NCBI RefSeq assembly: GCF_014161445.1
Contig: NZ_JABBXA010000025.1
Coordinates: 1 to 64,000, forward strand
Length of the DNA stretch: 64,000 bases
Source: Microbispora sp. H13382
Lineage (GTDB): Bacteria > Actinomycetota > Actinomycetes > Streptosporangiales > Streptosporangiaceae
Reading direction: 5' to 3'
Shown: positions 1 to 64,000 of the stretch, one piece after another
Position numbering within the stretch: position 1 is the first letter of the stretch
Layout: each line of letters begins with the position of its first letter
Translations under genes and position numbers: made by a program
The notes under the pieces: model-generated
Seen by the model: only the letters and a program-made list of their open reading frames with translations
What the model was told of the DNA's origin: nothing
Databases searched by the model: none

Positions 1-715
1 GGTGGCGGCGCTGCAGTGAGCAGTCGCGGGTGGAGACGACCACGACGTTGCCGTGGGTGTCGGCCAGGCACTGGGTTTCCACGTGCCGGGGCCGGTCCAG
101 GTAGCGCTCGACGAAGCATTCGCCGCGGCCGAAGGCGGTGACGGCCTCGCGGACGGCGGACTCGTACAGGTCGGGGATCTCTTCCAGGGTGCGGGCCACT
201 TTCAGGCCGCGGCCGCCGCCGCCGAAGGCGGCTTTGATCGCGATGGGCAGGCCGTGCTGCTGCGCGAAGGCGACGACCTCCTGCACGCCGGAGACGGGGT
301 CGGGGGTGCCGGCGACCAGGGGGGCGCCCACGCGCTGGGCGATGTGGCGGGCCTGAACCTTGTCGCCCAGGGCGGTGATGGCCGCGGGTGGCGGGCCGAT
401 CCAGATCAGCCCGGCGTCCAGCACCGCTTGGGCGAAGCCGGCGTTCTCGGCGAGGAAGCCGTAGCCGGGGTGGACGGCGTCCGCGCCGGTGCGCTTCGCC
501 ACCGCGAGGATCTTGTCGATGTCGAGGTAGGTCTCGGCCGGGCTCTGCCCGCCGAGCGCGTGGGCCTCGTCGGCCACCCGCACGTGCAGCGCGTCCAGGT
601 CCTGGTCGGCGTAGACCGCCACACTGGCGAGGCCGGCGTCCCCGCACGCCCGGGCGATCCGTACGGCGATCTCACCGCGGTTGGCGATCAGGACCTTCCG
701 GATGGTTGTGCTCAC
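1..715 (-). CDS. Acyl-CoA carboxylase alpha subunit, biotin carboxylase domain (partial, runs off the left edge)
   Basis: ATP-dependent carboxylation of biotin is the first half-reaction of acetyl/propionyl-CoA carboxylase. Reading the minus strand from the GTG at 715 gives [20 protein letters not shown], the canonical biotin carboxylase N-terminus. It is followed by the [10 protein letters not shown] motif and the ATP-grasp glycine-rich loop ([11 protein letters not shown]). Only the first ~238 residues lie in the window, so the biotin carrier domain cannot be seen. The GTG overlaps the stop of the epsilon-subunit gene by four bases (GTGA), so translation is probably coupled. It is third in a beta-epsilon-alpha operon. 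The family is certain; acetyl- versus propionyl-CoA preference is not decided by this part. Confidence 0.95.
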
Positions 716-945
716 AGACGTCCTCCACGACTCCATCTCGACTCCCGCCACCCCTGCGGGCCTGTCGCGAGCGGGCGGCGCATCGCGTGCCGCCGCGCCA
801 GAACGCACCAGCCGGAGGATGCCGACGGTGCGGCCGGGCCGGTCTGCCGCGCCGCGAGCAGCGCCACGGCCAGCGCGGCCAGTTCCTCGGGCGACGGGGC
901 GCCCTGTATCACTTGAAACCCTGGTATGACCTGGAACCCGTTCAC
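712..945 (-). CDS. Acyl-CoA carboxylase epsilon subunit (77 aa)
   Basis: Small accessory subunit found only in actinobacterial acyl-CoA carboxylases, where it bridges or stabilises the alpha and beta subunits. The N-terminal part carries the family signature: a short beta strand (FQVIQG) followed by [17 protein letters not shown]. The rest is a low-complexity Arg/Ser-rich tail. The GTG start overlaps the beta-subunit stop (GTGA, 942-945) and its own stop overlaps the alpha start (GTGA, 712-715). The three subunits are therefore translationally chained, which supports a co-assembled complex. The protein is too divergent for a symbol, but position and motif together make the call firm. Confidence 0.85.
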
Positions 946-2507
946 AGCGGGATGTTCCCGTGCTTCTTGGGCGGCAGGGCGGCCCGTTTGCCGCGCAGCA
1001 TCCGCAACGCGCGCACGACCTCACGCCGGGTCTCGCGGGGCGCGATCACCGCGTCGACGTAGCCGCGTTCGGCCGCCAGGTATGGCGTGGCGAGGGTGTC
1101 CTCGTACTCACGCACCAGCTCGGCCCGCAGTGCGTCGGGGTCGTCGGCCTCGGCCAGCGTCCTGCGGTGCAGGATGTTCACCGCGCCCTGGGCGCCCATG
1201 ACGGCGATCTGCGCGGTGGGCCAGGCGAGGTTGACGTCCGCGCCGAGGTGCTTGGATCCCATGACGTCGTAGGCCCCGCCGTACGCCTTGCGGGTGATGA
1301 CCGTGACCAGCGGCACGGTCGCCTCGGCGTAGGCGTACAGCAGCTTGGCGCCGCGCCGGATGATGCCGTTCCACTCCTGGTCGGTGCCGGGCAGGAAGCC
1401 CGGCACGTCCACCAGCGTCAGCACCGGGATGCCGAACGCGTCGCAGGTGCGCACGAACCGGGCGGCCTTCTCGGAGGCGGCGATGTCGAGCGTGCCGGCG
1501 AAGCTCATCGGCTGGTTGGCGACGACGCCCACGGAACGCCCCTCGATGCGGCCGAAGCCGACCAGGATGTTCGGCGCGAACAGCGCCTGCACCTCCAGGA
1601 ACTCGCCGTCGTCCAGCAGGGCGGCGATGACCTCGTGCATGTCGTACGGCTGGTTCGGCGAATCGGGGATCAGCGTGTCGAGGGCCCGGTCCCCCTCGTC
1701 GATCTCCAGATCCGCCTCGAACCCGGTGAACGGCGGGTCGTCGAGGTTGTTGCCCGGCAGGTACGACAGCAGCGCGCGGACGTAGTCCAGCGCGTCGTCC
1801 TCGTCCTCGGCGAGGTAGTGGGCGTTGCCGCTGCGGCTGTTGTGCACGCGGGCGCCGCCCAGCTCCTCGAAGGTCACGTCCTCACCGGTCACCGTCTTGA
1901 TGACGTCCGGCCCGGTGACGAACATGTGGGACGTCTCGTCCACCATGATCGTGAAGTCGGTCAGGGCCGGCGAGTAGACGTGCCCGCCCGCGCAGGCCCC
2001 CATGATCAGGGAGATCTGCGGGATGACGCCCGAGGCGTGCACGTTGCGGCGGAAGATCTCGCCGTACAGGCCGAGCGAGACGACGCCCTCCTGGATGCGC
2101 GCGCCCGCGCCCTCGTTGATGCCGACGATCGGTGCCCCGATCTTCACCGCCAGGTCCATGACCTTGCAGATCTTCTCGCCGTATACCTCACCCAGGCTCC
2201 CGCCGAACACGGAGAAGTCCTGTGAGAAGACGCAGACCGGGCGGCCGCCGACCGTCCCATGGCCGGTGACCACGCCGTCGCCGGGCACGCGGGTGCGTTC
2301 CATGCCGAACGACGTGCTGCGATGCACGGCCAGGGCATCCAGCTCGACGAACGACCCGGGGTCGAGCAGCCGCTCGATCCGCTCGCGGGCCGTGAGTCTG
2401 CCCTTGGCGTGCTGCTTGGCGGCCGCCCGTTTCTCGGCGGCGCGGACCGCCTCGTCCAGACGCTCTTCGAGCCGGCTGAGGCTGGCCGCGGTGCCATGCG
2501 GTTCCAT
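942..2507 (-). CDS. pccB: Acyl-CoA carboxylase beta subunit, carboxyltransferase (probably propionyl-CoA carboxylase)
   Basis: Transfers carboxyl from carboxybiotin to an acyl-CoA, probably propionyl-CoA to methylmalonyl-CoA. The 521 aa are the usual length. Both crotonase-fold halves are present: the N-terminal oxyanion-hole region GAGARIQEG and [13 protein letters not shown], and the C-terminal [14 protein letters not shown], with the typical KKHGNIPL end. It is first in the operon, with the epsilon and alpha genes following by overlaps. The ATG at 2507 lies 23 bp from an inverted repeat (2530-2559) shared with the divergent TetR gene, so the operon is probably regulated by that protein. 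Substrate choice between acetyl- and propionyl-CoA is inferred from overall similarity. Confidence 0.95.
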
Positions 2508-2529
2508 CGATCACCACATTCGGCGATAG

Positions 2530-2559
2530 GACTGAGTTTCACCATGACGATACTCAGTC
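2530..2559. promoter_or_regulatory. Inverted-repeat operator between pccB and tetR
   Basis: GACTGAGT (2530-2537) and ACTCAGTC (2552-2559) are perfect 8-bp inverted arms separated by 14 bp, with two extra matching pairs inside. The element sits in the divergent intergenic region, 23 bp upstream of pccB and 42 bp upstream of the TetR start. This is the classic location for a TetR-family operator that controls both genes. Confidence 0.6.
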
Positions 2560-2600
2560 TCGCGACCGTGGGCAAGCCCGGGGTCCGCGACAATGGCCCC

Positions 2601-3296
2601 ATGGCCACACCGCCCATCAGCCACCGCCTCGCCGAGGCGGCGGTGGCCCTGTTCGACGAGAACGGGTACGACGAGACCACCGTCGACGACATCGCGGCCC
2701 GCGCGGGGGTGAGCCGCAGCACCTTCTTCCGCTACTACCGGTCGAAGGAGGACGCCATCTTCCCCGACCACGACACGCTGCTCGCCCAGGTGGACGCCCG
2801 CCTGCGCGCCTCGACCGCAGACACGGCGATCGTCGCGGTGTCCGACGCGGTCCGCATCGTGCTCGCGCATTACGTGGCGGACGCCGAGGTGTCGCTGCGC
2901 CGCTACCGCCTCGTCGGCCGCGTCCCCGCCCTCCGCGACCGGGAGAACGCCAGCGTCGCCCGCTACCAGCGGCTGTTCCGCGAGTTCATCGGCAAATGGC
3001 TGGCCGGGACCCCCGACGCCGACCTGCGCGCCGAGCTCATGGCCGCCTCGGTCGTCGCGGCGCACAACCAGGTCCTGCGCGGCTGGCTGCGCGCCGGCGG
3101 CACCTACGACCCCTCAGGGCTCCTCGACCACGCCCTCGGGTACGTCATCGCGACCTTCCGCCACCTCGAACGGCCGCAGGACGAGCGCGACGAGGTCGTC
3201 GTCGCCACCTTCAGCCGCTCGTCCTCCCCCCAGGCCGTCATGGAAGCCATCCAGGCCCACCTGCGGTCCCGCCCCTCCGACGAGGATCCGAGATGA
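2601..3296 (+). CDS. TetR/AcrR-family transcriptional regulator (231 aa)
   Basis: The N-terminal helix-turn-helix is clear: AEAAVALFDENGYDETTVDDIAARAGVS (given by position, residues ~9-36) followed by RSTFFRYYRSKED, the TetR signature. The C-terminal two-thirds is a helical ligand-binding domain ending in an acidic tail. The ATG at 2601 is preferred over the in-frame ATG at 2544 because 2544 lies inside the operator repeat. It is divergent from the acyl-CoA carboxylase operon, so it is the likely regulator of that operon and may respond to an acyl-CoA. The ligand is inference only. Confidence 0.9.
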   Translation: MATPPISHRLAEAAVALFDENGYDETTVDDIAARAGVSRSTFFRYYRSKEDAIFPDHDTLLAQVDARLRASTADTAIVAVSDAVRIVLAHYVADAEVSLRRYRLVGRVPALRDRENASVARYQRLFREFIGKWLAGTPDADLRAELMAASVVAAHNQVLRGWLRAGGTYDPSGLLDHALGYVIATFRHLERPQDERDEVVVATFSRSSSPQAVMEAIQAHLRSRPSDEDPR

Positions 3297-3382
3297 CGAG
3301 GAAGCGCATCTGAACACGATGTCGCGCAGGGCCCTCGTCCGCCGGTCGCCCATCCCCTCCTCCGGCCCGGGAGAATGAAGGC

Positions 3383-3988
3383 ATGGCTGAACAGAGCATC
3401 TGGATGCAGAAGGTCGCCGCCGACCCCGATCACTCCACCTGGTTCATCGAGCGCTTCCGTTCCATGGCTCGCGCCGGTGACGATCTCGCCGGGGAAGCCC
3501 GCCTCGTGGACGCCCTGGTGCCGCGCCGCGCCCGCATCCTCGACGCCGGCTGCGGGTCCGGCCGGGTCGGTGGCGCGTTGGCCGAGGCCGGCCACGATGT
3601 CGTGGGCGTCGACGTCGACCCGGCTCTGATCGAGGCCGCCGAGCAGGATCACCCCGGGCCGCGCTGGCTCGTCGGCGACCTGGCCGAACTCGACCTTCCC
3701 GCGCGGGGCATCAGCACACCGTTCGACGCCGTCGTCTGCGCCGGGAACGTGATGACGTTCCTCGCGCCGAGCACCCGTCGTGAGGTGCTGAGACGGTTCC
3801 GTGCGCACCTCGCGCCGGACGGCCGGGCCGCGATCGGCTTCGGCGCCGGCCGCGACTACGAGTTCGGCGAGTTCCTCGCGGACGCGGCCGCCGCGGCGCT
3901 CGAACCCGACCTGCTGCTGTCCACCTGGGACCTGCGTCCGTTCAGGGACGACTCGAGCTTCCTGGTCGCCCTCCTCCGCCCCGCCTGA
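3383..3988 (+). CDS. Class I SAM-dependent methyltransferase (201 aa)
   Basis: A small Rossmann-fold methyltransferase. Motif I is ILDAGCGSGRVGGAL (residues ~52-66), motif II the acidic end of strand 2 (VVGVDVDPALIEAA), followed by the GD motif WLVGDLAELD and FDAVVCAGNVM. The ATG at 3383 follows GGGAGAATGAAGGC, a usable ribosome binding site. It stands alone between the TetR gene and a convergent CBS gene, so nothing in the context indicates a substrate. DosR-regulon loci also contain such methyltransferases, but this one is far from the dormancy island. Confidence 0.88.
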   Translation: MAEQSIWMQKVAADPDHSTWFIERFRSMARAGDDLAGEARLVDALVPRRARILDAGCGSGRVGGALAEAGHDVVGVDVDPALIEAAEQDHPGPRWLVGDLAELDLPARGISTPFDAVVCAGNVMTFLAPSTRREVLRRFRAHLAPDGRAAIGFGAGRDYEFGEFLADAAAAALEPDLLLSTWDLRPFRDDSSFLVALLRPA

Positions 3989-4023
3989 CACGGGCCCCGT
4001 TCACGTGCGGGAGACGCCGTCGG

Positions 4024-4398
4024 CTAAGGCGCGAGTGTCTCCAACGCGAGAAGGTCGCGCATCGACACCATGCCGATCAGGCGCCCGTCCTGGTCCACCG
4101 GGATGTGACGGATGCCGTAATCGAGCATGCGACGGGCCACCTCGCGCGTGTCCTCGTCCAGGGTCGCGGTCTTGATGTCCGACGACGCGCACATCCCCGC
4201 GCTCAGCGCGGCAGGGTCGGCGGATGTGGCGAGCGCCCCCACGAGGTCCCGTTCCGTGATCACTCCCGTGACCCGGTCCGCCTCGAGCACGGCGAGCGCG
4301 CCGATGTTCTTCTCCGTCATCTGGCGCGCCACCTCGGGCAGCTTCGCGCTCACCGGGCAGCCGAACACCATTGGACGGTAAACGTTGGCGATACGCAT
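4024..4398 (-). CDS. CBS-domain-pair protein (124 aa)
   Basis: A stand-alone pair of CBS motifs, which usually bind adenine nucleotides or SAM and sense energy state. CBS1 covers roughly residues 1-55, ending VTGVITERDLVGAL; CBS2 covers roughly 60-124, ending LIGMVSMRDLLAL. The hinge RHIPVDQDGRLIG is typical. The ATG at 4398 is chosen because it follows a strong GGAGGGGAGG ribosome binding site four bases upstream; a longer in-frame N-terminus has no support. It is related in architecture to the Hrp1-like protein at 30010-30444. No partner gene is adjacent. Confidence 0.88.
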   Translation of the reverse strand: MRIANVYRPMVFGCPVSAKLPEVARQMTEKNIGALAVLEADRVTGVITERDLVGALATSADPAALSAGMCASSDIKTATLDEDTREVARRMLDYGIRHIPVDQDGRLIGMVSMRDLLALETLAP

Positions 4399-4516
4399 GC
4401 GGCCTCCCCTCCTCACCAGCACATCCAGCCAACCACACCGCCCGGGCACGCCCGTCAGCCGCCGGTCGGCTGTTCGCCGTACTTCGTCGCGCCATGCGCG
4501 GAGGCTGCGGCCATCG

Positions 4517-5368
4517 TCACCTGGCGCCGAAGATGGCGGCGTAGACGCCGTTCTCCATGTCGATCCAGGCCGGGTACAGCCCCTTGGCCGTCATCTCGTC
4601 GAACCGCGCCTGATACTGGGCGGCGCTCATCCCGTGGAAGGCATACCAGCGGCCGATCTTGTCATTTCGCCAGATTGTGGTGTAGGACATTCCGCCAGGT
4701 TCGACCGCGATCACGGACGGCCGATATCCGGCGCTGACCCGTGCGTCGAAGACCCGCTGGTATTCGGATGCAGGCACAGAGGTTGTCACAGTCCAGGAGA
4801 CACGCGAGGGGTTTTCCGCCCAAACTGCGACCATCCGCGGGCTTGACGACGTTCCGTACACGTTGACCGAGACGGGGATGTAACCGTCGCGTCGCGCATT
4901 GAGATTGGCCGCACTGAACTGCCCGGTGTCGATGCCGTGGCGTGCGGTTCCCCTGCCCGCCTTCTTCTCCCAGATGGCGGTGAACGTGGCGTCGGGTCCG
5001 CTGCCTGTCGCGGTCACCATGGTCGGCTGGTAGCCCATCGCCGTGAACTTGTCGAACGCTCCCTGGTAGGCGGCCTCCCCCCTGGCCGTCACGGTCAGGT
5101 GCCAGTCCGGCCCGGGCCTGTTGTCCGAGAACATGGCCCATCTCTCCTGTACGCTCTGCCGTCCGACCGTGAGAACCACCGGACGTAACCCCGAGGCCTT
5201 CGTGGGGACCCTGTCCCACACCCGTTGGACGCTCACGTCGTGATGGGCGCGGTACTTGTATGCGGCGGCGGTCTCGGCACGGGCATCCGCCGACGCCGAG
5301 GGCGAGGCCACCGAGACAGCGGCCAGGACCATCGTGACGGCCGCCGTGATCTTCCGCGACGTACGCAT
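4517..5368 (-). CDS. Secreted protein of bacterial tandem repeat type (BTRD1-like), 283 aa
   Basis: The ATG at 5368 follows AAGGAGGAG and starts a signal peptide (MRTSRKITAAVTMVLAAVSV, cleavage near ASADA). The mature protein consists of four ~50-residue repeats, each with a pattern like Y/F-x2-xFDxxxAxGYxPxxVxxxGxxxxTxxWE. This resembles the bacterial tandem repeat domain 1 family, found in secreted hydrolase-associated proteins. No catalytic domain is attached, so the protein may be a stand-alone carbohydrate- or protein-binding repeat protein. Function is unknown; secretion and repeat structure are seen directly. Confidence 0.8.
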   Translation of the reverse strand: MRTSRKITAAVTMVLAAVSVASPSASADARAETAAAYKYRAHHDVSVQRVWDRVPTKASGLRPVVLTVGRQSVQERWAMFSDNRPGPDWHLTVTARGEAAYQGAFDKFTAMGYQPTMVTATGSGPDATFTAIWEKKAGRGTARHGIDTGQFSAANLNARRDGYIPVSVNVYGTSSSPRMVAVWAENPSRVSWTVTTSVPASEYQRVFDARVSAGYRPSVIAVEPGGMSYTTIWRNDKIGRWYAFHGMSAAQYQARFDEMTAKGLYPAWIDMENGVYAAIFGAR

Positions 5369-5449
5369 CGTCTCCTCCTTCGCGGGCCAGGCACTCAAGT
5401 TAGGCTCGCCGGCGGCTGGAATTGATCCGTGTCAGCACGGAGACCGATC

Positions 5450-6880
5450 TCAGTGCCACCGCGAGCCGGGGCGATACCAGAAGACCAGCGCGACGAGCAG
5501 GGCGATCACCAGGGCGCCGCAGGCCCAGAGGAACACCGCCGAAATGGTCTCGGCGAGACCACCCGTGCCCCGCGTGAGCGGGATGAGCATCACGGCCAGG
5601 CCGAACGAGCCGCCGATCGTGAGCGCCGTCTGCAGCACACCCGCGGTGACCCCGGCGCACTCCTTCGGCGCGGTGGTCAGCACGATCATGTTGAACGGGA
5701 TGATCGCCACGCCGACGCCGAGCCCCATGACGACGAGGCCCGGGAGCACGCCGCCGGCGTAGGTGCCGCCGCCGTCGAGGCGGGTCAGCCAGGCGACCCC
5801 GGCCAGCACCACGAGCAGGCCGGCCACGGCACGCGTCTTGAGACCGATCCCGGCGATGCGCTTGGTGAGGATCTGGGTGCTGACGAGCAGCGCCAGGCCG
5901 AAGGGCAGGATGGCCAGGCCGCTCTGCAACGCGGTGAGGCGCAGCACATCCTGGAGGTACTGGACCAGGTAGATCAGGAAGCTCGTGAGCACGGCCGCGA
6001 GCAGCAGCAGGGCGAGGAAGGCGCCGGCCCGCTCGCGACCGGCGAAGACGGCCAGGGGCAGCAGCGGCTCGGCGGCCCGCCGGTCCACCAGCAGGAAAAC
6101 CACCGCCAGCACGACCGCGGCGCCGAGGGCGGCCAGCGTCCAGCGGTCGCCCCAGCCCTTCTCCGCCGCGTGCACGAGGCCGTACACGGCGGCGGCGAGG
6201 GTGGCGGTGCTGAGCAGCGCGCTGCACATACCGGAAACACTGGCCAGGCCGCGCGGGCGGGACCGGGTCGCCTCGTCCCGCAGGCCGAGGGCCCGGGCGG
6301 CGACCGCGATGACGACCAGGCCGATGGGCACGTTCACCAGCAGGCTCCAGCGCCAGTCCCCCGCCCATGTGAGCACGCCGCCGAGCACCATGCCGGCGGA
6401 GGCGCCGAGCCCGGTCACCGTGGAGTAGAGACCGAAGGCCCGCTGCTGCCGCTCCCCCTGGAAGACGATCGCCAGCAGCGCCAGCCCGGTGGGACCGGCG
6501 ATCGCCGCGCCCGCGCCCTGCAGGACGCGGCCGGCGAGCAGCACCTCCAGGTTAGGTGCGAGCCCGGCGACCAGGGAGGCCACCACGACCAGCCCGATCC
6601 CGGAGAGGAAGACCCTGCGGTGCCCGAGCACGTCGCCGAGGCGGCCGGCGAACAGCAGGAGGCCGCCGAAGGCGAGGAAGAAGCCGTTCGGCACCCACGA
6701 TCCCCCGGCCACCGACAGGTGAAGGTCGGACTGGAGGGCCGGGAGCGCGACGTTCACGATCGTGCCGTCGAGCTGGAGCATGAACTCCGCCCCCACGATC
6801 GCCGCGAGCACGAGGGCCCGGGCGCGGCCGGCCCGTGACACGTCCGCCGAGACGTCGCCGGAGACACGTTCGGTGGTCAT
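5450..6880 (-). CDS. MFS drug-resistance exporter, DHA2 (14-TM) type
   Basis: 476 aa with about 14 hydrophobic segments. The DHA2 landmarks are present: LDGTIVNVALPALQSDL in the first helix region (the D1-type motif), the motif A loop GRLGDVLGHRRVF between TM2 and TM3, and motif C-like GPTGLALL/GLGASAGMVLGGVLT. Such proteins export drugs or other amphiphiles using the proton gradient. It is divergent from the TetR gene at 7018, with three copies of a common operator between them. A locally regulated exporter of a toxic compound is therefore likely; the substrate cannot be told. Confidence 0.93.
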   Translation of the reverse strand: MTTERVSGDVSADVSRAGRARALVLAAIVGAEFMLQLDGTIVNVALPALQSDLHLSVAGGSWVPNGFFLAFGGLLLFAGRLGDVLGHRRVFLSGIGLVVVASLVAGLAPNLEVLLAGRVLQGAGAAIAGPTGLALLAIVFQGERQQRAFGLYSTVTGLGASAGMVLGGVLTWAGDWRWSLLVNVPIGLVVIAVAARALGLRDEATRSRPRGLASVSGMCSALLSTATLAAAVYGLVHAAEKGWGDRWTLAALGAAVVLAVVFLLVDRRAAEPLLPLAVFAGRERAGAFLALLLLAAVLTSFLIYLVQYLQDVLRLTALQSGLAILPFGLALLVSTQILTKRIAGIGLKTRAVAGLLVVLAGVAWLTRLDGGGTYAGGVLPGLVVMGLGVGVAIIPFNMIVLTTAPKECAGVTAGVLQTALTIGGSFGLAVMLIPLTRGTGGLAETISAVFLWACGALVIALLVALVFWYRPGSRWH

Positions 6881-6913
6881 GGAACCTCCACGGTTCGCCG
6901 AAAGAGCCGAGAG

Positions 6914-6995
6914 TGAGGCGCCCTCAGGTTAGCGGGCGCATTTATACTGAGGTCATCTCAGGTTGCGTAAGGGGATTCAAGCTGAGGCATCCTCA
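6914..6995. promoter_or_regulatory. Three tandem TetR-type operators, TGAGG-N3-YCTCA
   Basis: Three 13-bp near-palindromes are seen: 6914-6926 (TGAGGCGCCCTCA), 6948-6960 (TGAGGTCATCTCA, flanked by C and G to give 15 bp) and 6983-6995 (TGAGGCATCCTCA, also C/G flanked). Their centres are 34 and 35 bp apart. They fill the space between the exporter start (6880) and the regulator start (7018), so one repressor probably controls both genes. Confidence 0.7.
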
Positions 6996-7017
6996 GGATG
7001 TCAAGCGGGAGGTACCG

Positions 7018-7602
7018 GTGGACGGCAAGCCCTACATCGCCCAGCGCCCCAAGCGGGCCGACGGCCGGCGCAACTACGACGCGATCCTGGCCGCGGCCCG
7101 CAAGGCGTTCGAGGGCGCCGGCGCCGACGCCTCCCTGGAGGACATCGCGAGCCAGGCCGGGGTGGCGATCGGCACGCTCTACCGGCACTTCCCCACGCGG
7201 GCCTCGCTCGTGGAGGCCGCGACCCGGGACGGCCTGGAGAACCTCGTCGCCCACGCCGAACGGCTGGCCGCCGGGCCGGACCCGCTCGACGCGCTGATCA
7301 CCTGGATGCGTGAGGCGGTGGTTCACTTCAGCACCTTCCGCGGCCTGGTGGGCATCCTCGCGCAGAGCATGTACGACGAGGGCACGCCCTCCCACACCAT
7401 GTGCAGCGCCATGCACCGCGGCGGCGCGGACCTGCTGCGCGCCGCCCAGGCGGCCGGCAGGGTGCGGCCCGACCTGACCCCCGACGAGCTGTTCGACCTC
7501 CTCAGCGGCGCCGCCTGGGTGCGCGAACAGGCGACCCCGGACCGGGACGGCAGCGCCCGCTTCCTCGAACTGGTGCTGGAGGGCATCACCACACGGGACT
7601 GA
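7018..7602 (+). CDS. TetR-family repressor of the adjacent exporter (194 aa)
   Basis: The N-terminal TetR helix-turn-helix is evident: NYDAILAAARKAFEGAGADA then SLEDIASQAGVAIGTLYRHF (residues ~16-55). The C-terminal domain is helical and resembles the TetR subgroup that controls MFS exporters (SBP-like C-terminal domain). The GTG at 7018 is chosen because GGGAGG at 7007-7012 gives a five-base spacing; it also leaves all three operators outside the coding region. The divergent exporter is the obvious target. Confidence 0.9.
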   Translation: MDGKPYIAQRPKRADGRRNYDAILAAARKAFEGAGADASLEDIASQAGVAIGTLYRHFPTRASLVEAATRDGLENLVAHAERLAAGPDPLDALITWMREAVVHFSTFRGLVGILAQSMYDEGTPSHTMCSAMHRGGADLLRAAQAAGRVRPDLTPDELFDLLSGAAWVREQATPDRDGSARFLELVLEGITTRD

Positions 7603-7728
7603 CCTTCCGCACACCCGCACCCGGCCCGCCCCGGTCGACGTCTTCGCGCCGGCTTGACGCTCTGCCGGGGGGGACGGACGTGCCATTCAGTCAGCCATGC
7701 CCCTCGCGGTGGCGCGGTCGTATCCAGG

Positions 7729-10503
7729 TCACCGCGCGTCCAACGCGTACACGTTGCCGTCCCAGCCGCCGACGTACACCATGCCACCGGACACCACCGG
7801 AGGGGCGCCGACCGCACCGCCGGTGCGGTAACTCCACCGCACCTTGCCGGAGGCTGCGTTCAGCGCGTACACCGAGTCGTCCCAGCTGGAGACGTACACC
7901 ACACCGCCGGAGACCACCGGAGCGCTGGCCCAGCCATCGGTCCAGTAACTCCACCGCTCCTTCCCGGTGGCGGCGTCCAACGCGTACACCGAGTTGTCCC
8001 TGCTGCCGACATACACCACACCATCGGACACCACCGGAGCGCTGACCCAGCCACCGATCCAGTAACTCCACCGCACCTCCCCGGTGACGGCGTCCAACGC
8101 GTACAGCGAGTTGTCCCTGCTGCCGACGTACACCATGCCGCCGGACACCACCGGAGGGGCCTCGACCGCATCGTTGGTGCGGTAACTCCACCGCACCTTT
8201 CCAGAGGCGGCGTCGAACGCGTACACCGAGTTGTCGAAGCTGCCGGCGTATACCGTGCCGCCCGACACCACCAGAGAAGCGACCCAGCCGCCCACCCGGC
8301 GACTCCACCGCACCTCGCCGGAGGCGGCGTCCAGCGCGTACACCCGGCCGTCCTCACAGCCGACGTACACCACACCGCCCGACACCACGGGGTCGGAGAA
8401 GACGGGCGCGTCGATCCGGTGACTCCAGCGCACCTTCCCGGTGACGGCGTCCAGCGCGTACACGGAGTAGTCCCTGCTGGCGGCGGGGTTGTTCTTACTG
8501 CCGACGTACACCATGCCACCGGACACCACCGGGACAGAGAGGACGGACTCGTCGATCCGGGGGCTCCAGCGCTCCTTCCCGGTGACGGCGTCCAGCGCGT
8601 ACACCCGGCCGTCGAAGCCGGCGACATACACGACGCCGCCGGACACCAGCATGGTGTCGTCGGCGGCGGGGTGGCTCCAGAGGGCCTTTCCCGTGACGGC
8701 GTCCAGCGCGTACACCCGGCCGCCACTGGCGACGTAGACGACACCGGCGGACACCACCGCGCTGGAGTGGATGCCGTTGTCCGTCGGATAACTCCAGCGG
8801 ACTCTCGATGCGGGGGCTGCCACCGAGGCACCGGCCCGCTGCGGGTAGCGGGCCAGCAGGTTGTCCCGCAGCAGCGGAGCGAGGAGTCGCACCGCCAGTC
8901 GCGAGGTGGCCGTGAGCTTGACGATGACCGGACCCACGTTGACGAGCGCCGCACCGAGACCGCCCGCCGGCGAGCCTTCGGTGTACTGGAAAATCTGAGA
9001 GCTCTCGCTGGTGGGATCGAAGGTGTCCCGCTGCTTCGCCAGGGCCACCTCGTCGGCGAACAGCTTCTGCGCGTCGCCGTTCGAGGAGGCCACCCACATG
9101 ATGGAAGCCGACACGGTGACGCCCTCGTCAACGGACGGAATCCAGTCGCATGCCGCGGGATTCGGGAGCGCCACATCCCCCAGAACCCGGGCATGCGGAC
9201 TGGCGAAGTAGCCGTCCGCGATGACTTTCAGGTCGCCGTCGGTCAGAAGAGCGCAGGCATCCGGCCAGGCGCCCGGTTCGATGCCGCCGAGCGAAGCAGG
9301 CCCGGCGGAAGCGCCGTACGCCATCCGGTAAGCGGTGACGCGGCCGCTGCCATCGTGGTCACCGGCCGGAACATAGACGAGGGCCAGGTCGTCGGTCGTG
9401 CCCAGAAGGGCGGGCTGGGACCTGTGGGGGATGTCGAGGGGGAATCCGTTGAGGTCGCCGGTGCCTGCGTCCAGAGAGATCAGGAATACGGGACTCGGCC
9501 ACCCGTCGGATAAATAGACGGACCGTCCCCTGGCTACGACGGTGGACGACTCGAAATACGAGGGCCGGGTCCAGCGGACGCGGCCGGTGACCGGATCGAC
9601 GCCCCTCGCCTGCTGACGGGAGCCGGGAGTCCGTGGAACCAGAAAGGCCTTGTTGGCGGTGGTGAGGAGCCGGCCGTCCGGCGTGTAGATGGACGCGGTG
9701 CCCTCGATCCTGACGTGGACGAACCCCTCCGCGTCGATCGTCACACGATGCAGCAGGTCGGTGAGCCGTGACTCGTTCACCGGGGACGGCAGTTCGCGCG
9801 TCCACCGAGGCCGCAGGGTGGCAGGGTCCATCGACGCGAGGCGCAGCCCGCCGCCCTCGCAGTAATCGAGGAGGACCACCGACCGCTCAGCGACTGTGGC
9901 GTCCAGATCGCAGCGCCGCGGATAGGTCATGCGCGCCCTGGTCGTCCCGGTCCTGGGATCGAGAACCTGCATTTCGATGGGCTCGGACGACCGCTGGAAG
10001 ACCACGATGTCCCGCCGGTTCACCAGAACGTCCGGCCCTGTGTAGGTGCCGACGTGTCCGGTCTTCGTTGGATCGTCCCCCGATATGGCGACCGTACGCT
10101 GCCACAGCGCGGCGCCGGTGGCCAGGTTGTAGCCGGACAGGACGCGGTCATCCCGGTCGGGCACCGCTCTGGACACGACGAGCGTCCCGGTGGCGATCCA
10201 CATGCCGGCGATCCGGGGAAGCGTGGGATCCGGGGCGATCGTGTACCGGAGATCACCGGTCTGCGGGTTGTGGACCGCTATGGCACCCCGACGGGTCGCC
10301 ACCACCAGGGCGTGATCGGACACCTTGGGGTGTGCGTGCCCCACGACGTCTTCAGGGTCCAGGTCGGCGGCCACCGACCAAACGGCCCGCCAGCCTACGG
10401 GGACCTGAAGGAGGCGCGGCGTGTCGGCCACCACGGCCAGGTACGCCAGCAGGGCCATCACCGACAGGCCCCCCAAAGCGCGCAGGGCCCGCCGGGTCAG
10501 CAC
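7729..10503 (-). CDS. Membrane-anchored PQQ-repeat beta-propeller protein (924 aa)
   Basis: The GTG at 10503 starts a short basic N-terminus and one hydrophobic segment (LGGLSVMALLAYLAVVA), so the bulk is extracytoplasmic. Residues ~30-600 contain degenerate propeller repeats (e.g. ALWQRTVAISG). Residues ~620-924 hold nine tandem ~38-aa repeats of the form PVVSGGVVYVGSxDxxVYALDAxTGKxRWSY, the PQQ-like (BamB-like) blade. The repeats are also close at DNA level (7740-8820). No catalytic quinoprotein residues are obvious, so a binding scaffold is more likely than a dehydrogenase. It overlaps the end of the upstream single-TM gene by seven bases, and the two are probably co-translated. Its role is unknown. 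Confidence 0.85.
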   Translation of the reverse strand: MLTRRALRALGGLSVMALLAYLAVVADTPRLLQVPVGWRAVWSVAADLDPEDVVGHAHPKVSDHALVVATRRGAIAVHNPQTGDLRYTIAPDPTLPRIAGMWIATGTLVVSRAVPDRDDRVLSGYNLATGAALWQRTVAISGDDPTKTGHVGTYTGPDVLVNRRDIVVFQRSSEPIEMQVLDPRTGTTRARMTYPRRCDLDATVAERSVVLLDYCEGGGLRLASMDPATLRPRWTRELPSPVNESRLTDLLHRVTIDAEGFVHVRIEGTASIYTPDGRLLTTANKAFLVPRTPGSRQQARGVDPVTGRVRWTRPSYFESSTVVARGRSVYLSDGWPSPVFLISLDAGTGDLNGFPLDIPHRSQPALLGTTDDLALVYVPAGDHDGSGRVTAYRMAYGASAGPASLGGIEPGAWPDACALLTDGDLKVIADGYFASPHARVLGDVALPNPAACDWIPSVDEGVTVSASIMWVASSNGDAQKLFADEVALAKQRDTFDPTSESSQIFQYTEGSPAGGLGAALVNVGPVIVKLTATSRLAVRLLAPLLRDNLLARYPQRAGASVAAPASRVRWSYPTDNGIHSSAVVSAGVVYVASGGRVYALDAVTGKALWSHPAADDTMLVSGGVVYVAGFDGRVYALDAVTGKERWSPRIDESVLSVPVVSGGMVYVGSKNNPAASRDYSVYALDAVTGKVRWSHRIDAPVFSDPVVSGGVVYVGCEDGRVYALDAASGEVRWSRRVGGWVASLVVSGGTVYAGSFDNSVYAFDAASGKVRWSYRTNDAVEAPPVVSGGMVYVGSRDNSLYALDAVTGEVRWSYWIGGWVSAPVVSDGVVYVGSRDNSVYALDAATGKERWSYWTDGWASAPVVSGGVVYVSSWDDSVYALNAASGKVRWSYRTGGAVGAPPVVSGGMVYVGGWDGNVYALDAR
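7740..8820 (-). repeat. Nine tandem ~117-bp coding repeats
   Basis: The 3' third of the propeller gene is a tandem array with a period of about 114-120 bp; one unit is longer (insert at ~8480-8510). Each unit contains a stretch encoding SGGVVYVG and one encoding VYALDA. Neighbouring units share long identical stretches, which suggests recent duplication or gene conversion. The opposite strand is open throughout but only because of the repeat composition. Confidence 0.8.
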
Positions 10504-11429
10504 CGCCTGGCCTTGGGAAACTCGGCGCAGACCGCGTCACGGGAGGCTTGCATCCAACCGCCGTTCGGGGAGGCGATATAGAAGGAGCGGTAGTCGGCGG
10601 CGCGACCGGTCAGCCGGAACGGGGCCCCGCCCGGCGTCTTGATCACCATCTGCTCGGCGCGCCCTTCCGTCACCACGGTGGCGACGAGGTCGAACTCGTA
10701 GTAGGCCTTCCGGCCGGTGATCGAGAGGCTCAATGTGACCCGCTCGTCCTGCTTCAGGTCGATCTGCTTGGTCGAGAAGTACGACGTGCGCTGCTTGTCA
10801 CCCGTGGTGAAGTGGGGGTCGGGCCTGTCGAGATCGGCCGCGATCTCGATGGTGTCGGCCTCGCCGGCAGTGACGGCGATCAGATAGGCACCGTCCGATA
10901 CCGGTTTCCGGGTGAGGACACGCGGCTTGATGTCGGCGACGCGGAGGCTGCTGCGGTTGCCCTCCAGGACCACGGTGACATCCATCTGTCCGACCGGGGC
11001 GGCATGATGGCGTTCCAGCAACGCGTCATGCCCCAGGTCGGCGCTCCCCAGCAGGACGGCCCGGTCCCTGGGGTCGGTCACCGTCTCCCGCAGGGCTAGG
11101 TCCTTGCTGCCGTAGTGGACTTCCACGTGGGCAACCTTCATAGCGGGAGCGCCGCCGATCCGGTCGATCGCGTCCGATCCGTGCTCATTGAACCAGGTGG
11201 TGAACATCACGCCCACCGCGGCCACGATCACGGCTCCGGCGATCCCGGCCACCCATGCCAGCACCGCCTTCCAAACTCCCCGCCCGGCCGATTCCGCCTC
11301 CGTGCCCGGCCGCGACGTGTCCGCGGCGTCCCGCGCGGTGTCCGAATTCGCGGCGGTGCGCAGCGTCTTGTCACGCTTTGCGCGGCGGCTCCTGGCCACG
11401 GGCGCCCCCACCTTGACTGAAGACCCCAC
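10497..11429 (-). CDS. Single-TM protein of unknown function (310 aa)
   Basis: Not recognised. Residues 1-50 are a hydrophilic, basic cytoplasmic region; one transmembrane helix follows (VLAWVAGIAGAVIVAAVGVMFTTW, residues ~55-78); the remaining ~230 residues are outside and look beta-rich (MDVTVVLEGNRSSLRVADI, RVTLSLSITGRKAYYEFDLV). Two cysteines lie near the C-terminus. It overlaps the propeller gene by seven bases, and both have the same topology, so the two probably form a pair at the outer face of the membrane. Confidence 0.7.
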   Translation of the reverse strand: MGSSVKVGAPVARSRRAKRDKTLRTAANSDTARDAADTSRPGTEAESAGRGVWKAVLAWVAGIAGAVIVAAVGVMFTTWFNEHGSDAIDRIGGAPAMKVAHVEVHYGSKDLALRETVTDPRDRAVLLGSADLGHDALLERHHAAPVGQMDVTVVLEGNRSSLRVADIKPRVLTRKPVSDGAYLIAVTAGEADTIEIAADLDRPDPHFTTGDKQRTSYFSTKQIDLKQDERVTLSLSITGRKAYYEFDLVATVVTEGRAEQMVIKTPGGAPFRLTGRAADYRSFYIASPNGGWMQASRDAVCAEFPKARRC

Positions 11430-11564
11430 TAGGGATCAACACCGTATGCCGAAACTCTTGTACAGAGACAGCGGATTCATCGAAACGAATCCGAGGATTG
11501 AAAAGCCGCCGGTTTTCGCCGTGGGCACCACCACGTATGCTCGCGAAGCCGTCGACCTCCTGGC

Positions 11565-11790
11565 CACTGGTTCTCCCCTGAGCGCTTCCCCGGCCTGGCG
11601 GATCCCTACTGCTTCACCTACGTCCACGGCCTGACGCCCGAGGAACTGCTGACCCGGCTCGGCGCGCGGGTCGAAGACCGCTCTCGCGTGACGCGTGACG
11701 AGCTGATCCGGTGGCAAACCCAAACTGCTGGAGGAGTCCACCTACCTGTGCGGAGTCGTTCCCGGATCGAGGTGAGCAGAACCCACCGTC
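11565..11790 (+). pseudogene. Degraded DUF6461-type gene remnant
   Basis: In one frame (from 11565) the DNA encodes HWFSPERFPGLADPYCFTY followed by VHGLTPEELLTRLGARVED and TRDELIRW. This resembles the start of DUF6461 proteins (YCxTYVRGLTPEELLxRLG). No start precedes it in that frame; the frame is lost near 11715 and a second frame then continues with KPKLLEESTYLCGVVPGSR before a stop. It is therefore a broken fragment. The surrounding 11430-11922 holds no intact gene. Confidence 0.5.
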
Positions 11791-11922
11791 CACGGCCCCC
11801 GTGGGTTGGCCGCGGACGGTGGATCACTTTCGATCACTTCTGCGTCCACGGCCTCATCGAGATCACCGTCATCGACACGGCCGAGACGTTCACCTGGGGA
11901 GGATGGACCTCACTGAGCCGGT

Positions 11923-13527
11923 TCAGAATCCGTCGCGCTGGTTGCGCTTGTCCCAGAATTCCCTGAAACCCAACTCCAGCAGTTTCATCGTCTGGGGAGA
12001 GCCGAGAAGCTCCTCGAGATGTTCGCTGTTCTCGACTGCCGTCTCGCACAGCGCCATCCAGGAACGCCCGAGCGCCCAGGTCACCGAGCTCGCGGTCGCC
12101 GCGTTGACGGCGCCGCCGATGATCGATCCGGCACCGGGGACGAGCTTCAGCAGGTTGCCCGCGACGGAGGCGCCCACCTGGGAGAGGATGCCGTTGAGAA
12201 ACGCCGCGACCGCCCCGCTGACCGTGCTGAGCTGCGCGCCCAGGCCGTACGCCGCGGTGATCCGCGCGATCATCTGGATCTCGTTGGGCACGAGCAGAAC
12301 CGAGTCGGAGAACGGGATCGGGCTGGCGCCGATCGTGGCCGCGGCGGCCACCGAGCTGCGGACTACCCGGAGGGCCTTCTCCCTCTTCCGGGACAGGTCG
12401 ATCCGCTGAGCGGCGACGAGGGCCGACCGGGCGGCCTCCGGCACGACGTGAAAGGTCGCGGTCAGCAACTCGTCGAGGCCGTGCACGTACGGCAGAAGCT
12501 GGTCGGCCTGCGCGTTGGTGAGGAAGACCTGCCCGGGGGGCGAGAGCGGCAGGTGGCGGTCCTGGATGCTTCTCGCGAGCTCCAGCGTCTTGGAGTCGGG
12601 CCGGCCGCCGTTCACTAGAGGAGTCTGGGTCAGCACCAGCAGCACCGGAAGCCCGAGGCCCGCCAGATGGCGAATGATCTCCTCCTGGCCCTCCTCCAGC
12701 CGCCGGTCGGCGGCTCGGACCGCGTACCAGACGGCGTGAATGTAATCGTCCACGTTGCCCACGCGGGTTTTGGCGACCTGCTTCGCCACCTCGTCCAGGA
12801 TCTGCTCCCGCGACTCGCCCGTCTCGAAGCCCCGTGAGTCGTAGACGCGGAGGATGCCGTCCGGCCTGCTGTACAGCGTCAGCTGCTTGGTCACGGCGGC
12901 GCCCACGCCCGTCTCGGCGAGATCCTCCCCGAAGATGGCGTTGACCAAGGTCGACTTGCCCACGCCCGTCTTGCCGAAGATCGCGAGATTGAATCTGCCC
13001 AACCCGGCGAGGGCGTTTTCGAACTCTTCGCTCACCCGCTCGGCGATGCTCTCGCCGGTCACCTTCGCCGGCCCGTCGAGGCCCGCGATGACCGGAGCCG
13101 GCCGCGTCCCCCGCACCGCGAAGGCGAACACGAAGCCGTCTCCCGATGCCGCGGCCGTCGCCCTGCGGAGCTCGCCGGTCACTTCCCTCACTCCGTGGAT
13201 CGTGATCACCACGGGGGCCTGCGGTCCGGGCGCGGCCAGTAACCCGATGATGGGGACGGACAGGTCCTCGTCGGCGCTGGGATCGTGTTCGACGCGGATG
13301 TCCACGTGCAGCTCCGCCGTGGACACCGTCAGCGCCGGATCCGCGAACGTGCGTGTGGTGAGCAGGAAGCGCAGCAGCGGGAGGACGGCTGTGAACCTCG
13401 CGCGTGCCAGGCGAGCGCCCGGGTGACCGTAGGCGAGGAGGATCTCCTCGGTGAATTTGGCGAGGCGAGCACAGGTCTGCTCCACCGAGCGCGTCGGACC
13501 GGCCGACACCGATCGCGTCACGTTCAC
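11923..13527 (-). CDS. P-loop GTPase of the HORMA/TRIP13 operon (534 aa)
   Basis: Residues ~1-178 form an N-terminal domain that I do not recognise. The GTPase domain follows: G1 GKTGVGKST (185-193), G3 DSRG (230-233), and VLVLTQTP at the G4 position where NKxD would be expected, so base recognition may be atypical. The C-terminal ~200 residues contain Ala/Gly-rich amphipathic or membrane-active helices (VRSSVAAAATIGASPIPFSD; SVAGNLLKLVPGAGSIIGGAV), as in DUF697-type GTPases. The GTG start overlaps the stop of the AAA+ gene (GTGA, 13524-13527), so it is the last gene of the operon. A membrane-acting effector is inference from the helices and the context. Confidence 0.85.
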   Translation of the reverse strand: MNVTRSVSAGPTRSVEQTCARLAKFTEEILLAYGHPGARLARARFTAVLPLLRFLLTTRTFADPALTVSTAELHVDIRVEHDPSADEDLSVPIIGLLAAPGPQAPVVITIHGVREVTGELRRATAAASGDGFVFAFAVRGTRPAPVIAGLDGPAKVTGESIAERVSEEFENALAGLGRFNLAIFGKTGVGKSTLVNAIFGEDLAETGVGAAVTKQLTLYSRPDGILRVYDSRGFETGESREQILDEVAKQVAKTRVGNVDDYIHAVWYAVRAADRRLEEGQEEIIRHLAGLGLPVLLVLTQTPLVNGGRPDSKTLELARSIQDRHLPLSPPGQVFLTNAQADQLLPYVHGLDELLTATFHVVPEAARSALVAAQRIDLSRKREKALRVVRSSVAAAATIGASPIPFSDSVLLVPNEIQMIARITAAYGLGAQLSTVSGAVAAFLNGILSQVGASVAGNLLKLVPGAGSIIGGAVNAATASSVTWALGRSWMALCETAVENSEHLEELLGSPQTMKLLELGFREFWDKRNQRDGF

Positions 13528-14465
13528 TTCGCCGCCCCCTTCTCCTGGTAGCTCTCGACGTACATTCCTCGGCTGCGCACCAGCCCGGCCTCGGCCAGGG
13601 TCACCTGCTCGACCGCCCCGCGGAGGTGGCCGGCCCGCAGCACGCGCTCCCCCGCGGCCGACGTCGCCGCGATCACCAGCAGGTGGCGCAGCGCCCGCCC
13701 GGACAGCCCTTCGGTGGCGTCGAGCACCCGCGACCAGCCCTCGGAGTCGCGGTCCTCCGCCTCGGCGAGCAGGTCACCGACGTCGAAGGCGACCGCCATC
13801 GCCCGGATCGCGTCGGCGAGGATGAGGGACCGGTGCTCCCTGCTCGGGAGCGGGATCTCCAGGACGAAGTCGGCGCGCTCCCGCACGGCCCGGTCGATCG
13901 CCCTGGGAATGTTCGTGGTGAACACGAGGGTGACGTTCGGGCGCTCCCGCGCGCAGCGATCCAGGGATTCCAGAAACGCGGTCACCTGGTAGAGCGCGTC
14001 CAGCGGATTGGCCTCCATGCTGATGCTGGAACGATCCGACGCGAGGGTCTCCACCTCGTCGACCAGAACGAACAGCGGCCGTCCGTGCGAGGCCAGGTCG
14101 GAGATCTTGTCGAAGGTCGCCAGCACGTTCTTCTGTCCCTCGCCCCGGACACCGCTGAACAGCGCGTGCGTGTTGATGTGGACGAAGCCGGTGGTCTCTC
14201 TCTCGATCGCGCCCCACACCGCGGGCAACCCCCTGGCGAGGCTCGTCTTCCCGCAACCGGGAGGGCCGTAGAGGAGCACGGCCCTGCGCAGGGCCAGAGC
14301 GGTGGGCGGCGCCTTCTCCAGACGCCGCAGCGTGGTCGCGTAGGAGAGCAGCGTCGTCTTGATCTCCCCGGGGACGATCACCGCGGACCAGTCGGCGATG
14401 AACTCGCCGGCCGCGTCGGGGAACCGATAGACGTCGAAGAATCTGTCACGTGCAACGGGAGGCAT
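13524..14465 (-). CDS. Pch2/TRIP13-type AAA+ ATPase (Cap6-like)
   Basis: Single AAA+ domain protein of 313 aa. Walker A GPPGCGKTS lies at residues 67-75, Walker B LFVLVDEVE at 131-139 and a sensor-1 asparagine in VFTTNIPRAI. The segment SMEANPLDALYQVTAFLES is the TRIP13 family signature (human: SDAIRVVNAVLTQID), as is HALFS before it. TRIP13-family proteins unfold the N-terminus of HORMA proteins and convert them between closed and open states; in type III CBASS this shuts off nucleotide signalling. Here it sits 14 bp after an 84-aa gene and two genes after a HORMA gene, so the likely substrate is encoded in cis. There is no clear SD at the ATG. Confidence 0.85.
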   Translation of the reverse strand: MPPVARDRFFDVYRFPDAAGEFIADWSAVIVPGEIKTTLLSYATTLRRLEKAPPTALALRRAVLLYGPPGCGKTSLARGLPAVWGAIERETTGFVHINTHALFSGVRGEGQKNVLATFDKISDLASHGRPLFVLVDEVETLASDRSSISMEANPLDALYQVTAFLESLDRCARERPNVTLVFTTNIPRAIDRAVRERADFVLEIPLPSREHRSLILADAIRAMAVAFDVGDLLAEAEDRDSEGWSRVLDATEGLSGRALRHLLVIAATSAAGERVLRAGHLRGAVEQVTLAEAGLVRSRGMYVESYQEKGAAK

Positions 14466-14479
14466 CGGCTACGTCTTTC

Positions 14480-14734
14480 TCACGGAGATACGGGTCGGGT
14501 CCCCGGCCGAGCGGAATCCGCGGCCAGGTCGCCAAGGTCGATTTCGGTCGCGTTCGCGGCGAGGCTGTTGAGCAGTCCGTCCGCGATCCGCTCGGTCAGG
14601 AACCCCCGCTGTGCCAGCTCCGGGTGATCCTGCTTGATCCGCTCCTCCGCCTGTGCGCAGAGAACGGCGAGGTCGTCGGAATCGGGAAGTTCGACAGCGT
14701 GAGCGGACTCCGAGATTCTGTACTTCACGAGCAT
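14480..14734 (-). CDS. Small protein between HORMA and TRIP13 genes (84 aa)
   Basis: Not recognised. The ATG at 14734 has a GGAG six bases upstream and is preferred to an in-frame start 17 codons earlier. The protein begins MLVKYRISESAHAVELPDSD, continues with an acidic helix (DLAVLCAQAEERIKQDHPEL) and ends with a flexible Pro/Arg tail. No signal peptide or membrane segment is present. It is encoded 14 bp before the AAA+ gene. A HORMA-binding partner or closure-peptide donor would fit the position, but nothing in the sequence proves it. Confidence 0.6.
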   Translation of the reverse strand: MLVKYRISESAHAVELPDSDDLAVLCAQAEERIKQDHPELAQRGFLTERIADGLLNSLAANATEIDLGDLAADSARPGTRPVSP

Positions 14735-14815
14735 TACCGGCTCCGAGGGGTCTTCTGCTTTCGTCCGGCGAAGGCCCGGCGCCACCGCATCGGGGCGGGG
14801 CCGCGGGATCGGCGG

Positions 14816-15322
14816 TCAGTACCAGACGGACATGCCGGCCGAGTTGGCCGCCGTCTCGATGACCTTTCCGACGTCGTGCTGCTTGAGGTGGTCCACGCTC
14901 TGGAGATCGGTGGGTTCCCACCCCTTCACCGGGGCCGCACCCGGACTGGTCGTGACCACCACCCGGTATCGGCATCCGGCGAGCTTCCCCGCCTGGCTGA
15001 TCGCGGCCCTGACCTCCTCGATCGCCGTGTGGTAGGCCTCCTCTCCGGTCCCGGAATACGCGATGTTCAGATCGATCCGCGTCGCCACCCGCCCGGTGGC
15101 GGGGTCGAAGATCTCGAGATAGGCCGTCTCGAGATGACGCGTGGTCAGCCAGGTACGCAGGCCGGCTTCGACGGTCTCCTGATTGTTCGCGTACTCGCTG
15201 GGATCGAGTCCGCCGGCTTGGATCGCCTCGTAGAAGATCCGGTTGATTTCATTCACCAGGTAAGTACACGAACGAGCCTTCACATCCACCGATGTGCGAA
15301 GGCGAACGCCTGCCACGGACAC
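14816..15322 (-). CDS. Bacterial HORMA-domain protein (Cap7-like), 168 aa
   Basis: HORMA domains bind a short closure motif and act as signalling switches. The sequence fits the bacterial HORMA family: N-terminal helix CTYLVNEINRIFYEAIQAGG, then GLRTWLTTRHLETAYLEIFD with the following strand, then GCRYRVVVTTSPGA and GWEPTDLQS, and a C-terminal safety-belt-like segment. The GTG at 15322 follows GGAGGGG by seven bases; a longer N-terminus reads as Arg-rich and lacks an SD. It is the first gene of the four-gene operon. In type III CBASS such proteins activate a CD-NTase when they detect phage proteins; no CD-NTase is present in the window. Confidence 0.75.
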   Translation of the reverse strand: MSVAGVRLRTSVDVKARSCTYLVNEINRIFYEAIQAGGLDPSEYANNQETVEAGLRTWLTTRHLETAYLEIFDPATGRVATRIDLNIAYSGTGEEAYHTAIEEVRAAISQAGKLAGCRYRVVVTTSPGAAPVKGWEPTDLQSVDHLKQHDVGKVIETAANSAGMSVWY

Positions 15323-15441
15323 CTGTGCGCCCCTCCGTTTCAAGGAAATGCGACACCCGGGTTTCCGGCGCCGTCGTGGGTGAGCCACGCCGGCGATCCG
15401 GGGTCTGTGCTTTTCAGCATGAATGGCAGGGCGATACGCCG

Positions 15442-15480
15442 CATGACCCCCGTTCGGTCATCAGCCGAACGGGGGTCATG
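15442..15480. terminator. Perfect 16-bp inverted repeat downstream of the response regulator
   Basis: CATGACCCCCGTTCGG (15442-15457) pairs perfectly with 15465-15480 around a seven-base loop (TCATCAG). It begins 13 bp beyond the stop of the LuxR-type gene and lies ~120 bp upstream of the HORMA start, so it would isolate the two minus-strand units. There is no T-run, as is usual in high-GC actinomycete terminators. Twenty-one bases of its left arm (15437-15457) recur at 18624-18644. Confidence 0.65.
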
Positions 15481-15492
15481 AATGGGTCGTGG

Positions 15493-16200
15493 TCACGGAG
15501 CCGATTCGGGATCGGCGGCGAAGGAGCGGTACTCCTGAATCTCATGCGCCTGGATCAGGCCGTCCTCGATCGCGCGCGCCAGCAGCGCCGCCTTGCTCGG
15601 CGCCGGACGGCCGATCTTGGCGTACTTCACGCGTACCCGGTCGATGTACTGGCGCACCGTCGCCTCGGTCAGCCCCATGCGCCGGGCCACCGACGCCTTG
15701 GACATGGACTGGAACCACAGCAGCAGAGCCTCTCGCTCGCGCTCCGATAGCCGTGGCCGCTGCGGGCGGGCGTCGGACAGGAACGCCCCCGCCATCATGG
15801 GCGGGACATAGGGCCGGTCGGTCGCGACGGTCACGATCGTGTCCACGCAGTGCTGTTCGTTCTCACTCTTGGCGATGAAGGTCGAGGCTCCGGCGTCCAG
15901 CACGGCCAGGATCGTCTCCGGGTCCTCGTGCCCTGAATAGACGACGACGCGCCGGCCTTCGGCGCACAGTTCGGCGATGCGGTCGATCACCATCACACCG
16001 TGCAGTTCGAGGTCCAGCAGCAGGACGTCCGCCGTCGCGCCCGGCCCCCGCAGGACGGATTCGATGGTCGCGCCGCTGGCTATCAACTCCGCCCGGCCCA
16101 GAGGATCGCGCGACAGCCAGGTGCGGATGCCGTCCCTGGCGATCGGGTGGTCGTCCACCACCGCGACCGTCACCGGTCGGGCCAGCGGCTCTCGATCCAC
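15493..16200 (-). CDS. NarL/LuxR-type response regulator (235 aa)
   Basis: Receiver domain first (VAVVDDHPIARDGIRTWL, phospho-acceptor Asp in VLLLDLELHG, conserved Lys in FIAKSENEQ), then a LuxR helix-turn-helix (LSEREREALLLWFQSMSKAS, VARRMGLTEATVRQYIDRVR) at residues ~150-210. The recognition region has VRQYIDRVRVKY, slightly different from the usual VKNHVSNIL. The GTG at 16200 follows GAAGGAGA and overlaps the kinase gene by 31 bp; a GTG at 16173 forming a GTGA overlap is an alternative. It is third in an operon with two membrane kinase-like proteins. Confidence 0.9.
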   Translation of the reverse strand: MDREPLARPVTVAVVDDHPIARDGIRTWLSRDPLGRAELIASGATIESVLRGPGATADVLLLDLELHGVMVIDRIAELCAEGRRVVVYSGHEDPETILAVLDAGASTFIAKSENEQHCVDTIVTVATDRPYVPPMMAGAFLSDARPQRPRLSEREREALLLWFQSMSKASVARRMGLTEATVRQYIDRVRVKYAKIGRPAPSKAALLARAIEDGLIQAHEIQEYRSFAADPESAP

Positions 16201-17279
16201 AGCACTTCTCCTTCCCGATGCTCGGTGACCCTGATGCCCTCGATCCGGCGTATGGGGAAGTCGTCGGCGTCGGCGACCACGCTGACCACCACTTCGCCGG
16301 CACCCCCGAACACCGTGACGCGAGCCTCGCTGCGCGCCCTGCTCAACGCCTCCAGCGGGGCCTCGGTGAGAGCGCGACGCGTATCCAGGGGGAGTTCCGG
16401 CACGGTGCCGCGGGGCAGCAGCGACACCACGACACCGCGCCGTTCGGCGTCATAGGCGCAGGCGCGCAGCGCGTGCACGAGCGGGTCGGGTACGTCGTCC
16501 GTCTCGGCGATGAGCCGGCGCAGCCACGCCGCTCCGGTCGCGCACTCGCGGCGCAGGACCGGGTCGGCGGGGTCGGCCCCGTCCGCCAGAGCGGCGAGCA
16601 ACTCGGCGGCGGCCTTGCGCACCTGCGCGTACCTGCCCAGCCGGTCGGCGTGCACCTGCTCGGCGGCCTGGCGCGCCGCGTCGGCTTCCGCGCGGGCGGC
16701 GGACAACTGCGCCGCGCGCTGGGCGGCCGAGGTCAGGGCGTGCGTCGCCACGCTGTAGCCGAGCTGCAGCGTGACGCTTCCGACGAGCACCATCAGGAAC
16801 CTGGCGAGCGAGATGCGGTCGAGGACCCCGTTCAGCGCCATGCCGGTCAACATGACGACTCCGTTGAGCACCAGGAAGACGATCAGCTCGTGCGGGCCGC
16901 GGCGCCACCAGAACAGCAGGACGCCGAGCCAGCCGATGGAACCCCAGGACCAGTCGCCCGGCCCGAGCACCTCGCCGGCGGGGCAGGCGGCGAGCACTAT
17001 CACGTCGATGCCCAGCGCGGCACCCGCGAAGCCCCACACGGCGCCCGGCGTCCGCCTGGTGCGAAGCAGCGCGTGGGCGGCCACCACGCCTATGACGACG
17101 TAGGCGAGCCAGGAACCCGCCACGGCGGCGGGCCAGCGGTAGACGGACCAGTTGACGACCAGGGCGGTCAGGTCGTACCCGACGTGCCAGCAGGCGGCGA
17201 TCACCAGCGCGGCGACGACGCTGCCCCGCTCGTACCGCCCGGCGACGTAGGCCGCCGGGTCTCCGGTCACGGCCGCCAC
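16170..17279 (-). CDS. Membrane sensor protein with degenerate kinase domain (369 aa)
   Basis: Residues ~20-185 contain about six transmembrane helices, followed by a coiled coil (residues ~190-230, QLSAARAEADAARQAAEQVH). A C-terminal domain of ~140 residues then occupies the place of DHp plus ATPase domains. I see no H-box and no clear N, G1 or G2 boxes, only an ATPase-like fold remnant. It overlaps the histidine kinase gene upstream by 13 bp and the response regulator downstream by 31 bp. It may be a heterodimer partner or sensory subunit of the active kinase. Confidence 0.75.
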   Translation of the reverse strand: MAAVTGDPAAYVAGRYERGSVVAALVIAACWHVGYDLTALVVNWSVYRWPAAVAGSWLAYVVIGVVAAHALLRTRRTPGAVWGFAGAALGIDVIVLAACPAGEVLGPGDWSWGSIGWLGVLLFWWRRGPHELIVFLVLNGVVMLTGMALNGVLDRISLARFLMVLVGSVTLQLGYSVATHALTSAAQRAAQLSAARAEADAARQAAEQVHADRLGRYAQVRKAAAELLAALADGADPADPVLRRECATGAAWLRRLIAETDDVPDPLVHALRACAYDAERRGVVVSLLPRGTVPELPLDTRRALTEAPLEALSRARSEARVTVFGGAGEVVVSVVADADDFPIRRIEGIRVTEHREGEVLWIESRWPDR

Positions 17280-18424
17280 CCGAGGGCCACACGGGTGCCG
17301 CCCGGGCCGGAGGTGATCTCCGTGCTCCCGTCCACCCCCCGCATTCGGCCTTCGATCGATTCACGCAGGCCGTACCTGTGCGGCGGCACGCGGCCGGGGT
17401 CGAAGCCGCGTCCTTCGTCGACGACCTCGACGAGAACCTCGTCCGGGGCGACGGTCATCCGCAGCAACGCCGTGTCCACCCCGGCGTGGCGGGCCACGTT
17501 GCCCAGCGCCTCGGCCGCGGCCCCGGCGAACGCCTCGCCGACCTCCCACGGCACCGTACACCGCGTCAGCTCGGCCTTGATCCGCAGGCCGCTGCGCGCG
17601 ATCAGCGCACGCAGCCGCTCGTCGAGCAGGACCGGCCCGGCCGGTGGCTGGGCGGTGGCCGCCATGTGCTCCAGGTCCGCGAGATCGGCCGCCGCCCGGT
17701 CGCGCAGCACCAGGGAGGTCTTCTCGATCCCGCCGGTGCCGATGACGGTGAGCGTGGCCAGGGCGGTGTCGTGCACGCGGCGGTTCTGCGCGCGTTCGTC
17801 GGCGCGGCGCTCCCGTCGTACGATCTCGGCCCGCTGGACGTTCCGGAGCCTGCCCAGCTCGTCGTCGGCCACGGCGGACTGTGTGCGCAGCAGCGTCATC
17901 AGCGTGGCGGTCGCGGTGATCTGAACCAGGTGGATGCCCGCGGTCACGATGCCGTCGGTGGCACCGGCGAGCCCCACGCCGGCCAGATAGGCCAACGCCA
18001 CGACGCCGCCGGCCGGCACGCCGAGGTGCGGCCGCCAGGTGAAGTTGGCGCAGACGATGGTCATGGTGGTCACCGCGGCGACCCAGCTCGCCCCGCCCGG
18101 CAACGCGTCGTTCGATACCAGGTGAGCCTGGGTGAGGCACAGCGCGATGGTGACGGCGATGTCGCAGGCCATCGGCCAGGAGGCCAGCCGACGGCGGCGC
18201 AGTGCCGCCCAGACGAACACCGCGGTCCAGGCCAGCTCGATCGCGATCGCCGGGCCCAGCCAGGCGAAGGACACCGGCGGCGCGGCGCCCAGAAGTCCGG
18301 CGGCCGCGGCGACCACTCCGACGACACCGCGCATCGCCCCGCCGCAGTACGCGGTGATCCGGTCCAGCTCCGAACCCGCGGGATTGCGGTGGCTTGTCCG
18401 GAAAATACGCCAATCGAAAGCCAT
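17267..18424 (-). CDS. NarL-family sensor histidine kinase (385 aa)
   Basis: Four to five transmembrane helices in residues ~30-175, a linker coiled coil rich in Arg, then a HisKA_3-type H-box (RRVHDTALATL, residues ~215-225). The ATPase domain has the N-box EALGNVARHAG, a G1 box VVDEGRGFDP and YGLRESIEGRM. It is followed immediately (13-bp overlap) by the degenerate partner and then the response regulator, so the three proteins form one phosphorelay. The ATG at 18424 has no clear SD; an ATG at 18334 is possible. The signal is unknown. Confidence 0.88.
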   Translation of the reverse strand: MAFDWRIFRTSHRNPAGSELDRITAYCGGAMRGVVGVVAAAAGLLGAAPPVSFAWLGPAIAIELAWTAVFVWAALRRRRLASWPMACDIAVTIALCLTQAHLVSNDALPGGASWVAAVTTMTIVCANFTWRPHLGVPAGGVVALAYLAGVGLAGATDGIVTAGIHLVQITATATLMTLLRTQSAVADDELGRLRNVQRAEIVRRERRADERAQNRRVHDTALATLTVIGTGGIEKTSLVLRDRAAADLADLEHMAATAQPPAGPVLLDERLRALIARSGLRIKAELTRCTVPWEVGEAFAGAAAEALGNVARHAGVDTALLRMTVAPDEVLVEVVDEGRGFDPGRVPPHRYGLRESIEGRMRGVDGSTEITSGPGGTRVALGWRP

Positions 18425-18725
18425 GCGGCGACCATCCGCGTACGAGGCATATGCACAGCGTGCGACCTCATCTTACGGCCGGCGACATGGAATATTCCAG
18501 CAATGGTGGTGCGAATCCCGACCGGAATATCACTCGGTAGATTCGTATGAATTATCACCTATACCACCATCTTCGCGATTGATGCAGTTGTATGCCTTTC
18601 TAGCATGCGTAATCCCGCCGGTTCGCCGCATGACCCCCGTTCGGCTGTCAGTCGAAAAACCGACTTCCGTCACACCGTTCCCCACCCGTTTACTCGCCTT
18701 ACTCCTCGCCGAGAAGGGAAGGCGC
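18425..18725. other. Divergent intergenic region, 301 bp, locally AT-rich
   Basis: It separates the kinase operon from the SGNH hydrolase gene and has no gene. GGAATATTCC at 18489-18498 is a perfect palindrome, and its left part (GGAATAT) recurs at 18524-18530, 35 bp on. The stretch 18525-18605 is unusually AT-rich for this genome, as expected for promoters. At 18624-18644 it contains a 21-bp copy of the sequence found in the hairpin at 15437-15457. Confidence 0.6.
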
Positions 18726-20489
18726 ATGAGACATCGGATTCGGGCCTTCGTGGTGGCCGTGGTGACCGCCACGGCCACACTGATGCCGGCCGCCGCCGGG
18801 AACGCCGCGGTGACGACGGCCACCGCCACGCTGTACCGCGTGGGCGCCATCGGCTGTGACGGCAAACCACAGAACGAGGCCGCCGGCACGGTGACCCTCG
18901 AGCGTTCCGACACCGCGCTCAAGGTCACCGTGCAGGTCGACGACACCCAGTACCCCTCGCACGCCTTCTCCGTGGAAGCGTGGGAGGAGGCGCCCGGCTG
19001 CTACTCGGACAACGCCCTGCGCGTGAGCGGCGCGGGCCTCACCACGGACTCCTCCGGGTCGGGCACCGCGACCTTCACCCTGCCGATGCCCTACACCCAG
19101 AGCTTCCCCGACGGCAGCACGGTCGTGCTCGGCGACGGCAGGGGCACCGAGCGCCTGGTCGTGGTCCTGGACAACTCCGGGTCCACGGGCGCCGGTGACT
19201 CCTACTCCGCCGGCCCGATCCCGCTCCCCGGCCCGGTCCCGTCCCCCAGCCCCGATCCGGACCTCGACGCGGACGGCGACGGAGTGCCCGACAGCGACGA
19301 TCGCTGCCCGGACTCCTACCCCGGGTATCCGGTCGACGGCGCCGGCTGCGCCAAGCCGCTGGAGCTGGACTGGACGGTGCCCGACCGGTTCACCGGCGAG
19401 CCCGCGACGACGATCGGGCAGGTCACCCCCCACGCCTACCCGGCCACGGTGAAGGTGGCCTTCCCCGGCGGAGCGGTGTGCGATCCGTCGCTCACCTACA
19501 CCCTGCGGTACGGCGATGTCACCCGGTCCGGCACCGGCACCTGCGAGTTGCCGGCGGATTTCCCCTCGGAGGGGCCGCAGGCCGTCGAGGTCACCGCCGC
19601 CGTGGCCGGCCGCACGGTCTCGTCCGGCGCCCGGACCATCGAGATAGACGACAGGCTCATCGTGTCGCTGGGCGACTCGGTGGCCGCGGGCGAGGGCAAC
19701 CCGCCCTGGATCGACCGCCGCTGTCACCGCTCGGCCGCCGCGGGCGGGTTCCAGGCCGCGCTCGAGATGGAGAAGTCCGATCCGCGCAGCTCGGTGACCT
19801 TCGTCGACCTCGCCTGCTCAGGCGCGACGATCGAGGATGGGCTGATCGGCGGGTGGACCGGGATCGACCCGCGCGGCGCGGAGAAGCGGGATCCGCTCCC
19901 CGCGCAGGTCGGCAAGGCACACGAACTGGTGGGGACGAGGACTCCCGACGCCGTACTGCTGTCGGTGGGCGCCAACGACATCGGCTTCCAGGATGTGGCG
20001 GAAGCGTGCTTCCTGCCGACGCACTGCGCCGGGAGCAAGGCCGCACGCAAGCTGCCGAACGCCCTGACGAAGCTTTCCAATAGCTACAACAGGCTCGCCG
20101 GCGAGCTGAAGGAGAAGCTCACCCCGAACGGGCCGGTCTATCTCACCGAATACTTCAACCCCTTGCACGATGAGCAGGGCCGCTACTGCACGATCCTCCC
20201 GTTCTGGTCCGCAGACGAGTCCAGGTGGGCGGAGGCCGAGGTCGTCACGAAACTGAACGACGTGGTGCGGGCCGCCGCGGCCCGCAACGGTTGGACCTAC
20301 GTCGGCGGGCCCGCGTCCGATTTCCTGCCGCACGGATACTGCGCCTCCCACGCCGCGAAATGGGTGGTCACCCTCTCGGAGTCCGGGCTCGGGCAGAGGG
20401 GTGTGAGCGGGACGTTCCATCCCAACGGCGCCGGACAGGACGACTACCGGCGCCGCATCTCCGAGGCGCTCACGGCCCTGGACGAATGA
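18726..20489 (+). CDS. Secreted SGNH/GDSL hydrolase with Ca-binding-type repeat (587 aa)
   Basis: The ATG at 18726 follows AAGGGAAGG and begins a signal peptide (MRHRIRAFVVAVVTATATLM, cleavage near GNA-AV). Residues ~30-150 form a beta-rich domain; a Pro/Asp-rich linker with thrombospondin-3-like acid repeats (DLDADGDGVPDSDDRCPD) follows; then an Ig-like segment. The C-terminal ~270 residues are an SGNH hydrolase: block I IVSLGDSVAAGEGN (nucleophile Ser), block III SVGANDIGF and a terminal histidine in GTFHPNGAGQ. It probably acts as an extracellular lipase or esterase. It is transcribed away from the two-component operon. Confidence 0.9.
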   Translation: MRHRIRAFVVAVVTATATLMPAAAGNAAVTTATATLYRVGAIGCDGKPQNEAAGTVTLERSDTALKVTVQVDDTQYPSHAFSVEAWEEAPGCYSDNALRVSGAGLTTDSSGSGTATFTLPMPYTQSFPDGSTVVLGDGRGTERLVVVLDNSGSTGAGDSYSAGPIPLPGPVPSPSPDPDLDADGDGVPDSDDRCPDSYPGYPVDGAGCAKPLELDWTVPDRFTGEPATTIGQVTPHAYPATVKVAFPGGAVCDPSLTYTLRYGDVTRSGTGTCELPADFPSEGPQAVEVTAAVAGRTVSSGARTIEIDDRLIVSLGDSVAAGEGNPPWIDRRCHRSAAAGGFQAALEMEKSDPRSSVTFVDLACSGATIEDGLIGGWTGIDPRGAEKRDPLPAQVGKAHELVGTRTPDAVLLSVGANDIGFQDVAEACFLPTHCAGSKAARKLPNALTKLSNSYNRLAGELKEKLTPNGPVYLTEYFNPLHDEQGRYCTILPFWSADESRWAEAEVVTKLNDVVRAAAARNGWTYVGGPASDFLPHGYCASHAAKWVVTLSESGLGQRGVSGTFHPNGAGQDDYRRRISEALTALDE

Positions 20490-20576
20490 GCGGGTCTCCC
20501 GGCCTCGACCGCGCCGCCACTCCCCCGCGCGGGTCCCGGCGGCGTCGCGGAGCCACGTGATCCTCATCCCGCACAA

Positions 20577-20604
20577 CGGGCGGGGGCGACCACGTCCCCG
20601 CCCG
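20577..20604 (+). terminator. GC-rich hairpin after the SGNH hydrolase gene
   Basis: CGGGCGGGG (20577-20585) and CCCCGCCCG (20596-20604) are perfect 9-bp arms around a ten-base loop, 88 bp beyond the hydrolase stop. There is no T-run. It separates the hydrolase from the next plus-strand gene. Confidence 0.5.
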
Positions 20605-20685
20605 CCGGCACGCGAGCAGGCGGGGTGCCGTAGGGGCGGGGATGGTCGCGGACAACCAGCGTTTTCCGGAAGCGGAGGCGTGCGA

Positions 20686-21657
20686 ATGCGGGTCATCGGT
20701 GTTCACGGTGTAAACCAGCACCGTCGCGAGGCGTCCGACGTGGCGGCGACCTGGCGCGGGACCATCGAGCGGGGTCTCGCCGAATCAGGTGCGGTCACTT
20801 CGCGATTCTCCTTCGAGCTGGTCTACTACGCCGACCTGCTCGAGGAGCGGCGCGACGACTGGAAGTGCGCCGACGATTCCACGGAGATCGACCCGGGCGA
20901 CGAGCCCGGCCCGGCGGCGCTGCTGGCGGAGTGGCAGCGCGCTCTCGCCGATCAGGGCGTTCCTGACGGGCTCAAGGGAGAGGTGAGCATCCCCGCCACA
21001 CCGTTGTGGACGCAGCGAGCGGTGCACCGGCTGGCCGCCTCTCCGGGGCTGCAGGGTCTGGGCGAGACCGGCATCCGGCGGCTCGCCAGGCACATGCACG
21101 CGTACCTCGCCCATGACGAGGCCCGCCGTCTCATCCTGGAGCGACTCGACGCCGTCGCGGGAAGCGATCCCGTGACGGTGCTCATCGGGCACTCGATGGG
21201 GTCGGTCGTCGCCTACGAGTGGTCGCACACACCCGCATCCGCTCACGTCGGGGCGGGCTGCCTGTTCCTGACACTCGGTTCCCCGCTGGGGTCGTACCCG
21301 ATCGCCCGGCGGCTCCGTCCCTCCCCCGCCTCCGCCGGCACGTGCGAGCTTCTATGCCCACACCGTCGGCTCGCACCGCAACCGGCCCTCGACGGCGCTC
21401 ACCATGGCCGACCTGCTGCGGCAGCTCGCCGATCTGGACGCCAGGAACGGTTCCGCAACCTGTTTCTCGTGTTGGACATGTGCGGGGCCGGAGCCCGGCT
21501 GAAAACGGCGGTCGAAGAGGTACGGTCCCACCTGCCGGCTTACTTTCTGGAGGCGGAGAGCGCCGCGCAGCGACCGCGAAAGCGCGCGCCCGTTGCTCCT
21601 GGTCGGCGAGACGTCCAGGCGACCGAGCCGGACCGTCGAGGCGGCGCCGTCAGCTGA
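20686..21657 (+). pseudogene. Alpha/beta hydrolase-like gene with apparent frame disruption
   Basis: The ATG at 20686 (GGAGG nine bases upstream) opens MRVIGVHGVNQHRREASDVA, and residues ~150-200 give a nucleophile elbow VTVLIGHSMGSVVAYEW and TLGSPLG, so the N-terminal 215 residues look like a lipase/hydrolase. After ~21320 this frame turns Arg/Pro-rich. Another frame reads FYAHTVGSHRNRPSTALTMA followed by DLLRQLADLDARNG (~21343-21445), and the first frame becomes plausible again at FRNLFLVLDMCGAGARLKTA (~21451-21510). Two compensating indels, or two fused remnants, would explain this. The later segment faintly recalls caspase-like domains. I treat it as probably inactive. Confidence 0.5.
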
Positions 21658-21778
21658 CAGAACATTCCGGATCTGCGCATCGACCGGACTAGGGTGGCGA
21701 ACCTCAGCCGCTCACGCCGGCCATCGCGATGCCGTCCGCTTAGCAATCGTGCGACTACGGACTCGATGGCCGCGATGT

Positions 21779-23248
21779 CTAGTCCTGATGTTCGGCTTCG
21801 GGTTCGGAGCGGACGGCAGCCTCATGGGCGAGACGGCGGGGGCGACGGCGGAGCACTGCCCATGCGATGCCGAGGATGACGAACCACACCGGGGTCACCA
21901 GCAGTGCCTGCAGCGTGTCGGGCTTCTGGGTCAGCGCCCAGATGAGGAACACGAAGAACGCGAGCACGACGTAGCACACGGCGATGCCGCCGGGCATCTT
22001 GAACGCCGACGCCTCGTGCAGGCGAGGACGGCGCTTGCGGTACACGATGTAGCTGATCAGGATGATCGACCAGACGAACATGAACAGCACGGCGGAGACG
22101 GTGGTCACCAAGGTGAATGCCTCGATGATCGAGTTGCCCATGGCGAGCATGACCACACCGGCGAGCAGGAACACCCCGGACAGGAACAGGGCGTTGGCCG
22201 GGACCTTCCTGGAGGTGAGCCGGCCGAATCGCGCCGGGGCATCGCCCTCCTGGGCCAGCCCGTAGACCATCCGCGAGGTGGAGTAGATGCCCGAGTTCGC
22301 TGACGAGGCGGCCGAGGTCAGCACGACGAAGTTGATCACCGAGGCGGCGGCGCCGAGACCGGCGAGGGTGAACATCACGACGAACGGGCTGCGGTCCGCG
22401 CTGATCTCGCGCCAGGGCGTGACCGAGATGATCACGACCAGGGCGACCACGTAGAACAGCATCACACGCACCGGGATCGAGTTGATCGCCTTGGGCAGGT
22501 TCCGTTCCGGGTTCTTCGCCTCGGCCGCGGTGGTGCCGACCAGTTCGATGCCGACGAAGGCGAAGGTCGCGATCTGGAAACCCGCGACGAATCCCATGGG
22601 GCCGGTCGGGAAGAAGCCTCCGTCGTTCCAGAGATTGGAGAAGCTCGCGGCGGCGCCCCCGGGCGCCTGGAAGTGGCTGAACACCATGCCGAGCCCGACG
22701 ACGATCAGCGCCACGATCGCGACGATCTTGATCAGCGCGAACCAGAACTCGGTTTCACCGAACGCCTTCACGGTGGGCAGGTTCAAGGCGATCAGCACGA
22801 CGACCGCGGCCAGCGCCGGTATCCACAGCGTGATGTCGTGCCACCAGTACGACACGTACCCGGAGATCGCGATGACGTCGGCGACGCCTGTGACGATCCA
22901 GCAGAACCAGTAGGTCCAGCCGGTGAAGAAGCCCGCCCACGGGCCGAGCAGGTCGGCCGCGAAGTCGGCGAAGGACTTGTAGCGCAGGTTGGACAGCAGC
23001 AGCTCGCCCATCGCCCGCATCACGAAAAACAGCATCACGCCGATGATCATGTAAACGAAGATCACCGAGGGCCCGGCCAGCGAGATCGTCTTACCTGACC
23101 CCATGAACAGGCCGGTTCCGATCGCACCGCCGATCGCGATGAGCTGGATGTGCCGGTTGGACAGTTGCCGGGAGAGATGCCGCTCGCCCTCGGGCGGGGG
23201 CGTCGATCCTGACACAATGGTCACGCCGGTGTCACCACTTTCAGTCAT
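21779..23248 (-). CDS. cycA: Amino acid permease, CycA-like (D-serine/D-alanine/glycine:H+ symporter)
   Basis: Twelve-TM APC-superfamily permease of 489 aa. The N-terminus RHIQLIAIGGAIGTGLFMGS and the stretch after it (YKSFADFAADLLGPWAG, FTGWTYWFCWIVTGVADV) match E. coli CycA almost residue for residue, as do SVINFVVLTSAASSANSG and FMFVWSIILISYIVYRKRRP. It imports D-Ala, D-Ser and Gly. The ATG at 23248 is chosen because the longer N-terminus reads as unrelated sequence. It is a single-gene unit downstream of a ROK remnant. Confidence 0.9.
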   Translation of the reverse strand: MTESGDTGVTIVSGSTPPPEGERHLSRQLSNRHIQLIAIGGAIGTGLFMGSGKTISLAGPSVIFVYMIIGVMLFFVMRAMGELLLSNLRYKSFADFAADLLGPWAGFFTGWTYWFCWIVTGVADVIAISGYVSYWWHDITLWIPALAAVVVLIALNLPTVKAFGETEFWFALIKIVAIVALIVVGLGMVFSHFQAPGGAAASFSNLWNDGGFFPTGPMGFVAGFQIATFAFVGIELVGTTAAEAKNPERNLPKAINSIPVRVMLFYVVALVVIISVTPWREISADRSPFVVMFTLAGLGAAASVINFVVLTSAASSANSGIYSTSRMVYGLAQEGDAPARFGRLTSRKVPANALFLSGVFLLAGVVMLAMGNSIIEAFTLVTTVSAVLFMFVWSIILISYIVYRKRRPRLHEASAFKMPGGIAVCYVVLAFFVFLIWALTQKPDTLQALLVTPVWFVILGIAWAVLRRRPRRLAHEAAVRSEPEAEHQD

Positions 23249-23296
23249 GGGCAACTTTACGGGCCATGGGCGCGTGCGTGTGCCACACGCAAGCAC

Positions 23297-23518
23297 CGGG
23301 CTGCCGCAGGCCGAGCAATCCGAAGACCTCGATCAGTGCGGTGGCACGACCGTCAGGACCGGCTGTCATGAGATGAGCGATCTCACCGGCGAGCCCGCGG
23401 AGGCCGCGCATGATCCGTCCATCGCTCACGATCGCGCAGGCTAGACCCTCGCCCAGGTGGAGATAGGCGAAGGTGTCGCTGCCGGGGCGGGCGGCGAGCT
23501 CGGCGCGTGCGGCGAGGT
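23297..23518 (-). pseudogene. ROK-family gene fragment
   Basis: The minus strand encodes AARAELAARPGSDTFAYLHL followed by GEGLACAIVSDGRIMRGLRG, LAGEIAHLMTAGPDGRATAL and IEVFGLLGLR. This is the middle of a ROK-family sugar kinase/regulator, in the region that forms the phosphate-binding and acidic-loop segments. There is no start, no DNA-binding domain and no C-terminus; the frame just runs into unrelated sequence. It fills most of the gap between the permease and the GH65 gene, and may once have regulated the latter. Confidence 0.65.
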
Positions 23519-23656
23519 GACGATCCGCCTGTCGGGCACGGTGGAACAGGCGACCCAGCGGACATCGTCGGCCTCGGCCTGCCGCTCCGCTGGGCAACGT
23601 GAGGAGATCGGCGTCGACGTCCTGCGGTCCTGGCCCTCGATGCGCTCGGCCGCTGA

Positions 23657-26038
23657 TCACTCGTCGCGCTTCCGTTCAGGGAGGGGGAAGTTACGGCTGT
23701 CGCCACGCCGAAGCCGGGCGTGATGGCCGTGCACCACGAAATCCAGGGCGGTAGGGCCGTCATCGGCCCGGGTGATCCGCACGCGGGTGGGATCGGCCTC
23801 GACGGCGAGTTCCGCGCCCCGGTAGCGGAGGCACAGCGAGAGCGTGGTGAGCTGTTCGGGGAGCACCGGGTTCAGGTGCAGGCCGTCGGGCCGGGCCTCG
23901 AGGTCGAGGTAACAGCGCTGGACCAGGTCCAGCGTGCCGGCCATGGCGCCCAGGTGGACCCCCTCGGCGGTGGTTCCTCCCTGTACGTCGGTGATGTCGC
24001 CGGTCAGCGTCTCGGTGAAGAACCGCCATGAGCCGGTGCGGTCCGATCGTGCCAGCACCCAGGCGTGCACCACGGCGCTCAGGGTCGAACCATGGCAGGT
24101 GCGGGAGAGGTAGTAGCGGATGGTGCGGCGGGTCAGGCCCGGCGCCGCCGGATAGCCGAGCCGGTCGAGGATCTGCCTCACCTCGCGGGCCGTGAGCAGG
24201 TAGAACAGCATGAGCACGTCGGCCTGCTTCGACGCCCGGTATCGGTTGGGACTGTCGTTGCCGGCCTCCAGCGCCCGGTCCAGCCGCCGCACGCCGCGAT
24301 AGCGATCCCAGTCCAGCTCCGCGAGGTGCTCGTACCCGGTGAACTGACTGATGACGCCATTGTGAAAGTCCACGCGCATCCGCCGGGTGATCTCCTCCCA
24401 GCGCTCGGTCTCCACGTCCGTCAGGCCGAGGCGGCGGCGCAGGTCCTCCCGCGCGCGTCGCGGCATCAGGTCGAGCGCCTGACGGGCGCGCAGCAGCAGC
24501 CACACCGTCATGATGTTGGTGTACGCGTTGTTGTCCAGGCCCGGGGACGCGGCGCCGGGATAGCCGTCGTGGTATTCGTCCGGCCCCATCACGCCCTGGA
24601 TCTCGTAGCGGCCCGACACGGGGTTGAGCCGCGCCAGCGAGGCGAAGAAGCGGGCGATCTCGACCAGGAGGCGGGCGCCCGTCCCGGCGAGGAACTCCAT
24701 GTCGCCGGTGATCGCGTAGTGCTGCCAGGCGTTGTAGGCGATGGCCAGCCCGACGTGCCGCTGCAGGTGAGTGTGGTCGGGTGTCCACCGGCCTGAGCGG
24801 GGGTTGAGGTGGAGCCGTGGGGTCTCGTCGCCGCCGTCGCTGCCGCTCTGCCAGGGGAACATCGCGCCGCGCAGACCCGCGGCGCGGGCGGCCGCCCGCG
24901 CCTCCGGCAGCCGCCGCAGGCGATAGCGAAGCACCCCGCGGGCGATCTCGGGGAACCGCAGGCTCAGCCAGGGCAGCACGAACAGCTCGTCCCAGAACAC
25001 ATGTCCCCGGTACGCCTCGCCGTGCAGGCCACGTGCGGGCACACCCACATCGCGGTCGGCGGTGTGCGGTGAGAGGGTCTGCAGCAGGTGGAAGGTGTTC
25101 AGGCGGATGTCCCGCTGGACGCGCGGGCCCGTCACCTCCAGCCGGGCCCGTTCCCACAGGTCACGCCAGGCGATCTCATGCTGTTCCAGCAGTTCGCCGA
25201 ACCCGGGCGCGAGCTCGGCCCGCCGCAGCGCGGCCGAGGTCACATCGGCGATCGCGAGATCGCGCGATGTGGTGAGCGCCACCGTCTTGACGACCGTGAC
25301 GGGGCGACCCCGTTCCAGCCGCAGCACGCGTGTCTCCATGACGTGATCGTCGTGTCGCTCGACCTCGGGCTCACCTCCGCTGCTCGGAGAGGTGTCGACC
25401 CGCGAGGCCAGGGCGACCTCGATACCGGAGGAGCGGGTCCGCGTGCGCAGCCATGTCAGGGGCTCACGGGTCCCCGTCGCGTGCCGCGTCAGATGGTCGC
25501 CGCGTAGTTCGCGGTATCGGGCCACTCCCGTGTTGGCCACGCGCCCGTCCAGGCCGGAGCGTACGCGGACAGGCCCCGACCAGTTCTCGGCCGTGAAGGT
25601 CGTCTCCAGCGCGGCCAGGTAGGGGTCGGCCATGGAGACCAGGCGGCGCTGCCGTACGGACGTGATACGGCCCTCGGTGTCCCGGAAGCGGATCAGCCGA
25701 TGCAGGACGGCGTGGCGCATGTCCAGCTCCTGCCGATACCGGAGCAGGTCCGCCGTACTGGGTGAGAACCACGCGGAGCCGGGTGTCGCGAAGGTCGTCG
25801 GCAACCAGTTCGGCAGGTTGACCATGTCCTCGTTGGACAGCTGGTGGCCCGCGACGTCCGAGGTGAGCCGGTCGTAGCATCCGGCGACGTACGTCCCCGG
25901 GTAGTGGACGGCGTCGGCCTCGGCTTCGGGTGCCGCACCTCGCGTGGCGAACCGGCCGTTGCCCAGCGTGCACAGCGCCTCGCGCAGTCCCTCGTGACCG
26001 GGATCGAACCCCTCGTAAGCCAGTGACCACGGATCCAC
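23657..26038 (-). CDS. Glycoside hydrolase family 65 protein (disaccharide phosphorylase type), 793 aa
   Basis: GH65 enzymes reversibly phosphorolyse alpha-glucosides such as maltose, trehalose or kojibiose to beta-glucose 1-phosphate. The N-terminal beta-sandwich begins with LREALCTLGNGRFATRGA; the (alpha/alpha)6 barrel has HVFWDELFVLPWL and the catalytic-acid motif VMGPDEYHDGYPGA (Glu of DEY), and KQADVLMLFYLL follows, then a substrate-binding DITDVQGGTTAEGVHLGAMA. The GTG at 26038 has GAGGAG five bases upstream. No beta-phosphoglucomutase gene is adjacent, so the pathway partner lies elsewhere. Which disaccharide is used cannot be told. Confidence 0.9.
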   Translation of the reverse strand: MDPWSLAYEGFDPGHEGLREALCTLGNGRFATRGAAPEAEADAVHYPGTYVAGCYDRLTSDVAGHQLSNEDMVNLPNWLPTTFATPGSAWFSPSTADLLRYRQELDMRHAVLHRLIRFRDTEGRITSVRQRRLVSMADPYLAALETTFTAENWSGPVRVRSGLDGRVANTGVARYRELRGDHLTRHATGTREPLTWLRTRTRSSGIEVALASRVDTSPSSGGEPEVERHDDHVMETRVLRLERGRPVTVVKTVALTTSRDLAIADVTSAALRRAELAPGFGELLEQHEIAWRDLWERARLEVTGPRVQRDIRLNTFHLLQTLSPHTADRDVGVPARGLHGEAYRGHVFWDELFVLPWLSLRFPEIARGVLRYRLRRLPEARAAARAAGLRGAMFPWQSGSDGGDETPRLHLNPRSGRWTPDHTHLQRHVGLAIAYNAWQHYAITGDMEFLAGTGARLLVEIARFFASLARLNPVSGRYEIQGVMGPDEYHDGYPGAASPGLDNNAYTNIMTVWLLLRARQALDLMPRRAREDLRRRLGLTDVETERWEEITRRMRVDFHNGVISQFTGYEHLAELDWDRYRGVRRLDRALEAGNDSPNRYRASKQADVLMLFYLLTAREVRQILDRLGYPAAPGLTRRTIRYYLSRTCHGSTLSAVVHAWVLARSDRTGSWRFFTETLTGDITDVQGGTTAEGVHLGAMAGTLDLVQRCYLDLEARPDGLHLNPVLPEQLTTLSLCLRYRGAELAVEADPTRVRITRADDGPTALDFVVHGHHARLRRGDSRNFPLPERKRDE

Positions 26039-26141
26039 CGCAGCTCCTCTCGGATCTGCCCCGGTCGATCCGGGTGGGGTCCGGACAGTGCCCGGCCCCC
26101 GATGACGGGTTCATCGCGGCGCCTCCCGGGTCGGCGCCGCA

Positions 26142-26429
26142 TTACGTCTCGGCCGTGTCCCCCGCTTCCCCGGTCCGGGAAGGCTCCTCGATCAGGCCGA
26201 GAGTGTCCTGCTCGTTACGGTGCAGGATCACTCTGTTGATCGCCTCGATCATCTCCTGCCTGGTGTAGGCGCCCTCCGGGATCTCGTTCAGGTGCGCGAG
26301 CATGTCGGCGGTCAGGTACAGACGCGCCGACGCGTTCGCGTAGACATCCCGGACCGCGACCGTTTCACGTTCGCGGTATACCTCGTCGAGCACCTGCCGC
26401 ATCTCGTCCTGGAAAACGTGACTGGGCAT
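26142..26429 (-). CDS. Small conserved-looking helical protein (95 aa), function unknown
   Basis: Not recognised. The ATG at 26429 starts MPSHVFQDEMRQVLDEVYRE; the protein is mainly helical and acidic at the end (IEEPSRTGEAGDTAET). A broken paralogue lies at 32872-33040 (MPDQLFPDEVRQVPDEVYRD), which shows that the reading frame is real and was duplicated. The gene is divergent from PEP synthase, and a DosR-like box (26514-26527) lies 85 bp upstream. Both copies sit next to central-metabolism operons of the dormancy island. Confidence 0.65.
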   Translation of the reverse strand: MPSHVFQDEMRQVLDEVYRERETVAVRDVYANASARLYLTADMLAHLNEIPEGAYTRQEMIEAINRVILHRNEQDTLGLIEEPSRTGEAGDTAET

Positions 26430-26513
26430 CTCGCGTATCCACCCCCTGATCCTTGGCTCCGTACCCACGGACCGATGTGATTTCACTTCGACTGGACGAG
26501 CCTCCGGCAGGGC

Positions 26514-26527
26514 GGGACGTTCGTCCG
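26514..26527. promoter_or_regulatory. DosR/DevR-like box (GGGAC-GTTC-GTCCG)
   Basis: Nine of ten arm positions match the palindromic core GGGAC-N4-GTCCC of DosR sites. It lies between the divergent 95-aa gene (start 26429) and ppsA (start 26617), at about 85-90 bp from each. A weaker half-match, GGGACTTCCGTAGT, occurs at 26582-26595. Confidence 0.5.
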
Positions 26528-26616
26528 CGGGCAGGAGACCAAGTTCCCTACCTCGCCGGCTGCGCGAGGCACAGGGTGGGAGGGACTTCCGTAGTCGACA
26601 TGTAGCGGGGTGGGCC

Positions 26617-29049
26617 ATGTCGCGGTTGGTCAAGTGGTTCGCCGAGCTGGGCCGGACGGACGTCGGCCTCGTGGGCGGCAAGAACGCGGGCCTGGGAGAA
26701 CTGACGCGCAACCTGGCCCGAGCGGGGGTTCGCGTGCCGGAGGGCTTCGCCCTCACCGCCGAGGCATACCGCCAGTTCATCCAGGTGAACGGGCTGAACG
26801 AAGTGATCGCTGAGCACATCGGCCGCCTGCGCGGGGGGACTGATCTGCCGGAGGTCGGCCATGCGATACGGGACGCCATCCTGGCGGCCGAACTTCCGGC
26901 GGCGGTCACGGCAGCCGTCGAGCAGGCGTACGGTGAGCTGGCCGATCGCCTGGGCACCATCGACCCGGATGTCGCGGTGCGGAGCAGCGCGACAGCGGAA
27001 GACCTGCCGGAGGCCAGCTTCGCCGGGCAGTTGGAGAGTTTCCTCAACGTCAGCGGTGTGGCGGCGTTGCTCGGCGCCTGTCTTCGCTGTTACGCGTCCC
27101 TGTTCACCGACCGGGCGATCAGTTACCGGGAGGACAGCGGGTTCGGTCACCTGGACGTCGCCCTGTCGGTCGGGGTGCAGCGCATGGTCCGCTCCGACCT
27201 GGGCGCCGCCGGAGTGATGTTCTCGATCGACACCGAGACCGGTTTCCCCCGCTCGGTCCTGATCGACGCCTCCTGGGGGCTGGGCGAGACGGTGGTCGGC
27301 GGCAGGGTGGATCCCGACGAGTACGTGGTGTTCAAGCCGCTCCTTGGCGACCCGGGCCTGTTCCCCATCGTGTCGAAGACCCGGGGGCGGAAGGAGCGCA
27401 AGGTGGTCTACGACTCCGCGGGAGGAACGCGCCAGCTCGACACCACGGAGGATGAGGCGGTCCGGTACGCGCTGGACGAGGAGGAGATCCTGCTGCTGGC
27501 CCGGTGGGCCACCACGGTGGAGGGCCACTACGGCACCCCGATGGACATGGAATGGGCCAAGGACGGCAGGACCGGCGAGATCTTCCTCGTCCAGGCCCGC
27601 CCGGAGACCGTCCAGAGGCGCCGGGAGGCGTCCCTGCTGCGCACCTACCGCATCCGCGACGCCGGTGAGCCGATGGTCGAGCCGCTGGTGAAGGGGCTGG
27701 CCATCGGAGACGCGATAGCGGCAGGGCCGGTGTGCAACCTGACCAGCGCGGCGGAGATCGACCGGTTCGTGGACGGATCGGTGCTCGTCACCAAGATCAC
27801 CGACCCCGACTGGGAACCGATCATGAAGAGGGCCGCGGCGATCGTCACCGACCACGGCGGCCGCACGTCCCACGCGGCCATCGTCAGTCGCGAGCTCGGC
27901 GTCCCCGCGATCATCGGCACCGGCGACGCGACCACCCTGCTCGGTGACGGCATGACGGTGACCGTCTCCTGCGCGGAGGGCGACGAGGGCTTCGTCTACG
28001 AGGGCCTGCGCGACTACGAGGACGAGGAGATCAGCCTGGAGGACATCCCGGCCACCAGGACCAGGGTCATGCTCAACCTGGCCAACCCCGCCGCGGCCTT
28101 CCGCTGGTGGCGGCTGCCCGCCGACGGCGTCGGCCTGGCCCGGATGGAGTTCATCGTCAACAACCACGTCAAGATCCACCCCATGGCCCTCGTGCACCCC
28201 GGCCGCGTCGACGAGGACGCCCGCCGCAGGATCACCGAGCTCACCCGGGGCTACGACGACCTGACCGAGTACTTCGTCGAGCGGCTGGCCCACGGCATCG
28301 CCCGCATCGCCGCCTCCCGCTGGCCCGACCCGGTGATCGTACGAATGAGCGACTTCAAGACCAACGAGTACGCCCGGCTCGTCGGCGGGCGGCGGTTCGA
28401 ACCCCACGAGGAGAACCCGATGCTCGGGTGGCGCGGGGCCAGCCGCTACTACACGGAGGGCTACCGGGAGGGCTTCGCCCTCGAATGCCGTGCCATCCGC
28501 CGGGTGCGGGAGCGCATCGGACTCACCAACGTCATCGTGATGATCCCGTTCTGCCGTACGGTCGAGGAGGCCGACCGGGTCCTGCGGGTCATGGCCGAGG
28601 AGAACCTGGGGCGGGGCCGAGACGGCCTGGAGGTCTACGCCATGGCCGAGATCCCGGCCAACATCATCCTGGCCGAGGAGTTCGCCGACCGCTTCGACGG
28701 GTTCTCCATCGGCAGCAACGACCTCACCCAGCTCACCCTCGGGGTCGACCGGGACTCCGCCGAGCTGGCGCACCTGTTCGACGAACGCAATCCCGCCCTC
28801 ACCCGCAGCATCGAGCACCTCATCTCGGCCGCGCACGCGAAGAGGCGCAAGGTCGGGCTCTGCGGGCAACGGCCCAGCGACGACCCGGACTTCGCCCGGT
28901 TCCTGGTCGAGGCGGGCATCGACTCGATCTCCGTCGCACCCGACAGCTTCTTCTCGGTGAAGGAGAACGTCGCCGCGGCCGAGCGCGGACGGGAGCGCCG
29001 GGAACCTGCCCCGGCCGTCCGCGGAGCGCAGTCGCGGCCGCCGGCCTGA
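26617..29049 (+). CDS. ppsA: Phosphoenolpyruvate synthase (810 aa)
   Basis: Converts pyruvate, ATP and water to PEP, AMP and phosphate, the entry to gluconeogenesis. The order is an N-terminal ATP-grasp domain (LVGGKNAGLGELTRNL at residues ~19-34, then AVRSSATAEDLPEASFAGQ), the swivelling phosphohistidine domain (GGRTSHAAIVSRELGVPAII, catalytic His near residue 420) and a PEP-binding barrel with SIGSNDLTQLTLGVDRDS and the catalytic Cys in VGLCGQRPSD. The length is normal for the family. It is divergent from the 95-aa gene, with a DosR-like box between them. PEP synthase is a sensible function when sugars are scarce during dormancy. Confidence 0.95.
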   Translation: MSRLVKWFAELGRTDVGLVGGKNAGLGELTRNLARAGVRVPEGFALTAEAYRQFIQVNGLNEVIAEHIGRLRGGTDLPEVGHAIRDAILAAELPAAVTAAVEQAYGELADRLGTIDPDVAVRSSATAEDLPEASFAGQLESFLNVSGVAALLGACLRCYASLFTDRAISYREDSGFGHLDVALSVGVQRMVRSDLGAAGVMFSIDTETGFPRSVLIDASWGLGETVVGGRVDPDEYVVFKPLLGDPGLFPIVSKTRGRKERKVVYDSAGGTRQLDTTEDEAVRYALDEEEILLLARWATTVEGHYGTPMDMEWAKDGRTGEIFLVQARPETVQRRREASLLRTYRIRDAGEPMVEPLVKGLAIGDAIAAGPVCNLTSAAEIDRFVDGSVLVTKITDPDWEPIMKRAAAIVTDHGGRTSHAAIVSRELGVPAIIGTGDATTLLGDGMTVTVSCAEGDEGFVYEGLRDYEDEEISLEDIPATRTRVMLNLANPAAAFRWWRLPADGVGLARMEFIVNNHVKIHPMALVHPGRVDEDARRRITELTRGYDDLTEYFVERLAHGIARIAASRWPDPVIVRMSDFKTNEYARLVGGRRFEPHEENPMLGWRGASRYYTEGYREGFALECRAIRRVRERIGLTNVIVMIPFCRTVEEADRVLRVMAEENLGRGRDGLEVYAMAEIPANIILAEEFADRFDGFSIGSNDLTQLTLGVDRDSAELAHLFDERNPALTRSIEHLISAAHAKRRKVGLCGQRPSDDPDFARFLVEAGIDSISVAPDSFFSVKENVAAAERGRERREPAPAVRGAQSRPPA

Positions 29050-29101
29050 CGAGTGCCGGCGTCCCGTGCCGTCGCCCGGCGGCCCGCGTGCAGGACGCCG
29101 G

Positions 29102-29908
29102 TCAGACGCTGGGCGTGATGAGCCCGTAGTGGCCGTCGTAGCGGTGGTAGACGACGTTGCCCCGGCCCGTCCGCCTGTCGGCGAAGAACACGAAGGGCAG
29201 ACCGCTCGTCTCCAGCCGCGCCGTGGCCTCCTCCACCGTGTGAACCGGTGCGGGCGTGGTGCTGACGGTGAGCGGTACGGACACCGGGCCCAGACCATCG
29301 GGACGGGGTGACACCTGCGCCAGCCGGTATCCCTCTCCGCTGCGGTAGATGACGCTGTCCTGACGGGTGTCCACCTCCCGGAACAGGTGGAAGTCGTAGT
29401 CGAGCTGCTCCATGTCGAAGGCGGCCTCGTCCGGGGTCGCCCAGGCGAGTTCGTACGCCTTGTGCCGTACGACCTGCCGCTCGCCGGATGGCCGGGGGAA
29501 GTAGGGCAGCGGGTGGCGAGGCGGGCTCGACCGCCGCCACTCCTGGTCGACGTCCAGGGGATATCGCCCGCGCAGGTCCTCCCAGTCCCGGGACGTACGG
29601 CGCAGCCGGGTCCGGAGCCTGTCCTCCAGGAGGCGGATGGCCTGGTGCATGTGCTCCCCGACCGCCTGGGCCCGGACGAGCCGGCCGTTCACGTCGAGGT
29701 TGGCCTGGGCGACGCAGGGACGGGGGACGGCCGGGTCGGCCGAGACGCCGAGCTTCACCCGGGCGTAGAGCACCGGTTCGTGCGCGAGCGCGGTGAGGCC
29801 CGCGACCGTCTCGCGGGCCTCGTCGGCCGAACCGGCCGGGACCGATCCCCGGGTCTCCACCTGTACCTCGGAAGGATCGAGCGCGCTCCCCGGAGAACGG
29901 CGGTCCAT
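29102..29908 (-). CDS. Ribosome hibernation factor, HPF/RafH type with duplicated C-terminal domain (268 aa)
   Basis: Binds and protects idle ribosomes. The N-terminal ~100 residues are an HPF/RaiA-like beta-alpha domain (YARVKLGVSADPAVPRPCVA, then AQAVGEHMHQAIRLLEDRLR). Two sigma-54-modulation-type C-terminal domains follow: residues ~145-200 (VVRHKAYELAWATPDEAAFD, DFHLFREVDTRQDSVIYRSG) and ~205-268 (VEEATARLETSGLPFVFFAD, NVVYHRYDGHYGLI). This two-CTD layout is that of mycobacterial RafH (Rv0079, a DosR target). The ribosome binding site is exceptional (see 29912-29922). The CBS gene follows upstream on the same strand. Confidence 0.85.
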   Translation of the reverse strand: MDRRSPGSALDPSEVQVETRGSVPAGSADEARETVAGLTALAHEPVLYARVKLGVSADPAVPRPCVAQANLDVNGRLVRAQAVGEHMHQAIRLLEDRLRTRLRRTSRDWEDLRGRYPLDVDQEWRRSSPPRHPLPYFPRPSGERQVVRHKAYELAWATPDEAAFDMEQLDYDFHLFREVDTRQDSVIYRSGEGYRLAQVSPRPDGLGPVSVPLTVSTTPAPVHTVEEATARLETSGLPFVFFADRRTGRGNVVYHRYDGHYGLITPSV

Positions 29909-29911
29909 ACC

Positions 29912-29922
29912 GGATCACCTCC
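29912..29922 (-). promoter_or_regulatory. Extended Shine-Dalgarno of the hibernation-factor gene (11-base anti-SD complement)
   Basis: On the minus strand the bases read GGAGGTGATCC, complementary to the whole exposed 3' end of 16S rRNA (GGATCACCTCC), nine bases from GGAGG to the ATG. Other genes here use four to eight matching bases. Confidence 0.7.
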
Positions 29923-30009
29923 GCCATCGGCCGCGTCGTCGGCCTGGTTCCAGTCCTGCACTGCGTCGCCCAGCTCAACTCCGGTCAGCGGGGGTGCGGC
30001 CGCCGGCGG

Positions 30010-30444
30010 TCAGTCGAGCGCGTAGACGCGGTGGACGAACTCCGCGAGCTTGCTGTCCGGCAGCTCCTTGGCCAGATCCGCCTCGCTGATGATGCCGACC
30101 AGACGATGACGCTCGATCACAGGCAGGCGCTTGATGTGGTGCTCCTCCATCGCGAACAGCGCCTCCTCCACGCTGGCGTCGGCATCGACCCACACCAGGC
30201 CACGGGCCAGTTCGCCGGCGGTCGTCCGGTCGATGTCCATGCCGTGCGCGCAGCACATGACCACGATGTCGCGGTCGGTGATGATCCCCTTGAGCCGGTC
30301 GTCGTCCCCGCAGATGGGCAACGCACCGACTCCCAGGTCGGCCATCATCTGCGTGGCGGTACGCAGCGTTTCGTGTTCACCGATGCACTGAACGCCTTCG
30401 TGCATCACGTCCCGTGCCTTCTTGCCCATATCCGTTACGCTCAT
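30010..30444 (-). CDS. CBS-pair protein, Hrp1-like (144 aa)
   Basis: Two CBS motifs fill the protein: residues ~8-65 ([20 protein letters not shown], ending [12 protein letters not shown]) and ~75-140 ([20 protein letters not shown], ending [16 protein letters not shown]). This matches Hrp1 (Rv2626c), a highly expressed DosR-regulon protein. The ATG at 30444 is preferred over a GTG at 30459 because GGGGG lies five bases upstream. A half-conserved DosR-like site (GTCCC at 30474-30478, ATGAC at 30465-30469) is ~20 bp from the start. Adenine nucleotide sensing is the usual guess, unproven. Confidence 0.85.
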
Positions 30445-30500
30445 CGGTGCCCCCGACACACTCGATGACTCGCGTCCCGGCTCTTATACCCACCCTGGCC

Positions 30501-30645
30501 ATGAGCAGTAGCCGACGCCGTCTCGGCATTGCCATCGTGCGGCAGTACGAGCGAGGTGTGGTGTTCCGGCTCGGCAGGGTCCGCGACGTCCGCGATCCCG
30601 GTGTGCGGTTCATGATCCCCATGGTCGACCGCGGAAGGTGGGCCT
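30501..30645 (+). pseudogene. N-terminal stub of an SPFH/stomatin gene
   Basis: From the ATG at 30501 the sequence encodes [20 protein letters not shown], then [20 protein letters not shown] and MVDR, the start of stomatin/band-7 proteins (normally [11 protein letters not shown]...GPGLxxIIPxVDR). After the MVDR motif the sequence becomes unrelated Arg/Gly-rich coding and stops at ~30698. The SPFH domain proper is missing, so this is a truncated relic. The stub lies in a 481-bp gap that otherwise holds only a DosR-like box. Confidence 0.7.
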
Positions 30646-30698
30646 CCGCACGGAATCGCGGCGGAGGGCGAGGCGCTGTCCGCCGGATCCGCGGCTGA

Positions 30699-30712
30699 GG
30701 GACTTTCGTCCC
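30699..30712. promoter_or_regulatory. DosR/DevR-like box (GGGAC-TTTC-GTCCC)
   Basis: All ten arm positions match the GGGAC-N4-GTCCC core, and the TTTC spacer is like that of mycobacterial DosR sites (GGGACTTTNGTCCC). It lies 214 bp upstream of rtcB, just after the stomatin stub, and is the best such match in the window. Confidence 0.65.
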
Positions 30713-30925
30713 GTCCATCAGGGTCGATGGCTGGCGGACCGCTCCACCTGAACAGGCGGAGGATCGAAACAGAGGCCCGCAGCAGACAAGCGGTCATCAA
30801 GGGCTCCACGTCCGATACGCATCAGGCGCCCCGTTGGTTGTGCAGGTGTGCATGTCCGCACCAGCCCGAAATCCGGGCCGGATTCGCACAGGCCGCGGGA
30901 CGTCGCAACCGCGTGAGATCAGGTA

Positions 30926-32323
30926 ATGAAGCTTGTACAGGAGACGCCCTTCCGATTCCGGATCGAGCGGCAGGCGCCGATGCGGGTGCCGGGAGTCGTG
31001 TTCGTCTCCCGGGACCTGATGCCCGAGGAGCAGGCCCTTCAGCAGGTCGTCAATGTGGCTACCCTGCCCGGCATCGTCGGCGCCTCCTACGGCATGCCCG
31101 ACCTGCACTGGGGGTACGGCTTCGCCATCGGAGGCGTGGCCGCCACGGACGTGTCGGCGGGCGGAGTGGTCTCCCCCGGGGGCGTGGGGTTCGACATCTC
31201 CTGCGGGGTGCGTCTGCTGGCCGCCGACCTGCACCGTGAAGCACTCGTGCCCGTCATGGAGCGGCTGATGGACGCCCTGGACGCGGCCACACCCCGCGGA
31301 CCGGGCCCGGGCGGAGTATGGCGTCTGCCGGGCCCCGCCCAGCTCGACCAGGTGCTGCGCGAAGGAGCGCGCTTCGCCGTACGCGCGGGGCACGGCGAGG
31401 CTCACGATCTGGACCGCTGTGAGGATCAGGGAGCCGTGGCCGACGCCGACCCCGGCCAGGTCGGCACGCGAGCGGTGGAACGAGGTCTGGTCCAGGTCGG
31501 CAGCCTCGGCTCCGGCAACCACTTCCTGGAGGTCCAGGCGGTCGAGGAGATTTACGACGAGGCGGTGGCGACCGCGTTCGGTCTGCGGCCAGGCCAGGTG
31601 TGCGTGATGATCCACTGCGGGTCGCGCGGTCTGGGACATCAAATCTGCACCGACCACGTCCGCGCGATGGACAAGGCCATGATCAGCTATGGCATCCGCG
31701 TGCCGGACCGGCAGCTGGCCTGCGTCCCGGTGGACTCGCCGGAAGGCCGCGGCTACCTGGGCGCGATGGCCGCGGCGGCCAACTACGGCCGGGCCAACCG
31801 GCAACTGCTGACCGAGGCGGCCCGGCGGGCGTTCCGTCAGGTCGCCGGTGCCACCTTGGCCCTGGTCTACGACGTGTCACACAACCTGGCCAAGGTGGAA
31901 GAACACGACGGGAAGCGCCTGTGCGTGCACCGCAAGGGCGCCACCCGCGCGCTCCCGCCCCACCATCCCGACCTGCCCGCCGATCTGGCGCCGTTCGGTC
32001 AGCCCGTGTTCATCCCCGGCACCATGGGCACCGCCTCCTACGTGCTCACCGGCGTGCCCGGCGGGCAGGCCTTCCACTCCACCTGTCACGGTGCCGGCCG
32101 CGTCCAGAGCCGCCACCAGGCCGCGCGCTCCACCAGAGGACGGGAACTGCGGACGTGGCTGGAGGGCAGGGGCATCGCCGTGCGCGGATCCTCGTGGCGC
32201 GGCCTGTCCGAGGAGAAGCCGGACGCATACAAGGACGTGGACGCAGTGGTCACCGCAAGCGTCGGAGCCGGGCTCTGCCGCAGGGTCGCGCGGCTCGTCC
32301 CACTCGGCGTGGTGAAGGGCTGA
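30926..32323 (+). CDS. rtcB: RtcB-type RNA ligase (465 aa)
   Basis: Joins 2',3'-cyclic phosphate or 3'-phosphate RNA ends to 5'-OH ends using GTP and Mn2+. Metal and active-site motifs are present: [27 protein letters not shown] (metal-binding Cys), [24 protein letters not shown], and the guanylylated histidine in TCHGAGR. The length is slightly shorter than the ~480 aa norm but complete. Archease follows after four bases. M. tuberculosis has the same pair, Rv2631/Rv2630, in the DosR regulon, so RNA repair in dormancy is a fair inference. Confidence 0.95.
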
Positions 32324-32327
32324 CCCG

Positions 32328-32774
32328 GTGGCCCGGCCCGACGGCGGTAAAGACCCGATCAGCGGGCGCGGCCACCGCTCGCTCCCCCACACCGCCGACG
32401 TCCGCCTCGAGGCATGGGCGCCCACCGTCGCGGAATGTGTCGCCGAGGCCGTCCGCGCCGTGATCGGCGGCTTCGCCGACCTCAGCCGGGCCGAGCGTCA
32501 CAGCACGCGTACGCTCCACGTCGGCCCGGCCCCACCCGAGGAGCAGCTCCTGACAGTGCTCGACGAGGTGATCTATCAGATGGACACGGCAGCCCGCGTC
32601 CCCTGCGAGATCGAAGCGCACGAGGACGAGGCAGGACTGTGGCTGACCCTGGGCATGACCGACGTGGCGGCCGTCCCCCAGATCGGCGCGGTGCCCAAGG
32701 CCGTCGCACTCCACGGCCTGCGTTTCGATCACGGACCGCACGGATGGGTCTGCACCGTGACCTTGGACGTGTAG
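32328..32774 (+). CDS. Archease, RtcB cofactor (148 aa)
   Basis: Archease speeds RtcB guanylylation and broadens its nucleotide use. Family features are the N-terminal SLPHTADVRLEAWAPTVAEC with the conserved HTAD, the middle LLTVLDEVIYQMDTAARVPC, and a C-terminal KAVALHGLRFDHGPHGWVCT with a final VTLDV, which normally carries the Ca-binding acid. The GTG start is four bases after the rtcB stop. The pairing makes the function secure. Confidence 0.92.
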   Translation: MARPDGGKDPISGRGHRSLPHTADVRLEAWAPTVAECVAEAVRAVIGGFADLSRAERHSTRTLHVGPAPPEEQLLTVLDEVIYQMDTAARVPCEIEAHEDEAGLWLTLGMTDVAAVPQIGAVPKAVALHGLRFDHGPHGWVCTVTLDV

Positions 32775-32871
32775 ACAACCGACACTCACCGTCGTCCAGC
32801 ACTTCCTGTCCGATCCGCACATTGCGCCTATCTGTGGGTAAGGACGCCAGGGTTAGAGGGTGAACAGCGAG

Positions 32872-33040
32872 ATGCCTGATCAATTATTCCCGGACGAGGT
32901 GCGGCAGGTCCCGGACGAGGTGTACCGCGATCGCGAGACAGCGAGGGTTCGGGAGGCCTACGCCTATGCCTCCAGTGCACGTGGCCGCTGGCATGCCCGC
33001 ACACCTGAACAAGATGCCGGAGGGCGCCTAGACCCGGAAC
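32872..33040 (+). pseudogene. Broken paralogue of the 95-aa gene at 26142-26429
   Basis: MPDQLFPDEVRQVPDEVYRD then RETARVREAYAYAS aligns with the intact protein (MPSHVFQDEMRQVLDEVYRE...). After this a different frame continues the alignment: [13 protein letters not shown], a stop codon where the paralogue has Tyr, then TRNQTVEA against the intact TRQEMIEA. One frameshift and one nonsense change are therefore visible. It lies just before the E1alpha gene, in the 312-bp gap after archease. Confidence 0.8.
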
Positions 33041-33086
33041 CAGACGGTCGAGGCGAGTGGAGCGAACCGCGCATGAGGACGGACCT

Positions 33087-34112
33087 ATGGCTGGAAAGAA
33101 GAGCGCGCGGGCCGAGTCGCATCGGGACCTGTTGCGCCAGATGCTGCGCGTCAGGCGGTTCGAGGAACGCTGTGTCGAGCTGTACAGCGGCGAGAAGATC
33201 CGCGGATTCATGCACCTCTACATCGGGGAGGAGGCGGTGGCCGCGGGCGTCTGCCACGCGCTGGCCACGGACGACGTGGTCGTCTCCACCTACCGGGAAC
33301 ACGGGCACGCGCTCATCCGCGGAGTGCCCGCTACAACGATCATGGCCGAGATGTACGGCAAGGCCACGGGGTGCAGCCGGGGGCGCGGCGGCTCGATGCA
33401 CATCTTCGACGTCGCCCGCCGCTTCTACGGCGGCAATGCGATCGTCGGCGGCGGACTTCCCCTGGCGGTCGGGCTCGCCCTCGCCGACAAACTGCAGGAC
33501 CGCAACCGGGTGACCGTGTGTTTCTTCGGCGACGGCGCCATGGCCGAGGGCGGGTTCCACGAATGCGTCAATCTCGCGGCGCTCTGGCGGCTGCCGGTGC
33601 TGTTCGCCTGCGAGAACAACCTGTACGCGATGGGCACCGCGCTGGCCAAGTCCCACGCCCAGACCGATCTGGCCCTTCGCGCGGCGGGATACGGCGTCGC
33701 GGCGTGGCAGGTAGACGGGATGAACGTGCTTGCGGTCGCCGACGCGGCGACCCGGGCGGCCGAAGCGATCCGTGCCGGGGCCGGACCGCATTTCGTGGAG
33801 TTGCGCACCTACCGCTTCCGCGCCCACTCGATGTACGACCCAGACCGTTACCGGAGCAAGGAGGAGATCGAGCAGTGGAAGAAGCGCGACCCCATCGATG
33901 CCCTCGTCGCCTCGATGAAGGCGGAACGCGAGATCACGAACGACGATCTCGCCGTGCTGGAGAAGGAGATATCAGCGGAGATCGACCAGGCCGTCGCCTT
34001 CGCTGAGCAGGCGCCGGTCGAGCCGGTGGAAGATCTCTCCCGTTTCGTCTACAGCGAGACGCCCCTGGCGAGCGGCGGCGCGCGCGGGGGGTCGGTGGAG
34101 GCCGCGTCGTGA
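33087..34112 (+). CDS. pdhA: 2-oxoacid (pyruvate) dehydrogenase E1 alpha subunit (341 aa)
   Basis: Thiamine-diphosphate-dependent decarboxylase subunit of a two-subunit E1. The TPP motif is [20 protein letters not shown] ending in CENN (residues ~151-181), and the E1alpha signatures [39 protein letters not shown] and [20 protein letters not shown] are clear. The C-terminal phosphorylation-loop region is as in pdhA/acoA. The ATG at 33087 is preferred over 33057. Its stop overlaps pdhB (GTGA). Pyruvate is likely, but acetoin or branched-chain acids cannot be excluded. Confidence 0.9.
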
Positions 34113-35086
34113 GCGCGGCGACGACCACCTATCGCGAGGCCATGCGGGAGGCGATCCGCGAGGCCCTGCGCCGCGATGACCGCGTGTTCCTGATGGGCGA
34201 GGACGTGGGCGCGTACGGGGGCTGCTTCGCGGTGAGTCTGGGCCTGCTGGAGGAATTCGGCCCCGAGCGTATCCGGGACACCCCGCTGTCGGAGGCCGCC
34301 TTCGTCGGCGCGGGCATCGGTGCGGCGCTGGGCGGGATGCGTCCCATCGTCGAGATCATGACGGTGAACTTCAGCCTGCTGGCCCTCGACCAGATCCTCA
34401 ACAACGCGGCGACGCTCCTGCACATGTCGGGCGGGCAGTTGAACGTCCCGCTGGTGATCCGGATGACCACCGGAGCCGGACGGCAACTCGCCGCGCAGCA
34501 TTCGCACAGCCTCGAAGGCTGGTACGCCCACATTCCGGGCCTGCGGATCCTCGCACCCGCGACGATCGAGGACGCCCGCAACATGCTCTGGCCGGCCCTG
34601 GAGGACCCCGACCCCGTACTGATCTTCGAACACGGCTCGCTGTACGGCATGTCGGGGCAGCCGCGCCCCGGCCCGGTGGACATCACCTCCGCCGCGCTCC
34701 GGCGTTCCGGCAAGGACATCACACTGATCGCCTACGGCGGCACGACCGGGAAGGCACTGGCGGCCGCCGACGCGCTCTCCGCCGAAGGCATCGAGGCGGA
34801 CGTGATCGACCTACGCGTCCTGCGCCCGCTCGACGACGCCACGATCGTGGAGTCGGTCGGCAACACGCACCGGGCCGTCATCGTGGACGAGGGGTGGCGG
34901 TCGGGCAGCCTGTCGGCCGAGATCGGCACCCGCATCGTGGAGCAGGCCTTCTACCAGCTGGACGCGCCGATCCAGCGGGTCTGCACAGCGGAGGTCCCCG
35001 TTCCCTACGCCCGCCACCTGGAGGAGGCCGCCCTCCCCCAGGTGCCGTCGATCGTCGCCGCCGCGCGAGAGGCGGTCGCCTCATGA
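34109..35086 (+). CDS. pdhB: 2-oxoacid (pyruvate) dehydrogenase E1 beta subunit (325 aa)
   Basis: Forms the alpha2beta2 E1. It starts [20 protein letters not shown] with [13 protein letters not shown], a hallmark of E1beta; the TPP-contacting [20 protein letters not shown] and the K+ loop region are present; the transketolase C-terminal domain covers residues ~200-325 ([20 protein letters not shown]). The GTG start overlaps pdhA and the stop overlaps the E2 start (ATGA, 35083-35086), so subunit stoichiometry may be set by coupling. Confidence 0.92.
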
Positions 35087-36483
35087 ACGAGCGCGCGGAG
35101 TTCGTGATGCCTTCGCTCGGTGCGGACATGGAGTCGGGCGCGGTCGCCGAGTGGCTGGTCAAGCCAGGGGATCGGGTGCGCAAGGGTGACGTCATCGCGG
35201 TGATAGACACCGACAAGGCCACGATCGAGGTCGAGTCGTTCCACACGGGGACGGTCGAGAGCCTCCTGGTGGGGACCGGTCGGCGGGTGCCCGTCGGTAC
35301 GGCCCTCGCCGTCATCGTCGGCATCCCGCCCGCTGCCGAACCGGTGTCTCCCGAGCCGGCGCCGGCTCAGCCCCTGAGGAAGCGGGCGCGCCCACGACGG
35401 CCAACGCCGGCGCGCCTGCCGGCGCCAGGCGCGCCGCACGTTCCGTCACCGGTCGCCTCACCCCTGGTACGGCATCTGGCCGAGCAACGCGGAGTGGACA
35501 TCGCCCGTGTACGGGGGACGGGTCCGCAGGGACGGGTGACCCGCGCGGACGTCGAGCATGTGGAGCCCTCACCGCAGGCCAAGGTCTCGCCGCAGGCCAA
35601 GGTCTCACCGCTGGCGCGCAGGCTCGCCGCGCAGTTCGGCGTCGACCTCGCCGACGTCCACGGCACGGGGCGCGCCGGAGCGATCCGCGCCCAGGATGTG
35701 CGGGAGGCGGCCGAACGGGGTGCCGGGCCACGGCCGCCCGAGGCGGTGGAGGAGGCCACCCGTCCGCCTGCCGAGCAGGCGGAGGCGCGAGCCGTACCGG
35801 AGGCTGACCTGGAACGCCGGCGGGAGGCGATGCGCCAGGCGATCGCGAGGGCGATGGCCAGGTCGAAACGGGAGATTCCGCACTACTACCTGAGCGCGAC
35901 CGTGGACCTCACCGGCGCGCTCGCATGGTTGCGCGAGCGCAACCGCGATCTGCCGGTCTCACGTCGGCTGCTCCCCGCGGCCCTGCTCCTCAAGGCGGCC
36001 GCCCGCGCCGCCGCCGAGGTGCCGAGGTTGAACGGCTTCTGGATCGACGATGCCTTCGTACCCGGGAAGGCCGTGCATCTGGGGGTGGCGATCTCACTCA
36101 AAGGCGGCGGCCTGATCGCCCCGGCCCTGCACGACGCGGCCCGCCTCGCGATCGAGGATCTCATGGCCGCTCTGAAAGACCTGGTCTCCCGGGCGCGTAC
36201 AGGGCGGCTGCGCGGTGCCGAGATGACCGAGGCCACCATCACCGTCACCAACCTCGGTGACCAGGGAGTCGAAGCGGTGCACGGCGTCATCTACCCACCG
36301 CAGGTGGCCCTGGTGGGTTTCGGGAAGATCCTCGATCGCCCGTGGGCCGTCGACGGGCTGCTGGGCGTCCGGCCGCTGGTGACCGTCACCCTGGCCGCCG
36401 ATCACCGGGCGACCGACGGCTACACCGGCGGGCGGTTCCTCGGCATCGTGGACCGGCTACTCAACCAGCCGGAAACGCTATGA
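35083..36483 (+). CDS. pdhC: Dihydrolipoamide acyltransferase E2 with two subunit-binding domains (466 aa)
   Basis: Carries acyl groups from E1 to CoA. A lipoyl domain covers residues ~5-80 (lipoyl Lys45 in [11 protein letters not shown]). Two peripheral-subunit-binding domains follow: ~125-165 ([20 protein letters not shown]) and ~185-220 ([20 protein letters not shown]); most E2 proteins have only one. The catalytic domain (~250-466) ends with the active-site motif ADHRATDG. An 18-bp tandem duplication (35572-35607) encodes PQAKVS twice in the linker between the binding domains. No E3 gene is adjacent, so lipoamide dehydrogenase must come from elsewhere. Confidence 0.92.
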
Positions 36484-36725
36484 CGCCGCAACAAGCTCGG
36501 GAACTCGTCACGAGCGCGTTGAGCCAGGTGGCACCGGACACGGACCCGGCGGCGCTGCCGCAGGACGCCGACATCCGCGACGCCCTGGAGCTGGACTCGC
36601 TCGATTTTCTCACCTACGTGCAGACGCTGAGCGAATCCAGCGGATGCCGGATCGAGGAGGACGACTACCCGGCCTTCGCCACCATCGCCGGCGGAGCGGA
36701 CTTCCTCGCCGTCCACGCGACGTGA
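36480..36725 (+). CDS. Acyl carrier protein encoded at the end of the E1/E2 operon (81 aa)
   Basis: A stand-alone carrier domain. The phosphopantetheine site is Ser40 in ALELDSLDFLTYVQTL, and the helix-2 signature and C-terminal DYPAFATIAGGADFL fit the ACP fold. Its ATG overlaps the E2 stop by four bases (ATGA). ACPs are not normal parts of oxoacid dehydrogenases, so it may accept acyl groups from this complex or from the acetyl-CoA synthetase encoded convergently next door. Fold certain, partner unknown. Confidence 0.88.
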   Translation: MTPQQARELVTSALSQVAPDTDPAALPQDADIRDALELDSLDFLTYVQTLSESSGCRIEEDDYPAFATIAGGADFLAVHAT

Positions 36726-36746
36726 GCAGGCGGTCCTTCATGGCTG

Positions 36747-38531
36747 TCACGGTGCGCTACCTTCGTGGCGTTCGAGGGTCGAGATATCCCCTGTGGGGAG
36801 TCCGAGCTCCCGAGCCTTGAGCAGTCGGCGCATGACCTTGCCGCTGCGTGTGTGCGGCAGGCTCTGGTCGAAACACAGCTCCTTCGGAGCGACCGCGCCG
36901 AGGCGGCGCCGGCCGAAGGCGATCAGCTCCAGCCGAAGCCTCTCGGTCGGCTCGAAGCCGGTGTTGAGCGTGACGAAGGCCTTCACCAGTTCACCGGCCA
37001 CCGGGTCGGGCTTGCCGATCACACCCGCCTCGGCCACGGCGGGATGCTCCATCAGCACGCTCTCCACCTCGAACGGTCCGACGAGATGCCCCGCCGACTT
37101 GATCACATCGTCCGACCTGCCGACGAACCAGAAGTAACCGTCCCGGTCCCTTCGCACGATGTCGCCGCTCAGATACCAGCCCCCGGCGAACGCCTGACGA
37201 TACCTTTCCGGGTCACCGAGATAGGCGCGGAACATCGAGGGCCAGCCGGGGCGGAGTGCGAGTTCTCCCTCGATGTCGGGCTCTTCTATCACCCGCACCT
37301 CGCCGTCGACGACGCGGGCTCGCCCGTCCGGGCCTCTTTCCAGCACGGTCGCCTCGATGCCGGGGAGTGGACGGCCCATGGACCCCGGCTTGATGTCCAT
37401 CGCGGCGAAATTGCTGATCATGATGGCGCCGGTCTCGGTCTGCCACCAGTTGTCATGGATCGGCAGGCCGAGCGCGCGCGGCCCCCACACCACCACCTCG
37501 GCGTTGAGCGGCTCCCCCACGCTGGCGACGAAGCGCAGCCTGGACAGGTCGTACTCGCCCGGAAGGGTGTCGCCGTGCCGCATGAGCATGCGCAGCGCGG
37601 TCGGGGCGGTGTACCAGACGGTGACCTGCTGATCCTGGAGGACGCGGCACCAGCGCCGCGCGTCGAACTCGCCCGCGTCCGTGACGAGAGTGGCTCCCAG
37701 GCTGAGCGGCGCGATGACTCCGTACGACATTCCTGTGACCCAGCCGGGGTCGGCGGTGCACCAGAAGACGTCGGAGGGGCGAAGGTCGAGGGCGTAGGTG
37801 GCGGTGACGCGGTGTGCGACCACTGCCTCGTGTACGTGGACGGCGCCTTTGGGTGTGCCGGTCGTCCCACTGGTGAAGTGGAGCAGCGCCATGTCTTCCG
37901 GGTCGGTGGAGGGAATCTCGAACTCCGCTGACGCCTCGGCCATCGATCCCCGCAGGGACACGGTGCCCTGAGGCGGGGGAGCATCGCCGGTGACCAGCAC
38001 GTGCCTCAGACCGGGCAGCGACTCGCGGATCACGGCGACCTTCCGGGCGTAGAGCTCCGGGGTGGTCACCAGGACACGCCCGTCGCCGAGGCGTAACCGC
38101 TCGCGGACCGGTTCGGGGCCGAAGGCGGAGAACAACGGGCACAGCACGCTCAGGTTCTTCAGCGTCCCCAGGACTGCGATATAAAGATCAGGCACCCGGC
38201 CGAGCAGCGTGAACACCCGTTCGCCCTTGCCCACCCCCATGCCGCGGAGCACGTTGGCGAAGCGGTTGGTGGCGAAGCGGAGATCCTCGTAGGTCATCTC
38301 GGTGACGGTGTCGTCCCTGCCGACGCACCGAAGCGCCACGTGATCGCGTCGCGGCGTGCCCACGTGGCGGTCCACGGCCTCGTAGGCGATGTTCAGCCCC
38401 CGGCCCTCGGGCAGGCCGGACACGGATCGCCGCGCCGTCTGCCAGGAGAAGCCACGGCACTCACGTTCGTAGTCCGTCAGATTGGACCGCGCCGCCTCCT
38501 GTCCTGTTTTCCGAATCGGCTCCCAGGTCAT
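36747..38531 (-). CDS. acsA: Acetyl-CoA synthetase, AMP-forming (594 aa)
   Basis: Makes acetyl-CoA from acetate, ATP and CoA. ANL-superfamily motifs are complete: P-loop [17 protein letters not shown] (~255-271), the acetate-pocket [29 protein letters not shown] and the C-terminal catalytic Lys in [17 protein letters not shown], the residue that Pat enzymes acetylate. At 594 aa it is nearer Bacillus AcsA than the ~650-aa Acs. The ATG at 38531 follows GGAGGAGG. It is convergent with the ACP gene; the acetyltransferase at 55574-58231 is a plausible regulator. Confidence 0.92.
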
Positions 38532-38705
38532 AGCGGCCTCCTCCTCAGCTGCGTTCCGGACGGAAAACCCGCCATCCCTGTCGGCGAAACGTCTGGGCGA
38601 CGGGCGGAAGGTCAGGGCCGGGCACACAGCCTGGATTCCAGCGAAGGCCATGGCGGCCTTGCCACCTTCGCGGCTGCCGGGTCTTCGCAGCCGAGGCCGG
38701 CGGCC

Positions 38706-40016
38706 TCATGCGGCATGGAGCGTGAAGTGGTCGGTGAACCACTCGCAGGCGAGGTGGGCGACCGTCTCGAGCGCTCCCGGCTCCTCGAACAGGTGCGTTG
38801 CGCCGGGAATGACCTGAAGCGAGCTTTCGCAGCGCAACCGCTCCTGGGCCGCCCGGTTGAGACCGAGCACCACGGTGTCGCGGCCTCCCACGATCAGCAG
38901 GGTGGGGGCGTGCACCTCACCGAGACGGGGCTCGGCGAGGTCAGGCCGGCCGCCGCGGGACACGATGGCCGCGATCTCCCTGCCAGGTTCGGCTGCCGCC
39001 CACAGCGCTGCCGCCGCGCCGGTGCTCGCACCGAAGTAGCCGATCGGAAGCCCCGCCAACCTGCGCTGACAACCTACCCAGCCGGTCACCTGGACGAGCC
39101 TTCCCGCCAGCAGCCCGATATCGAACACGTTGCCGCGGTCGATCTCCTCCTGCGCGGTGAGCAGATCGAACAGCAGTGTTCCCAGACCCGCATGGTTGAG
39201 TGCGGTCGCGACGTACCGGTTTCGGGGGCTGTGCCGGCTGCTGCCGCTGCCGTGCACGAAAACCACGACACCTGGCGCATTCGGAGGGACGACCAGCCGG
39301 CCGGGGAGCCGGACCGGCCCGGCGTCCACCTCCACATCCTCGGCGAGACCCTGCAGATCAGACCCTACGGTGGCCTCATGTCGGGACGCGGCCCGCCGCA
39401 GCAACTCGACGACCTGCTCGTCGGTGGTCTGGGAGAAATCGTGATACCAGAAGCCGATCGCGTAGAGGTGGTCGGGGACATCAAGGCAAATCACCTCGTC
39501 GGCGTCCTCGCGCAGACTCTCGACCGTCTCCCGCGCCCCCACCGGCACCGCAAGCACCAGCCGTGAAGCGCCACGCGCGCGTGCGACCTGGCAGGCGGCA
39601 CGAGCCGTTCCCCCGGTCGCGATCCCGTCATCGACCACGATCACCGTACGGCCCGCGAGGTCCACGGGCGGGCGGTGACCGCGGAAACGCCGGGCCCGGC
39701 GCTCGACTTCGGCCCGCTCGCGCTCCTCCACAGCGGACATCTCCGCCTGGCTGAGATGTGCAAGCCGTACGACATCGCGGTTGACGACGCCTACCCCACC
39801 CTCGCCGACGGCGCCGAATCCCAGCTCCGGCTGGTATGGCACCCCGAGCTTGCGCACCACGATCACGTCCAGCGGCGCGCCGAGCGTCTGGGCCACCTCG
39901 TACGCCACCGGCACCCCACCCCTGGGCAGCCCCAGGACGACCACATCCTCAGCCCCGGCACGCCGGCGCATCTCCTCGGCGAGCCGTACCCCCGCATCAT
40001 GGCGATCAAGAAACAT
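38706..40016 (-). CDS. Phosphoribosyltransferase / dienelactone-hydrolase-like fusion (436 aa), Rv0571c type
   Basis: Residues ~1-215 are a type I phosphoribosyltransferase (VVVLGLPRGGVPVAYEVAQT, PRPP loop VIVVDDGIATGGTARAACQV). Residues ~225-436 are an alpha/beta hydrolase (GVVVFVHGSGSSRHSPRNRY, nucleophile elbow GYFGASTGAAAAL, Asp in VGGRDTVV, His in GATHLFEEPG). The same fusion is Rv0571c in M. tuberculosis, a DosR-regulon gene beside Rv0573c (a nicotinate phosphoribosyltransferase, as at 42132 here). The ATG at 40016 has GGGGGTGG upstream. Substrates are unknown. Confidence 0.9.
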   Translation of the reverse strand: MFLDRHDAGVRLAEEMRRRAGAEDVVVLGLPRGGVPVAYEVAQTLGAPLDVIVVRKLGVPYQPELGFGAVGEGGVGVVNRDVVRLAHLSQAEMSAVEERERAEVERRARRFRGHRPPVDLAGRTVIVVDDGIATGGTARAACQVARARGASRLVLAVPVGARETVESLREDADEVICLDVPDHLYAIGFWYHDFSQTTDEQVVELLRRAASRHEATVGSDLQGLAEDVEVDAGPVRLPGRLVVPPNAPGVVVFVHGSGSSRHSPRNRYVATALNHAGLGTLLFDLLTAQEEIDRGNVFDIGLLAGRLVQVTGWVGCQRRLAGLPIGYFGASTGAAAALWAAAEPGREIAAIVSRGGRPDLAEPRLGEVHAPTLLIVGGRDTVVLGLNRAAQERLRCESSLQVIPGATHLFEEPGALETVAHLACEWFTDHFTLHAA

Positions 40017-40290
40017 ACGCCCACCCCCGGAACCACCGCTCAAGCGGCCATTCCCCGTGACCGCACAGGGCCTGGTCCTTGCGCCCATCCGTACCCACAT
40101 TCCGCCCGTGTACGGGGGCGTGCGTCCATCACCGGGGAGCGGACATCGGCCCCATGCCGTCGTGGGGTCACAGCGTTCCCGGCGATCGCGCACGCCGGCC
40201 GGTTGGTGGCGCTGCCGCGACGACGGCGACAGGACGGCCCGCAACTTCTCAACCGGCATACTCTCCGTCCGCGGGGTACGGCCCCACAAC

Positions 40291-40983
40291 ATGGTGCAGG
40301 TTGTCACTCGAGAAGCTGTGCAGGATCTTCTCTCAGCCGGGCGGGCTCAGCTGGTCGAAGTGCTCCCCAGGGAGCAGTACGACTGGGCGCACCTCCCGTC
40401 TGCCGTCAACCACCCGATGCGGGATCTCAACGACATGTCCGCCGCCACGCTGGACAGGTCTCGACCGATCATCGTCTACTGCCACGACTGGCTCTGCGAT
40501 CTGAGTCCCCGAGCGGCCCACCGCTTGGAGAGGCTGGGATTCGACTCCGTTCACGACTACTCGCCGGGCAAGATGGACTGGATCTCCGCCGATCTTCCCT
40601 ATGAAGGGCACGCTGCCCTTGTGAGAGAACAGGTGCGTCGTGACCCGGTGATCGCTTACCTGGAGGATCCGCTCGTGGAAGTAGCGGACAGAGTCATCGC
40701 GGATCCGGCAGGGCTGGCAGTGGTGATCGACAGGGATGACGTCGTTCACGGGGTGATCGGCTCGCTTGAGCTGATCGGCGCGGATCCCACGGCTACGGCC
40801 GAGCGTGTCATGCGCGTCGGCGTCACGACCACCCGTCCGAGCACAGAGGTCGCGCGGCTGGCCGAACACATGGATCACGCCAAGATCCGGCATGTCGTCG
40901 TGACCCGGGCAGATGGCACGCTCGTGGGTCTGTTCGGAGTCGGCGACCTCCGGGCGCCGGAATCGGAGCCCGATCTCGGATAG
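40291..40983 (+). CDS. Rhodanese plus CBS-domain protein (230 aa)
   Basis: Residues ~1-100 are a rhodanese domain (VTREAVQDLLSAGRAQLVEV, EQYDWAHLPSAVNHPM) with the active-site loop IVYCHDWLCDLSPRAAHRLE, Cys near residue 66; the loop is atypical (CHDWLCD). Residues ~115-225 carry a CBS pair (IADPAGLAVVIDRDDVVHGV, HAKIRHVVVTRADGTLVGLF). The combination suggests a persulfide- or redox-related enzyme controlled by nucleotide binding; this is inference. It is divergent from the phosphoribosyltransferase fusion across 274 bp that show no other gene. Confidence 0.85.
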   Translation: MVQVVTREAVQDLLSAGRAQLVEVLPREQYDWAHLPSAVNHPMRDLNDMSAATLDRSRPIIVYCHDWLCDLSPRAAHRLERLGFDSVHDYSPGKMDWISADLPYEGHAALVREQVRRDPVIAYLEDPLVEVADRVIADPAGLAVVIDRDDVVHGVIGSLELIGADPTATAERVMRVGVTTTRPSTEVARLAEHMDHAKIRHVVVTRADGTLVGLFGVGDLRAPESEPDLG

Positions 40984-41134
40984 CGGGAAACTCCGGCTGG
41001 TACTACGCAGGCAAGGCCGCGACATGGACATCCCGCCCCCTGACGGTGCGCGAGCCGGGGCACGGAGGCGGGCACAACTGCTGTAAGAGCCTTACCTGCC
41101 GATCGTCGATCGGGAACGCGTGAGGGGTGACGGC

Positions 41135-41995
41135 ATGGCAGAGCCGATCGTCGTGGGTGTCGACGGATCGACGCCCTCGCTTCAGGCAGCCGACTGGGCA
41201 GGCCAGGAAGCCGCGCTCCGCGGTGCGCCGCTGCGGATCGTGTACGCGGCGCTGCGCTGGCCGTATTTCGTGCCACTCGTCCCGCAGCCGGCGAGCTGGG
41301 GACCCGATGCCGAGGCGGCTGCGCGGACCGTGCTCGATCGGGCGACGGTCTACGCCAGAGCGGGCAGGCCACATCTGTCGGTCTCGGCTGAGATCGTCGA
41401 CGGCGCAGCGGAGGAGGCGCTCGTCGCAGCCGCGGAGGGCGCTCAGCTGATCGTCGTGGGAAACCGCGGCCGTGGCGGGTTCGCCGAGCTGCTGCTGGGT
41501 TCGGTGAGCCGCTACGTCACGGCCAGGGCTCCCTGCCCCGTAGCCGTCGTCCGGCAGACGAACGAAGGCGGCCGCGGTGAGATCGCCGTTGGCGTCACCG
41601 GGCACCCCGATCAGGAACCCGTCCTGGAATTCGCGTTCCGCGAAGCCGCACTGCGGCATGCCGACCTGCGTGCCGTGCACGCCTGGACGCATCCGGCCGC
41701 GGCGGAACTGGGCGACCTTCAACCGCTCGTCTACGACGTGGACAGCGTCGGGGCGGAGGAGACGCGCCTGCTCGCGGAGAGTATCGCCGGCCGGCGCGAG
41801 AACTTCCCCGACGTGACGCTCACCGAGCGCGTCGTGGAGGAACATCCGGCCAAAGCCCTGATCGAGGCCTCCGCGGAGACGGACCTGGTCATCATCGGGG
41901 CCCATACGGGAATGGCCGCCCGGCTGGGCCTGGGCGCCACCGCTCACGCTGTGCTTCATCACGCACGCGCACCCGTGATCGTGGTCCGCCACTGA
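41135..41995 (+). CDS. Universal stress protein, tandem UspA domains (286 aa)
   Basis: Two UspA domains: residues ~1-143 and ~148-286. The ATP-binding G-2x-G-9x-G-S/T motif is intact in the first (GNRGRGGFAELLLGSVSRYV) and altered in the second (GAHTGMAARLGLGATAHAV). The length and layout equal Rv2005c/Rv2623 of the DosR regulon. The ATG at 41135 is preferred because GAGGGGTG precedes it. The nicotinate phosphoribosyltransferase gene follows on the same strand 136 bp later. Confidence 0.93.
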   Translation: MAEPIVVGVDGSTPSLQAADWAGQEAALRGAPLRIVYAALRWPYFVPLVPQPASWGPDAEAAARTVLDRATVYARAGRPHLSVSAEIVDGAAEEALVAAAEGAQLIVVGNRGRGGFAELLLGSVSRYVTARAPCPVAVVRQTNEGGRGEIAVGVTGHPDQEPVLEFAFREAALRHADLRAVHAWTHPAAAELGDLQPLVYDVDSVGAEETRLLAESIAGRRENFPDVTLTERVVEEHPAKALIEASAETDLVIIGAHTGMAARLGLGATAHAVLHHARAPVIVVRH

Positions 41996-42131
41996 CCGCT
42001 TGCAGCCGGAGATCACGACCGAGGGGGTGCTCACGCTGTGGCGCCTCCAGGCCGGGGAGATCATCCTGGTCCACCGCCCGGGCCTGAGACGCAAGCCGAG
42101 GGGGTCGGCACACGAGATCGAGGAGGAGGCC

Positions 42132-43478
42132 ATGGCCAGCGGGCTGCTCACCGATCTGTACGAGATCAACATGGCGGCGAGCTACCTTCGCCGTGGCATG
42201 ACCGGCAGGGCCACCTTCAGCCTGTTCGTCCGTAGGCTGCCCGCGAAGCGCGGCTTCCTCGTCACCGCCGGGCTGGACGACTGCCTGGAATTTCTCGAAG
42301 GCTTCCACTTCACCGGCGCCGAACTCGACTACCTCGAACACATCGGACAGTACGGCCACGACGTGCTGCGGGGCCTTGAGCGCATGCGCTTCACCGGGGA
42401 CGTCTGGGCGGTTCCGGAGGGATCGATACTTTTCGCCGACGAGCCGATCCTGGAGGTGAGCGGTCCGATCGCCGAGGCCCAACTGGCCGAGACCGTGCTG
42501 CTCAACCACGTCACCTTCCAGACGACCGTGGCGACCAAGGCCGCCAGGTGCGTGCTCGCCGCCGGCCGGGCACGGCTGATCGACTTCGCCTTCCGGCGCA
42601 CCCAGGGAATCGGTGCCGCCATGTCGGTGGCGCGGGCCTCCGCGATCGCCGGGTTCTCCGCGACCAGCAACGTCGAGGCGGCCCGGCGGTACGGCCTGAC
42701 CGCCGCCGGCACGATGGCGCATTCCTACATCCAGGCGTTCGGCGACGACGAAGCCGCCTTCGCGGCGTTCGCGGCCGACCTGCCCGGTGCGAACACCTTC
42801 CTCGTCGACACCTACGACACCCTGACCGGCCTCCAGGCGGCCATCGCCGTGTCCCGGCGGATGCGCCTGCCCGGGCCCCTGGTCGTACGGCTCGACTCCG
42901 GAGACCTGGCGGACCTGTCGCGGCAGGCCCGCCGGATGCTCGACGAAGCGGGGCTGCCCGACGCGAAGATCCTGGCCAGCGGCGGGCTGGACGAGTACGC
43001 CATCGACGACCTGGTGCGGCAGGGCGCCCCGATCGACATCTACGCGGTCGGCACGAAGGTGGGCGTCTCGGCCGACGCGCCCTCGCTGAACAGCGCGTAC
43101 AAGCTGGTCGAGTACGGCGGGCGTCCGGTGATGAAGCTGTCCGCGGGGAAGGTCACCCTCCCCGGCGCCAAGCAGATCTTCCGCGGGGAGACCGGCGACA
43201 TCGTCGGCCTGCGCGACGAGCCCGTACCGCCCGGCCACCGCCCCCTGCTCGCCCCCGTGATGGCGGCGGGACGGCGGCTCGCCCCGAGCGAGGCGATCGG
43301 GACGGCGCGCGACCGCTGCGCCGCGGAACTCGCGCGCCTTCCGGCGCCCGCGCTCGCGCTGCGCGACCCGCGGGCGCCCCAGGTCCGCTACAGCGAACGC
43401 CTCACCCTGCTCTCCCAGCGTGTCCGCGACGAGATACATGCGAGAACGACAGCGATCCGGAGTGATCGTGGTCCATGA
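42132..43478 (+). CDS. pncB: Nicotinate phosphoribosyltransferase (448 aa), PncB2-like
   Basis: Converts nicotinate and PRPP to nicotinate mononucleotide in NAD salvage. It starts GLLTDLYEINMAASYLRRGM (the NAPRTase signature), contains the phosphate-site histidine region GTMAHSYIQAFGDDEAAFAA, then DTYDTLTGLQAAI, VVRLDSGDLADLSRQ and ASGGLDEYAIDDLV with YAVGTKVGVS. The ATG at 42132 has AGGAGGAGG four bases upstream. The M. tuberculosis counterpart Rv0573c (pncB2) is DosR-controlled. It is followed by the kinase fusion gene. Confidence 0.95.
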   Translation: MASGLLTDLYEINMAASYLRRGMTGRATFSLFVRRLPAKRGFLVTAGLDDCLEFLEGFHFTGAELDYLEHIGQYGHDVLRGLERMRFTGDVWAVPEGSILFADEPILEVSGPIAEAQLAETVLLNHVTFQTTVATKAARCVLAAGRARLIDFAFRRTQGIGAAMSVARASAIAGFSATSNVEAARRYGLTAAGTMAHSYIQAFGDDEAAFAAFAADLPGANTFLVDTYDTLTGLQAAIAVSRRMRLPGPLVVRLDSGDLADLSRQARRMLDEAGLPDAKILASGGLDEYAIDDLVRQGAPIDIYAVGTKVGVSADAPSLNSAYKLVEYGGRPVMKLSAGKVTLPGAKQIFRGETGDIVGLRDEPVPPGHRPLLAPVMAAGRRLAPSEAIGTARDRCAAELARLPAPALALRDPRAPQVRYSERLTLLSQRVRDEIHARTTAIRSDRGP

Positions 43479-43593
43479 CCGGCAGGGGCATCGCCGGGCC
43501 ACAACCGAGGGGTGGAGCCGGTGCGCGGGGAATGTCTCCGGGAAGCAGACGTGGAGACGCCGTCTGGCACCGGCCGGGGACGGGGGCACCTCG

Positions 43594-45087
43594 ATGAGGC
43601 CATGGGCGCAGGTCAAGGAGACGCACGCCGGGGTGGTCATCCTCCTCGGCGATCACGCTTTCAAGCTGAAGAAGCCCGTTGATCTGGGCTTCCTGGACTT
43701 CACCACGCTGGAGGCCCGGCGGGCGATGTGCCACAAGGAGGTCGAACTCAACCGCCGGCTGGCGCCGGACGTCTACGAAGGAGTGGCCGATGTGGCCGGC
43801 CCGGACGGACGGGTCTGGGAGCACCTCGTGGTGATGCGGCGTATGCCGGACGAACGCCGCCTGTCGGCGCTCGTCCGCGCGGGAGAACCGGTGGAGGACG
43901 CCGTGTGCCAGGTCGCGCGAATGATCGCGGGCATGCACGCCCGATCCCCGCACAGCCCCCGGATCGACGAACAAGGGAGCGGGCAGGCGCTGCGATCCCG
44001 CTGGACCGCCAGCTTCCGCGAGGTGCGGGCGCTGCCCGAGGCGGTGATCGACACCGAGGTCCTCGGCGAGATCGAACGGCTCACGCTGCGCTTCCTCGGC
44101 GGCCGGGAACCGCTCTTCGCCCGCCGGGTCGCGGAAGGCCGGATCGTGGACGGCCATGGCGATCTGCTCACCGACGACATCTTCTGCCTGGACGACGGGC
44201 CTCGGATCCTCGACTGCCTGGAATTCGACGACCTGCTCCGTTTCGTCGACGGCCTGGACGACGCCGCCTTCCTGGCCATGGACCTGGAGCGACTGGGCGC
44301 GCCTCGCCTGGCGGAGCTGTTCCTGCGCTGGTACGCCGAGTTTTCCGGCGACCCTTCGCCGCCCTCTCTGTGGCATCACTACGTCGCCTACCGGGCCTTC
44401 GTCCGCGCCAAGGTCGCCTGCCTGCGCCATGGCCAGGGAGACACCGCAGCGGCGTGGGAGGCCCGGCGTCTGGCCGAGCTCACGCTGGGCCATCTCCAGG
44501 CGGGCGCGGTCACCATGGTCCTCGTCGGCGGGCTCCCGGGGACCGGCAAATCGACCCTGGCCGCGGCCGTCGCCGACCGGCTCGGCTGCACGCTGCTGAC
44601 CAGCGACCGTCTTCGCAAGGAACTCGCCGGTATATCGCCGCACCAGCCCGCGGCCGCCCCCTTCGGCGAAGGTATCTACCGCGCGGAGTCCACCCGACGG
44701 ACCTATACCGAGCTGTTGTCCAGGGCCGAGAGGCTGCTCGGTCTCGGCGAGCCGGTCGTCGTCGACGCCTCCTGGACCGACGCCGCGCACCGCACCGCCG
44801 CGGTGTGCCTGGCTCGGCGTACTTCCGCCGATCTCCTGGCATTGTGCTGCACCGCCCCTCCGCGCGTGACCGCCGAGCGGCTCGCGCGCCGCACCGGCGG
44901 GATATCGGACGCGGACCAGGCGATCGCCGCGGCGATGACGGCGACGATGGCGCCCTGGCCGGACGCGACCGAGATCGACACTGATGCGCCCCCGGAACAG
45001 ACACTGGAGCGGGCGATGACGGCGATCCACGCCCGGTGGGCCGGCGTGCCACGGCGGTTCCGGCGCCCCCGGATGGAACCGGGCTGA
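43594..45087 (+). CDS. Aminoglycoside-phosphotransferase-like / P-loop kinase fusion (497 aa), Rv2004c type
   Basis: The N-terminal ~300 residues resemble the APH/choline-kinase fold (FKLKKPVDLGFLDFTTLEAR, ATP-lobe; VDGHGDLLTDDIFCLDDGP, catalytic loop with HGDL; ILDCLEFDDLLRFVDGLDD, metal loop). The C-terminal ~180 residues form a P-loop kinase (VGGLPGTGKSTLAAAVADRL, then LLTSDRLRKELAG and VVVDASWTD). The length and order equal Rv2004c, a DosR-regulon protein of unknown substrate. The ATG at 43594 lacks a strong SD. Usp and NAPRTase genes lie upstream on the same strand. Confidence 0.9.
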   Translation: MRPWAQVKETHAGVVILLGDHAFKLKKPVDLGFLDFTTLEARRAMCHKEVELNRRLAPDVYEGVADVAGPDGRVWEHLVVMRRMPDERRLSALVRAGEPVEDAVCQVARMIAGMHARSPHSPRIDEQGSGQALRSRWTASFREVRALPEAVIDTEVLGEIERLTLRFLGGREPLFARRVAEGRIVDGHGDLLTDDIFCLDDGPRILDCLEFDDLLRFVDGLDDAAFLAMDLERLGAPRLAELFLRWYAEFSGDPSPPSLWHHYVAYRAFVRAKVACLRHGQGDTAAAWEARRLAELTLGHLQAGAVTMVLVGGLPGTGKSTLAAAVADRLGCTLLTSDRLRKELAGISPHQPAAAPFGEGIYRAESTRRTYTELLSRAERLLGLGEPVVVDASWTDAAHRTAAVCLARRTSADLLALCCTAPPRVTAERLARRTGGISDADQAIAAAMTATMAPWPDATEIDTDAPPEQTLERAMTAIHARWAGVPRRFRRPRMEPG

Positions 45088-45099
45088 ACCACGACCGCG

Positions 45100-45215
45100 G
45101 CACCCACGGCGGCAGCCCCGGTCGGGTGTCCGAGGGCCTTGCGTACCCCCTCCGTCGGCCACGATCGCGCCGATGCCCTTGAGAATTTCGAGGGTGTTCT
45201 CTTCTGGCGGGCGGA
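45100..45215 (-). other. Possible frameshifted coding remnant
   Basis: On the minus strand one frame gives ENTLEILKGIGAIVADGG and another, two bases off, continues VRKALGHPTGAAAVGAAVVV. Joined, this looks like a small hydrophobic protein such as IVADGVRKALGHP. No start or SD is visible. The rest of 45088-45318 contains nothing recognisable. Weak evidence only. Confidence 0.25.
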
Positions 45216-45318
45216 GCGGACAGGGCCAGTGCCAGGCGTGGCAGACAGTGAGGGAAGGCCGCGGAGCCGAGCCTCCTCCACCCCGTAGCGCTGCACCTGT
45301 TCGCCGGCCGGAGATCCG

Positions 45319-45876
45319 TCATACGCCCGTGGCGTCCAGAATCCGCAGGAACGGTACGACGGCGGTGTTGATCTCCTCTACCAGCGTTTCCAGAGCCGCC
45401 TGGGCGTCGCCGAGATTGGGCAATCCCTCGGCTTCCGGCCTCGTGGGCGTCGGCAACCGGGCGGGCTGAATGGGAACCCGAAGCTCAAGAGTGAACAGCG
45501 CGGCCCTTCTGTCGAACGGCGGGGCCACGCAGGGGACGCCCGATTCGCCCTGCTGCCAGCCGAACCAACCGTGGGGCAACTGTTCCGGCGATGGAGCAGC
45601 CAGCCGGACCACTGCCAAGATGATGTAAGTCCCTTCCGGTCGATGACAGGTGGCATGCAGCACCCGTGGATGGAACCGGACATACGGCGGTCCGTCCGTC
45701 GGGCGGGTGGCCAGATCCCAGGAGGTCATCGCGTAGTGCACCGGATCCAGCGTGATGTCGCCCGCCTGAGGCTCGCTGTCCGCGGCGGCGAAGGCGTGGC
45801 TCCATGCGCGGAGCCGTTCGCCGTACCGCTCCTGAGGATTGTCGCCCGTGGCGTCGATCCAGACTCCCACCATCAC
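45319..45876 (-). CDS. Hypothetical protein (185 aa)
   Basis: Not recognised. The GTG at 45876 follows GAGGAG by eight bases and gives VMVGVWIDATGDNPQERYGE. The protein has a mixed alpha/beta composition (YIILAVVRLAAPSPEQLPHG, FTLELRVPIQPARLP) and ends in a helix (LETLVEEINTAVVPFLRILD). No signal peptide or membrane segment is seen. A longer in-frame start at 45906 is preceded by a four-codon ORF (ATG 45917, stop overlapping 45906) with its own AAGGAG. It follows the second universal stress protein gene on the same strand. Confidence 0.65.
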   Translation of the reverse strand: MMVGVWIDATGDNPQERYGERLRAWSHAFAAADSEPQAGDITLDPVHYAMTSWDLATRPTDGPPYVRFHPRVLHATCHRPEGTYIILAVVRLAAPSPEQLPHGWFGWQQGESGVPCVAPPFDRRAALFTLELRVPIQPARLPTPTRPEAEGLPNLGDAQAALETLVEEINTAVVPFLRILDATGV

Positions 45877-45978
45877 TGCGGTGACTCCTCGATGGCGAGC
45901 CTTCATGCAGCGTCCATAGGCTCCTTACCCGAATACGCATGCGATCCACGTCCAGCCACCGGCTCAGTCGGCCCCGCG

Positions 45979-46863
45979 TTACCGTCGCGCCCCTGCCCGC
46001 CCGGGATGAGGGCCGCGCACGACGGCCACCGGTCCTTTCGCATGGTGGAGGACAGAGTGGCTGACCGAGCCGAGGCGGAGCGTGGGAAAGCCGCCACGTC
46101 CTCTGGCTCCGACGACGAGAAGTTCCGCGTCGTTCGACGCGTCGGCCAGAACCGACGCGGGGGCGCCTTCGATCACCTCTTCGTCCACGGGAACGTCCGG
46201 GTACTTGGCCTTCCAACCCGCGAGCGACTCCGACAGGAGCCTGGCGCCTTCTCGTTCGACCGCCGCCATGTCGTAACGGACCGGGCGCATCTCCCGAGGG
46301 CATGCCGGATGGACCCAGGCGTGCACGGCTCGCAGGCCGACCGAGCGCAGGGACGCCTCCTCGAACGCGAAGCCCACGGCGTCTACGGAGGCTTCCGAGC
46401 CGTCGACACCGACGACGATCCCGGATGGCCCGGAGCCGGTTCCAGTCCCGGGCACGATGACGACAGGGCACGCGGCGTGTTCCGCCATCTGGCGGCTCAC
46501 CGAGCCGAGCAGCAGCCGGGTGAAGCCCCCGGTGCCGCGCGAGCCCAGCACCAGCAGGGCGGCGTCGGCCGCCTCCTGAAGGAGCGTGACGGGGATGGGG
46601 CCGATCCCGAGCCTGCAGCCGACGTCGACGGACGCGAAGGTGCGGGCGCGGTCCTCGGCGATCCTGAGGACCTCGAGTCCTGCGGCCTCCGGCCGTGGCG
46701 CCTCCAGGCCGGGTTCGCGGATCGCGACGTTGTACTCCCAGCGGACCGCGATGTGCACGATGCGCAACGGCAGATGCCTGCGCCCGGCTTCGGCGGCGGC
46801 CCAGTCCACAGCGCCCAGGGCCTGCGCCGATCCGTCCACCCCGACCACGATGAGTTTGCTCAT
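45979..46863 (-). CDS. Universal stress protein, tandem UspA domains (294 aa)
   Basis: Two UspA domains, residues ~1-142 and ~146-285, each with an intact ATP-binding motif: GSRGTGGFTRLLLGSVSRQM and GARGRGGFPTLRLGSVSHSV. The start is MSKLIVVGVDGSAQALGAVD. The C-terminus is a short Arg/Gly tail. It lies 50 bp downstream of the DUF1876 gene on the same strand. With 41135-41995 this makes two Usp genes in the island, as in mycobacterial DosR loci. Confidence 0.93.
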   Translation of the reverse strand: MSKLIVVGVDGSAQALGAVDWAAAEAGRRHLPLRIVHIAVRWEYNVAIREPGLEAPRPEAAGLEVLRIAEDRARTFASVDVGCRLGIGPIPVTLLQEAADAALLVLGSRGTGGFTRLLLGSVSRQMAEHAACPVVIVPGTGTGSGPSGIVVGVDGSEASVDAVGFAFEEASLRSVGLRAVHAWVHPACPREMRPVRYDMAAVEREGARLLSESLAGWKAKYPDVPVDEEVIEGAPASVLADASNDAELLVVGARGRGGFPTLRLGSVSHSVLHHAKGPVAVVRGPHPGRAGARR

Positions 46864-46913
46864 GGCGTGTCCTTCCGTCGCGAGCGTTGGTGGCCGATCC
46901 GGAGCAGAGGGCC

Positions 46914-47207
46914 TTATTCAGGCAGCTCCCAGGGCAGGTTCAGTTCGACCACTTCCTGGAGCGCGTGCTGCTGGGGGGCTATCTTCCTGACCGCGATCTG
47001 GTTGAGACAGTGGCTCAGCCTGGTCAGGGCTCTGGCCGTGGCGATCTCGTCGCCCACTTCGGGGATCGACCGGTCGTCCGGGCTGCGGTGAGCGTGACCG
47101 GCGCCCGTGACGTTGACTCCGTCCGCGGTGGTCAGCGTGGCGCAGGCGTACGTCTCGTCGTCCTGCTCGGTGATGTCGATGCCGATGTTCCAGCGCTTGG
47201 TCGTCAT
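46914..47207 (-). CDS. DUF1876 protein (97 aa)
   Basis: The sequence (WNIGIDITEQDDETYACATL, HAHRSPDDRSIPEVGDEIAT, ARALTRLSHCLNQIA) is a clear DUF1876 member, a small dsRBD-like fold common in actinobacteria. Function is not known. DUF1876 genes often lie next to universal stress protein genes, as here: the Usp gene begins 50 bp downstream. The ATG at 47207 is used. Confidence 0.85.
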   Translation of the reverse strand: MTTKRWNIGIDITEQDDETYACATLTTADGVNVTGAGHAHRSPDDRSIPEVGDEIATARALTRLSHCLNQIAVRKIAPQQHALQEVVELNLPWELPE

Positions 47208-47373
47208 CCTGCCTCCCCACGACTGTTAGGGGCCACGCCGGATCTGCCCCATGTCACCGGCCACGGACGCCGCGCGGGGGCGACGTCGACGCGCCTCTCC
47301 CGGCAATCACACGGCGGAGGCGGCAGGCCCCCGCATCCGGCGCTTCCACGGTGAAACACCCGGAGGCGTCTTG

Positions 47374-47583
47374 TCACCTACCGCGCTCTCCGTATTCGCG
47401 ACGGTGCTCCACGTGGGCACCCGGGCCCGGGAAAATGAGAGTCTCGTGCTTCTCGTCCAACCACCTGACCACATAGGGCGGGGACCCGTCGCTGTGCTGG
47501 AGGCCCGTGATGATGCCGGTGCGGCGAGGCCCGTCGAGGTGACGGCTCTCGATGATCAATCGGTCGCCGACTGCCGCTTTCAT
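47374..47583 (-). CDS. DUF1918 protein (69 aa)
   Basis: The small beta-barrel-like protein starts MKAAVGDRLIIESRHLDGPR, continues RTGIITGLQHSDGSPPYVVR and ends WLDEKHETLIFPGPGAHVEH. All are DUF1918 hallmarks. Function is unknown; genes of this family are also frequent beside stress-protein genes in actinobacteria. The ATG at 47583 is preferred over an upstream start because the family begins at this residue. Confidence 0.85.
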   Translation of the reverse strand: MKAAVGDRLIIESRHLDGPRRTGIITGLQHSDGSPPYVVRWLDEKHETLIFPGPGAHVEHRREYGERGR

Positions 47584-47912
47584 GGCTGCCTCATCTCTCC
47601 CCAATGGGCTTGTTCGGTCCCGCAGCCGACCGGGGTCTGCGGATCACGTGACGCGCCGGGGCGCTCTCAACGGCCTCGGCCGGCAGCCGGGGATGCACGC
47701 CGCAGTGACCGGCGAACCCCCTGTGCCGGCCTTTATGACGCTCAACGTGAGCATATGGCTCACCCCCATCGCCGCTATTCAGCCTGGCCGGGTTCGCCCC
47801 TTCCTGCTTAGGGCAGGAGGTCCCGCAACCGAGGGACCTCCGTACCGAGGGCCGCCGGTGATGCGGGGCCCACGTCGGCGATGCGGCCGGAGGACCGCCT
47901 CCCGGTCGGTCG
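47584..47912. other. 329-bp gap with several overlapping inverted repeats
   Basis: No gene is seen. A nested palindrome lies at 47740-47763: GCTCA-ACG-TGAGC followed by GTGAGC-ATATG-GCTCAC. Two mutually exclusive hairpins follow: TCCTGC (47802-47807) with GCAGGA (47813-47818), and GGAGGTCCC (47816-47824) with GGGACCTCC (47833-47841). A 9/10 match to the DosR-like core (GGGAC-CTCC-GTACC) is at 47833-47846. The region follows the V-type ATPase operon and precedes the DUF1918 gene, both on the minus strand. Confidence 0.5.
47816..47841 (-). terminator. Hairpin after the V-type ATPase operon
   Basis: GGAGGTCCC and GGGACCTCC form a perfect 9-bp stem with an eight-base loop, about 70 bp beyond the stop of the D subunit gene. 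There is no T-run. It overlaps an alternative hairpin by three bases, so an attenuator is also possible. Confidence 0.5.
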
Positions 47913-48536
47913 TCACTGCTGCCGCGGCTCTCGGGAGGCGATCGCGCGGCGGACCCGGGCGCCGTCGGCTCGCTCCATCTCGTCCAAGGACAGTTCGACC
48001 TCGGTCAGCGCCGTCTCGACGCCGGGAAGGATGTGGTCGCGGAGCGCGCGGATCAGGCGGCTGGTCGCCTCCTCCTGCGCGGACACGATCCGCTCGGCCT
48101 CCTTGGCGGCGGCATGCTCGACGGCGGCGCGAAGCGCGGTGCCGTACGCGTCCCGGGTCGGTACGAGCGCAGCGGTGAGCGGCAGCGGGGTGGACGGGCC
48201 GGGTTCCTCTGGCGCCTGGAAGGAGGTGCGGCCGGGATAGCTCGTTCCCATCGCGTCCACCCAGTCCACCCGCACCTCGGCGAGCCGCCCGTCGTCGGCG
48301 AGCCGGATCACCCTCCGGCCGCCGAGCAGTGCCGCGCGCAGCGACCAGGCGTCCGCGGCCCGGCAGGCCGCTTCCCACTCCCGGCCGGTGCGTGTCGCGT
48401 CGAGGGCGAGGCGGTCCCGCTCCTGCCGCAGGATTCGCAGTTTGCGGTCCAGTACGGCCAGTCCGTGCCGGAGGACGGCCAGGCGACGCCGGAGCCACAG
48501 CCGCCCGGCTCTGCCGGGCGGAACGCTCAGTCTCAT
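47913..48536 (-). CDS. atpD: V/A-type ATPase subunit D, central stalk (207 aa)
   Basis: The central rotor shaft of the V1/A1 head. The N-terminal helix is RLWLRRRLAVLRHGLAVLDR with KLRILRQERDRLALD, and the C-terminal helix pair (LRALRDHILPGVETALTEVE, LSLDEMERADGARVRRAIAS) forms the coiled-coil shaft. The middle part is diverged. The ATG overlaps the stop of the B subunit (ATGA). It is the last gene of the operon, followed by a hairpin. Confidence 0.85.
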   Translation of the reverse strand: MRLSVPPGRAGRLWLRRRLAVLRHGLAVLDRKLRILRQERDRLALDATRTGREWEAACRAADAWSLRAALLGGRRVIRLADDGRLAEVRVDWVDAMGTSYPGRTSFQAPEEPGPSTPLPLTAALVPTRDAYGTALRAAVEHAAAKEAERIVSAQEEATSRLIRALRDHILPGVETALTEVELSLDEMERADGARVRRAIASREPRQQ

Positions 48537-49906
48537 CTCTCCTCCCGGTAGCCCGCGTCCAGCGCTTCGGACGACAGCATGGTCAGTTCCCGGCGAGGCA
48601 GCATGGAGACGACGTCCCAGGCACGGTCGAAGGTCTCCCCCAGTGAGCGGAGCTCGTCTCCCCGTTGCGCGAGCAGCCGGTGTTCGAATGCCTCCGCCAA
48701 GGCGAGGTGACGGCGGTCGACGGCGCTGAGGGCGCTTTCTCCGACGAGTTCGGCCAGTTCCCGTGCCTGCCGCGCACGGGACAGAGCGGCGATGATCTGT
48801 GCGGCGAGATCGACGTGCTCGGGCCGCGTGCGACCTGGCCCTGCTCCCGCCCGCATCATCCGCGACAGAGACGAGAGCGGGTCGATGTGCGGGTAGGCGG
48901 AGACGTTCCGGGTCAGGAGGATCTGGCCCTCGGTGATGTAGCCGGTGAGGTCGGGAACCGGATGGGTGATGTCCCCCGCCGGCATGCTCAGCACCGGCAG
49001 CACGGTGAGAGACCCGGGGCGCCCCCGCACCCGTCCGCATCGTTCGTACAGAGAGGCGAGGTCGCTGTAGAGATAGCCCGGGTAGGCCCGCCGGGCGGGA
49101 ATCTCCCCGCGCGCGGCGGAGACCTCTCGCAACGCCTCGCAGTAGCTGGTCATGTCGGCGAGCACCGCCAGGACGTGGCGTCCCACGGTGAAGGCGAGAT
49201 GTTCGGCGATGGTCAGGGCGAGCCGCGGGGTGAGAATCCGTTCGATCACGGGGTCGTCGGCGAGGTTCAGTAGCAGTGTCAGCTCCCCGGCGGCGGACCG
49301 TTCCTCCAATCTGTCCCGTACGGTCGCCGCGTCGGCGTGCGTCAGGCCGATGGCGGCGAACACGACGGTGAACGGTTCGCCGCCGGCACCGGCCTGAGCG
49401 GCGATCTGGGCGGCGAGTTTCAGGTGGGGCAGCCCGGCGGCGGAGAAGACAGCGATCTTCTGACCGCGCACCAGCGTGGTCAGCAGGTCGATGGCGGAGA
49501 TTCCGGTCAGCACCGGCTCCGACGGGGGCTCGCGCAGGGTGGGATTGAGGGGAAAGCCGTTCACGGCGGCGTCGGCCGCCCCGGCGACCGGGGGCCCTCC
49601 GTCCAGCGGCCGGCCGCCTCCGTCGCAGACCCGTCCCAGCCAGCCCGGGCCGACGGGGATCCGCATCGGGCGCCCGGCGAAGGTCACCCGGGTGCCCTCG
49701 GCCCGGATTCCGGCGGTTCCCTCGAAGACCTGGACGACGGCCAGATCGTGATCGGCCTCCAGGACGAGACCGTGCCGGCGCTCTCCGGTCTCCAGCTCGA
49801 TCGACGCGTACTCATCCCAGCCCACGCCCCTGGTGCCGCGGACCATCACCAGCGGACCGCGCAGCTCCGCCACGTCGGTGTACTCCACGGGCGCCCAGAC
49901 CGTCAT
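48533..49906 (-). CDS. atpB: V/A-type ATPase subunit B (457 aa)
   Basis: Non-catalytic, nucleotide-binding-like subunit of the head. The sequence has NPTLREPPSEPVLTGISAID, GQKIAVFSAAGLPHLKLAAQ (a P-loop position without GKT, as expected for B), then VLADMTSYCEALREVSAARG, EIPARRAYPGYLYSDLASLY and PAGDITHPVPDLTGYITEGQ. These are hallmarks of V-type B rather than F-type alpha. The start overlaps the A subunit stop by ATGA. Confidence 0.95.
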   Translation of the reverse strand: MTVWAPVEYTDVAELRGPLVMVRGTRGVGWDEYASIELETGERRHGLVLEADHDLAVVQVFEGTAGIRAEGTRVTFAGRPMRIPVGPGWLGRVCDGGGRPLDGGPPVAGAADAAVNGFPLNPTLREPPSEPVLTGISAIDLLTTLVRGQKIAVFSAAGLPHLKLAAQIAAQAGAGGEPFTVVFAAIGLTHADAATVRDRLEERSAAGELTLLLNLADDPVIERILTPRLALTIAEHLAFTVGRHVLAVLADMTSYCEALREVSAARGEIPARRAYPGYLYSDLASLYERCGRVRGRPGSLTVLPVLSMPAGDITHPVPDLTGYITEGQILLTRNVSAYPHIDPLSSLSRMMRAGAGPGRTRPEHVDLAAQIIAALSRARQARELAELVGESALSAVDRRHLALAEAFEHRLLAQRGDELRSLGETFDRAWDVVSMLPRRELTMLSSEALDAGYREER

Positions 49907-51588
49907 CGCGATCTCTCCAATGCGTCCAGCACCGTGTCCCGCCGGGCCGCGATCTCCTCCTCCGGGGCCTCCTTGGCCCGGAGGATCGGGGAGAAGTCCT
50001 GCTGCTCGATCCATGCGACCGGCACCTGGTTCTCCACAAGGGTCTGGCAGCGGTCGACGACCGCGAGAAGCGCGTCGGCGATCAGGGTCGTGCGCTCCGG
50101 CCGGCAGAAGGAGTCACGAGGGCTGAGCGCGCTCTGCTGCAGGAAGCCTTCCCGGATGAGGCGTCCGGCGAGCAGGACGATGCGTTCGTGGGCCGGGAGC
50201 GTTCCGGCTCCGAGCAGCTCGGCCAGTGCGGTCAGGCGGTCGGCCTCGGCGAGGAGGCCGCTCACCCGGCCACGCCGCTGGGCGGCGCCGGGGACCGCGG
50301 CCGTCATCGCGCCCGCGTCGCGGGCGAAGGAGCCTGCCCAGGACACCGCCGGGTAGTGGCGCGCGTAGGCGAGGTCGCGGTCGAGCGTCCACAGGGAGCG
50401 GACGAACCGCTGGGTGTGCGCGGTGACCGGTTCCGTCATGTCCCCTCCGGGCGGGGAGACCGCGCCGATGATGGTGACCGACCCCGTGGCGCCGCCGAGC
50501 GTGGTCACCCGTCCCGCCCGTTCGTAGAAGGCCGCGAGCGCGGACGCGAGATCGGCGGGGTAGCCCTCCTCGGCGGGGAGCGCGCCGCTGCGGGAGCCGA
50601 GTTCCCGCAGGGCCTCCGCCCATCGGGAGGTCGAGTCCGCGATGACCACGGTGTCGTAGCCCATGTCGCGGAAGTGTTCGGCCACCGTGACGCCGGTGTA
50701 GATACTGGCCTCGCGGGCCATCATCGGCATGTTCGAGGTGTTCGCGATCACGACGGTCCGGTCCGCCAGCCGGCCGCCGGTCCGCGGGTCGGTGAGCCGG
50801 CCCAGTTCGGCGACGACGTCGGCCATCTCGTTTCCGCGCTCCCCGCAGCCGACGTAGACGACCACGTCGGCGTCGCACCACTTCGCGATCTGCTGCAGCA
50901 GTACGGTCTTGCCGGTGCCGAAGCCGCCGGGAACGGCGACCGTGCCACCCCGGGACACCGGCAGCAGCAGGTCGATGACCCGCTGCCCGGTGGTCAAGGG
51001 GACCGGCTCCTCATGGCGGACGTCGTACGGCAGGGCCCGCCGCACCGGCTGTTCGCGTCCGAGGGTCACCTGAACGCCGCCGACGACCGCGACCGGGTCC
51101 CCGGAGGGGCAGGGGCCCGGCTCCCGGATCCGCGACACCGCACCACCGGGCGAGAGCACCAGGTAGGGCGGCGACGATCCGCTGTCGACGCTTCCGATCG
51201 GTGTCCCGCGCGCCACCGTCCGGCCCTCCTCGACCAGCGGCCTGAACGGCCAGGAGCGCCCAGCGCGGGCGGCGCGGGCGGGCGGCGGGGCGGCGGGGTC
51301 CAGCCACATGCCCGCCCCGCCGAGCGGGCGGAGCAGTCCGTCGAACACCCCGCCGAGCAGGTGCGGGCCCAGTCGCGCCGACAGGGGCGAGCCCCCGCGG
51401 CGGGCGGGGTCGCCGGGGGCCAGCCCGCCCGTGTACTCGTACGCCTGGATTGTGGCGCGGTCCCCGCGCAGGGCGATGATCTCGCCGGGCAGGCGGTGGG
51501 GTCCGAGGGCGACCAGTTCGAACATCGCCGCTCCGGTCAGGCCCTCGACCTCGACAAGCGGGCCGTTGACCCGCGTCACGGTGCCCAC
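49903..51588 (-). CDS. atpA: V/A-type ATPase catalytic subunit A (561 aa)
   Basis: Catalytic subunit. It has the V-type N-terminal insert region (residues ~110-190), Walker A PGGFGTGKTVLLQQIAKW (~228-245), VVYVGCGERGNEMADVVAEL with the catalytic-glutamate region, TVVIADSTSRWAEALRELGS (Walker B) and AVSPPGGDMTEPVTAHTQRF. The GTG at 51588 overlaps the end of the E gene by 13 bp. The V-type insert distinguishes it from F-type beta. Confidence 0.95.
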   Translation of the reverse strand: MGTVTRVNGPLVEVEGLTGAAMFELVALGPHRLPGEIIALRGDRATIQAYEYTGGLAPGDPARRGGSPLSARLGPHLLGGVFDGLLRPLGGAGMWLDPAAPPPARAARAGRSWPFRPLVEEGRTVARGTPIGSVDSGSSPPYLVLSPGGAVSRIREPGPCPSGDPVAVVGGVQVTLGREQPVRRALPYDVRHEEPVPLTTGQRVIDLLLPVSRGGTVAVPGGFGTGKTVLLQQIAKWCDADVVVYVGCGERGNEMADVVAELGRLTDPRTGGRLADRTVVIANTSNMPMMAREASIYTGVTVAEHFRDMGYDTVVIADSTSRWAEALRELGSRSGALPAEEGYPADLASALAAFYERAGRVTTLGGATGSVTIIGAVSPPGGDMTEPVTAHTQRFVRSLWTLDRDLAYARHYPAVSWAGSFARDAGAMTAAVPGAAQRRGRVSGLLAEADRLTALAELLGAGTLPAHERIVLLAGRLIREGFLQQSALSPRDSFCRPERTTLIADALLAVVDRCQTLVENQVPVAWIEQQDFSPILRAKEAPEEEIAARRDTVLDALERSR

Positions 51589-52088
51589 AAGCGTTCCACC
51601 TCCGCTCCGAGGGCATCGACGGCCCGGTTGGCCAGCGCCTCCAGCGAGCAGTCGACGCGACGGCCCCGCCCCTCCGCCACGACGCCGCCGTCGGGGTGCT
51701 CGCGCACCACCAGGTCGTCGCCGCCCGCCTCGCGGGCCAGTTCGCCCAGGCGTTTGACGAGCCGCGGGTAGCAGGGGTCGTCGCGGAGCGCCTGTACGGC
51801 CACGCCCGCCCGCCTGCGCAGTTCCTCCAGTGCCTCCCGCCGGGCGGCCAGCTCCATGCCGCGGGCCTGTCGCGCGCTTCGTGCGCGCACGGCGGCCGAG
51901 TACGCCTCCGCTTCCGCCTCCCCCTGCTCCCGGGCGGCGGCGACGATCTCGCGAGCCTGCCGTCGCGCGTCCTCGATCGTCTGGGCGGCGTCGCGCTCGG
52001 CCGCACGGATGACGGCGTCCGCGTCCAGCCGTGCCTGCCGCAGGAGGGCTTCGGCCACCGGCGCCAGCACGTCCCGCATCGCGATCAA
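51576..52088 (-). CDS. atpE: V/A-type ATPase subunit E, peripheral stalk (170 aa)
   Basis: The N-terminal half is a long charged coiled coil (EALLRQARLDADAVIRAAER, ARRQAREIVAAAREQGEAEA), and the C-terminal half is the globular domain that binds the head. The TTG at 52088 overlaps the F stop (TTGA); an ATG three codons later (52079) is an equally possible start. Position between F and A in the operon supports the assignment. Confidence 0.82.
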   Translation of the reverse strand: MIAMRDVLAPVAEALLRQARLDADAVIRAAERDAAQTIEDARRQAREIVAAAREQGEAEAEAYSAAVRARSARQARGMELAARREALEELRRRAGVAVQALRDDPCYPRLVKRLGELAREAGGDDLVVREHPDGGVVAEGRGRRVDCSLEALANRAVDALGAEVERLWAP

Positions 52089-52312
52089 TCCGGCATCACC
52101 ACCGTCAGCGGCCCGCCGGTCGCCGCACCGGCGACCGCGTCACCGAGGGCCTCGGCCGCCCGAGGGGTGAGGATCACCACGGCCACGTGGGTTTCCAGGG
52201 TTCGCCATGCCTCACGCACCGCCTCGGCGTCCTCGGCGGGGCGGACCAGGGCGCCCGCGAGGCCGAAAGCGGCCACGCGGACGGTCTCCCCGATGACTGC
52301 CACGGTCCCCAT
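52085..52312 (-). CDS. atpF: V/A-type ATPase subunit F (75 aa)
   Basis: Small Rossmann-like regulatory subunit of the central stalk. It starts MGTVAVIGETVRVAAFGLAG (the family's VIGD-F-GF-L-AG pattern), continues WRTLETHVAVVILTPRAAEA and stops after PLTVVMPD. At 75 aa it is shorter than the ~100 aa norm and lacks the C-terminal helix that inserts into D. Confidence 0.82.
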   Translation of the reverse strand: MGTVAVIGETVRVAAFGLAGALVRPAEDAEAVREAWRTLETHVAVVILTPRAAEALGDAVAGAATGGPLTVVMPD

Positions 52313-52318
52313 GCCCGG

Positions 52319-53929
<1,611 letters not shown>

Positions 53930-53943
<14 letters not shown>

Positions 53944-54844
53944 CGGCGGCGCCTCCCCTGGCGGCCAGCTCCAGCGCGGCCCGCGCCCTGCGGGCGTCCG
54001 CGGCCAGCACGGCGACGGCCCCCACAACGGGGCCCGCCGAGAAACCGGATCCCGTCAGCAGAGCACGGCCGTCTTCCTCCACGCGCTTCCACCAGCGCCG
54101 TTCGGCCTCCCACAACCGGCTGGGGTCCTCGATGTCGAGCAGCGCCCACCGGGCGGCCGAGGGAAGGCGTCCGGTCATCTCCGTGATGGACATCGCCGCC
54201 ACGGCGTCCGGGCCGAGGAGGGCCCGGCAGCGATCGCGTGCTCCGGCAGAAGGCTCACGACGCTCCGCATGCCGTTCACGGGCGACCAGCAACGCCGCCG
54301 CGCCCATGACCCAGCCTCGCGTGGCGGGAGGAAGGACGTCGGCGAGCCGCTCCGCCCAGGCCAGGCGCATGCCCAACTGGATCTCGTGACGGGTGGAACC
54401 GCCGGGATCGCCCCACGGGGAGGTGGCCAGCGTCGCCCGGATGTCGGTGAGTGACCCGCACCGCCGCAACCGAGGCCACGCCGTGCCCAGCGAACCGAGG
54501 ACGAACTCGGGCTCGGCGGGCCGTCCGGTCAGGCGGCACATCAGCTCGTCCACGTTGGCGATCTCGAACCACCGGGCCAGGACGCGCGTCATCTGCCCGC
54601 CCTCCCGCGGCAGCCAGCCGGCGAGGACGCGCAGATGCCACGCGAGTGTGGCGAGGACGGCCCGCTGGGCGTCGGGCAGGCTCTGATCGGGCCGCACATC
54701 GTGCCCGTAGGAGGTGCGTGCGAGCATGGCCACCGCCTCGGCGGCGGAGCCGCAGGCGGCGAGCCGACGGGCCCGCCGGAGCCCGAGGCCGCGACGCACC
54801 AGCGCTCTCGCCCGGGTGGAGCCGGAGACCCAGGAAGCGGTCAT
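53930..54844 (-). CDS. atpC: V/A-type ATPase subunit C/d-like (304 aa)
   Basis: The socket subunit that couples the rotor ring to the stalk (AC39 family). The protein is helical; the only strong family motif is FEIANVDELMCRLTGR (typical: E.DI.NI...LR), followed by FVLGSLGTAWPRLRRCGSLT. Similarity is low, so the call rests on that motif, length and operon position. The ATG overlaps the stop of the upstream gene (ATGA). Confidence 0.72.
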
Positions 54845-55275
54845 GGCACATCACGGGCCAGGGACCGCACCTCCGCGACAACCCGGGCGACCATCTCCGG
54901 CATGCGGGCGGCGGCACGCCGGCGGATCACGCCGGCAGAGCCCGTGGCGTCTCGCAGGAGAGCATCGCTCTCCTGCTCCGATGTCCGACGAGCGGCCGAG
55001 GCGGCCTCCGCCCGCGCCGCCTCCGCCTCCAGCCGCGCCGCTGACAGGACGGCGGCAGCCTGGGCACGTGCGCGAGTTCGCGTCTCCTCCGCGCTGGACC
55101 GTGCACGGAGCCGCTCATGAGCGCACCTCGCCCATGTCTCCTCGAGGGCGGAGAAGACCGCCTCGAGTTCGGCGGCCTGGTCGACCGCGTAGTCGGCCGG
55201 AACGCCGGCGGGCGCCGCGGCACCGGGTACACCCGCTGGGCGGAACCGCTGGAGGAAGTCACGCAACCGAGCCAT
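54841..55275 (-). CDS. V/A-type ATPase peripheral-stalk coiled-coil subunit (G/H-like), 144 aa
   Basis: First gene of the operon. After ~30 flexible residues the protein is one long Ala/Arg/Glu-rich coiled coil (DQAAELEAVFSALEETWARC, ARAQAAAVLSAARLEAEAAR, EQESDALLRDATGSAGVIRR), the normal look of the stator subunit that pairs with E. Coiled-coil proteins cannot be placed by sequence alone; the call depends on context. The upstream intergenic region is shared with the divergent Pat-type gene. Confidence 0.7.
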   Translation of the reverse strand: MARLRDFLQRFRPAGVPGAAAPAGVPADYAVDQAAELEAVFSALEETWARCAHERLRARSSAEETRTRARAQAAAVLSAARLEAEAARAEAASAARRTSEQESDALLRDATGSAGVIRRRAAARMPEMVARVVAEVRSLARDVP

Positions 55276-55501
55276 TGTTCACCTCCACCTGCTTGGGGTG
55301 ATGCCCCCGCAGGGGTCGCACCTTGCAGATCGGCGGACGCGAACTCGGTGACAGCGCTCGGCCTGCCGACGCCGCAGCGTGAGACGGCCGTCGTACCGGG
55401 AGGGGTGCTGACCGGCCAGGGCGAGGTGCCGCTTCCGGGCCACGGTGCCCACGCCGGCCGGCATCCGCGCGTAAACGATGGCGGGGGGCGGCATCCGGCT
55501 C

Positions 55502-55515
55502 GGGACCAGGGTCCC
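55502..55515. promoter_or_regulatory. DosR/DevR-like box (GGGAC-CAGG-GTCCC)
   Basis: All ten arm positions match the GGGAC-N4-GTCCC core. It lies 59 bp upstream of the Pat-type gene and 227 bp upstream of the V-type ATPase operon, in the divergent 298-bp gap, which contains no gene. Confidence 0.5.
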
Positions 55516-55573
55516 TGCCGAGAGGGGGAGGAGGCCCCTGGAGGTGTGCCCGGCGGTGGCCGACGCTGGGAGC

Positions 55574-58231
55574 ATGGCTCGAACCGTTGCCGAGGCATGT
55601 GACGTCCTCCTGCGTGACGGCGGGGTGGCGCACATCCGCCCGTTGTGCCCATCTGACCGGGAAGCCCTGCACGCACTGATCACCAGATCCTCCCCGCACT
55701 CGGCGTACCTGAGGTTCTTCACCGGTGGCACCACCTCGGCCCACGTGTACATGGACCGGATCACCGGCCCGCGATACCCCGGCCACGCCCTGGTCGCCCT
55801 GATCCGCGGCCTGATGGTCGGCGTGGCCGAATACATCCCCCGCCCGGACAGGCCGGAGGCCGAGGTGGGGATCTTGCTGGACGACCTGGTGCACGGCCAA
55901 GGGCTCGGCACGCTGCTGCTCGAGCACATCGCGCTGGACGCGGCGGACGCGGGTATCGAGGACCTGGTCGCCACCGTCCTGCCCGAGAACCGGGCGATGC
56001 TGCGCGTCCTGAACGATCTCGGTCTGCCGGTGAAGAAGCAGTACGAGCAGGGGCAGGTGGAGATCCGCATCGCCACCCGGCCCACCGACAGCCTGGTGGC
56101 CGAGATCGAGGCCCGGGCGCACGAGGCGGAGCGCAGCTCCCTCGCGCACGTGTTCACCCCATGCTCGGTGGCCGTGATCGGGGCCAGCCGTGATCCGGCG
56201 CGCGTGGGGCACCGCGTGCTGCGCAACCTGGTCGACGGAGGCTTCCTCGGGCCGATCTACCCCGTCAATCCCCGGGCCGTCGAGGTGTGCGGCCTGGCCG
56301 CCTATCCCGGCCTCGCCTCGCTGCCCGGGCCGGCGGAACTGGCCGTGGTCGCCGTCCCGGCCTCCGCCGTGCTCGGCGTCGCCCGCGAGTGCGCCCGCCA
56401 CCAGGTGCGCGCCCTGGTCGTCCTCACCGCCGGCTTCGCCGAGGCCGGGGGCCGCGAGGCGGAACGCGAACTGCTGCGCGTCTGCCGCGAGGCGGGCATG
56501 CGGCTGATCGGCCCCAACTGCCTCGGCGTCGTGAACACGGCGGCCCGCCTGCACGCCGGTTTCCTGCCCGGACGTCCTCCCGCGGGGCCACTGGGACTGA
56601 TGTCGCAGTCGGGCGCGGTCGCGGCCGCTTTGATCGAACGCGCCGGGCTACTCGGCCTCGGCGTCTCCTCCTTCGCCTCCGTCGGGAACAAGGCGGATGT
56701 CAGCGGCAACGACCTGCTCGAATACTGGGAAGACGATCCGGCCACCCGCGTCATCGCCCTGTATCTCGAATCCTTCGGCAACCCGCGCAGGTTCGGCCGG
56801 ATCGCCCGCAGGATCAGCGCCCGTAAACCGATCGTCGTCGTGAAGAGCGGACGCAGCGCCTCGGGGAGCCGGGCAGTCCGCTCGCACACCGCCGCCGCGG
56901 CGACCCCCGACGTCGCCGTGGACACGCTGCTACGCGCATGCGGCGCGATCAGGGAGGACAGCGTCCAGGACCTGCTCGACACCGCCCGGCTGCTGGCCTT
57001 CCAGCCGCTGCCGGACGGCCCCCGGGTGGCGATCGTGGGCAACTCCGGCGGCCCGCAGGCGCTGACCGCGGATGCCTGCGAGCGGCTCGGCCTGGTCGTG
57101 CCGGACCTGCGCCCCGCCACCGCCGAGGCGCTTCGCGCCCGTCTTCGCCCGGCCGCGGCCGTCGGCAACCCCGTCGATCTCACCGCCGAGGCCGACGCCG
57201 CCGACTTCGCCTTCACGATCGCGACCGTCCTCGCCGACCCGGGCGTCGACGCTGTCCTGATCGTCTACACCCCGCCGTTCGGCTCGGGCCTGGAGGAGAC
57301 CAGGGAAGCGATCGCGGCCACCACCACGGACGCGGCGAAGCCCGTACTCGCCTGCCTGGCCGGGCACGACGAGCTCATCGACGGGAGGGTGCCCGCGTAC
57401 GCCTTCCCCGAGCAGGCCGTGCACGCTCTCGCCCAGGCGGCCGGGTACGCCGCCCGGCGCGTCCGGCCGGTGACCTCACCGGAGGAACCACCGGGAATCG
57501 ATCTGCCGCTCGCCCGCCGCGTCGTCGCCGCGGACCTGTCCGCCCATCCCGAGGGACGCTGGCTGGACGAACACACCGCAGCCCGCCTGCTGTCGGCCTA
57601 CGGCGTCCACGTCGCCGAATCCGTCGCCGTCAACGGGCCCGAGAGCGCCGCCGAGGCCACCGCGCTCACCGGACTGCCCGCCGTGCTCAAGGCGACCGGC
57701 CCCCGGCTCGTCCACAAGTCCGAGGTCGGCGGCGTCCGGCTCGATTTGCAGACCCCCGAGCAGGTCCGGCAGGCATACCGGGAGATGTCCGCCCGCCTCG
57801 GCCCCGCCATGCAGGGGGCGATCGTCCAGGCCATGGCCGCCGAGGGCACCGAGATGATCATCGGAGGCGTCGCGCACGAGACGTTCGGGCCACTGATCAT
57901 GGCAGGGCTCGGCGGGGTGGCCACAGAGCTGCTCGCCGACCGCGCCTTCCGCGTGCCGCCGATCGACCGAGCGGAGGCCGGGAGAATGATCGGCGAGCTG
58001 CGCTGCGCGCCGCTCCTGCACGGCTACCGGGGCCGCCCGGAAGCCGACGTCCGCGCGTTGGAGGACCAGATCGTCCGCGTCGGCCGCCTCATGGACGACC
58101 AGCCCGACATCGCCGAGCTCGACCTCAACCCCGTCATCGTGACGCCAGGCGGAGTGGTGGCCGTGGACGTGCGCGTGCGACTCGCGCCCGCCCCGCCTCT
58201 CCCCTCACCCTTCCGGCGCCGTCTCCGCTGA
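55574..58231 (+). CDS. Protein acetyltransferase of Pat type: GNAT fused to ADP-forming acyl-CoA synthetase-like domain (885 aa)
   Basis: Residues ~15-175 are a GNAT domain (HIRPLCPSDREALHALITRS, acetyl-CoA loop LVHGQGLGTLLLEHIALDAA, ATVLPENRAMLRVLNDLGLP). Residues ~185-640 are the CoA-binding and ligase domains (VAVIGASRDPARVGHRVLRN, LGLMSQSGAVAAALIERAGL, and SHTAAAA at the NDP-synthetase histidine position). Residues ~655-870 are ATP-grasp (GLPAVLKATGPRLVHKSEVG). The N-terminal GNAT order is that of Streptomyces PatA; Salmonella Pat has it C-terminal. Known targets of such enzymes are acetyl-CoA synthetases. A DosR-like box precedes it. Confidence 0.9.
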   Translation: MARTVAEACDVLLRDGGVAHIRPLCPSDREALHALITRSSPHSAYLRFFTGGTTSAHVYMDRITGPRYPGHALVALIRGLMVGVAEYIPRPDRPEAEVGILLDDLVHGQGLGTLLLEHIALDAADAGIEDLVATVLPENRAMLRVLNDLGLPVKKQYEQGQVEIRIATRPTDSLVAEIEARAHEAERSSLAHVFTPCSVAVIGASRDPARVGHRVLRNLVDGGFLGPIYPVNPRAVEVCGLAAYPGLASLPGPAELAVVAVPASAVLGVARECARHQVRALVVLTAGFAEAGGREAERELLRVCREAGMRLIGPNCLGVVNTAARLHAGFLPGRPPAGPLGLMSQSGAVAAALIERAGLLGLGVSSFASVGNKADVSGNDLLEYWEDDPATRVIALYLESFGNPRRFGRIARRISARKPIVVVKSGRSASGSRAVRSHTAAAATPDVAVDTLLRACGAIREDSVQDLLDTARLLAFQPLPDGPRVAIVGNSGGPQALTADACERLGLVVPDLRPATAEALRARLRPAAAVGNPVDLTAEADAADFAFTIATVLADPGVDAVLIVYTPPFGSGLEETREAIAATTTDAAKPVLACLAGHDELIDGRVPAYAFPEQAVHALAQAAGYAARRVRPVTSPEEPPGIDLPLARRVVAADLSAHPEGRWLDEHTAARLLSAYGVHVAESVAVNGPESAAEATALTGLPAVLKATGPRLVHKSEVGGVRLDLQTPEQVRQAYREMSARLGPAMQGAIVQAMAAEGTEMIIGGVAHETFGPLIMAGLGGVATELLADRAFRVPPIDRAEAGRMIGELRCAPLLHGYRGRPEADVRALEDQIVRVGRLMDDQPDIAELDLNPVIVTPGGVVAVDVRVRLAPAPPLPSPFRRRLR

Positions 58232-58333
58232 CGCGCATCCGGGAGACACCTGCGCTTTCACAGCGGTGGCTGAGACGGTGCGCGCGTGGGTCCGCCGGAC
58301 CGGCGTCATCGCCGCATCGAGGGCCCGGCAGCA

Positions 58334-58954
58334 TCACGACTCTGCTGCGCCTCGCCGCCGCCGGCGCACGACCAGGGTCCCCGCGGCTACCGCCACCGCC
58401 AAGACGGCGACGACCAGTGCGGCGGTCCACCCGCCACCTGACGACGAGGAGGCGGCCGCCGACGTGCCGGCCGCCGGGGACGACGGCGCGGCCCCAGCGG
58501 GGGTCGCCACCCCGGCGGATGACGGGCCGGCAGCCGGACTCGCGGTCGTCGGCGTCGCCGAGGGTACGGGCGCGGGAGCTTTCAGGGTGAAGTGAAGCTC
58601 CCCACTGACGGGATGACCGTCGGAGGACACCACGCGGAAGGCGATCGCATAACGGCCGTTGGGCAGATCGGCGGTCAGTGGCTGGGTGACGACGGGCCCT
58701 TTGGTGCCCGGCTTGCCATTGGCGACCTTCTGCCCGCCCGGGCCGGTCACCACGATGGTGACGAACTGGCGATTGATGCTCTCGGTGAAGACCAGCTCGA
58801 CGTGGGAGGGCGCCTTTTCCACCGTCGCGCCGTCCTTGGGCGTCGACGACTTCAGCTCCGTGTGCGCGGCCGCGGGACCCGTCACTCCGGCGATCACGGT
58901 GGTCACGACAGCGGCGGCTGCGAACAGGCGGATGACGATGTGCGCGTATCTCAC
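58334..58954 (-). CDS. CopC-domain secreted, membrane-anchored protein (206 aa)
   Basis: Signal peptide (IRLFAAAAVVTTVIAGVTG, cleavage before AAAHTELKSS), then a CopC beta-barrel (HTELKSSTPKDGATVEKAPS, VELVFTESINRQFVTIVVTG, YAIAFRVVSSDGHPVSGELH). The first mature His and the late DGHP His are the Cu(II) ligands of CopC. A Pro/Ala linker and one C-terminal TM with an Arg tail anchor it outside the cell. It is a single gene divergent from the next CopC-like gene. No CopD domain is fused. Confidence 0.9.
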   Translation of the reverse strand: MRYAHIVIRLFAAAAVVTTVIAGVTGPAAAHTELKSSTPKDGATVEKAPSHVELVFTESINRQFVTIVVTGPGGQKVANGKPGTKGPVVTQPLTADLPNGRYAIAFRVVSSDGHPVSGELHFTLKAPAPVPSATPTTASPAAGPSSAGVATPAGAAPSSPAAGTSAAASSSSGGGWTAALVVAVLAVAVAAGTLVVRRRRRGAAES

Positions 58955-59238
58955 GGCTTGCCCTTCCAGAGAAGAGGAGAACGCCTAAGGCTATCCGCGC
59001 TGATCGTCCCCTCCCCCTGAGCACCGCCGTAGTGCCTTCGGGGCGCTTCACCGGGCACGTCCACCGCTGAGTCCGGGGCCGAACACCGCGGTTCCGTCGT
59101 CCGATCCAGCTCCACTTCTGTTGCAACCGCATCGAGTTCTGTTCATTCGTGGCAAAAGTCGTTAACCTCGACGCAATCGGTCTCACCGGTCCGAGCCGCA
59201 TCTCCCCATCCAGGGGCCGTACCTCGTGGAGGGCAGAA
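58955..59238. other. Divergent intergenic region between the two CopC-type genes (284 bp)
   Basis: No gene is seen. The part from 59118 to 59165 is AT-richer than the surroundings (e.g. TTCTGTTCATTCGTGGCAAAA), as expected for a promoter of the plus-strand gene. I find no convincing CsoR- or CueR-type operator by eye. Confidence 0.4.
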
Positions 59239-60174
59239 GTGACGATGGCGCGCTGGCTGGGCCGGTTGCTTCTGCTGATCGTCGCCGGCGTGCTGGCGAC
59301 GACCGCCCTGGCGGCGCCCGCCTCCGCCCACGGCCAGCTCGCGATGTCGACACCGGTCAAGGACAGTACGGTGCGCGAGCCGATGGAGTCCCTCGCGCTC
59401 TACTTCACCGAGGCGCCCGCCCCGAACGCGTACTTCGCGGTCACCGCCCCCAGTGGCGCCCGCGTCGACCGGCCCTGGACGCACGGCCGGCCCGAACGGC
59501 TCGACGAGCCGGTTCAGGAGTACAACCTCGTCAACGGGACGTGGGAACCGGTGGTGTACAACACCGGATACCCGGCAGAGATCCCGGTCGCCTACTGGCC
59601 GGAGCGGGGCAAGTACGTCGTCCGCTACCTGTCCATCGCCTCCGACGGGGAGCCGGTGCAAGGAGAACTGCGGTTCACCTACAACGGCAGGACCTCAGGG
59701 CCGCCCAAGGGCTGGCAGGCCCCGGACAACGAGCCCGACCCCAGCCTGCTCGACTCGCACGAGCCCGGGAGCGGCACCCAGGCCCCGATGCCGGAGACCG
59801 GCGGCAGCCCGGCGGCGCTGGGCCCCGCGGCGCCCCAGGCCGGCGCCGGCCCGGCCGCGGTTACGGGGACCGGCGCCAGCCCGGCCGCGGTTCCCGAAAC
59901 CGGCGGCGGTCAGGACTCCGTGCCCGAAACCGGCGCGGCCGGCACCGCCGCCCGGACAGCGCAGCCGGCCGACTCCGGCACCGGGCTGTCGGTATGGCTG
60001 GTGCCCTCGGTCCTCGTCGTGGGAGCGGGCGTCCTGGTGGTGCGGGCGGCGCGGCGGCCCGCGCCCGCCACCCCGGCGGCCCGGCGGTCGTCCGGCCGCC
60101 CAGCGGCCGGGAAACCCCCACGGGCCCCGGCGTCACGTACTCCCCAGCGTCCCAAATCCACCAGGCGACGCTGA
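59239..60174 (+). CDS. CopC-like secreted, membrane-anchored protein (311 aa)
   Basis: The GTG at 59239 follows GGAGGG by five bases; the ATG at 59245 is an alternative. A signal peptide (WLGRLLLLIVAGVLATTALA, cleavage before SAHGQLAM) leads to a CopC-like domain (HGQLAMSTPVKDSTVREPME, VVRYLSIASDGEPVQGELRF). The late His of CopC is replaced (DGEP instead of DGHP), so metal binding may differ. A long Pro/Ala/Gly linker, one TM helix (WLVPSVLVVGAGVLVVRAA) and a basic tail follow. The cupredoxin-like lipoprotein gene starts 31 bp downstream. Confidence 0.82.
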   Translation: MTMARWLGRLLLLIVAGVLATTALAAPASAHGQLAMSTPVKDSTVREPMESLALYFTEAPAPNAYFAVTAPSGARVDRPWTHGRPERLDEPVQEYNLVNGTWEPVVYNTGYPAEIPVAYWPERGKYVVRYLSIASDGEPVQGELRFTYNGRTSGPPKGWQAPDNEPDPSLLDSHEPGSGTQAPMPETGGSPAALGPAAPQAGAGPAAVTGTGASPAAVPETGGGQDSVPETGAAGTAARTAQPADSGTGLSVWLVPSVLVVGAGVLVVRAARRPAPATPAARRSSGRPAAGKPPRAPASRTPQRPKSTRRR

Positions 60175-60205
60175 CTCGTCCCACCCCTCAGGAAGAAGAC
60201 CCCCC

Positions 60206-60700
60206 ATGACGATCGCCCCTGCGCGCCTGCGCCCACTGCTCGCCGCGCTCCCGCTCGGCGTGGCCCTGGTGATGGCCACGGCGGCCTGTGGCGGCTCGGA
60301 TTCCGCCGCCCCCGCCCAGTCGGCCGCTCCGGTGTCCACCGAGTCGGCTGCCCCGGCTCCTGCCGAGTCGGCTCCCGCGGCCCCCAGCGAGCCGGCCGCC
60401 GCCGCCTCCACCGACTCGGCCGACTCCGCCGACTCGGCGGTGAAGGAGATCACCGTCGCTGTCGCCGGTCGCAAGGTCACGCCGCCGCCCGGACGGATCG
60501 AGGTGACCAAGGGCCAGACGGTGCGGATCACGATCACCAGCGACGCCGCCGACGAGGCACACCTGCACGGGTACGACAAGGAGGCAAGCCTGAAGCCCGG
60601 CACCCCCGCGAGCATCGAGTTCGTCGCCGACGAGACCGGGTTGTTCGAGATGGAAACCCACGAGTCGGGACTGCAACTGTTCCAGCTCGTCGTCCGTTAG
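60206..60700 (+). CDS. Lipoprotein with cupredoxin-like domain (164 aa)
   Basis: A lipobox (LVMATAAC, Cys ~28) follows the signal peptide, then a long Ala/Ser/Pro/Glu spacer to residue ~80. The C-terminal ~85 residues are a cupredoxin-type barrel: VTPPPGRIEVTKGQTVRITI, TSDAADEAHLHGYDKEASLK, FVADETGLFEMETHESGLQL. His residues in AHLHGY and THES with Met in FEMETH could form a copper site. It lies between a CopC-like gene and a polytopic membrane protein, 10 bp from the latter, so extracellular copper transfer is likely. Confidence 0.82.
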   Translation: MTIAPARLRPLLAALPLGVALVMATAACGGSDSAAPAQSAAPVSTESAAPAPAESAPAAPSEPAAAASTDSADSADSAVKEITVAVAGRKVTPPPGRIEVTKGQTVRITITSDAADEAHLHGYDKEASLKPGTPASIEFVADETGLFEMETHESGLQLFQLVVR

Positions 60701-60710
60701 GGCCGCCGGG

Positions 60711-62027
60711 ATGCTGCTGGCTCACGGCGTCGGCGGCCGTCAGGACCTGCCGATCCCGTTCTCGGCCGCGCTGACCGGCGCGGCCCTCGCGTTGCTGGTG
60801 TCGTTCGTGGCGCTCGGCGCGCTGTGGAAACAACCGCGGCTGAATGCCGCCCTCACCGCTGCCCGCTCGCTGCCCACCGCCGTCCAGGCGGCGGTGACCG
60901 CGCCGGCCTGGCGGTGGGTCTGGCGAATCGCCGGGCTCGTCGCCGCGGCGTACTTCTGCATCGGGTTGATCTTCGGTCCCGATCGGGCCGACAATCCCAC
61001 GGCCGGGGCGTTCTACGTACTGTTCTGGGTCGGCCTGGTGCCGCTGTCGCTGCTGTTCGGCCCGGTGTGGCGCGGCCTGAACCCGCTGCGGACGCTGCAC
61101 CTGCTGGCCTGCAGAGGGCTCGGACGCGACCCCGAGCTCGGCCTGCGGCCGCTGCCCGCGGGCGTCGGATACTGGCCCGCCTGCGCCGGCCTGTTCGCCT
61201 TCGTCTGGCTGGAACTGGTCGCCCCCGAACGGGCCACCCTGCCGGTGATCGGAGCCTGGCTCGCGGCCTACGCCGTGCTCATGCTCGCCGGGGCGGTCGT
61301 CTTCGGCTCGCGGTGGTTCGACCACGCCGATCCGTTCGAGGTCTACAGCGACCTCGTGGGCAGGCTGGCCCCGGCGGGCAGACGCCGCGACGGCGTCGTG
61401 GTCTGGCGCAACTCCCTCGACGGCATGGCCGGGCTGCGACCGGCACCGGGACTGACGGTACTGGTGGTCGTGCTCCTGGGCTCCACCATGTACGACAGCC
61501 TGTCCAACGCCCCGGTGTGGGTGCGCTTCATGCAGGAGAGCGCGGTGCCGGCCCCGGTCACGGGCACCGCCGGCCTGATCGCCGTCATCGCTCTGGTGCT
61601 CGCGGCGTACCGGGGCGCGACGGCGTTGGCCGGCCGGTGGGGTGCGGCGGAGCCGGGTACGACGGCGGGCGAGATCGCCCACTCGATCGTTCCGGTGGCC
61701 GTCGGATACGTGGTGGCCCACTACTACACCCTGTTCCTGCTGGAGGGGCAGCGGACCATCGCCCTGCTGTCCGATCCGCTGGACACCGGCGCCGACTGGC
61801 TCGGCACCGCCGGGTGGACCATCCAGGCGCTCGGCACCACCCCGGCCGGAGTCGCCACCCTCCAGGTGACGGTGATCGTCGTCGGCCACGTGCTGGGCAC
61901 CGTCCTGGCGCACGACCGCGCGCTGGCCCTGTTCCCTCGGCGTACCGCCGTCCTCGGGCAGATTCCCCTGCTCGTGCTGATGGTGGTCTACACCGTCGTG
62001 GGCCTGCTCCTCCTGTTCGCCGCCTGA
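60711..62027 (+). CDS. Polytopic membrane protein of the copper-type cluster (438 aa)
   Basis: Not recognised by family. About ten to twelve hydrophobic helices are seen (FSAALTGAALALLVSFVALG, IAGLVAAAYFCIGLIFGPDR, GLTVLVVVLLGSTMYDSLSN, LLVLMVVYTVVGLLLLF). Charged or polar residues in the helices (HSIVPVAVGYVVAHYYTLFL) could bind metal. It starts 10 bp after the lipoprotein gene. A CopD-like role of moving copper through the membrane is suggested only by context. Confidence 0.7.
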   Translation: MLLAHGVGGRQDLPIPFSAALTGAALALLVSFVALGALWKQPRLNAALTAARSLPTAVQAAVTAPAWRWVWRIAGLVAAAYFCIGLIFGPDRADNPTAGAFYVLFWVGLVPLSLLFGPVWRGLNPLRTLHLLACRGLGRDPELGLRPLPAGVGYWPACAGLFAFVWLELVAPERATLPVIGAWLAAYAVLMLAGAVVFGSRWFDHADPFEVYSDLVGRLAPAGRRRDGVVVWRNSLDGMAGLRPAPGLTVLVVVLLGSTMYDSLSNAPVWVRFMQESAVPAPVTGTAGLIAVIALVLAAYRGATALAGRWGAAEPGTTAGEIAHSIVPVAVGYVVAHYYTLFLLEGQRTIALLSDPLDTGADWLGTAGWTIQALGTTPAGVATLQVTVIVVGHVLGTVLAHDRALALFPRRTAVLGQIPLLVLMVVYTVVGLLLLFAA

Positions 62028-62201
62028 GCGGACTCGGCGCACCCACCCGCGCAGCTGCCTCGCGGTGACCGGCGTACGCGCAGATCGTCCCAGTGCACCG
62101 AGAAAGCCCTCCTACCAGCCCAAACTCGATCAGACGCTATCCTCACCAGACCGACTACCGGGCGCAACCTGGCCCGGCAGGGTCCGTCGAGGGAGATTCC
62201 G

Positions 62202-63464
62202 ATGCAGCCTGCTTCCCGGCGCTTGTCCGACCGGCCCTCGTCCGGGGGTGCCTCGCTGCCGGACTGGGCGCGAGAGGCCGCCGACGACGTCGACCTCCGC
62301 GTCCTCTGCGACGTGGTCGTGCGCAGGGACATCGAGGTGGCGTTCCCGTCGTACGCCGAGGACCAGGAGTTCGTCGACCACCTCACCGCCAGCGTCCGGG
62401 AGAATCTACGGACCCTCCAGGACGTGTTGTGCGCGAGGATGCGCCTGTCCGACGTGCGGCTGCGCCAGCCCTTGACGTTCGGTGCCGTCCAGGCGCGACT
62501 GCGCATTCCGCAGAGCGCGCTGCAGCGTTCGTACCGCGTGGGGTTCGTGGCGATGTGGGAGACATGGGCGGCGCGACTGCGCGCGCACGCGCAGACGGCC
62601 GACATTTCCCGGGACGAGACGAGCGACGCGCTGACCGCCCTGACCTTGGCGATCTTCGGTTATCAGGACCATGTGGCGGTGCAGGTCGCCGACACCTATA
62701 TCCGCGAGGACGAGGCACTGAGCCGGTCCCGCGCGCACGTCAGGCAGCGGCTGATCCGCGGCCTCCTCGACGGCGACGAGGACCGCCTCTCCCCCTCCGA
62801 TCTGCTGACGATCGGCTACGAGTTCGACGCGCACCACGTCGCCGTGCTCCTGCCCGAGGTGGCCGAGGGCGCCGCAGGACGGCTCACGATCGGAATGCGG
62901 ACGGCGACGGGGGCGCGGCAGTCGCTCATCTACCCCTCGGGGCTGAGAAGCACGGTGGTGTGGCTGAGCCGCCTCTCCCCGTGGCCCGGCGAACTGGTCG
63001 ACAGGCTGCGCGCCGCCCTGTCGACGGCCGGTGTGACCGCGTCGCTCGGGGAGGGCCGGCCGGGCCTGGAGGGGTTCCGCCGGACGTACGCCCAAACCCA
63101 GGACGTCGAGAGGATTCGGGCGGCCTGGGGCCCCGAACGGTCACCCAAGGTGATCAATTACTCGGAGGTGGGGCTCGAGGTCCTGCTGATGCGCGACCAC
63201 GATCTGGCCCGTCGCTTCGTCGAGGACGAACTCGGCCCGCTGGCCCTCGACAACCCCGAGACGGCCCGGCTGAGGGAGACACTCGACACGTGGTTCCGCC
63301 TCGGTAGTCACGTGGCGACCGCCGAGTTCCTCGGCCTCCACGAGCACACCATCCGCAACCGGCTGCGCAAGGTGGAGAAGCTGATCGGCCACGGCGTTGG
63401 CGAGCGGCGAACGGAGACGCAGGTCGCGCTCCGCGTGATGACGCTGCTCGCCAATCGGCCGTGA
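62202..63464 (+). CDS. PucR-family transcriptional regulator (420 aa)
   Basis: The C-terminal ~60 residues hold the PucR helix-turn-helix (DTWFRLGSHVATAEFLGLHE, HTIRNRLRKVEKLIGHGVGE), and the middle a GGDEF-like domain typical of CdaR/PucR regulators. The N-terminal part contains the RsbR-like helical segment (RRDIEVAFPSYAEDQEFVDH). The ATG at 62202 has GGGAG seven bases upstream. Members control purine, sugar-acid or amino acid catabolism. The convergent oxidoreductase gene is not obviously its target. Confidence 0.88.
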   Translation: MQPASRRLSDRPSSGGASLPDWAREAADDVDLRVLCDVVVRRDIEVAFPSYAEDQEFVDHLTASVRENLRTLQDVLCARMRLSDVRLRQPLTFGAVQARLRIPQSALQRSYRVGFVAMWETWAARLRAHAQTADISRDETSDALTALTLAIFGYQDHVAVQVADTYIREDEALSRSRAHVRQRLIRGLLDGDEDRLSPSDLLTIGYEFDAHHVAVLLPEVAEGAAGRLTIGMRTATGARQSLIYPSGLRSTVVWLSRLSPWPGELVDRLRAALSTAGVTASLGEGRPGLEGFRRTYAQTQDVERIRAAWGPERSPKVINYSEVGLEVLLMRDHDLARRFVEDELGPLALDNPETARLRETLDTWFRLGSHVATAEFLGLHEHTIRNRLRKVEKLIGHGVGERRTETQVALRVMTLLANRP

Positions 63465-63509
63465 GCCACCGGAGCCCGCTCCCCCGGTGTTCCGGACGAG
63501 CCGTGCCGA

Positions 63510-64000
63510 TCAGTCGCCAGTCAGCCCACGCAGGACGGCGAAGACGCTGGCGGTGTCCTGATGTGACCTGCCCTGCGCCACCGCGGCCTGGTAGAGCACC
63601 GCGGTGACCGCCAGCAGCGGAGTCGGGCTGGCGACGCTCGCCGCGAAGTCGGCGATGATCCGCAGGTCCTTCTGGAACGTGTCCACGCGCATGGTGGCGT
63701 TCTCGAAGCCGCCCGCGACCATCATCGGCCCCCGGATCTCGAACATCCGTGAACTGCCGGCGCCGTCGCCGATCGCGGTGAGCACCTGGCCCAGGTCGAG
63801 CCCTGACCGCTGGGCCAGCAGGAGCGCCTCGGCCGCGGCGGCGTTGTGCACCGCGACGAGCAGGTTGGCCACCACCTTCATCCGGGTGCCGTTGCCGAAC
63901 TCTCCGAGGTCGTAACAGGCGCGGGTGGTGTGCGAAAGGATGGGCAGGACGGCTTCGCGATCGGCGGTGGTACCCCCGCTCAGATAGGCGATCAGATCCC
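63510..64000 (-). CDS. NAD(P)-dependent oxidoreductase, 3-hydroxyisobutyrate dehydrogenase family (partial, runs off the right edge)
   Basis: The reading frame is open to base 64000, so the N-terminal Rossmann domain is outside the window. The visible ~163 residues include the end of the cofactor domain (AYLSGGTTADREAVLPILSH), then the catalytic-lysine helix (GNGTRMKVVANLLVAVHNAA) and EALLLAQRSGLDLGQVLTAI, the substrate domain of beta-hydroxyacid dehydrogenases. The catalytic Lys is in RMKVVANL. Substrate unknown. Confidence 0.9.
   Translation of the reverse strand, partial: DLIAYLSGGTTADREAVLPILSHTTRACYDLGEFGNGTRMKVVANLLVAVHNAAAAEALLLAQRSGLDLGQVLTAIGDGAGSSRMFEIRGPMMVAGGFENATMRVDTFQKDLRIIADFAASVASPTPLLAVTAVLYQAAVAQGRSHQDTASVFAVLRGLTGD

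Follow-up and report, generated by a model that had tools for sequence, protein, structure and literature searches.

The closest described relatives of this locus are systems in which a TetR-family regulator gene lies beside a divergent gene and their intergenic DNA holds several operators. In TetR/TetA, two 15-bp palindromic operators repress the divergent repressor and MFS pump genes, according to the accessible part of PMC3511530. SimR/SimX pairs the simocyclinone repressor with an MFS exporter, and the exported compound was shown to de-repress the system, as described in the accessible part of PMC5812520. Two Streptomyces coelicolor systems have three operators each in the account that PMC3511530 gives in its accessible text: SCO7222/SCO7223, with three perfect TGGAACGNCGTTCCA repeats beside a monooxygenase gene in 146 bp of intergenic DNA, and ActR/ActA, with three weaker palindromes beside an MFS gene in 110 bp.

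We found a comparable arrangement in the window (the whole stretch of 64,000 nucleotides of Microbispora sp. H13382 that was analysed), where 137 bp of intergenic DNA, counted from start codon to start codon, separates an exporter gene from a tetR gene and holds three palindromes (Table 1). The TetR/TetA-type features of a divergent MFS gene and operators are present, and the overlap of these sites with both promoters rests on the putative promoter elements discussed below; unlike TetR/TetA, as far as the accessible account goes, the locus has a third operator, another operator sequence and a second, unlinked target. As in SimR/SimX, a TetR-family gene is divergent from an MFS exporter gene and there is more than one intergenic operator. 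In contrast, SimR/SimX is described in the accessible text as having two operators rather than three, a place within an antibiotic gene cluster and a known ligand, whereas here a monooxygenase operon elsewhere in the genome has the same operator. SCO7222 and ActR, again in the portion of the source available, resemble the locus in that a single TetR-family protein has three operators between its gene and a divergent one; they differ from it in operator sequence, and here one regulator would have a pump and a monooxygenase as targets at two loci.

Table 1. Genes, candidate operators and putative promoter elements (window positions unless a contig is named).
Feature	Position	Strand	Remarks
DHA2-like MFS exporter gene, 476 aa	5450..6880	-	ATG at 6880, GGAGG Shine-Dalgarno; divergent from tetR
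Candidate operator site 1	6910..6930, core 6914-6926		would be auxiliary; over the region where a tetR -35 would fall
Putative tetR -10, TATACT	6943..6948	+	last base overlaps site 2; partly confounded with the operator outer arm
Candidate operator site 2	6944..6964, core 6948-6960		at the putative tetR -10/TSS; predicted early transcribed region of MFS
Putative weak MFS -10, TTGAAT	6975..6980	-	18 bp from the -35; TTRAMT in relatives
Candidate operator site 3	6979..6999, core 6983-6995		within the spacer of the putative MFS promoter
Putative MFS -35, TTGACA	6999..7004	-	fixed distance from the operator at MFS and monooxygenase promoters
tetR Shine-Dalgarno, CGGGAGG	7006..7012	+	
TetR-family regulator gene, 194 aa	7018..7602	+	GTG start; TetR_N and TetR_C_43 (SbtR-like C-terminal domain)
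Host monooxygenase gene	contig C22:50204-51196 (L106:4202-5197)		composite unit C22:51247-51276; second operator 31 bp downstream

The exporter scores 154 bits against MFS_1 (cut-off 33.4), and its best TIGRFAM is TIGR00711 (EmrB) at 204.0 bits, below the cut-off of 230.2, so we call it only a DHA2-like MFS protein. The regulator has the helix-turn-helix domain PF00440 (TetR_N; 48.5 bits, cut-off 24) and the C-terminal domain PF21597 (TetR_C_43; 83.6 bits, cut-off 27). Its structure model has nine helices of at least four residues (mean pLDDT 80.5), and its top PDB matches are TetR proteins. The closest solved structure is SCO0520 (PDB 2q24; phmmer E 1.4e-27 and the best Foldseek match), which has the same TetR fold and, at 36% identity, is not an orthologue. 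SbtR of Thermus thermophilus, the namesake of PF21597, shares the same Pfam C-terminal domain; the accessible part of PMC4948773 reports that SbtR binds TGACYRNNYRGTCA, and the sites here, CTGAGG-N3-CCTCAG, do not match that type of operator. Two other proteins lie close by on the minus strand: at 7729-10503, a 924-aa repeat protein whose PQQ-type beta-propeller repeats resemble the C-terminal part of AfsK (NF053615 at 218 bits, cut-off 1300; a kinase domain is absent from its Pfam hits), and at 4517-5398, a 293-aa protein in which four stretches match the BTRD1 repeat known from polyglycine hydrolases (PF17660, 131 bits).

A pattern scan of the window recovers three TGAGG-N3-YCTCA palindromes with 13-bp cores, TGAGGCGCCCTCA at site 1, TGAGGTCATCTCA at site 2, where one arm has a C to T change, and TGAGGCATCCTCA at site 3. 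The preliminary description had placed three such palindromes between an exporter and its TetR gene, and both their positions and their start-to-start distances of 34 bp (sites 1 and 2) and 35 bp (sites 2 and 3) are exact. When we simulated 400 sequences of 64 kb with the dinucleotide make-up of the window, the plus strand held a mean of 0.095 sites per sequence, and no simulated sequence had a pair within 60 bp or a triple within 100 bp. A pair of 13-mers 15-28 bp apart occurs in one of 396 sampled actinobacterial genomes, which is the host, and the reversed-pattern control occurs in none. The single 13-mer is not rare: it is found at 13 places in the 8.7-Mb host genome (11 forward and 9 reverse matches), as compared to 13 forward and 13 reverse matches for its reversed control, and a scan of the window with one mismatch gives 8 strand-matches against 6.6 expected. 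It is through clustering and conservation only that the sites are significant. The genome scan by which the preliminary description meant to delimit a regulon thus gives a near-random result with the bare 13-mer, whose genome count is not above the reversed control, and we dropped it as a regulon definition. A 17-mer with up to three mismatches was also useless (523 matches per strand, 766 per strand in its control). Nine further single 13-mers in the host genome have no match to the composite pattern defined below.

To compare orthologous promoters, we collected the loci of relatives with a match to the TetR protein (22 loci, 14 at 76-97% identity and 8 weak); the records include Planotetraspora, Streptosporangium, Actinomadura, Amycolatopsis and Actinokineospora. 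Among 15 Microbispora genomes, the host and 14 others, 12 of the 14 have the tetR gene (88-97% identity); the best TetR matches in the remaining two, G002 and G004, are only 46% and 38% identical. With that of the window, the comparison covers 21 promoters between divergent tetR and MFS genes, all with a TetR of 75% identity or more; G660 and G729, where tetR is not divergent from the MFS gene, stand outside this set. Sites 2 and 3 are present in all 21. Counting mismatches out of 12, site 3 has 2 in Amycolatopsis and 3 in Actinokineospora, and site 2 of G728 has 3. Site 1 is good (at most one mismatch) in 14 promoters, decayed in three (G001, G009 and G011, with 4 mismatches and an intact left arm) and absent in four (G014, Amycolatopsis, Actinomadura and Actinokineospora). 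The arms are conserved across orthologues and the three central bases vary freely. Of the two results that had been named as speaking against the sites, random frequency in the genome is thus nearly what the bare 13-mer shows, whereas for the other, absence from orthologous regions, the constancy of sites 2 and 3 favours them.

We then aligned 55 instances of the operator from tetR/MFS loci and 18 from monooxygenase promoters. Because the core was used to pick the instances, its conservation in these counts is by construction, and the informative positions are those outside it. Among the 44 instances that do not abut TTGACW (sites 1 and 2 and the second monooxygenase operator), the outer A (-10) and the outer T (+10) are each found in 42, and the G at +7 occurs in 43 as compared to 23 for the C at -7, so that the unit is not fully symmetric. 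The other 29 instances (site 3 and its monooxygenase counterpart) are less telling here, since one outer base is shared with TTGACW. The outer A and T are present at all three sites of the window. On the strength of this conservation, the putative operator unit is about 21 bp, ANNCTGAGG-N3-CCTCAGNNT, and so larger than the 13-bp core. At the recognition helix, all 15 TetR proteins compared from operator-bearing loci have residues A50-I51, which are also present in one of 17 paralogues (that of L027), a correlation that fits a dedicated operator. A related operator with a different spacing lies in G023 (L026), where the palindromes TGAGACTGTCTCA and TGAGGCAGTCTCA, 23 bp apart, are found upstream of a diverged TetR paralogue of about 42-44% identity.

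A standard sigma-70 scan of positions 6800-7100 returned no promoters and no terminators, so the promoter elements were derived from conservation in an alignment of 18 promoters, with one identical row left out. In 17 of the 18, TTGACW keeps the same distance to site 3 (M. bryophytorum has TTAACT). The MFS -10 candidate has a non-canonical T at position 2, and the TTRAMT bases overlap the operator outer arm GGTTA, so that conservation of promoter and of operator is confounded there. At the place of the tetR -10, TANNNT is found in 16 of the 18 promoters (the exceptions are L044 and L045); this place reads TAGGGT in Actinokineospora and TAGCAT in G729, and TATGAT lies two bases off in G660. From these patterns it seems reasonably likely that the pump promoter carries site 3 in its spacer and that the tetR -10 abuts site 2. 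We set aside TATAAA on the minus strand as a pump -10, since the sequence TAGGGT found there in Actinokineospora reads as a -10 on the plus strand only and TTGACW keeps its place relative to site 3.

To identify other candidate targets, we searched 297 genomes of the order for pairs of the motif and found matches in 24 genomes (control, 0). Thirteen of these are Microbispora genomes with the tetR/MFS locus, and 8 of the 13 have a second pair elsewhere. Also among the 24 are G580, G614, G623 and G687; in the ORF lists around the pairs of G580, G623 and G687 we found no tie to this regulator. In the host, the second pair precedes a gene on contig C22 for an MsnO8-family, luciferase-like flavin monooxygenase (TIGR03558, 348.6 bits, cut-off 166.95), which is followed in the operon by a flavin reductase, an SsuE-like FMN reductase and a family-5 solute-binding protein. 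Orthologues of the monooxygenase with at least 90% identity are present in 8 of the 15 Microbispora genomes, all 8 of which have the tetR gene, and outside this set in G618 (92%), whose tetR/MFS sites are identical to those of the Planotetraspora record, and in G637 (87%). The operator is present in 9 of 9 distinct orthologous monooxygenase promoters, and G618 is a tenth; in paralogous monooxygenases of 36-48% identity it is found within 200 bp in 0 of 22 (one partial match was left out of this count of paralogues and orthologues). Five of the 13 regulator-bearing Microbispora (G003, G005, G007, G012 and G014) have no monooxygenase match above 47%, and thus the monooxygenase is an accessory target.

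In 7 of the 8 loci compared, the gene after the monooxygenase operon's redox genes includes one for a family-5 binding protein (L106, L107, L109, L114, L115, L116 and L188); the exception is L108, where tetR is the neighbour of the monooxygenase. Directly upstream of the monooxygenase, we saw by eye pieces that look like polyketide synthase at L114:63-4534 (G006) and L116:5491-9524 (G009), and in some strains the monooxygenase may be part of a natural-product cluster. As a -35 of the monooxygenase promoter we also considered the second TTGACT, which comes after the first operator, and set it aside, as no -10 fits when the operator spacing changes from 38 to 31 bp.

The MFS and monooxygenase promoters share one layout, TTGACA, three bases, the operator core and TTRAMT, in which the operator fills the 18-bp spacer. 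We searched the genomes for this composite pattern (TTGACW, operator, TTRAMT) with up to two mismatches and found 21 matches in 13 of the 15 Microbispora genomes (control, 0), comprising 13 MFS promoters and 8 monooxygenase promoters and nothing elsewhere in these genomes. G002 and G004, the two without an orthologue of the TetR gene, have no composite match, which supports reading the sites as its operators. Matches at these loci are partly by construction, since the pattern was derived from them; the informative parts are the lack of other matches, the co-occurrence with the regulator and the case of G729, which belongs to another family. Among 394 genomes of the class, 9 match (control, 0), of which 6 are Microbispora and 3 are from that other family. 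In G729 (L184, G729:C1:4421000-4435000), the MFS gene (63%), the monooxygenase gene (67%) and tetR (71%) lie within about 5 kb, with the composite unit before MFS and before the monooxygenase; tetR has a site of its own, some 45 bp before its start. Genes of Dpp-type uptake, for a family-5 binding protein and a permease, adjoin this cluster. G875 and G899 have the composite unit before a monooxygenase of 66-67% identity, and the 12 and 19 kb inspected in these two genomes contained neither a tetR nor an MFS orthologue.

G660 lacks the divergent arrangement of the MFS gene and tetR, but each of the two genes still has sites before it. The MFS gene has two sites, the first of which is imperfect and lacks TTGACW at the usual distance before it, which makes this promoter an exception to the composite unit, and tetR is preceded by one good and one imperfect site. 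That the sites precede the same genes when gene order changes, in G660 and in G729, favours reading them as operators. G660 also has two closely similar operators, at a distance of 36 bp, that precede a large gene for a LuxR-type regulator with a GerE domain (L111:4239-4287; G660:C1:3311500-3319500), with an oligopeptide-type ABC ATPase gene nearby, and this LuxR-type gene is a possible extra target in G660.

The comparison thus gives the sites, their conservation, the second target, the co-occurrence with the regulator and the gene clustering of G729. On this basis, we hold it highly probable that the palindromes are operators of the TetR protein encoded next to them, which would repress the pump gene, its own gene and the monooxygenase operon; binding, repression, the promoter elements with their start sites and the ligand are what we infer from it. 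The claim in the preliminary description that the sites act on both divergent promoters is very probably right, given that arms are conserved and centres are free in orthologues. One TetR dimer would occupy each 21-bp unit. A dimer at site 3 would fill the spacer of the pump promoter and a dimer at site 2 would cover the -10 and start of tetR, so that both MFS and tetR would be repressed, and site 1 and the second operator of each pair would strengthen repression. The same TetR would repress the MsnO8-family monooxygenase operon, a target that the preliminary description had not anticipated. The repressor is probably released by a ligand, a small molecule that would probably be a substrate of the pump and the monooxygenase. 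More tentatively, the repressor may tie together the exporter, the flavin monooxygenase and a family-5 (peptide/nickel-type) ABC uptake gene as an import-oxidise-export circuit, in which a promoter module with a perfect -35, an operator in the spacer and a second operator about three turns downstream would place paired operators as a tunable roadblock on both promoters; we regard this as possible, on the less likely side.

The preliminary description went further and took the three phased sites to suggest cooperative binding that silences both divergent promoters. In such a helically phased array, neighbouring dimers would touch or loop the DNA and so silence both promoters together. The distance between sites 2 and 3 is indeed nearly constant, at 35 bp in 18 of 21 promoters (36, 31 and 34 bp in the remaining three), which speaks for a constraint on spacing. 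That between sites 1 and 2 is 34 bp in 15 and 33 bp in two of the 17 promoters with an intact or decayed site 1, and both distances hold even as the intervening bases diverge. At the monooxygenase promoter, too, two operators stand about three turns apart; the pairs in Microbispora and G637 are spaced 31 bp (the host and G008), 37 bp (4 loci) or 38 bp (3 loci), and in the monooxygenase promoters of G729, G875 and G899 the best second match, with one or two mismatches, lies at 35, 35 and 38 bp. Across promoters, however, the range of 31-38 bp, or 2.95 to 3.6 turns, exceeds half a helical turn and sets no fixed face, and for this reason we rejected strict helical phasing; the word phased is at best approximate, as the host itself uses both 35 and 31 bp. 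At 10.5 bp per turn, 34 and 35 bp correspond to 3.24 and 3.33 turns, which would rotate neighbouring dimers by about 86 and 120 degrees rather than set them on one face, and between dimers on 21-bp units 13-14 bp of DNA would stay free. The constant 35 bp may have no other cause than the fixed relative position of two divergent promoters. Site 1 is moreover dispensable, being lost or decayed in 7 of the 21 orthologues. This loss and the three-operator systems SCO7222 and ActR in the accessible text of PMC3511530 leave the suggestion that three sites are more than a simple repressor needs unsupported. We therefore consider such an array rather unlikely.

A second alternative is that the TetR protein is an activator, or a mixed activator and repressor, whose dimer at site 3 would assist polymerase at the pump gene, where the -35 is perfect and the -10 poor. 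The weak TTRAMT -10 and the position of the operator in an 18-bp spacer fit this, and such a layout can favour activation in other families. Site 2 and the second monooxygenase operator would, however, overlap or follow the start site, and operators in such places are typical of repression. Some TetR-family proteins do activate, for example AtrA, according to the accessible part of PMC3511530; in contrast, the same portion of that source reports that for divergent TetR genes with less than 200 bp of intergenic DNA, as here, all five tested were repressors. Activation is therefore quite improbable. Least credible of all is that the palindromes serve as hairpins in leader RNA or as sites of an unrelated global regulator: each could form a short hairpin in either transcript and the bare 13-mer does recur across the genome, but composite matches in the 15 Microbispora genomes are confined to the MFS and monooxygenase promoters and to genomes that carry this TetR gene, a site precedes tetR itself in three gene orders, and a free three-base centre with conservation out to ±10 is as for a helix-turn-helix dimer.

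Operator repression by the divergently encoded TetR, the reading that we prefer, thus describes a small two-target switch of a familiar type and not a new mechanism, and its main features are known one by one from TetR/TetA, SimR/SimX, SCO7222 and ActR. The new part is that a pump and an unlinked monooxygenase share one operator. We found no report of this in the literature searched, which covers few subscription papers, so that this absence is weak; among the papers listed, none deals by its title with a TetR operator of this motif or with this regulator in Microbispora, and a match to a CCTGAGG operator concerns, by its title and abstract, Fur in an acidophile.

Taken together, these data suggest that an orphan exporter belongs to a defined regulon of two promoters whose operator can be tested, and that the number of operators can be understood for each promoter by itself instead of as one array. 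Because the regulator appears to control the monooxygenase and, in most loci compared, an uptake gene, the identity of its ligand would reveal which compound, perhaps a natural product, Microbispora senses, modifies and exports.
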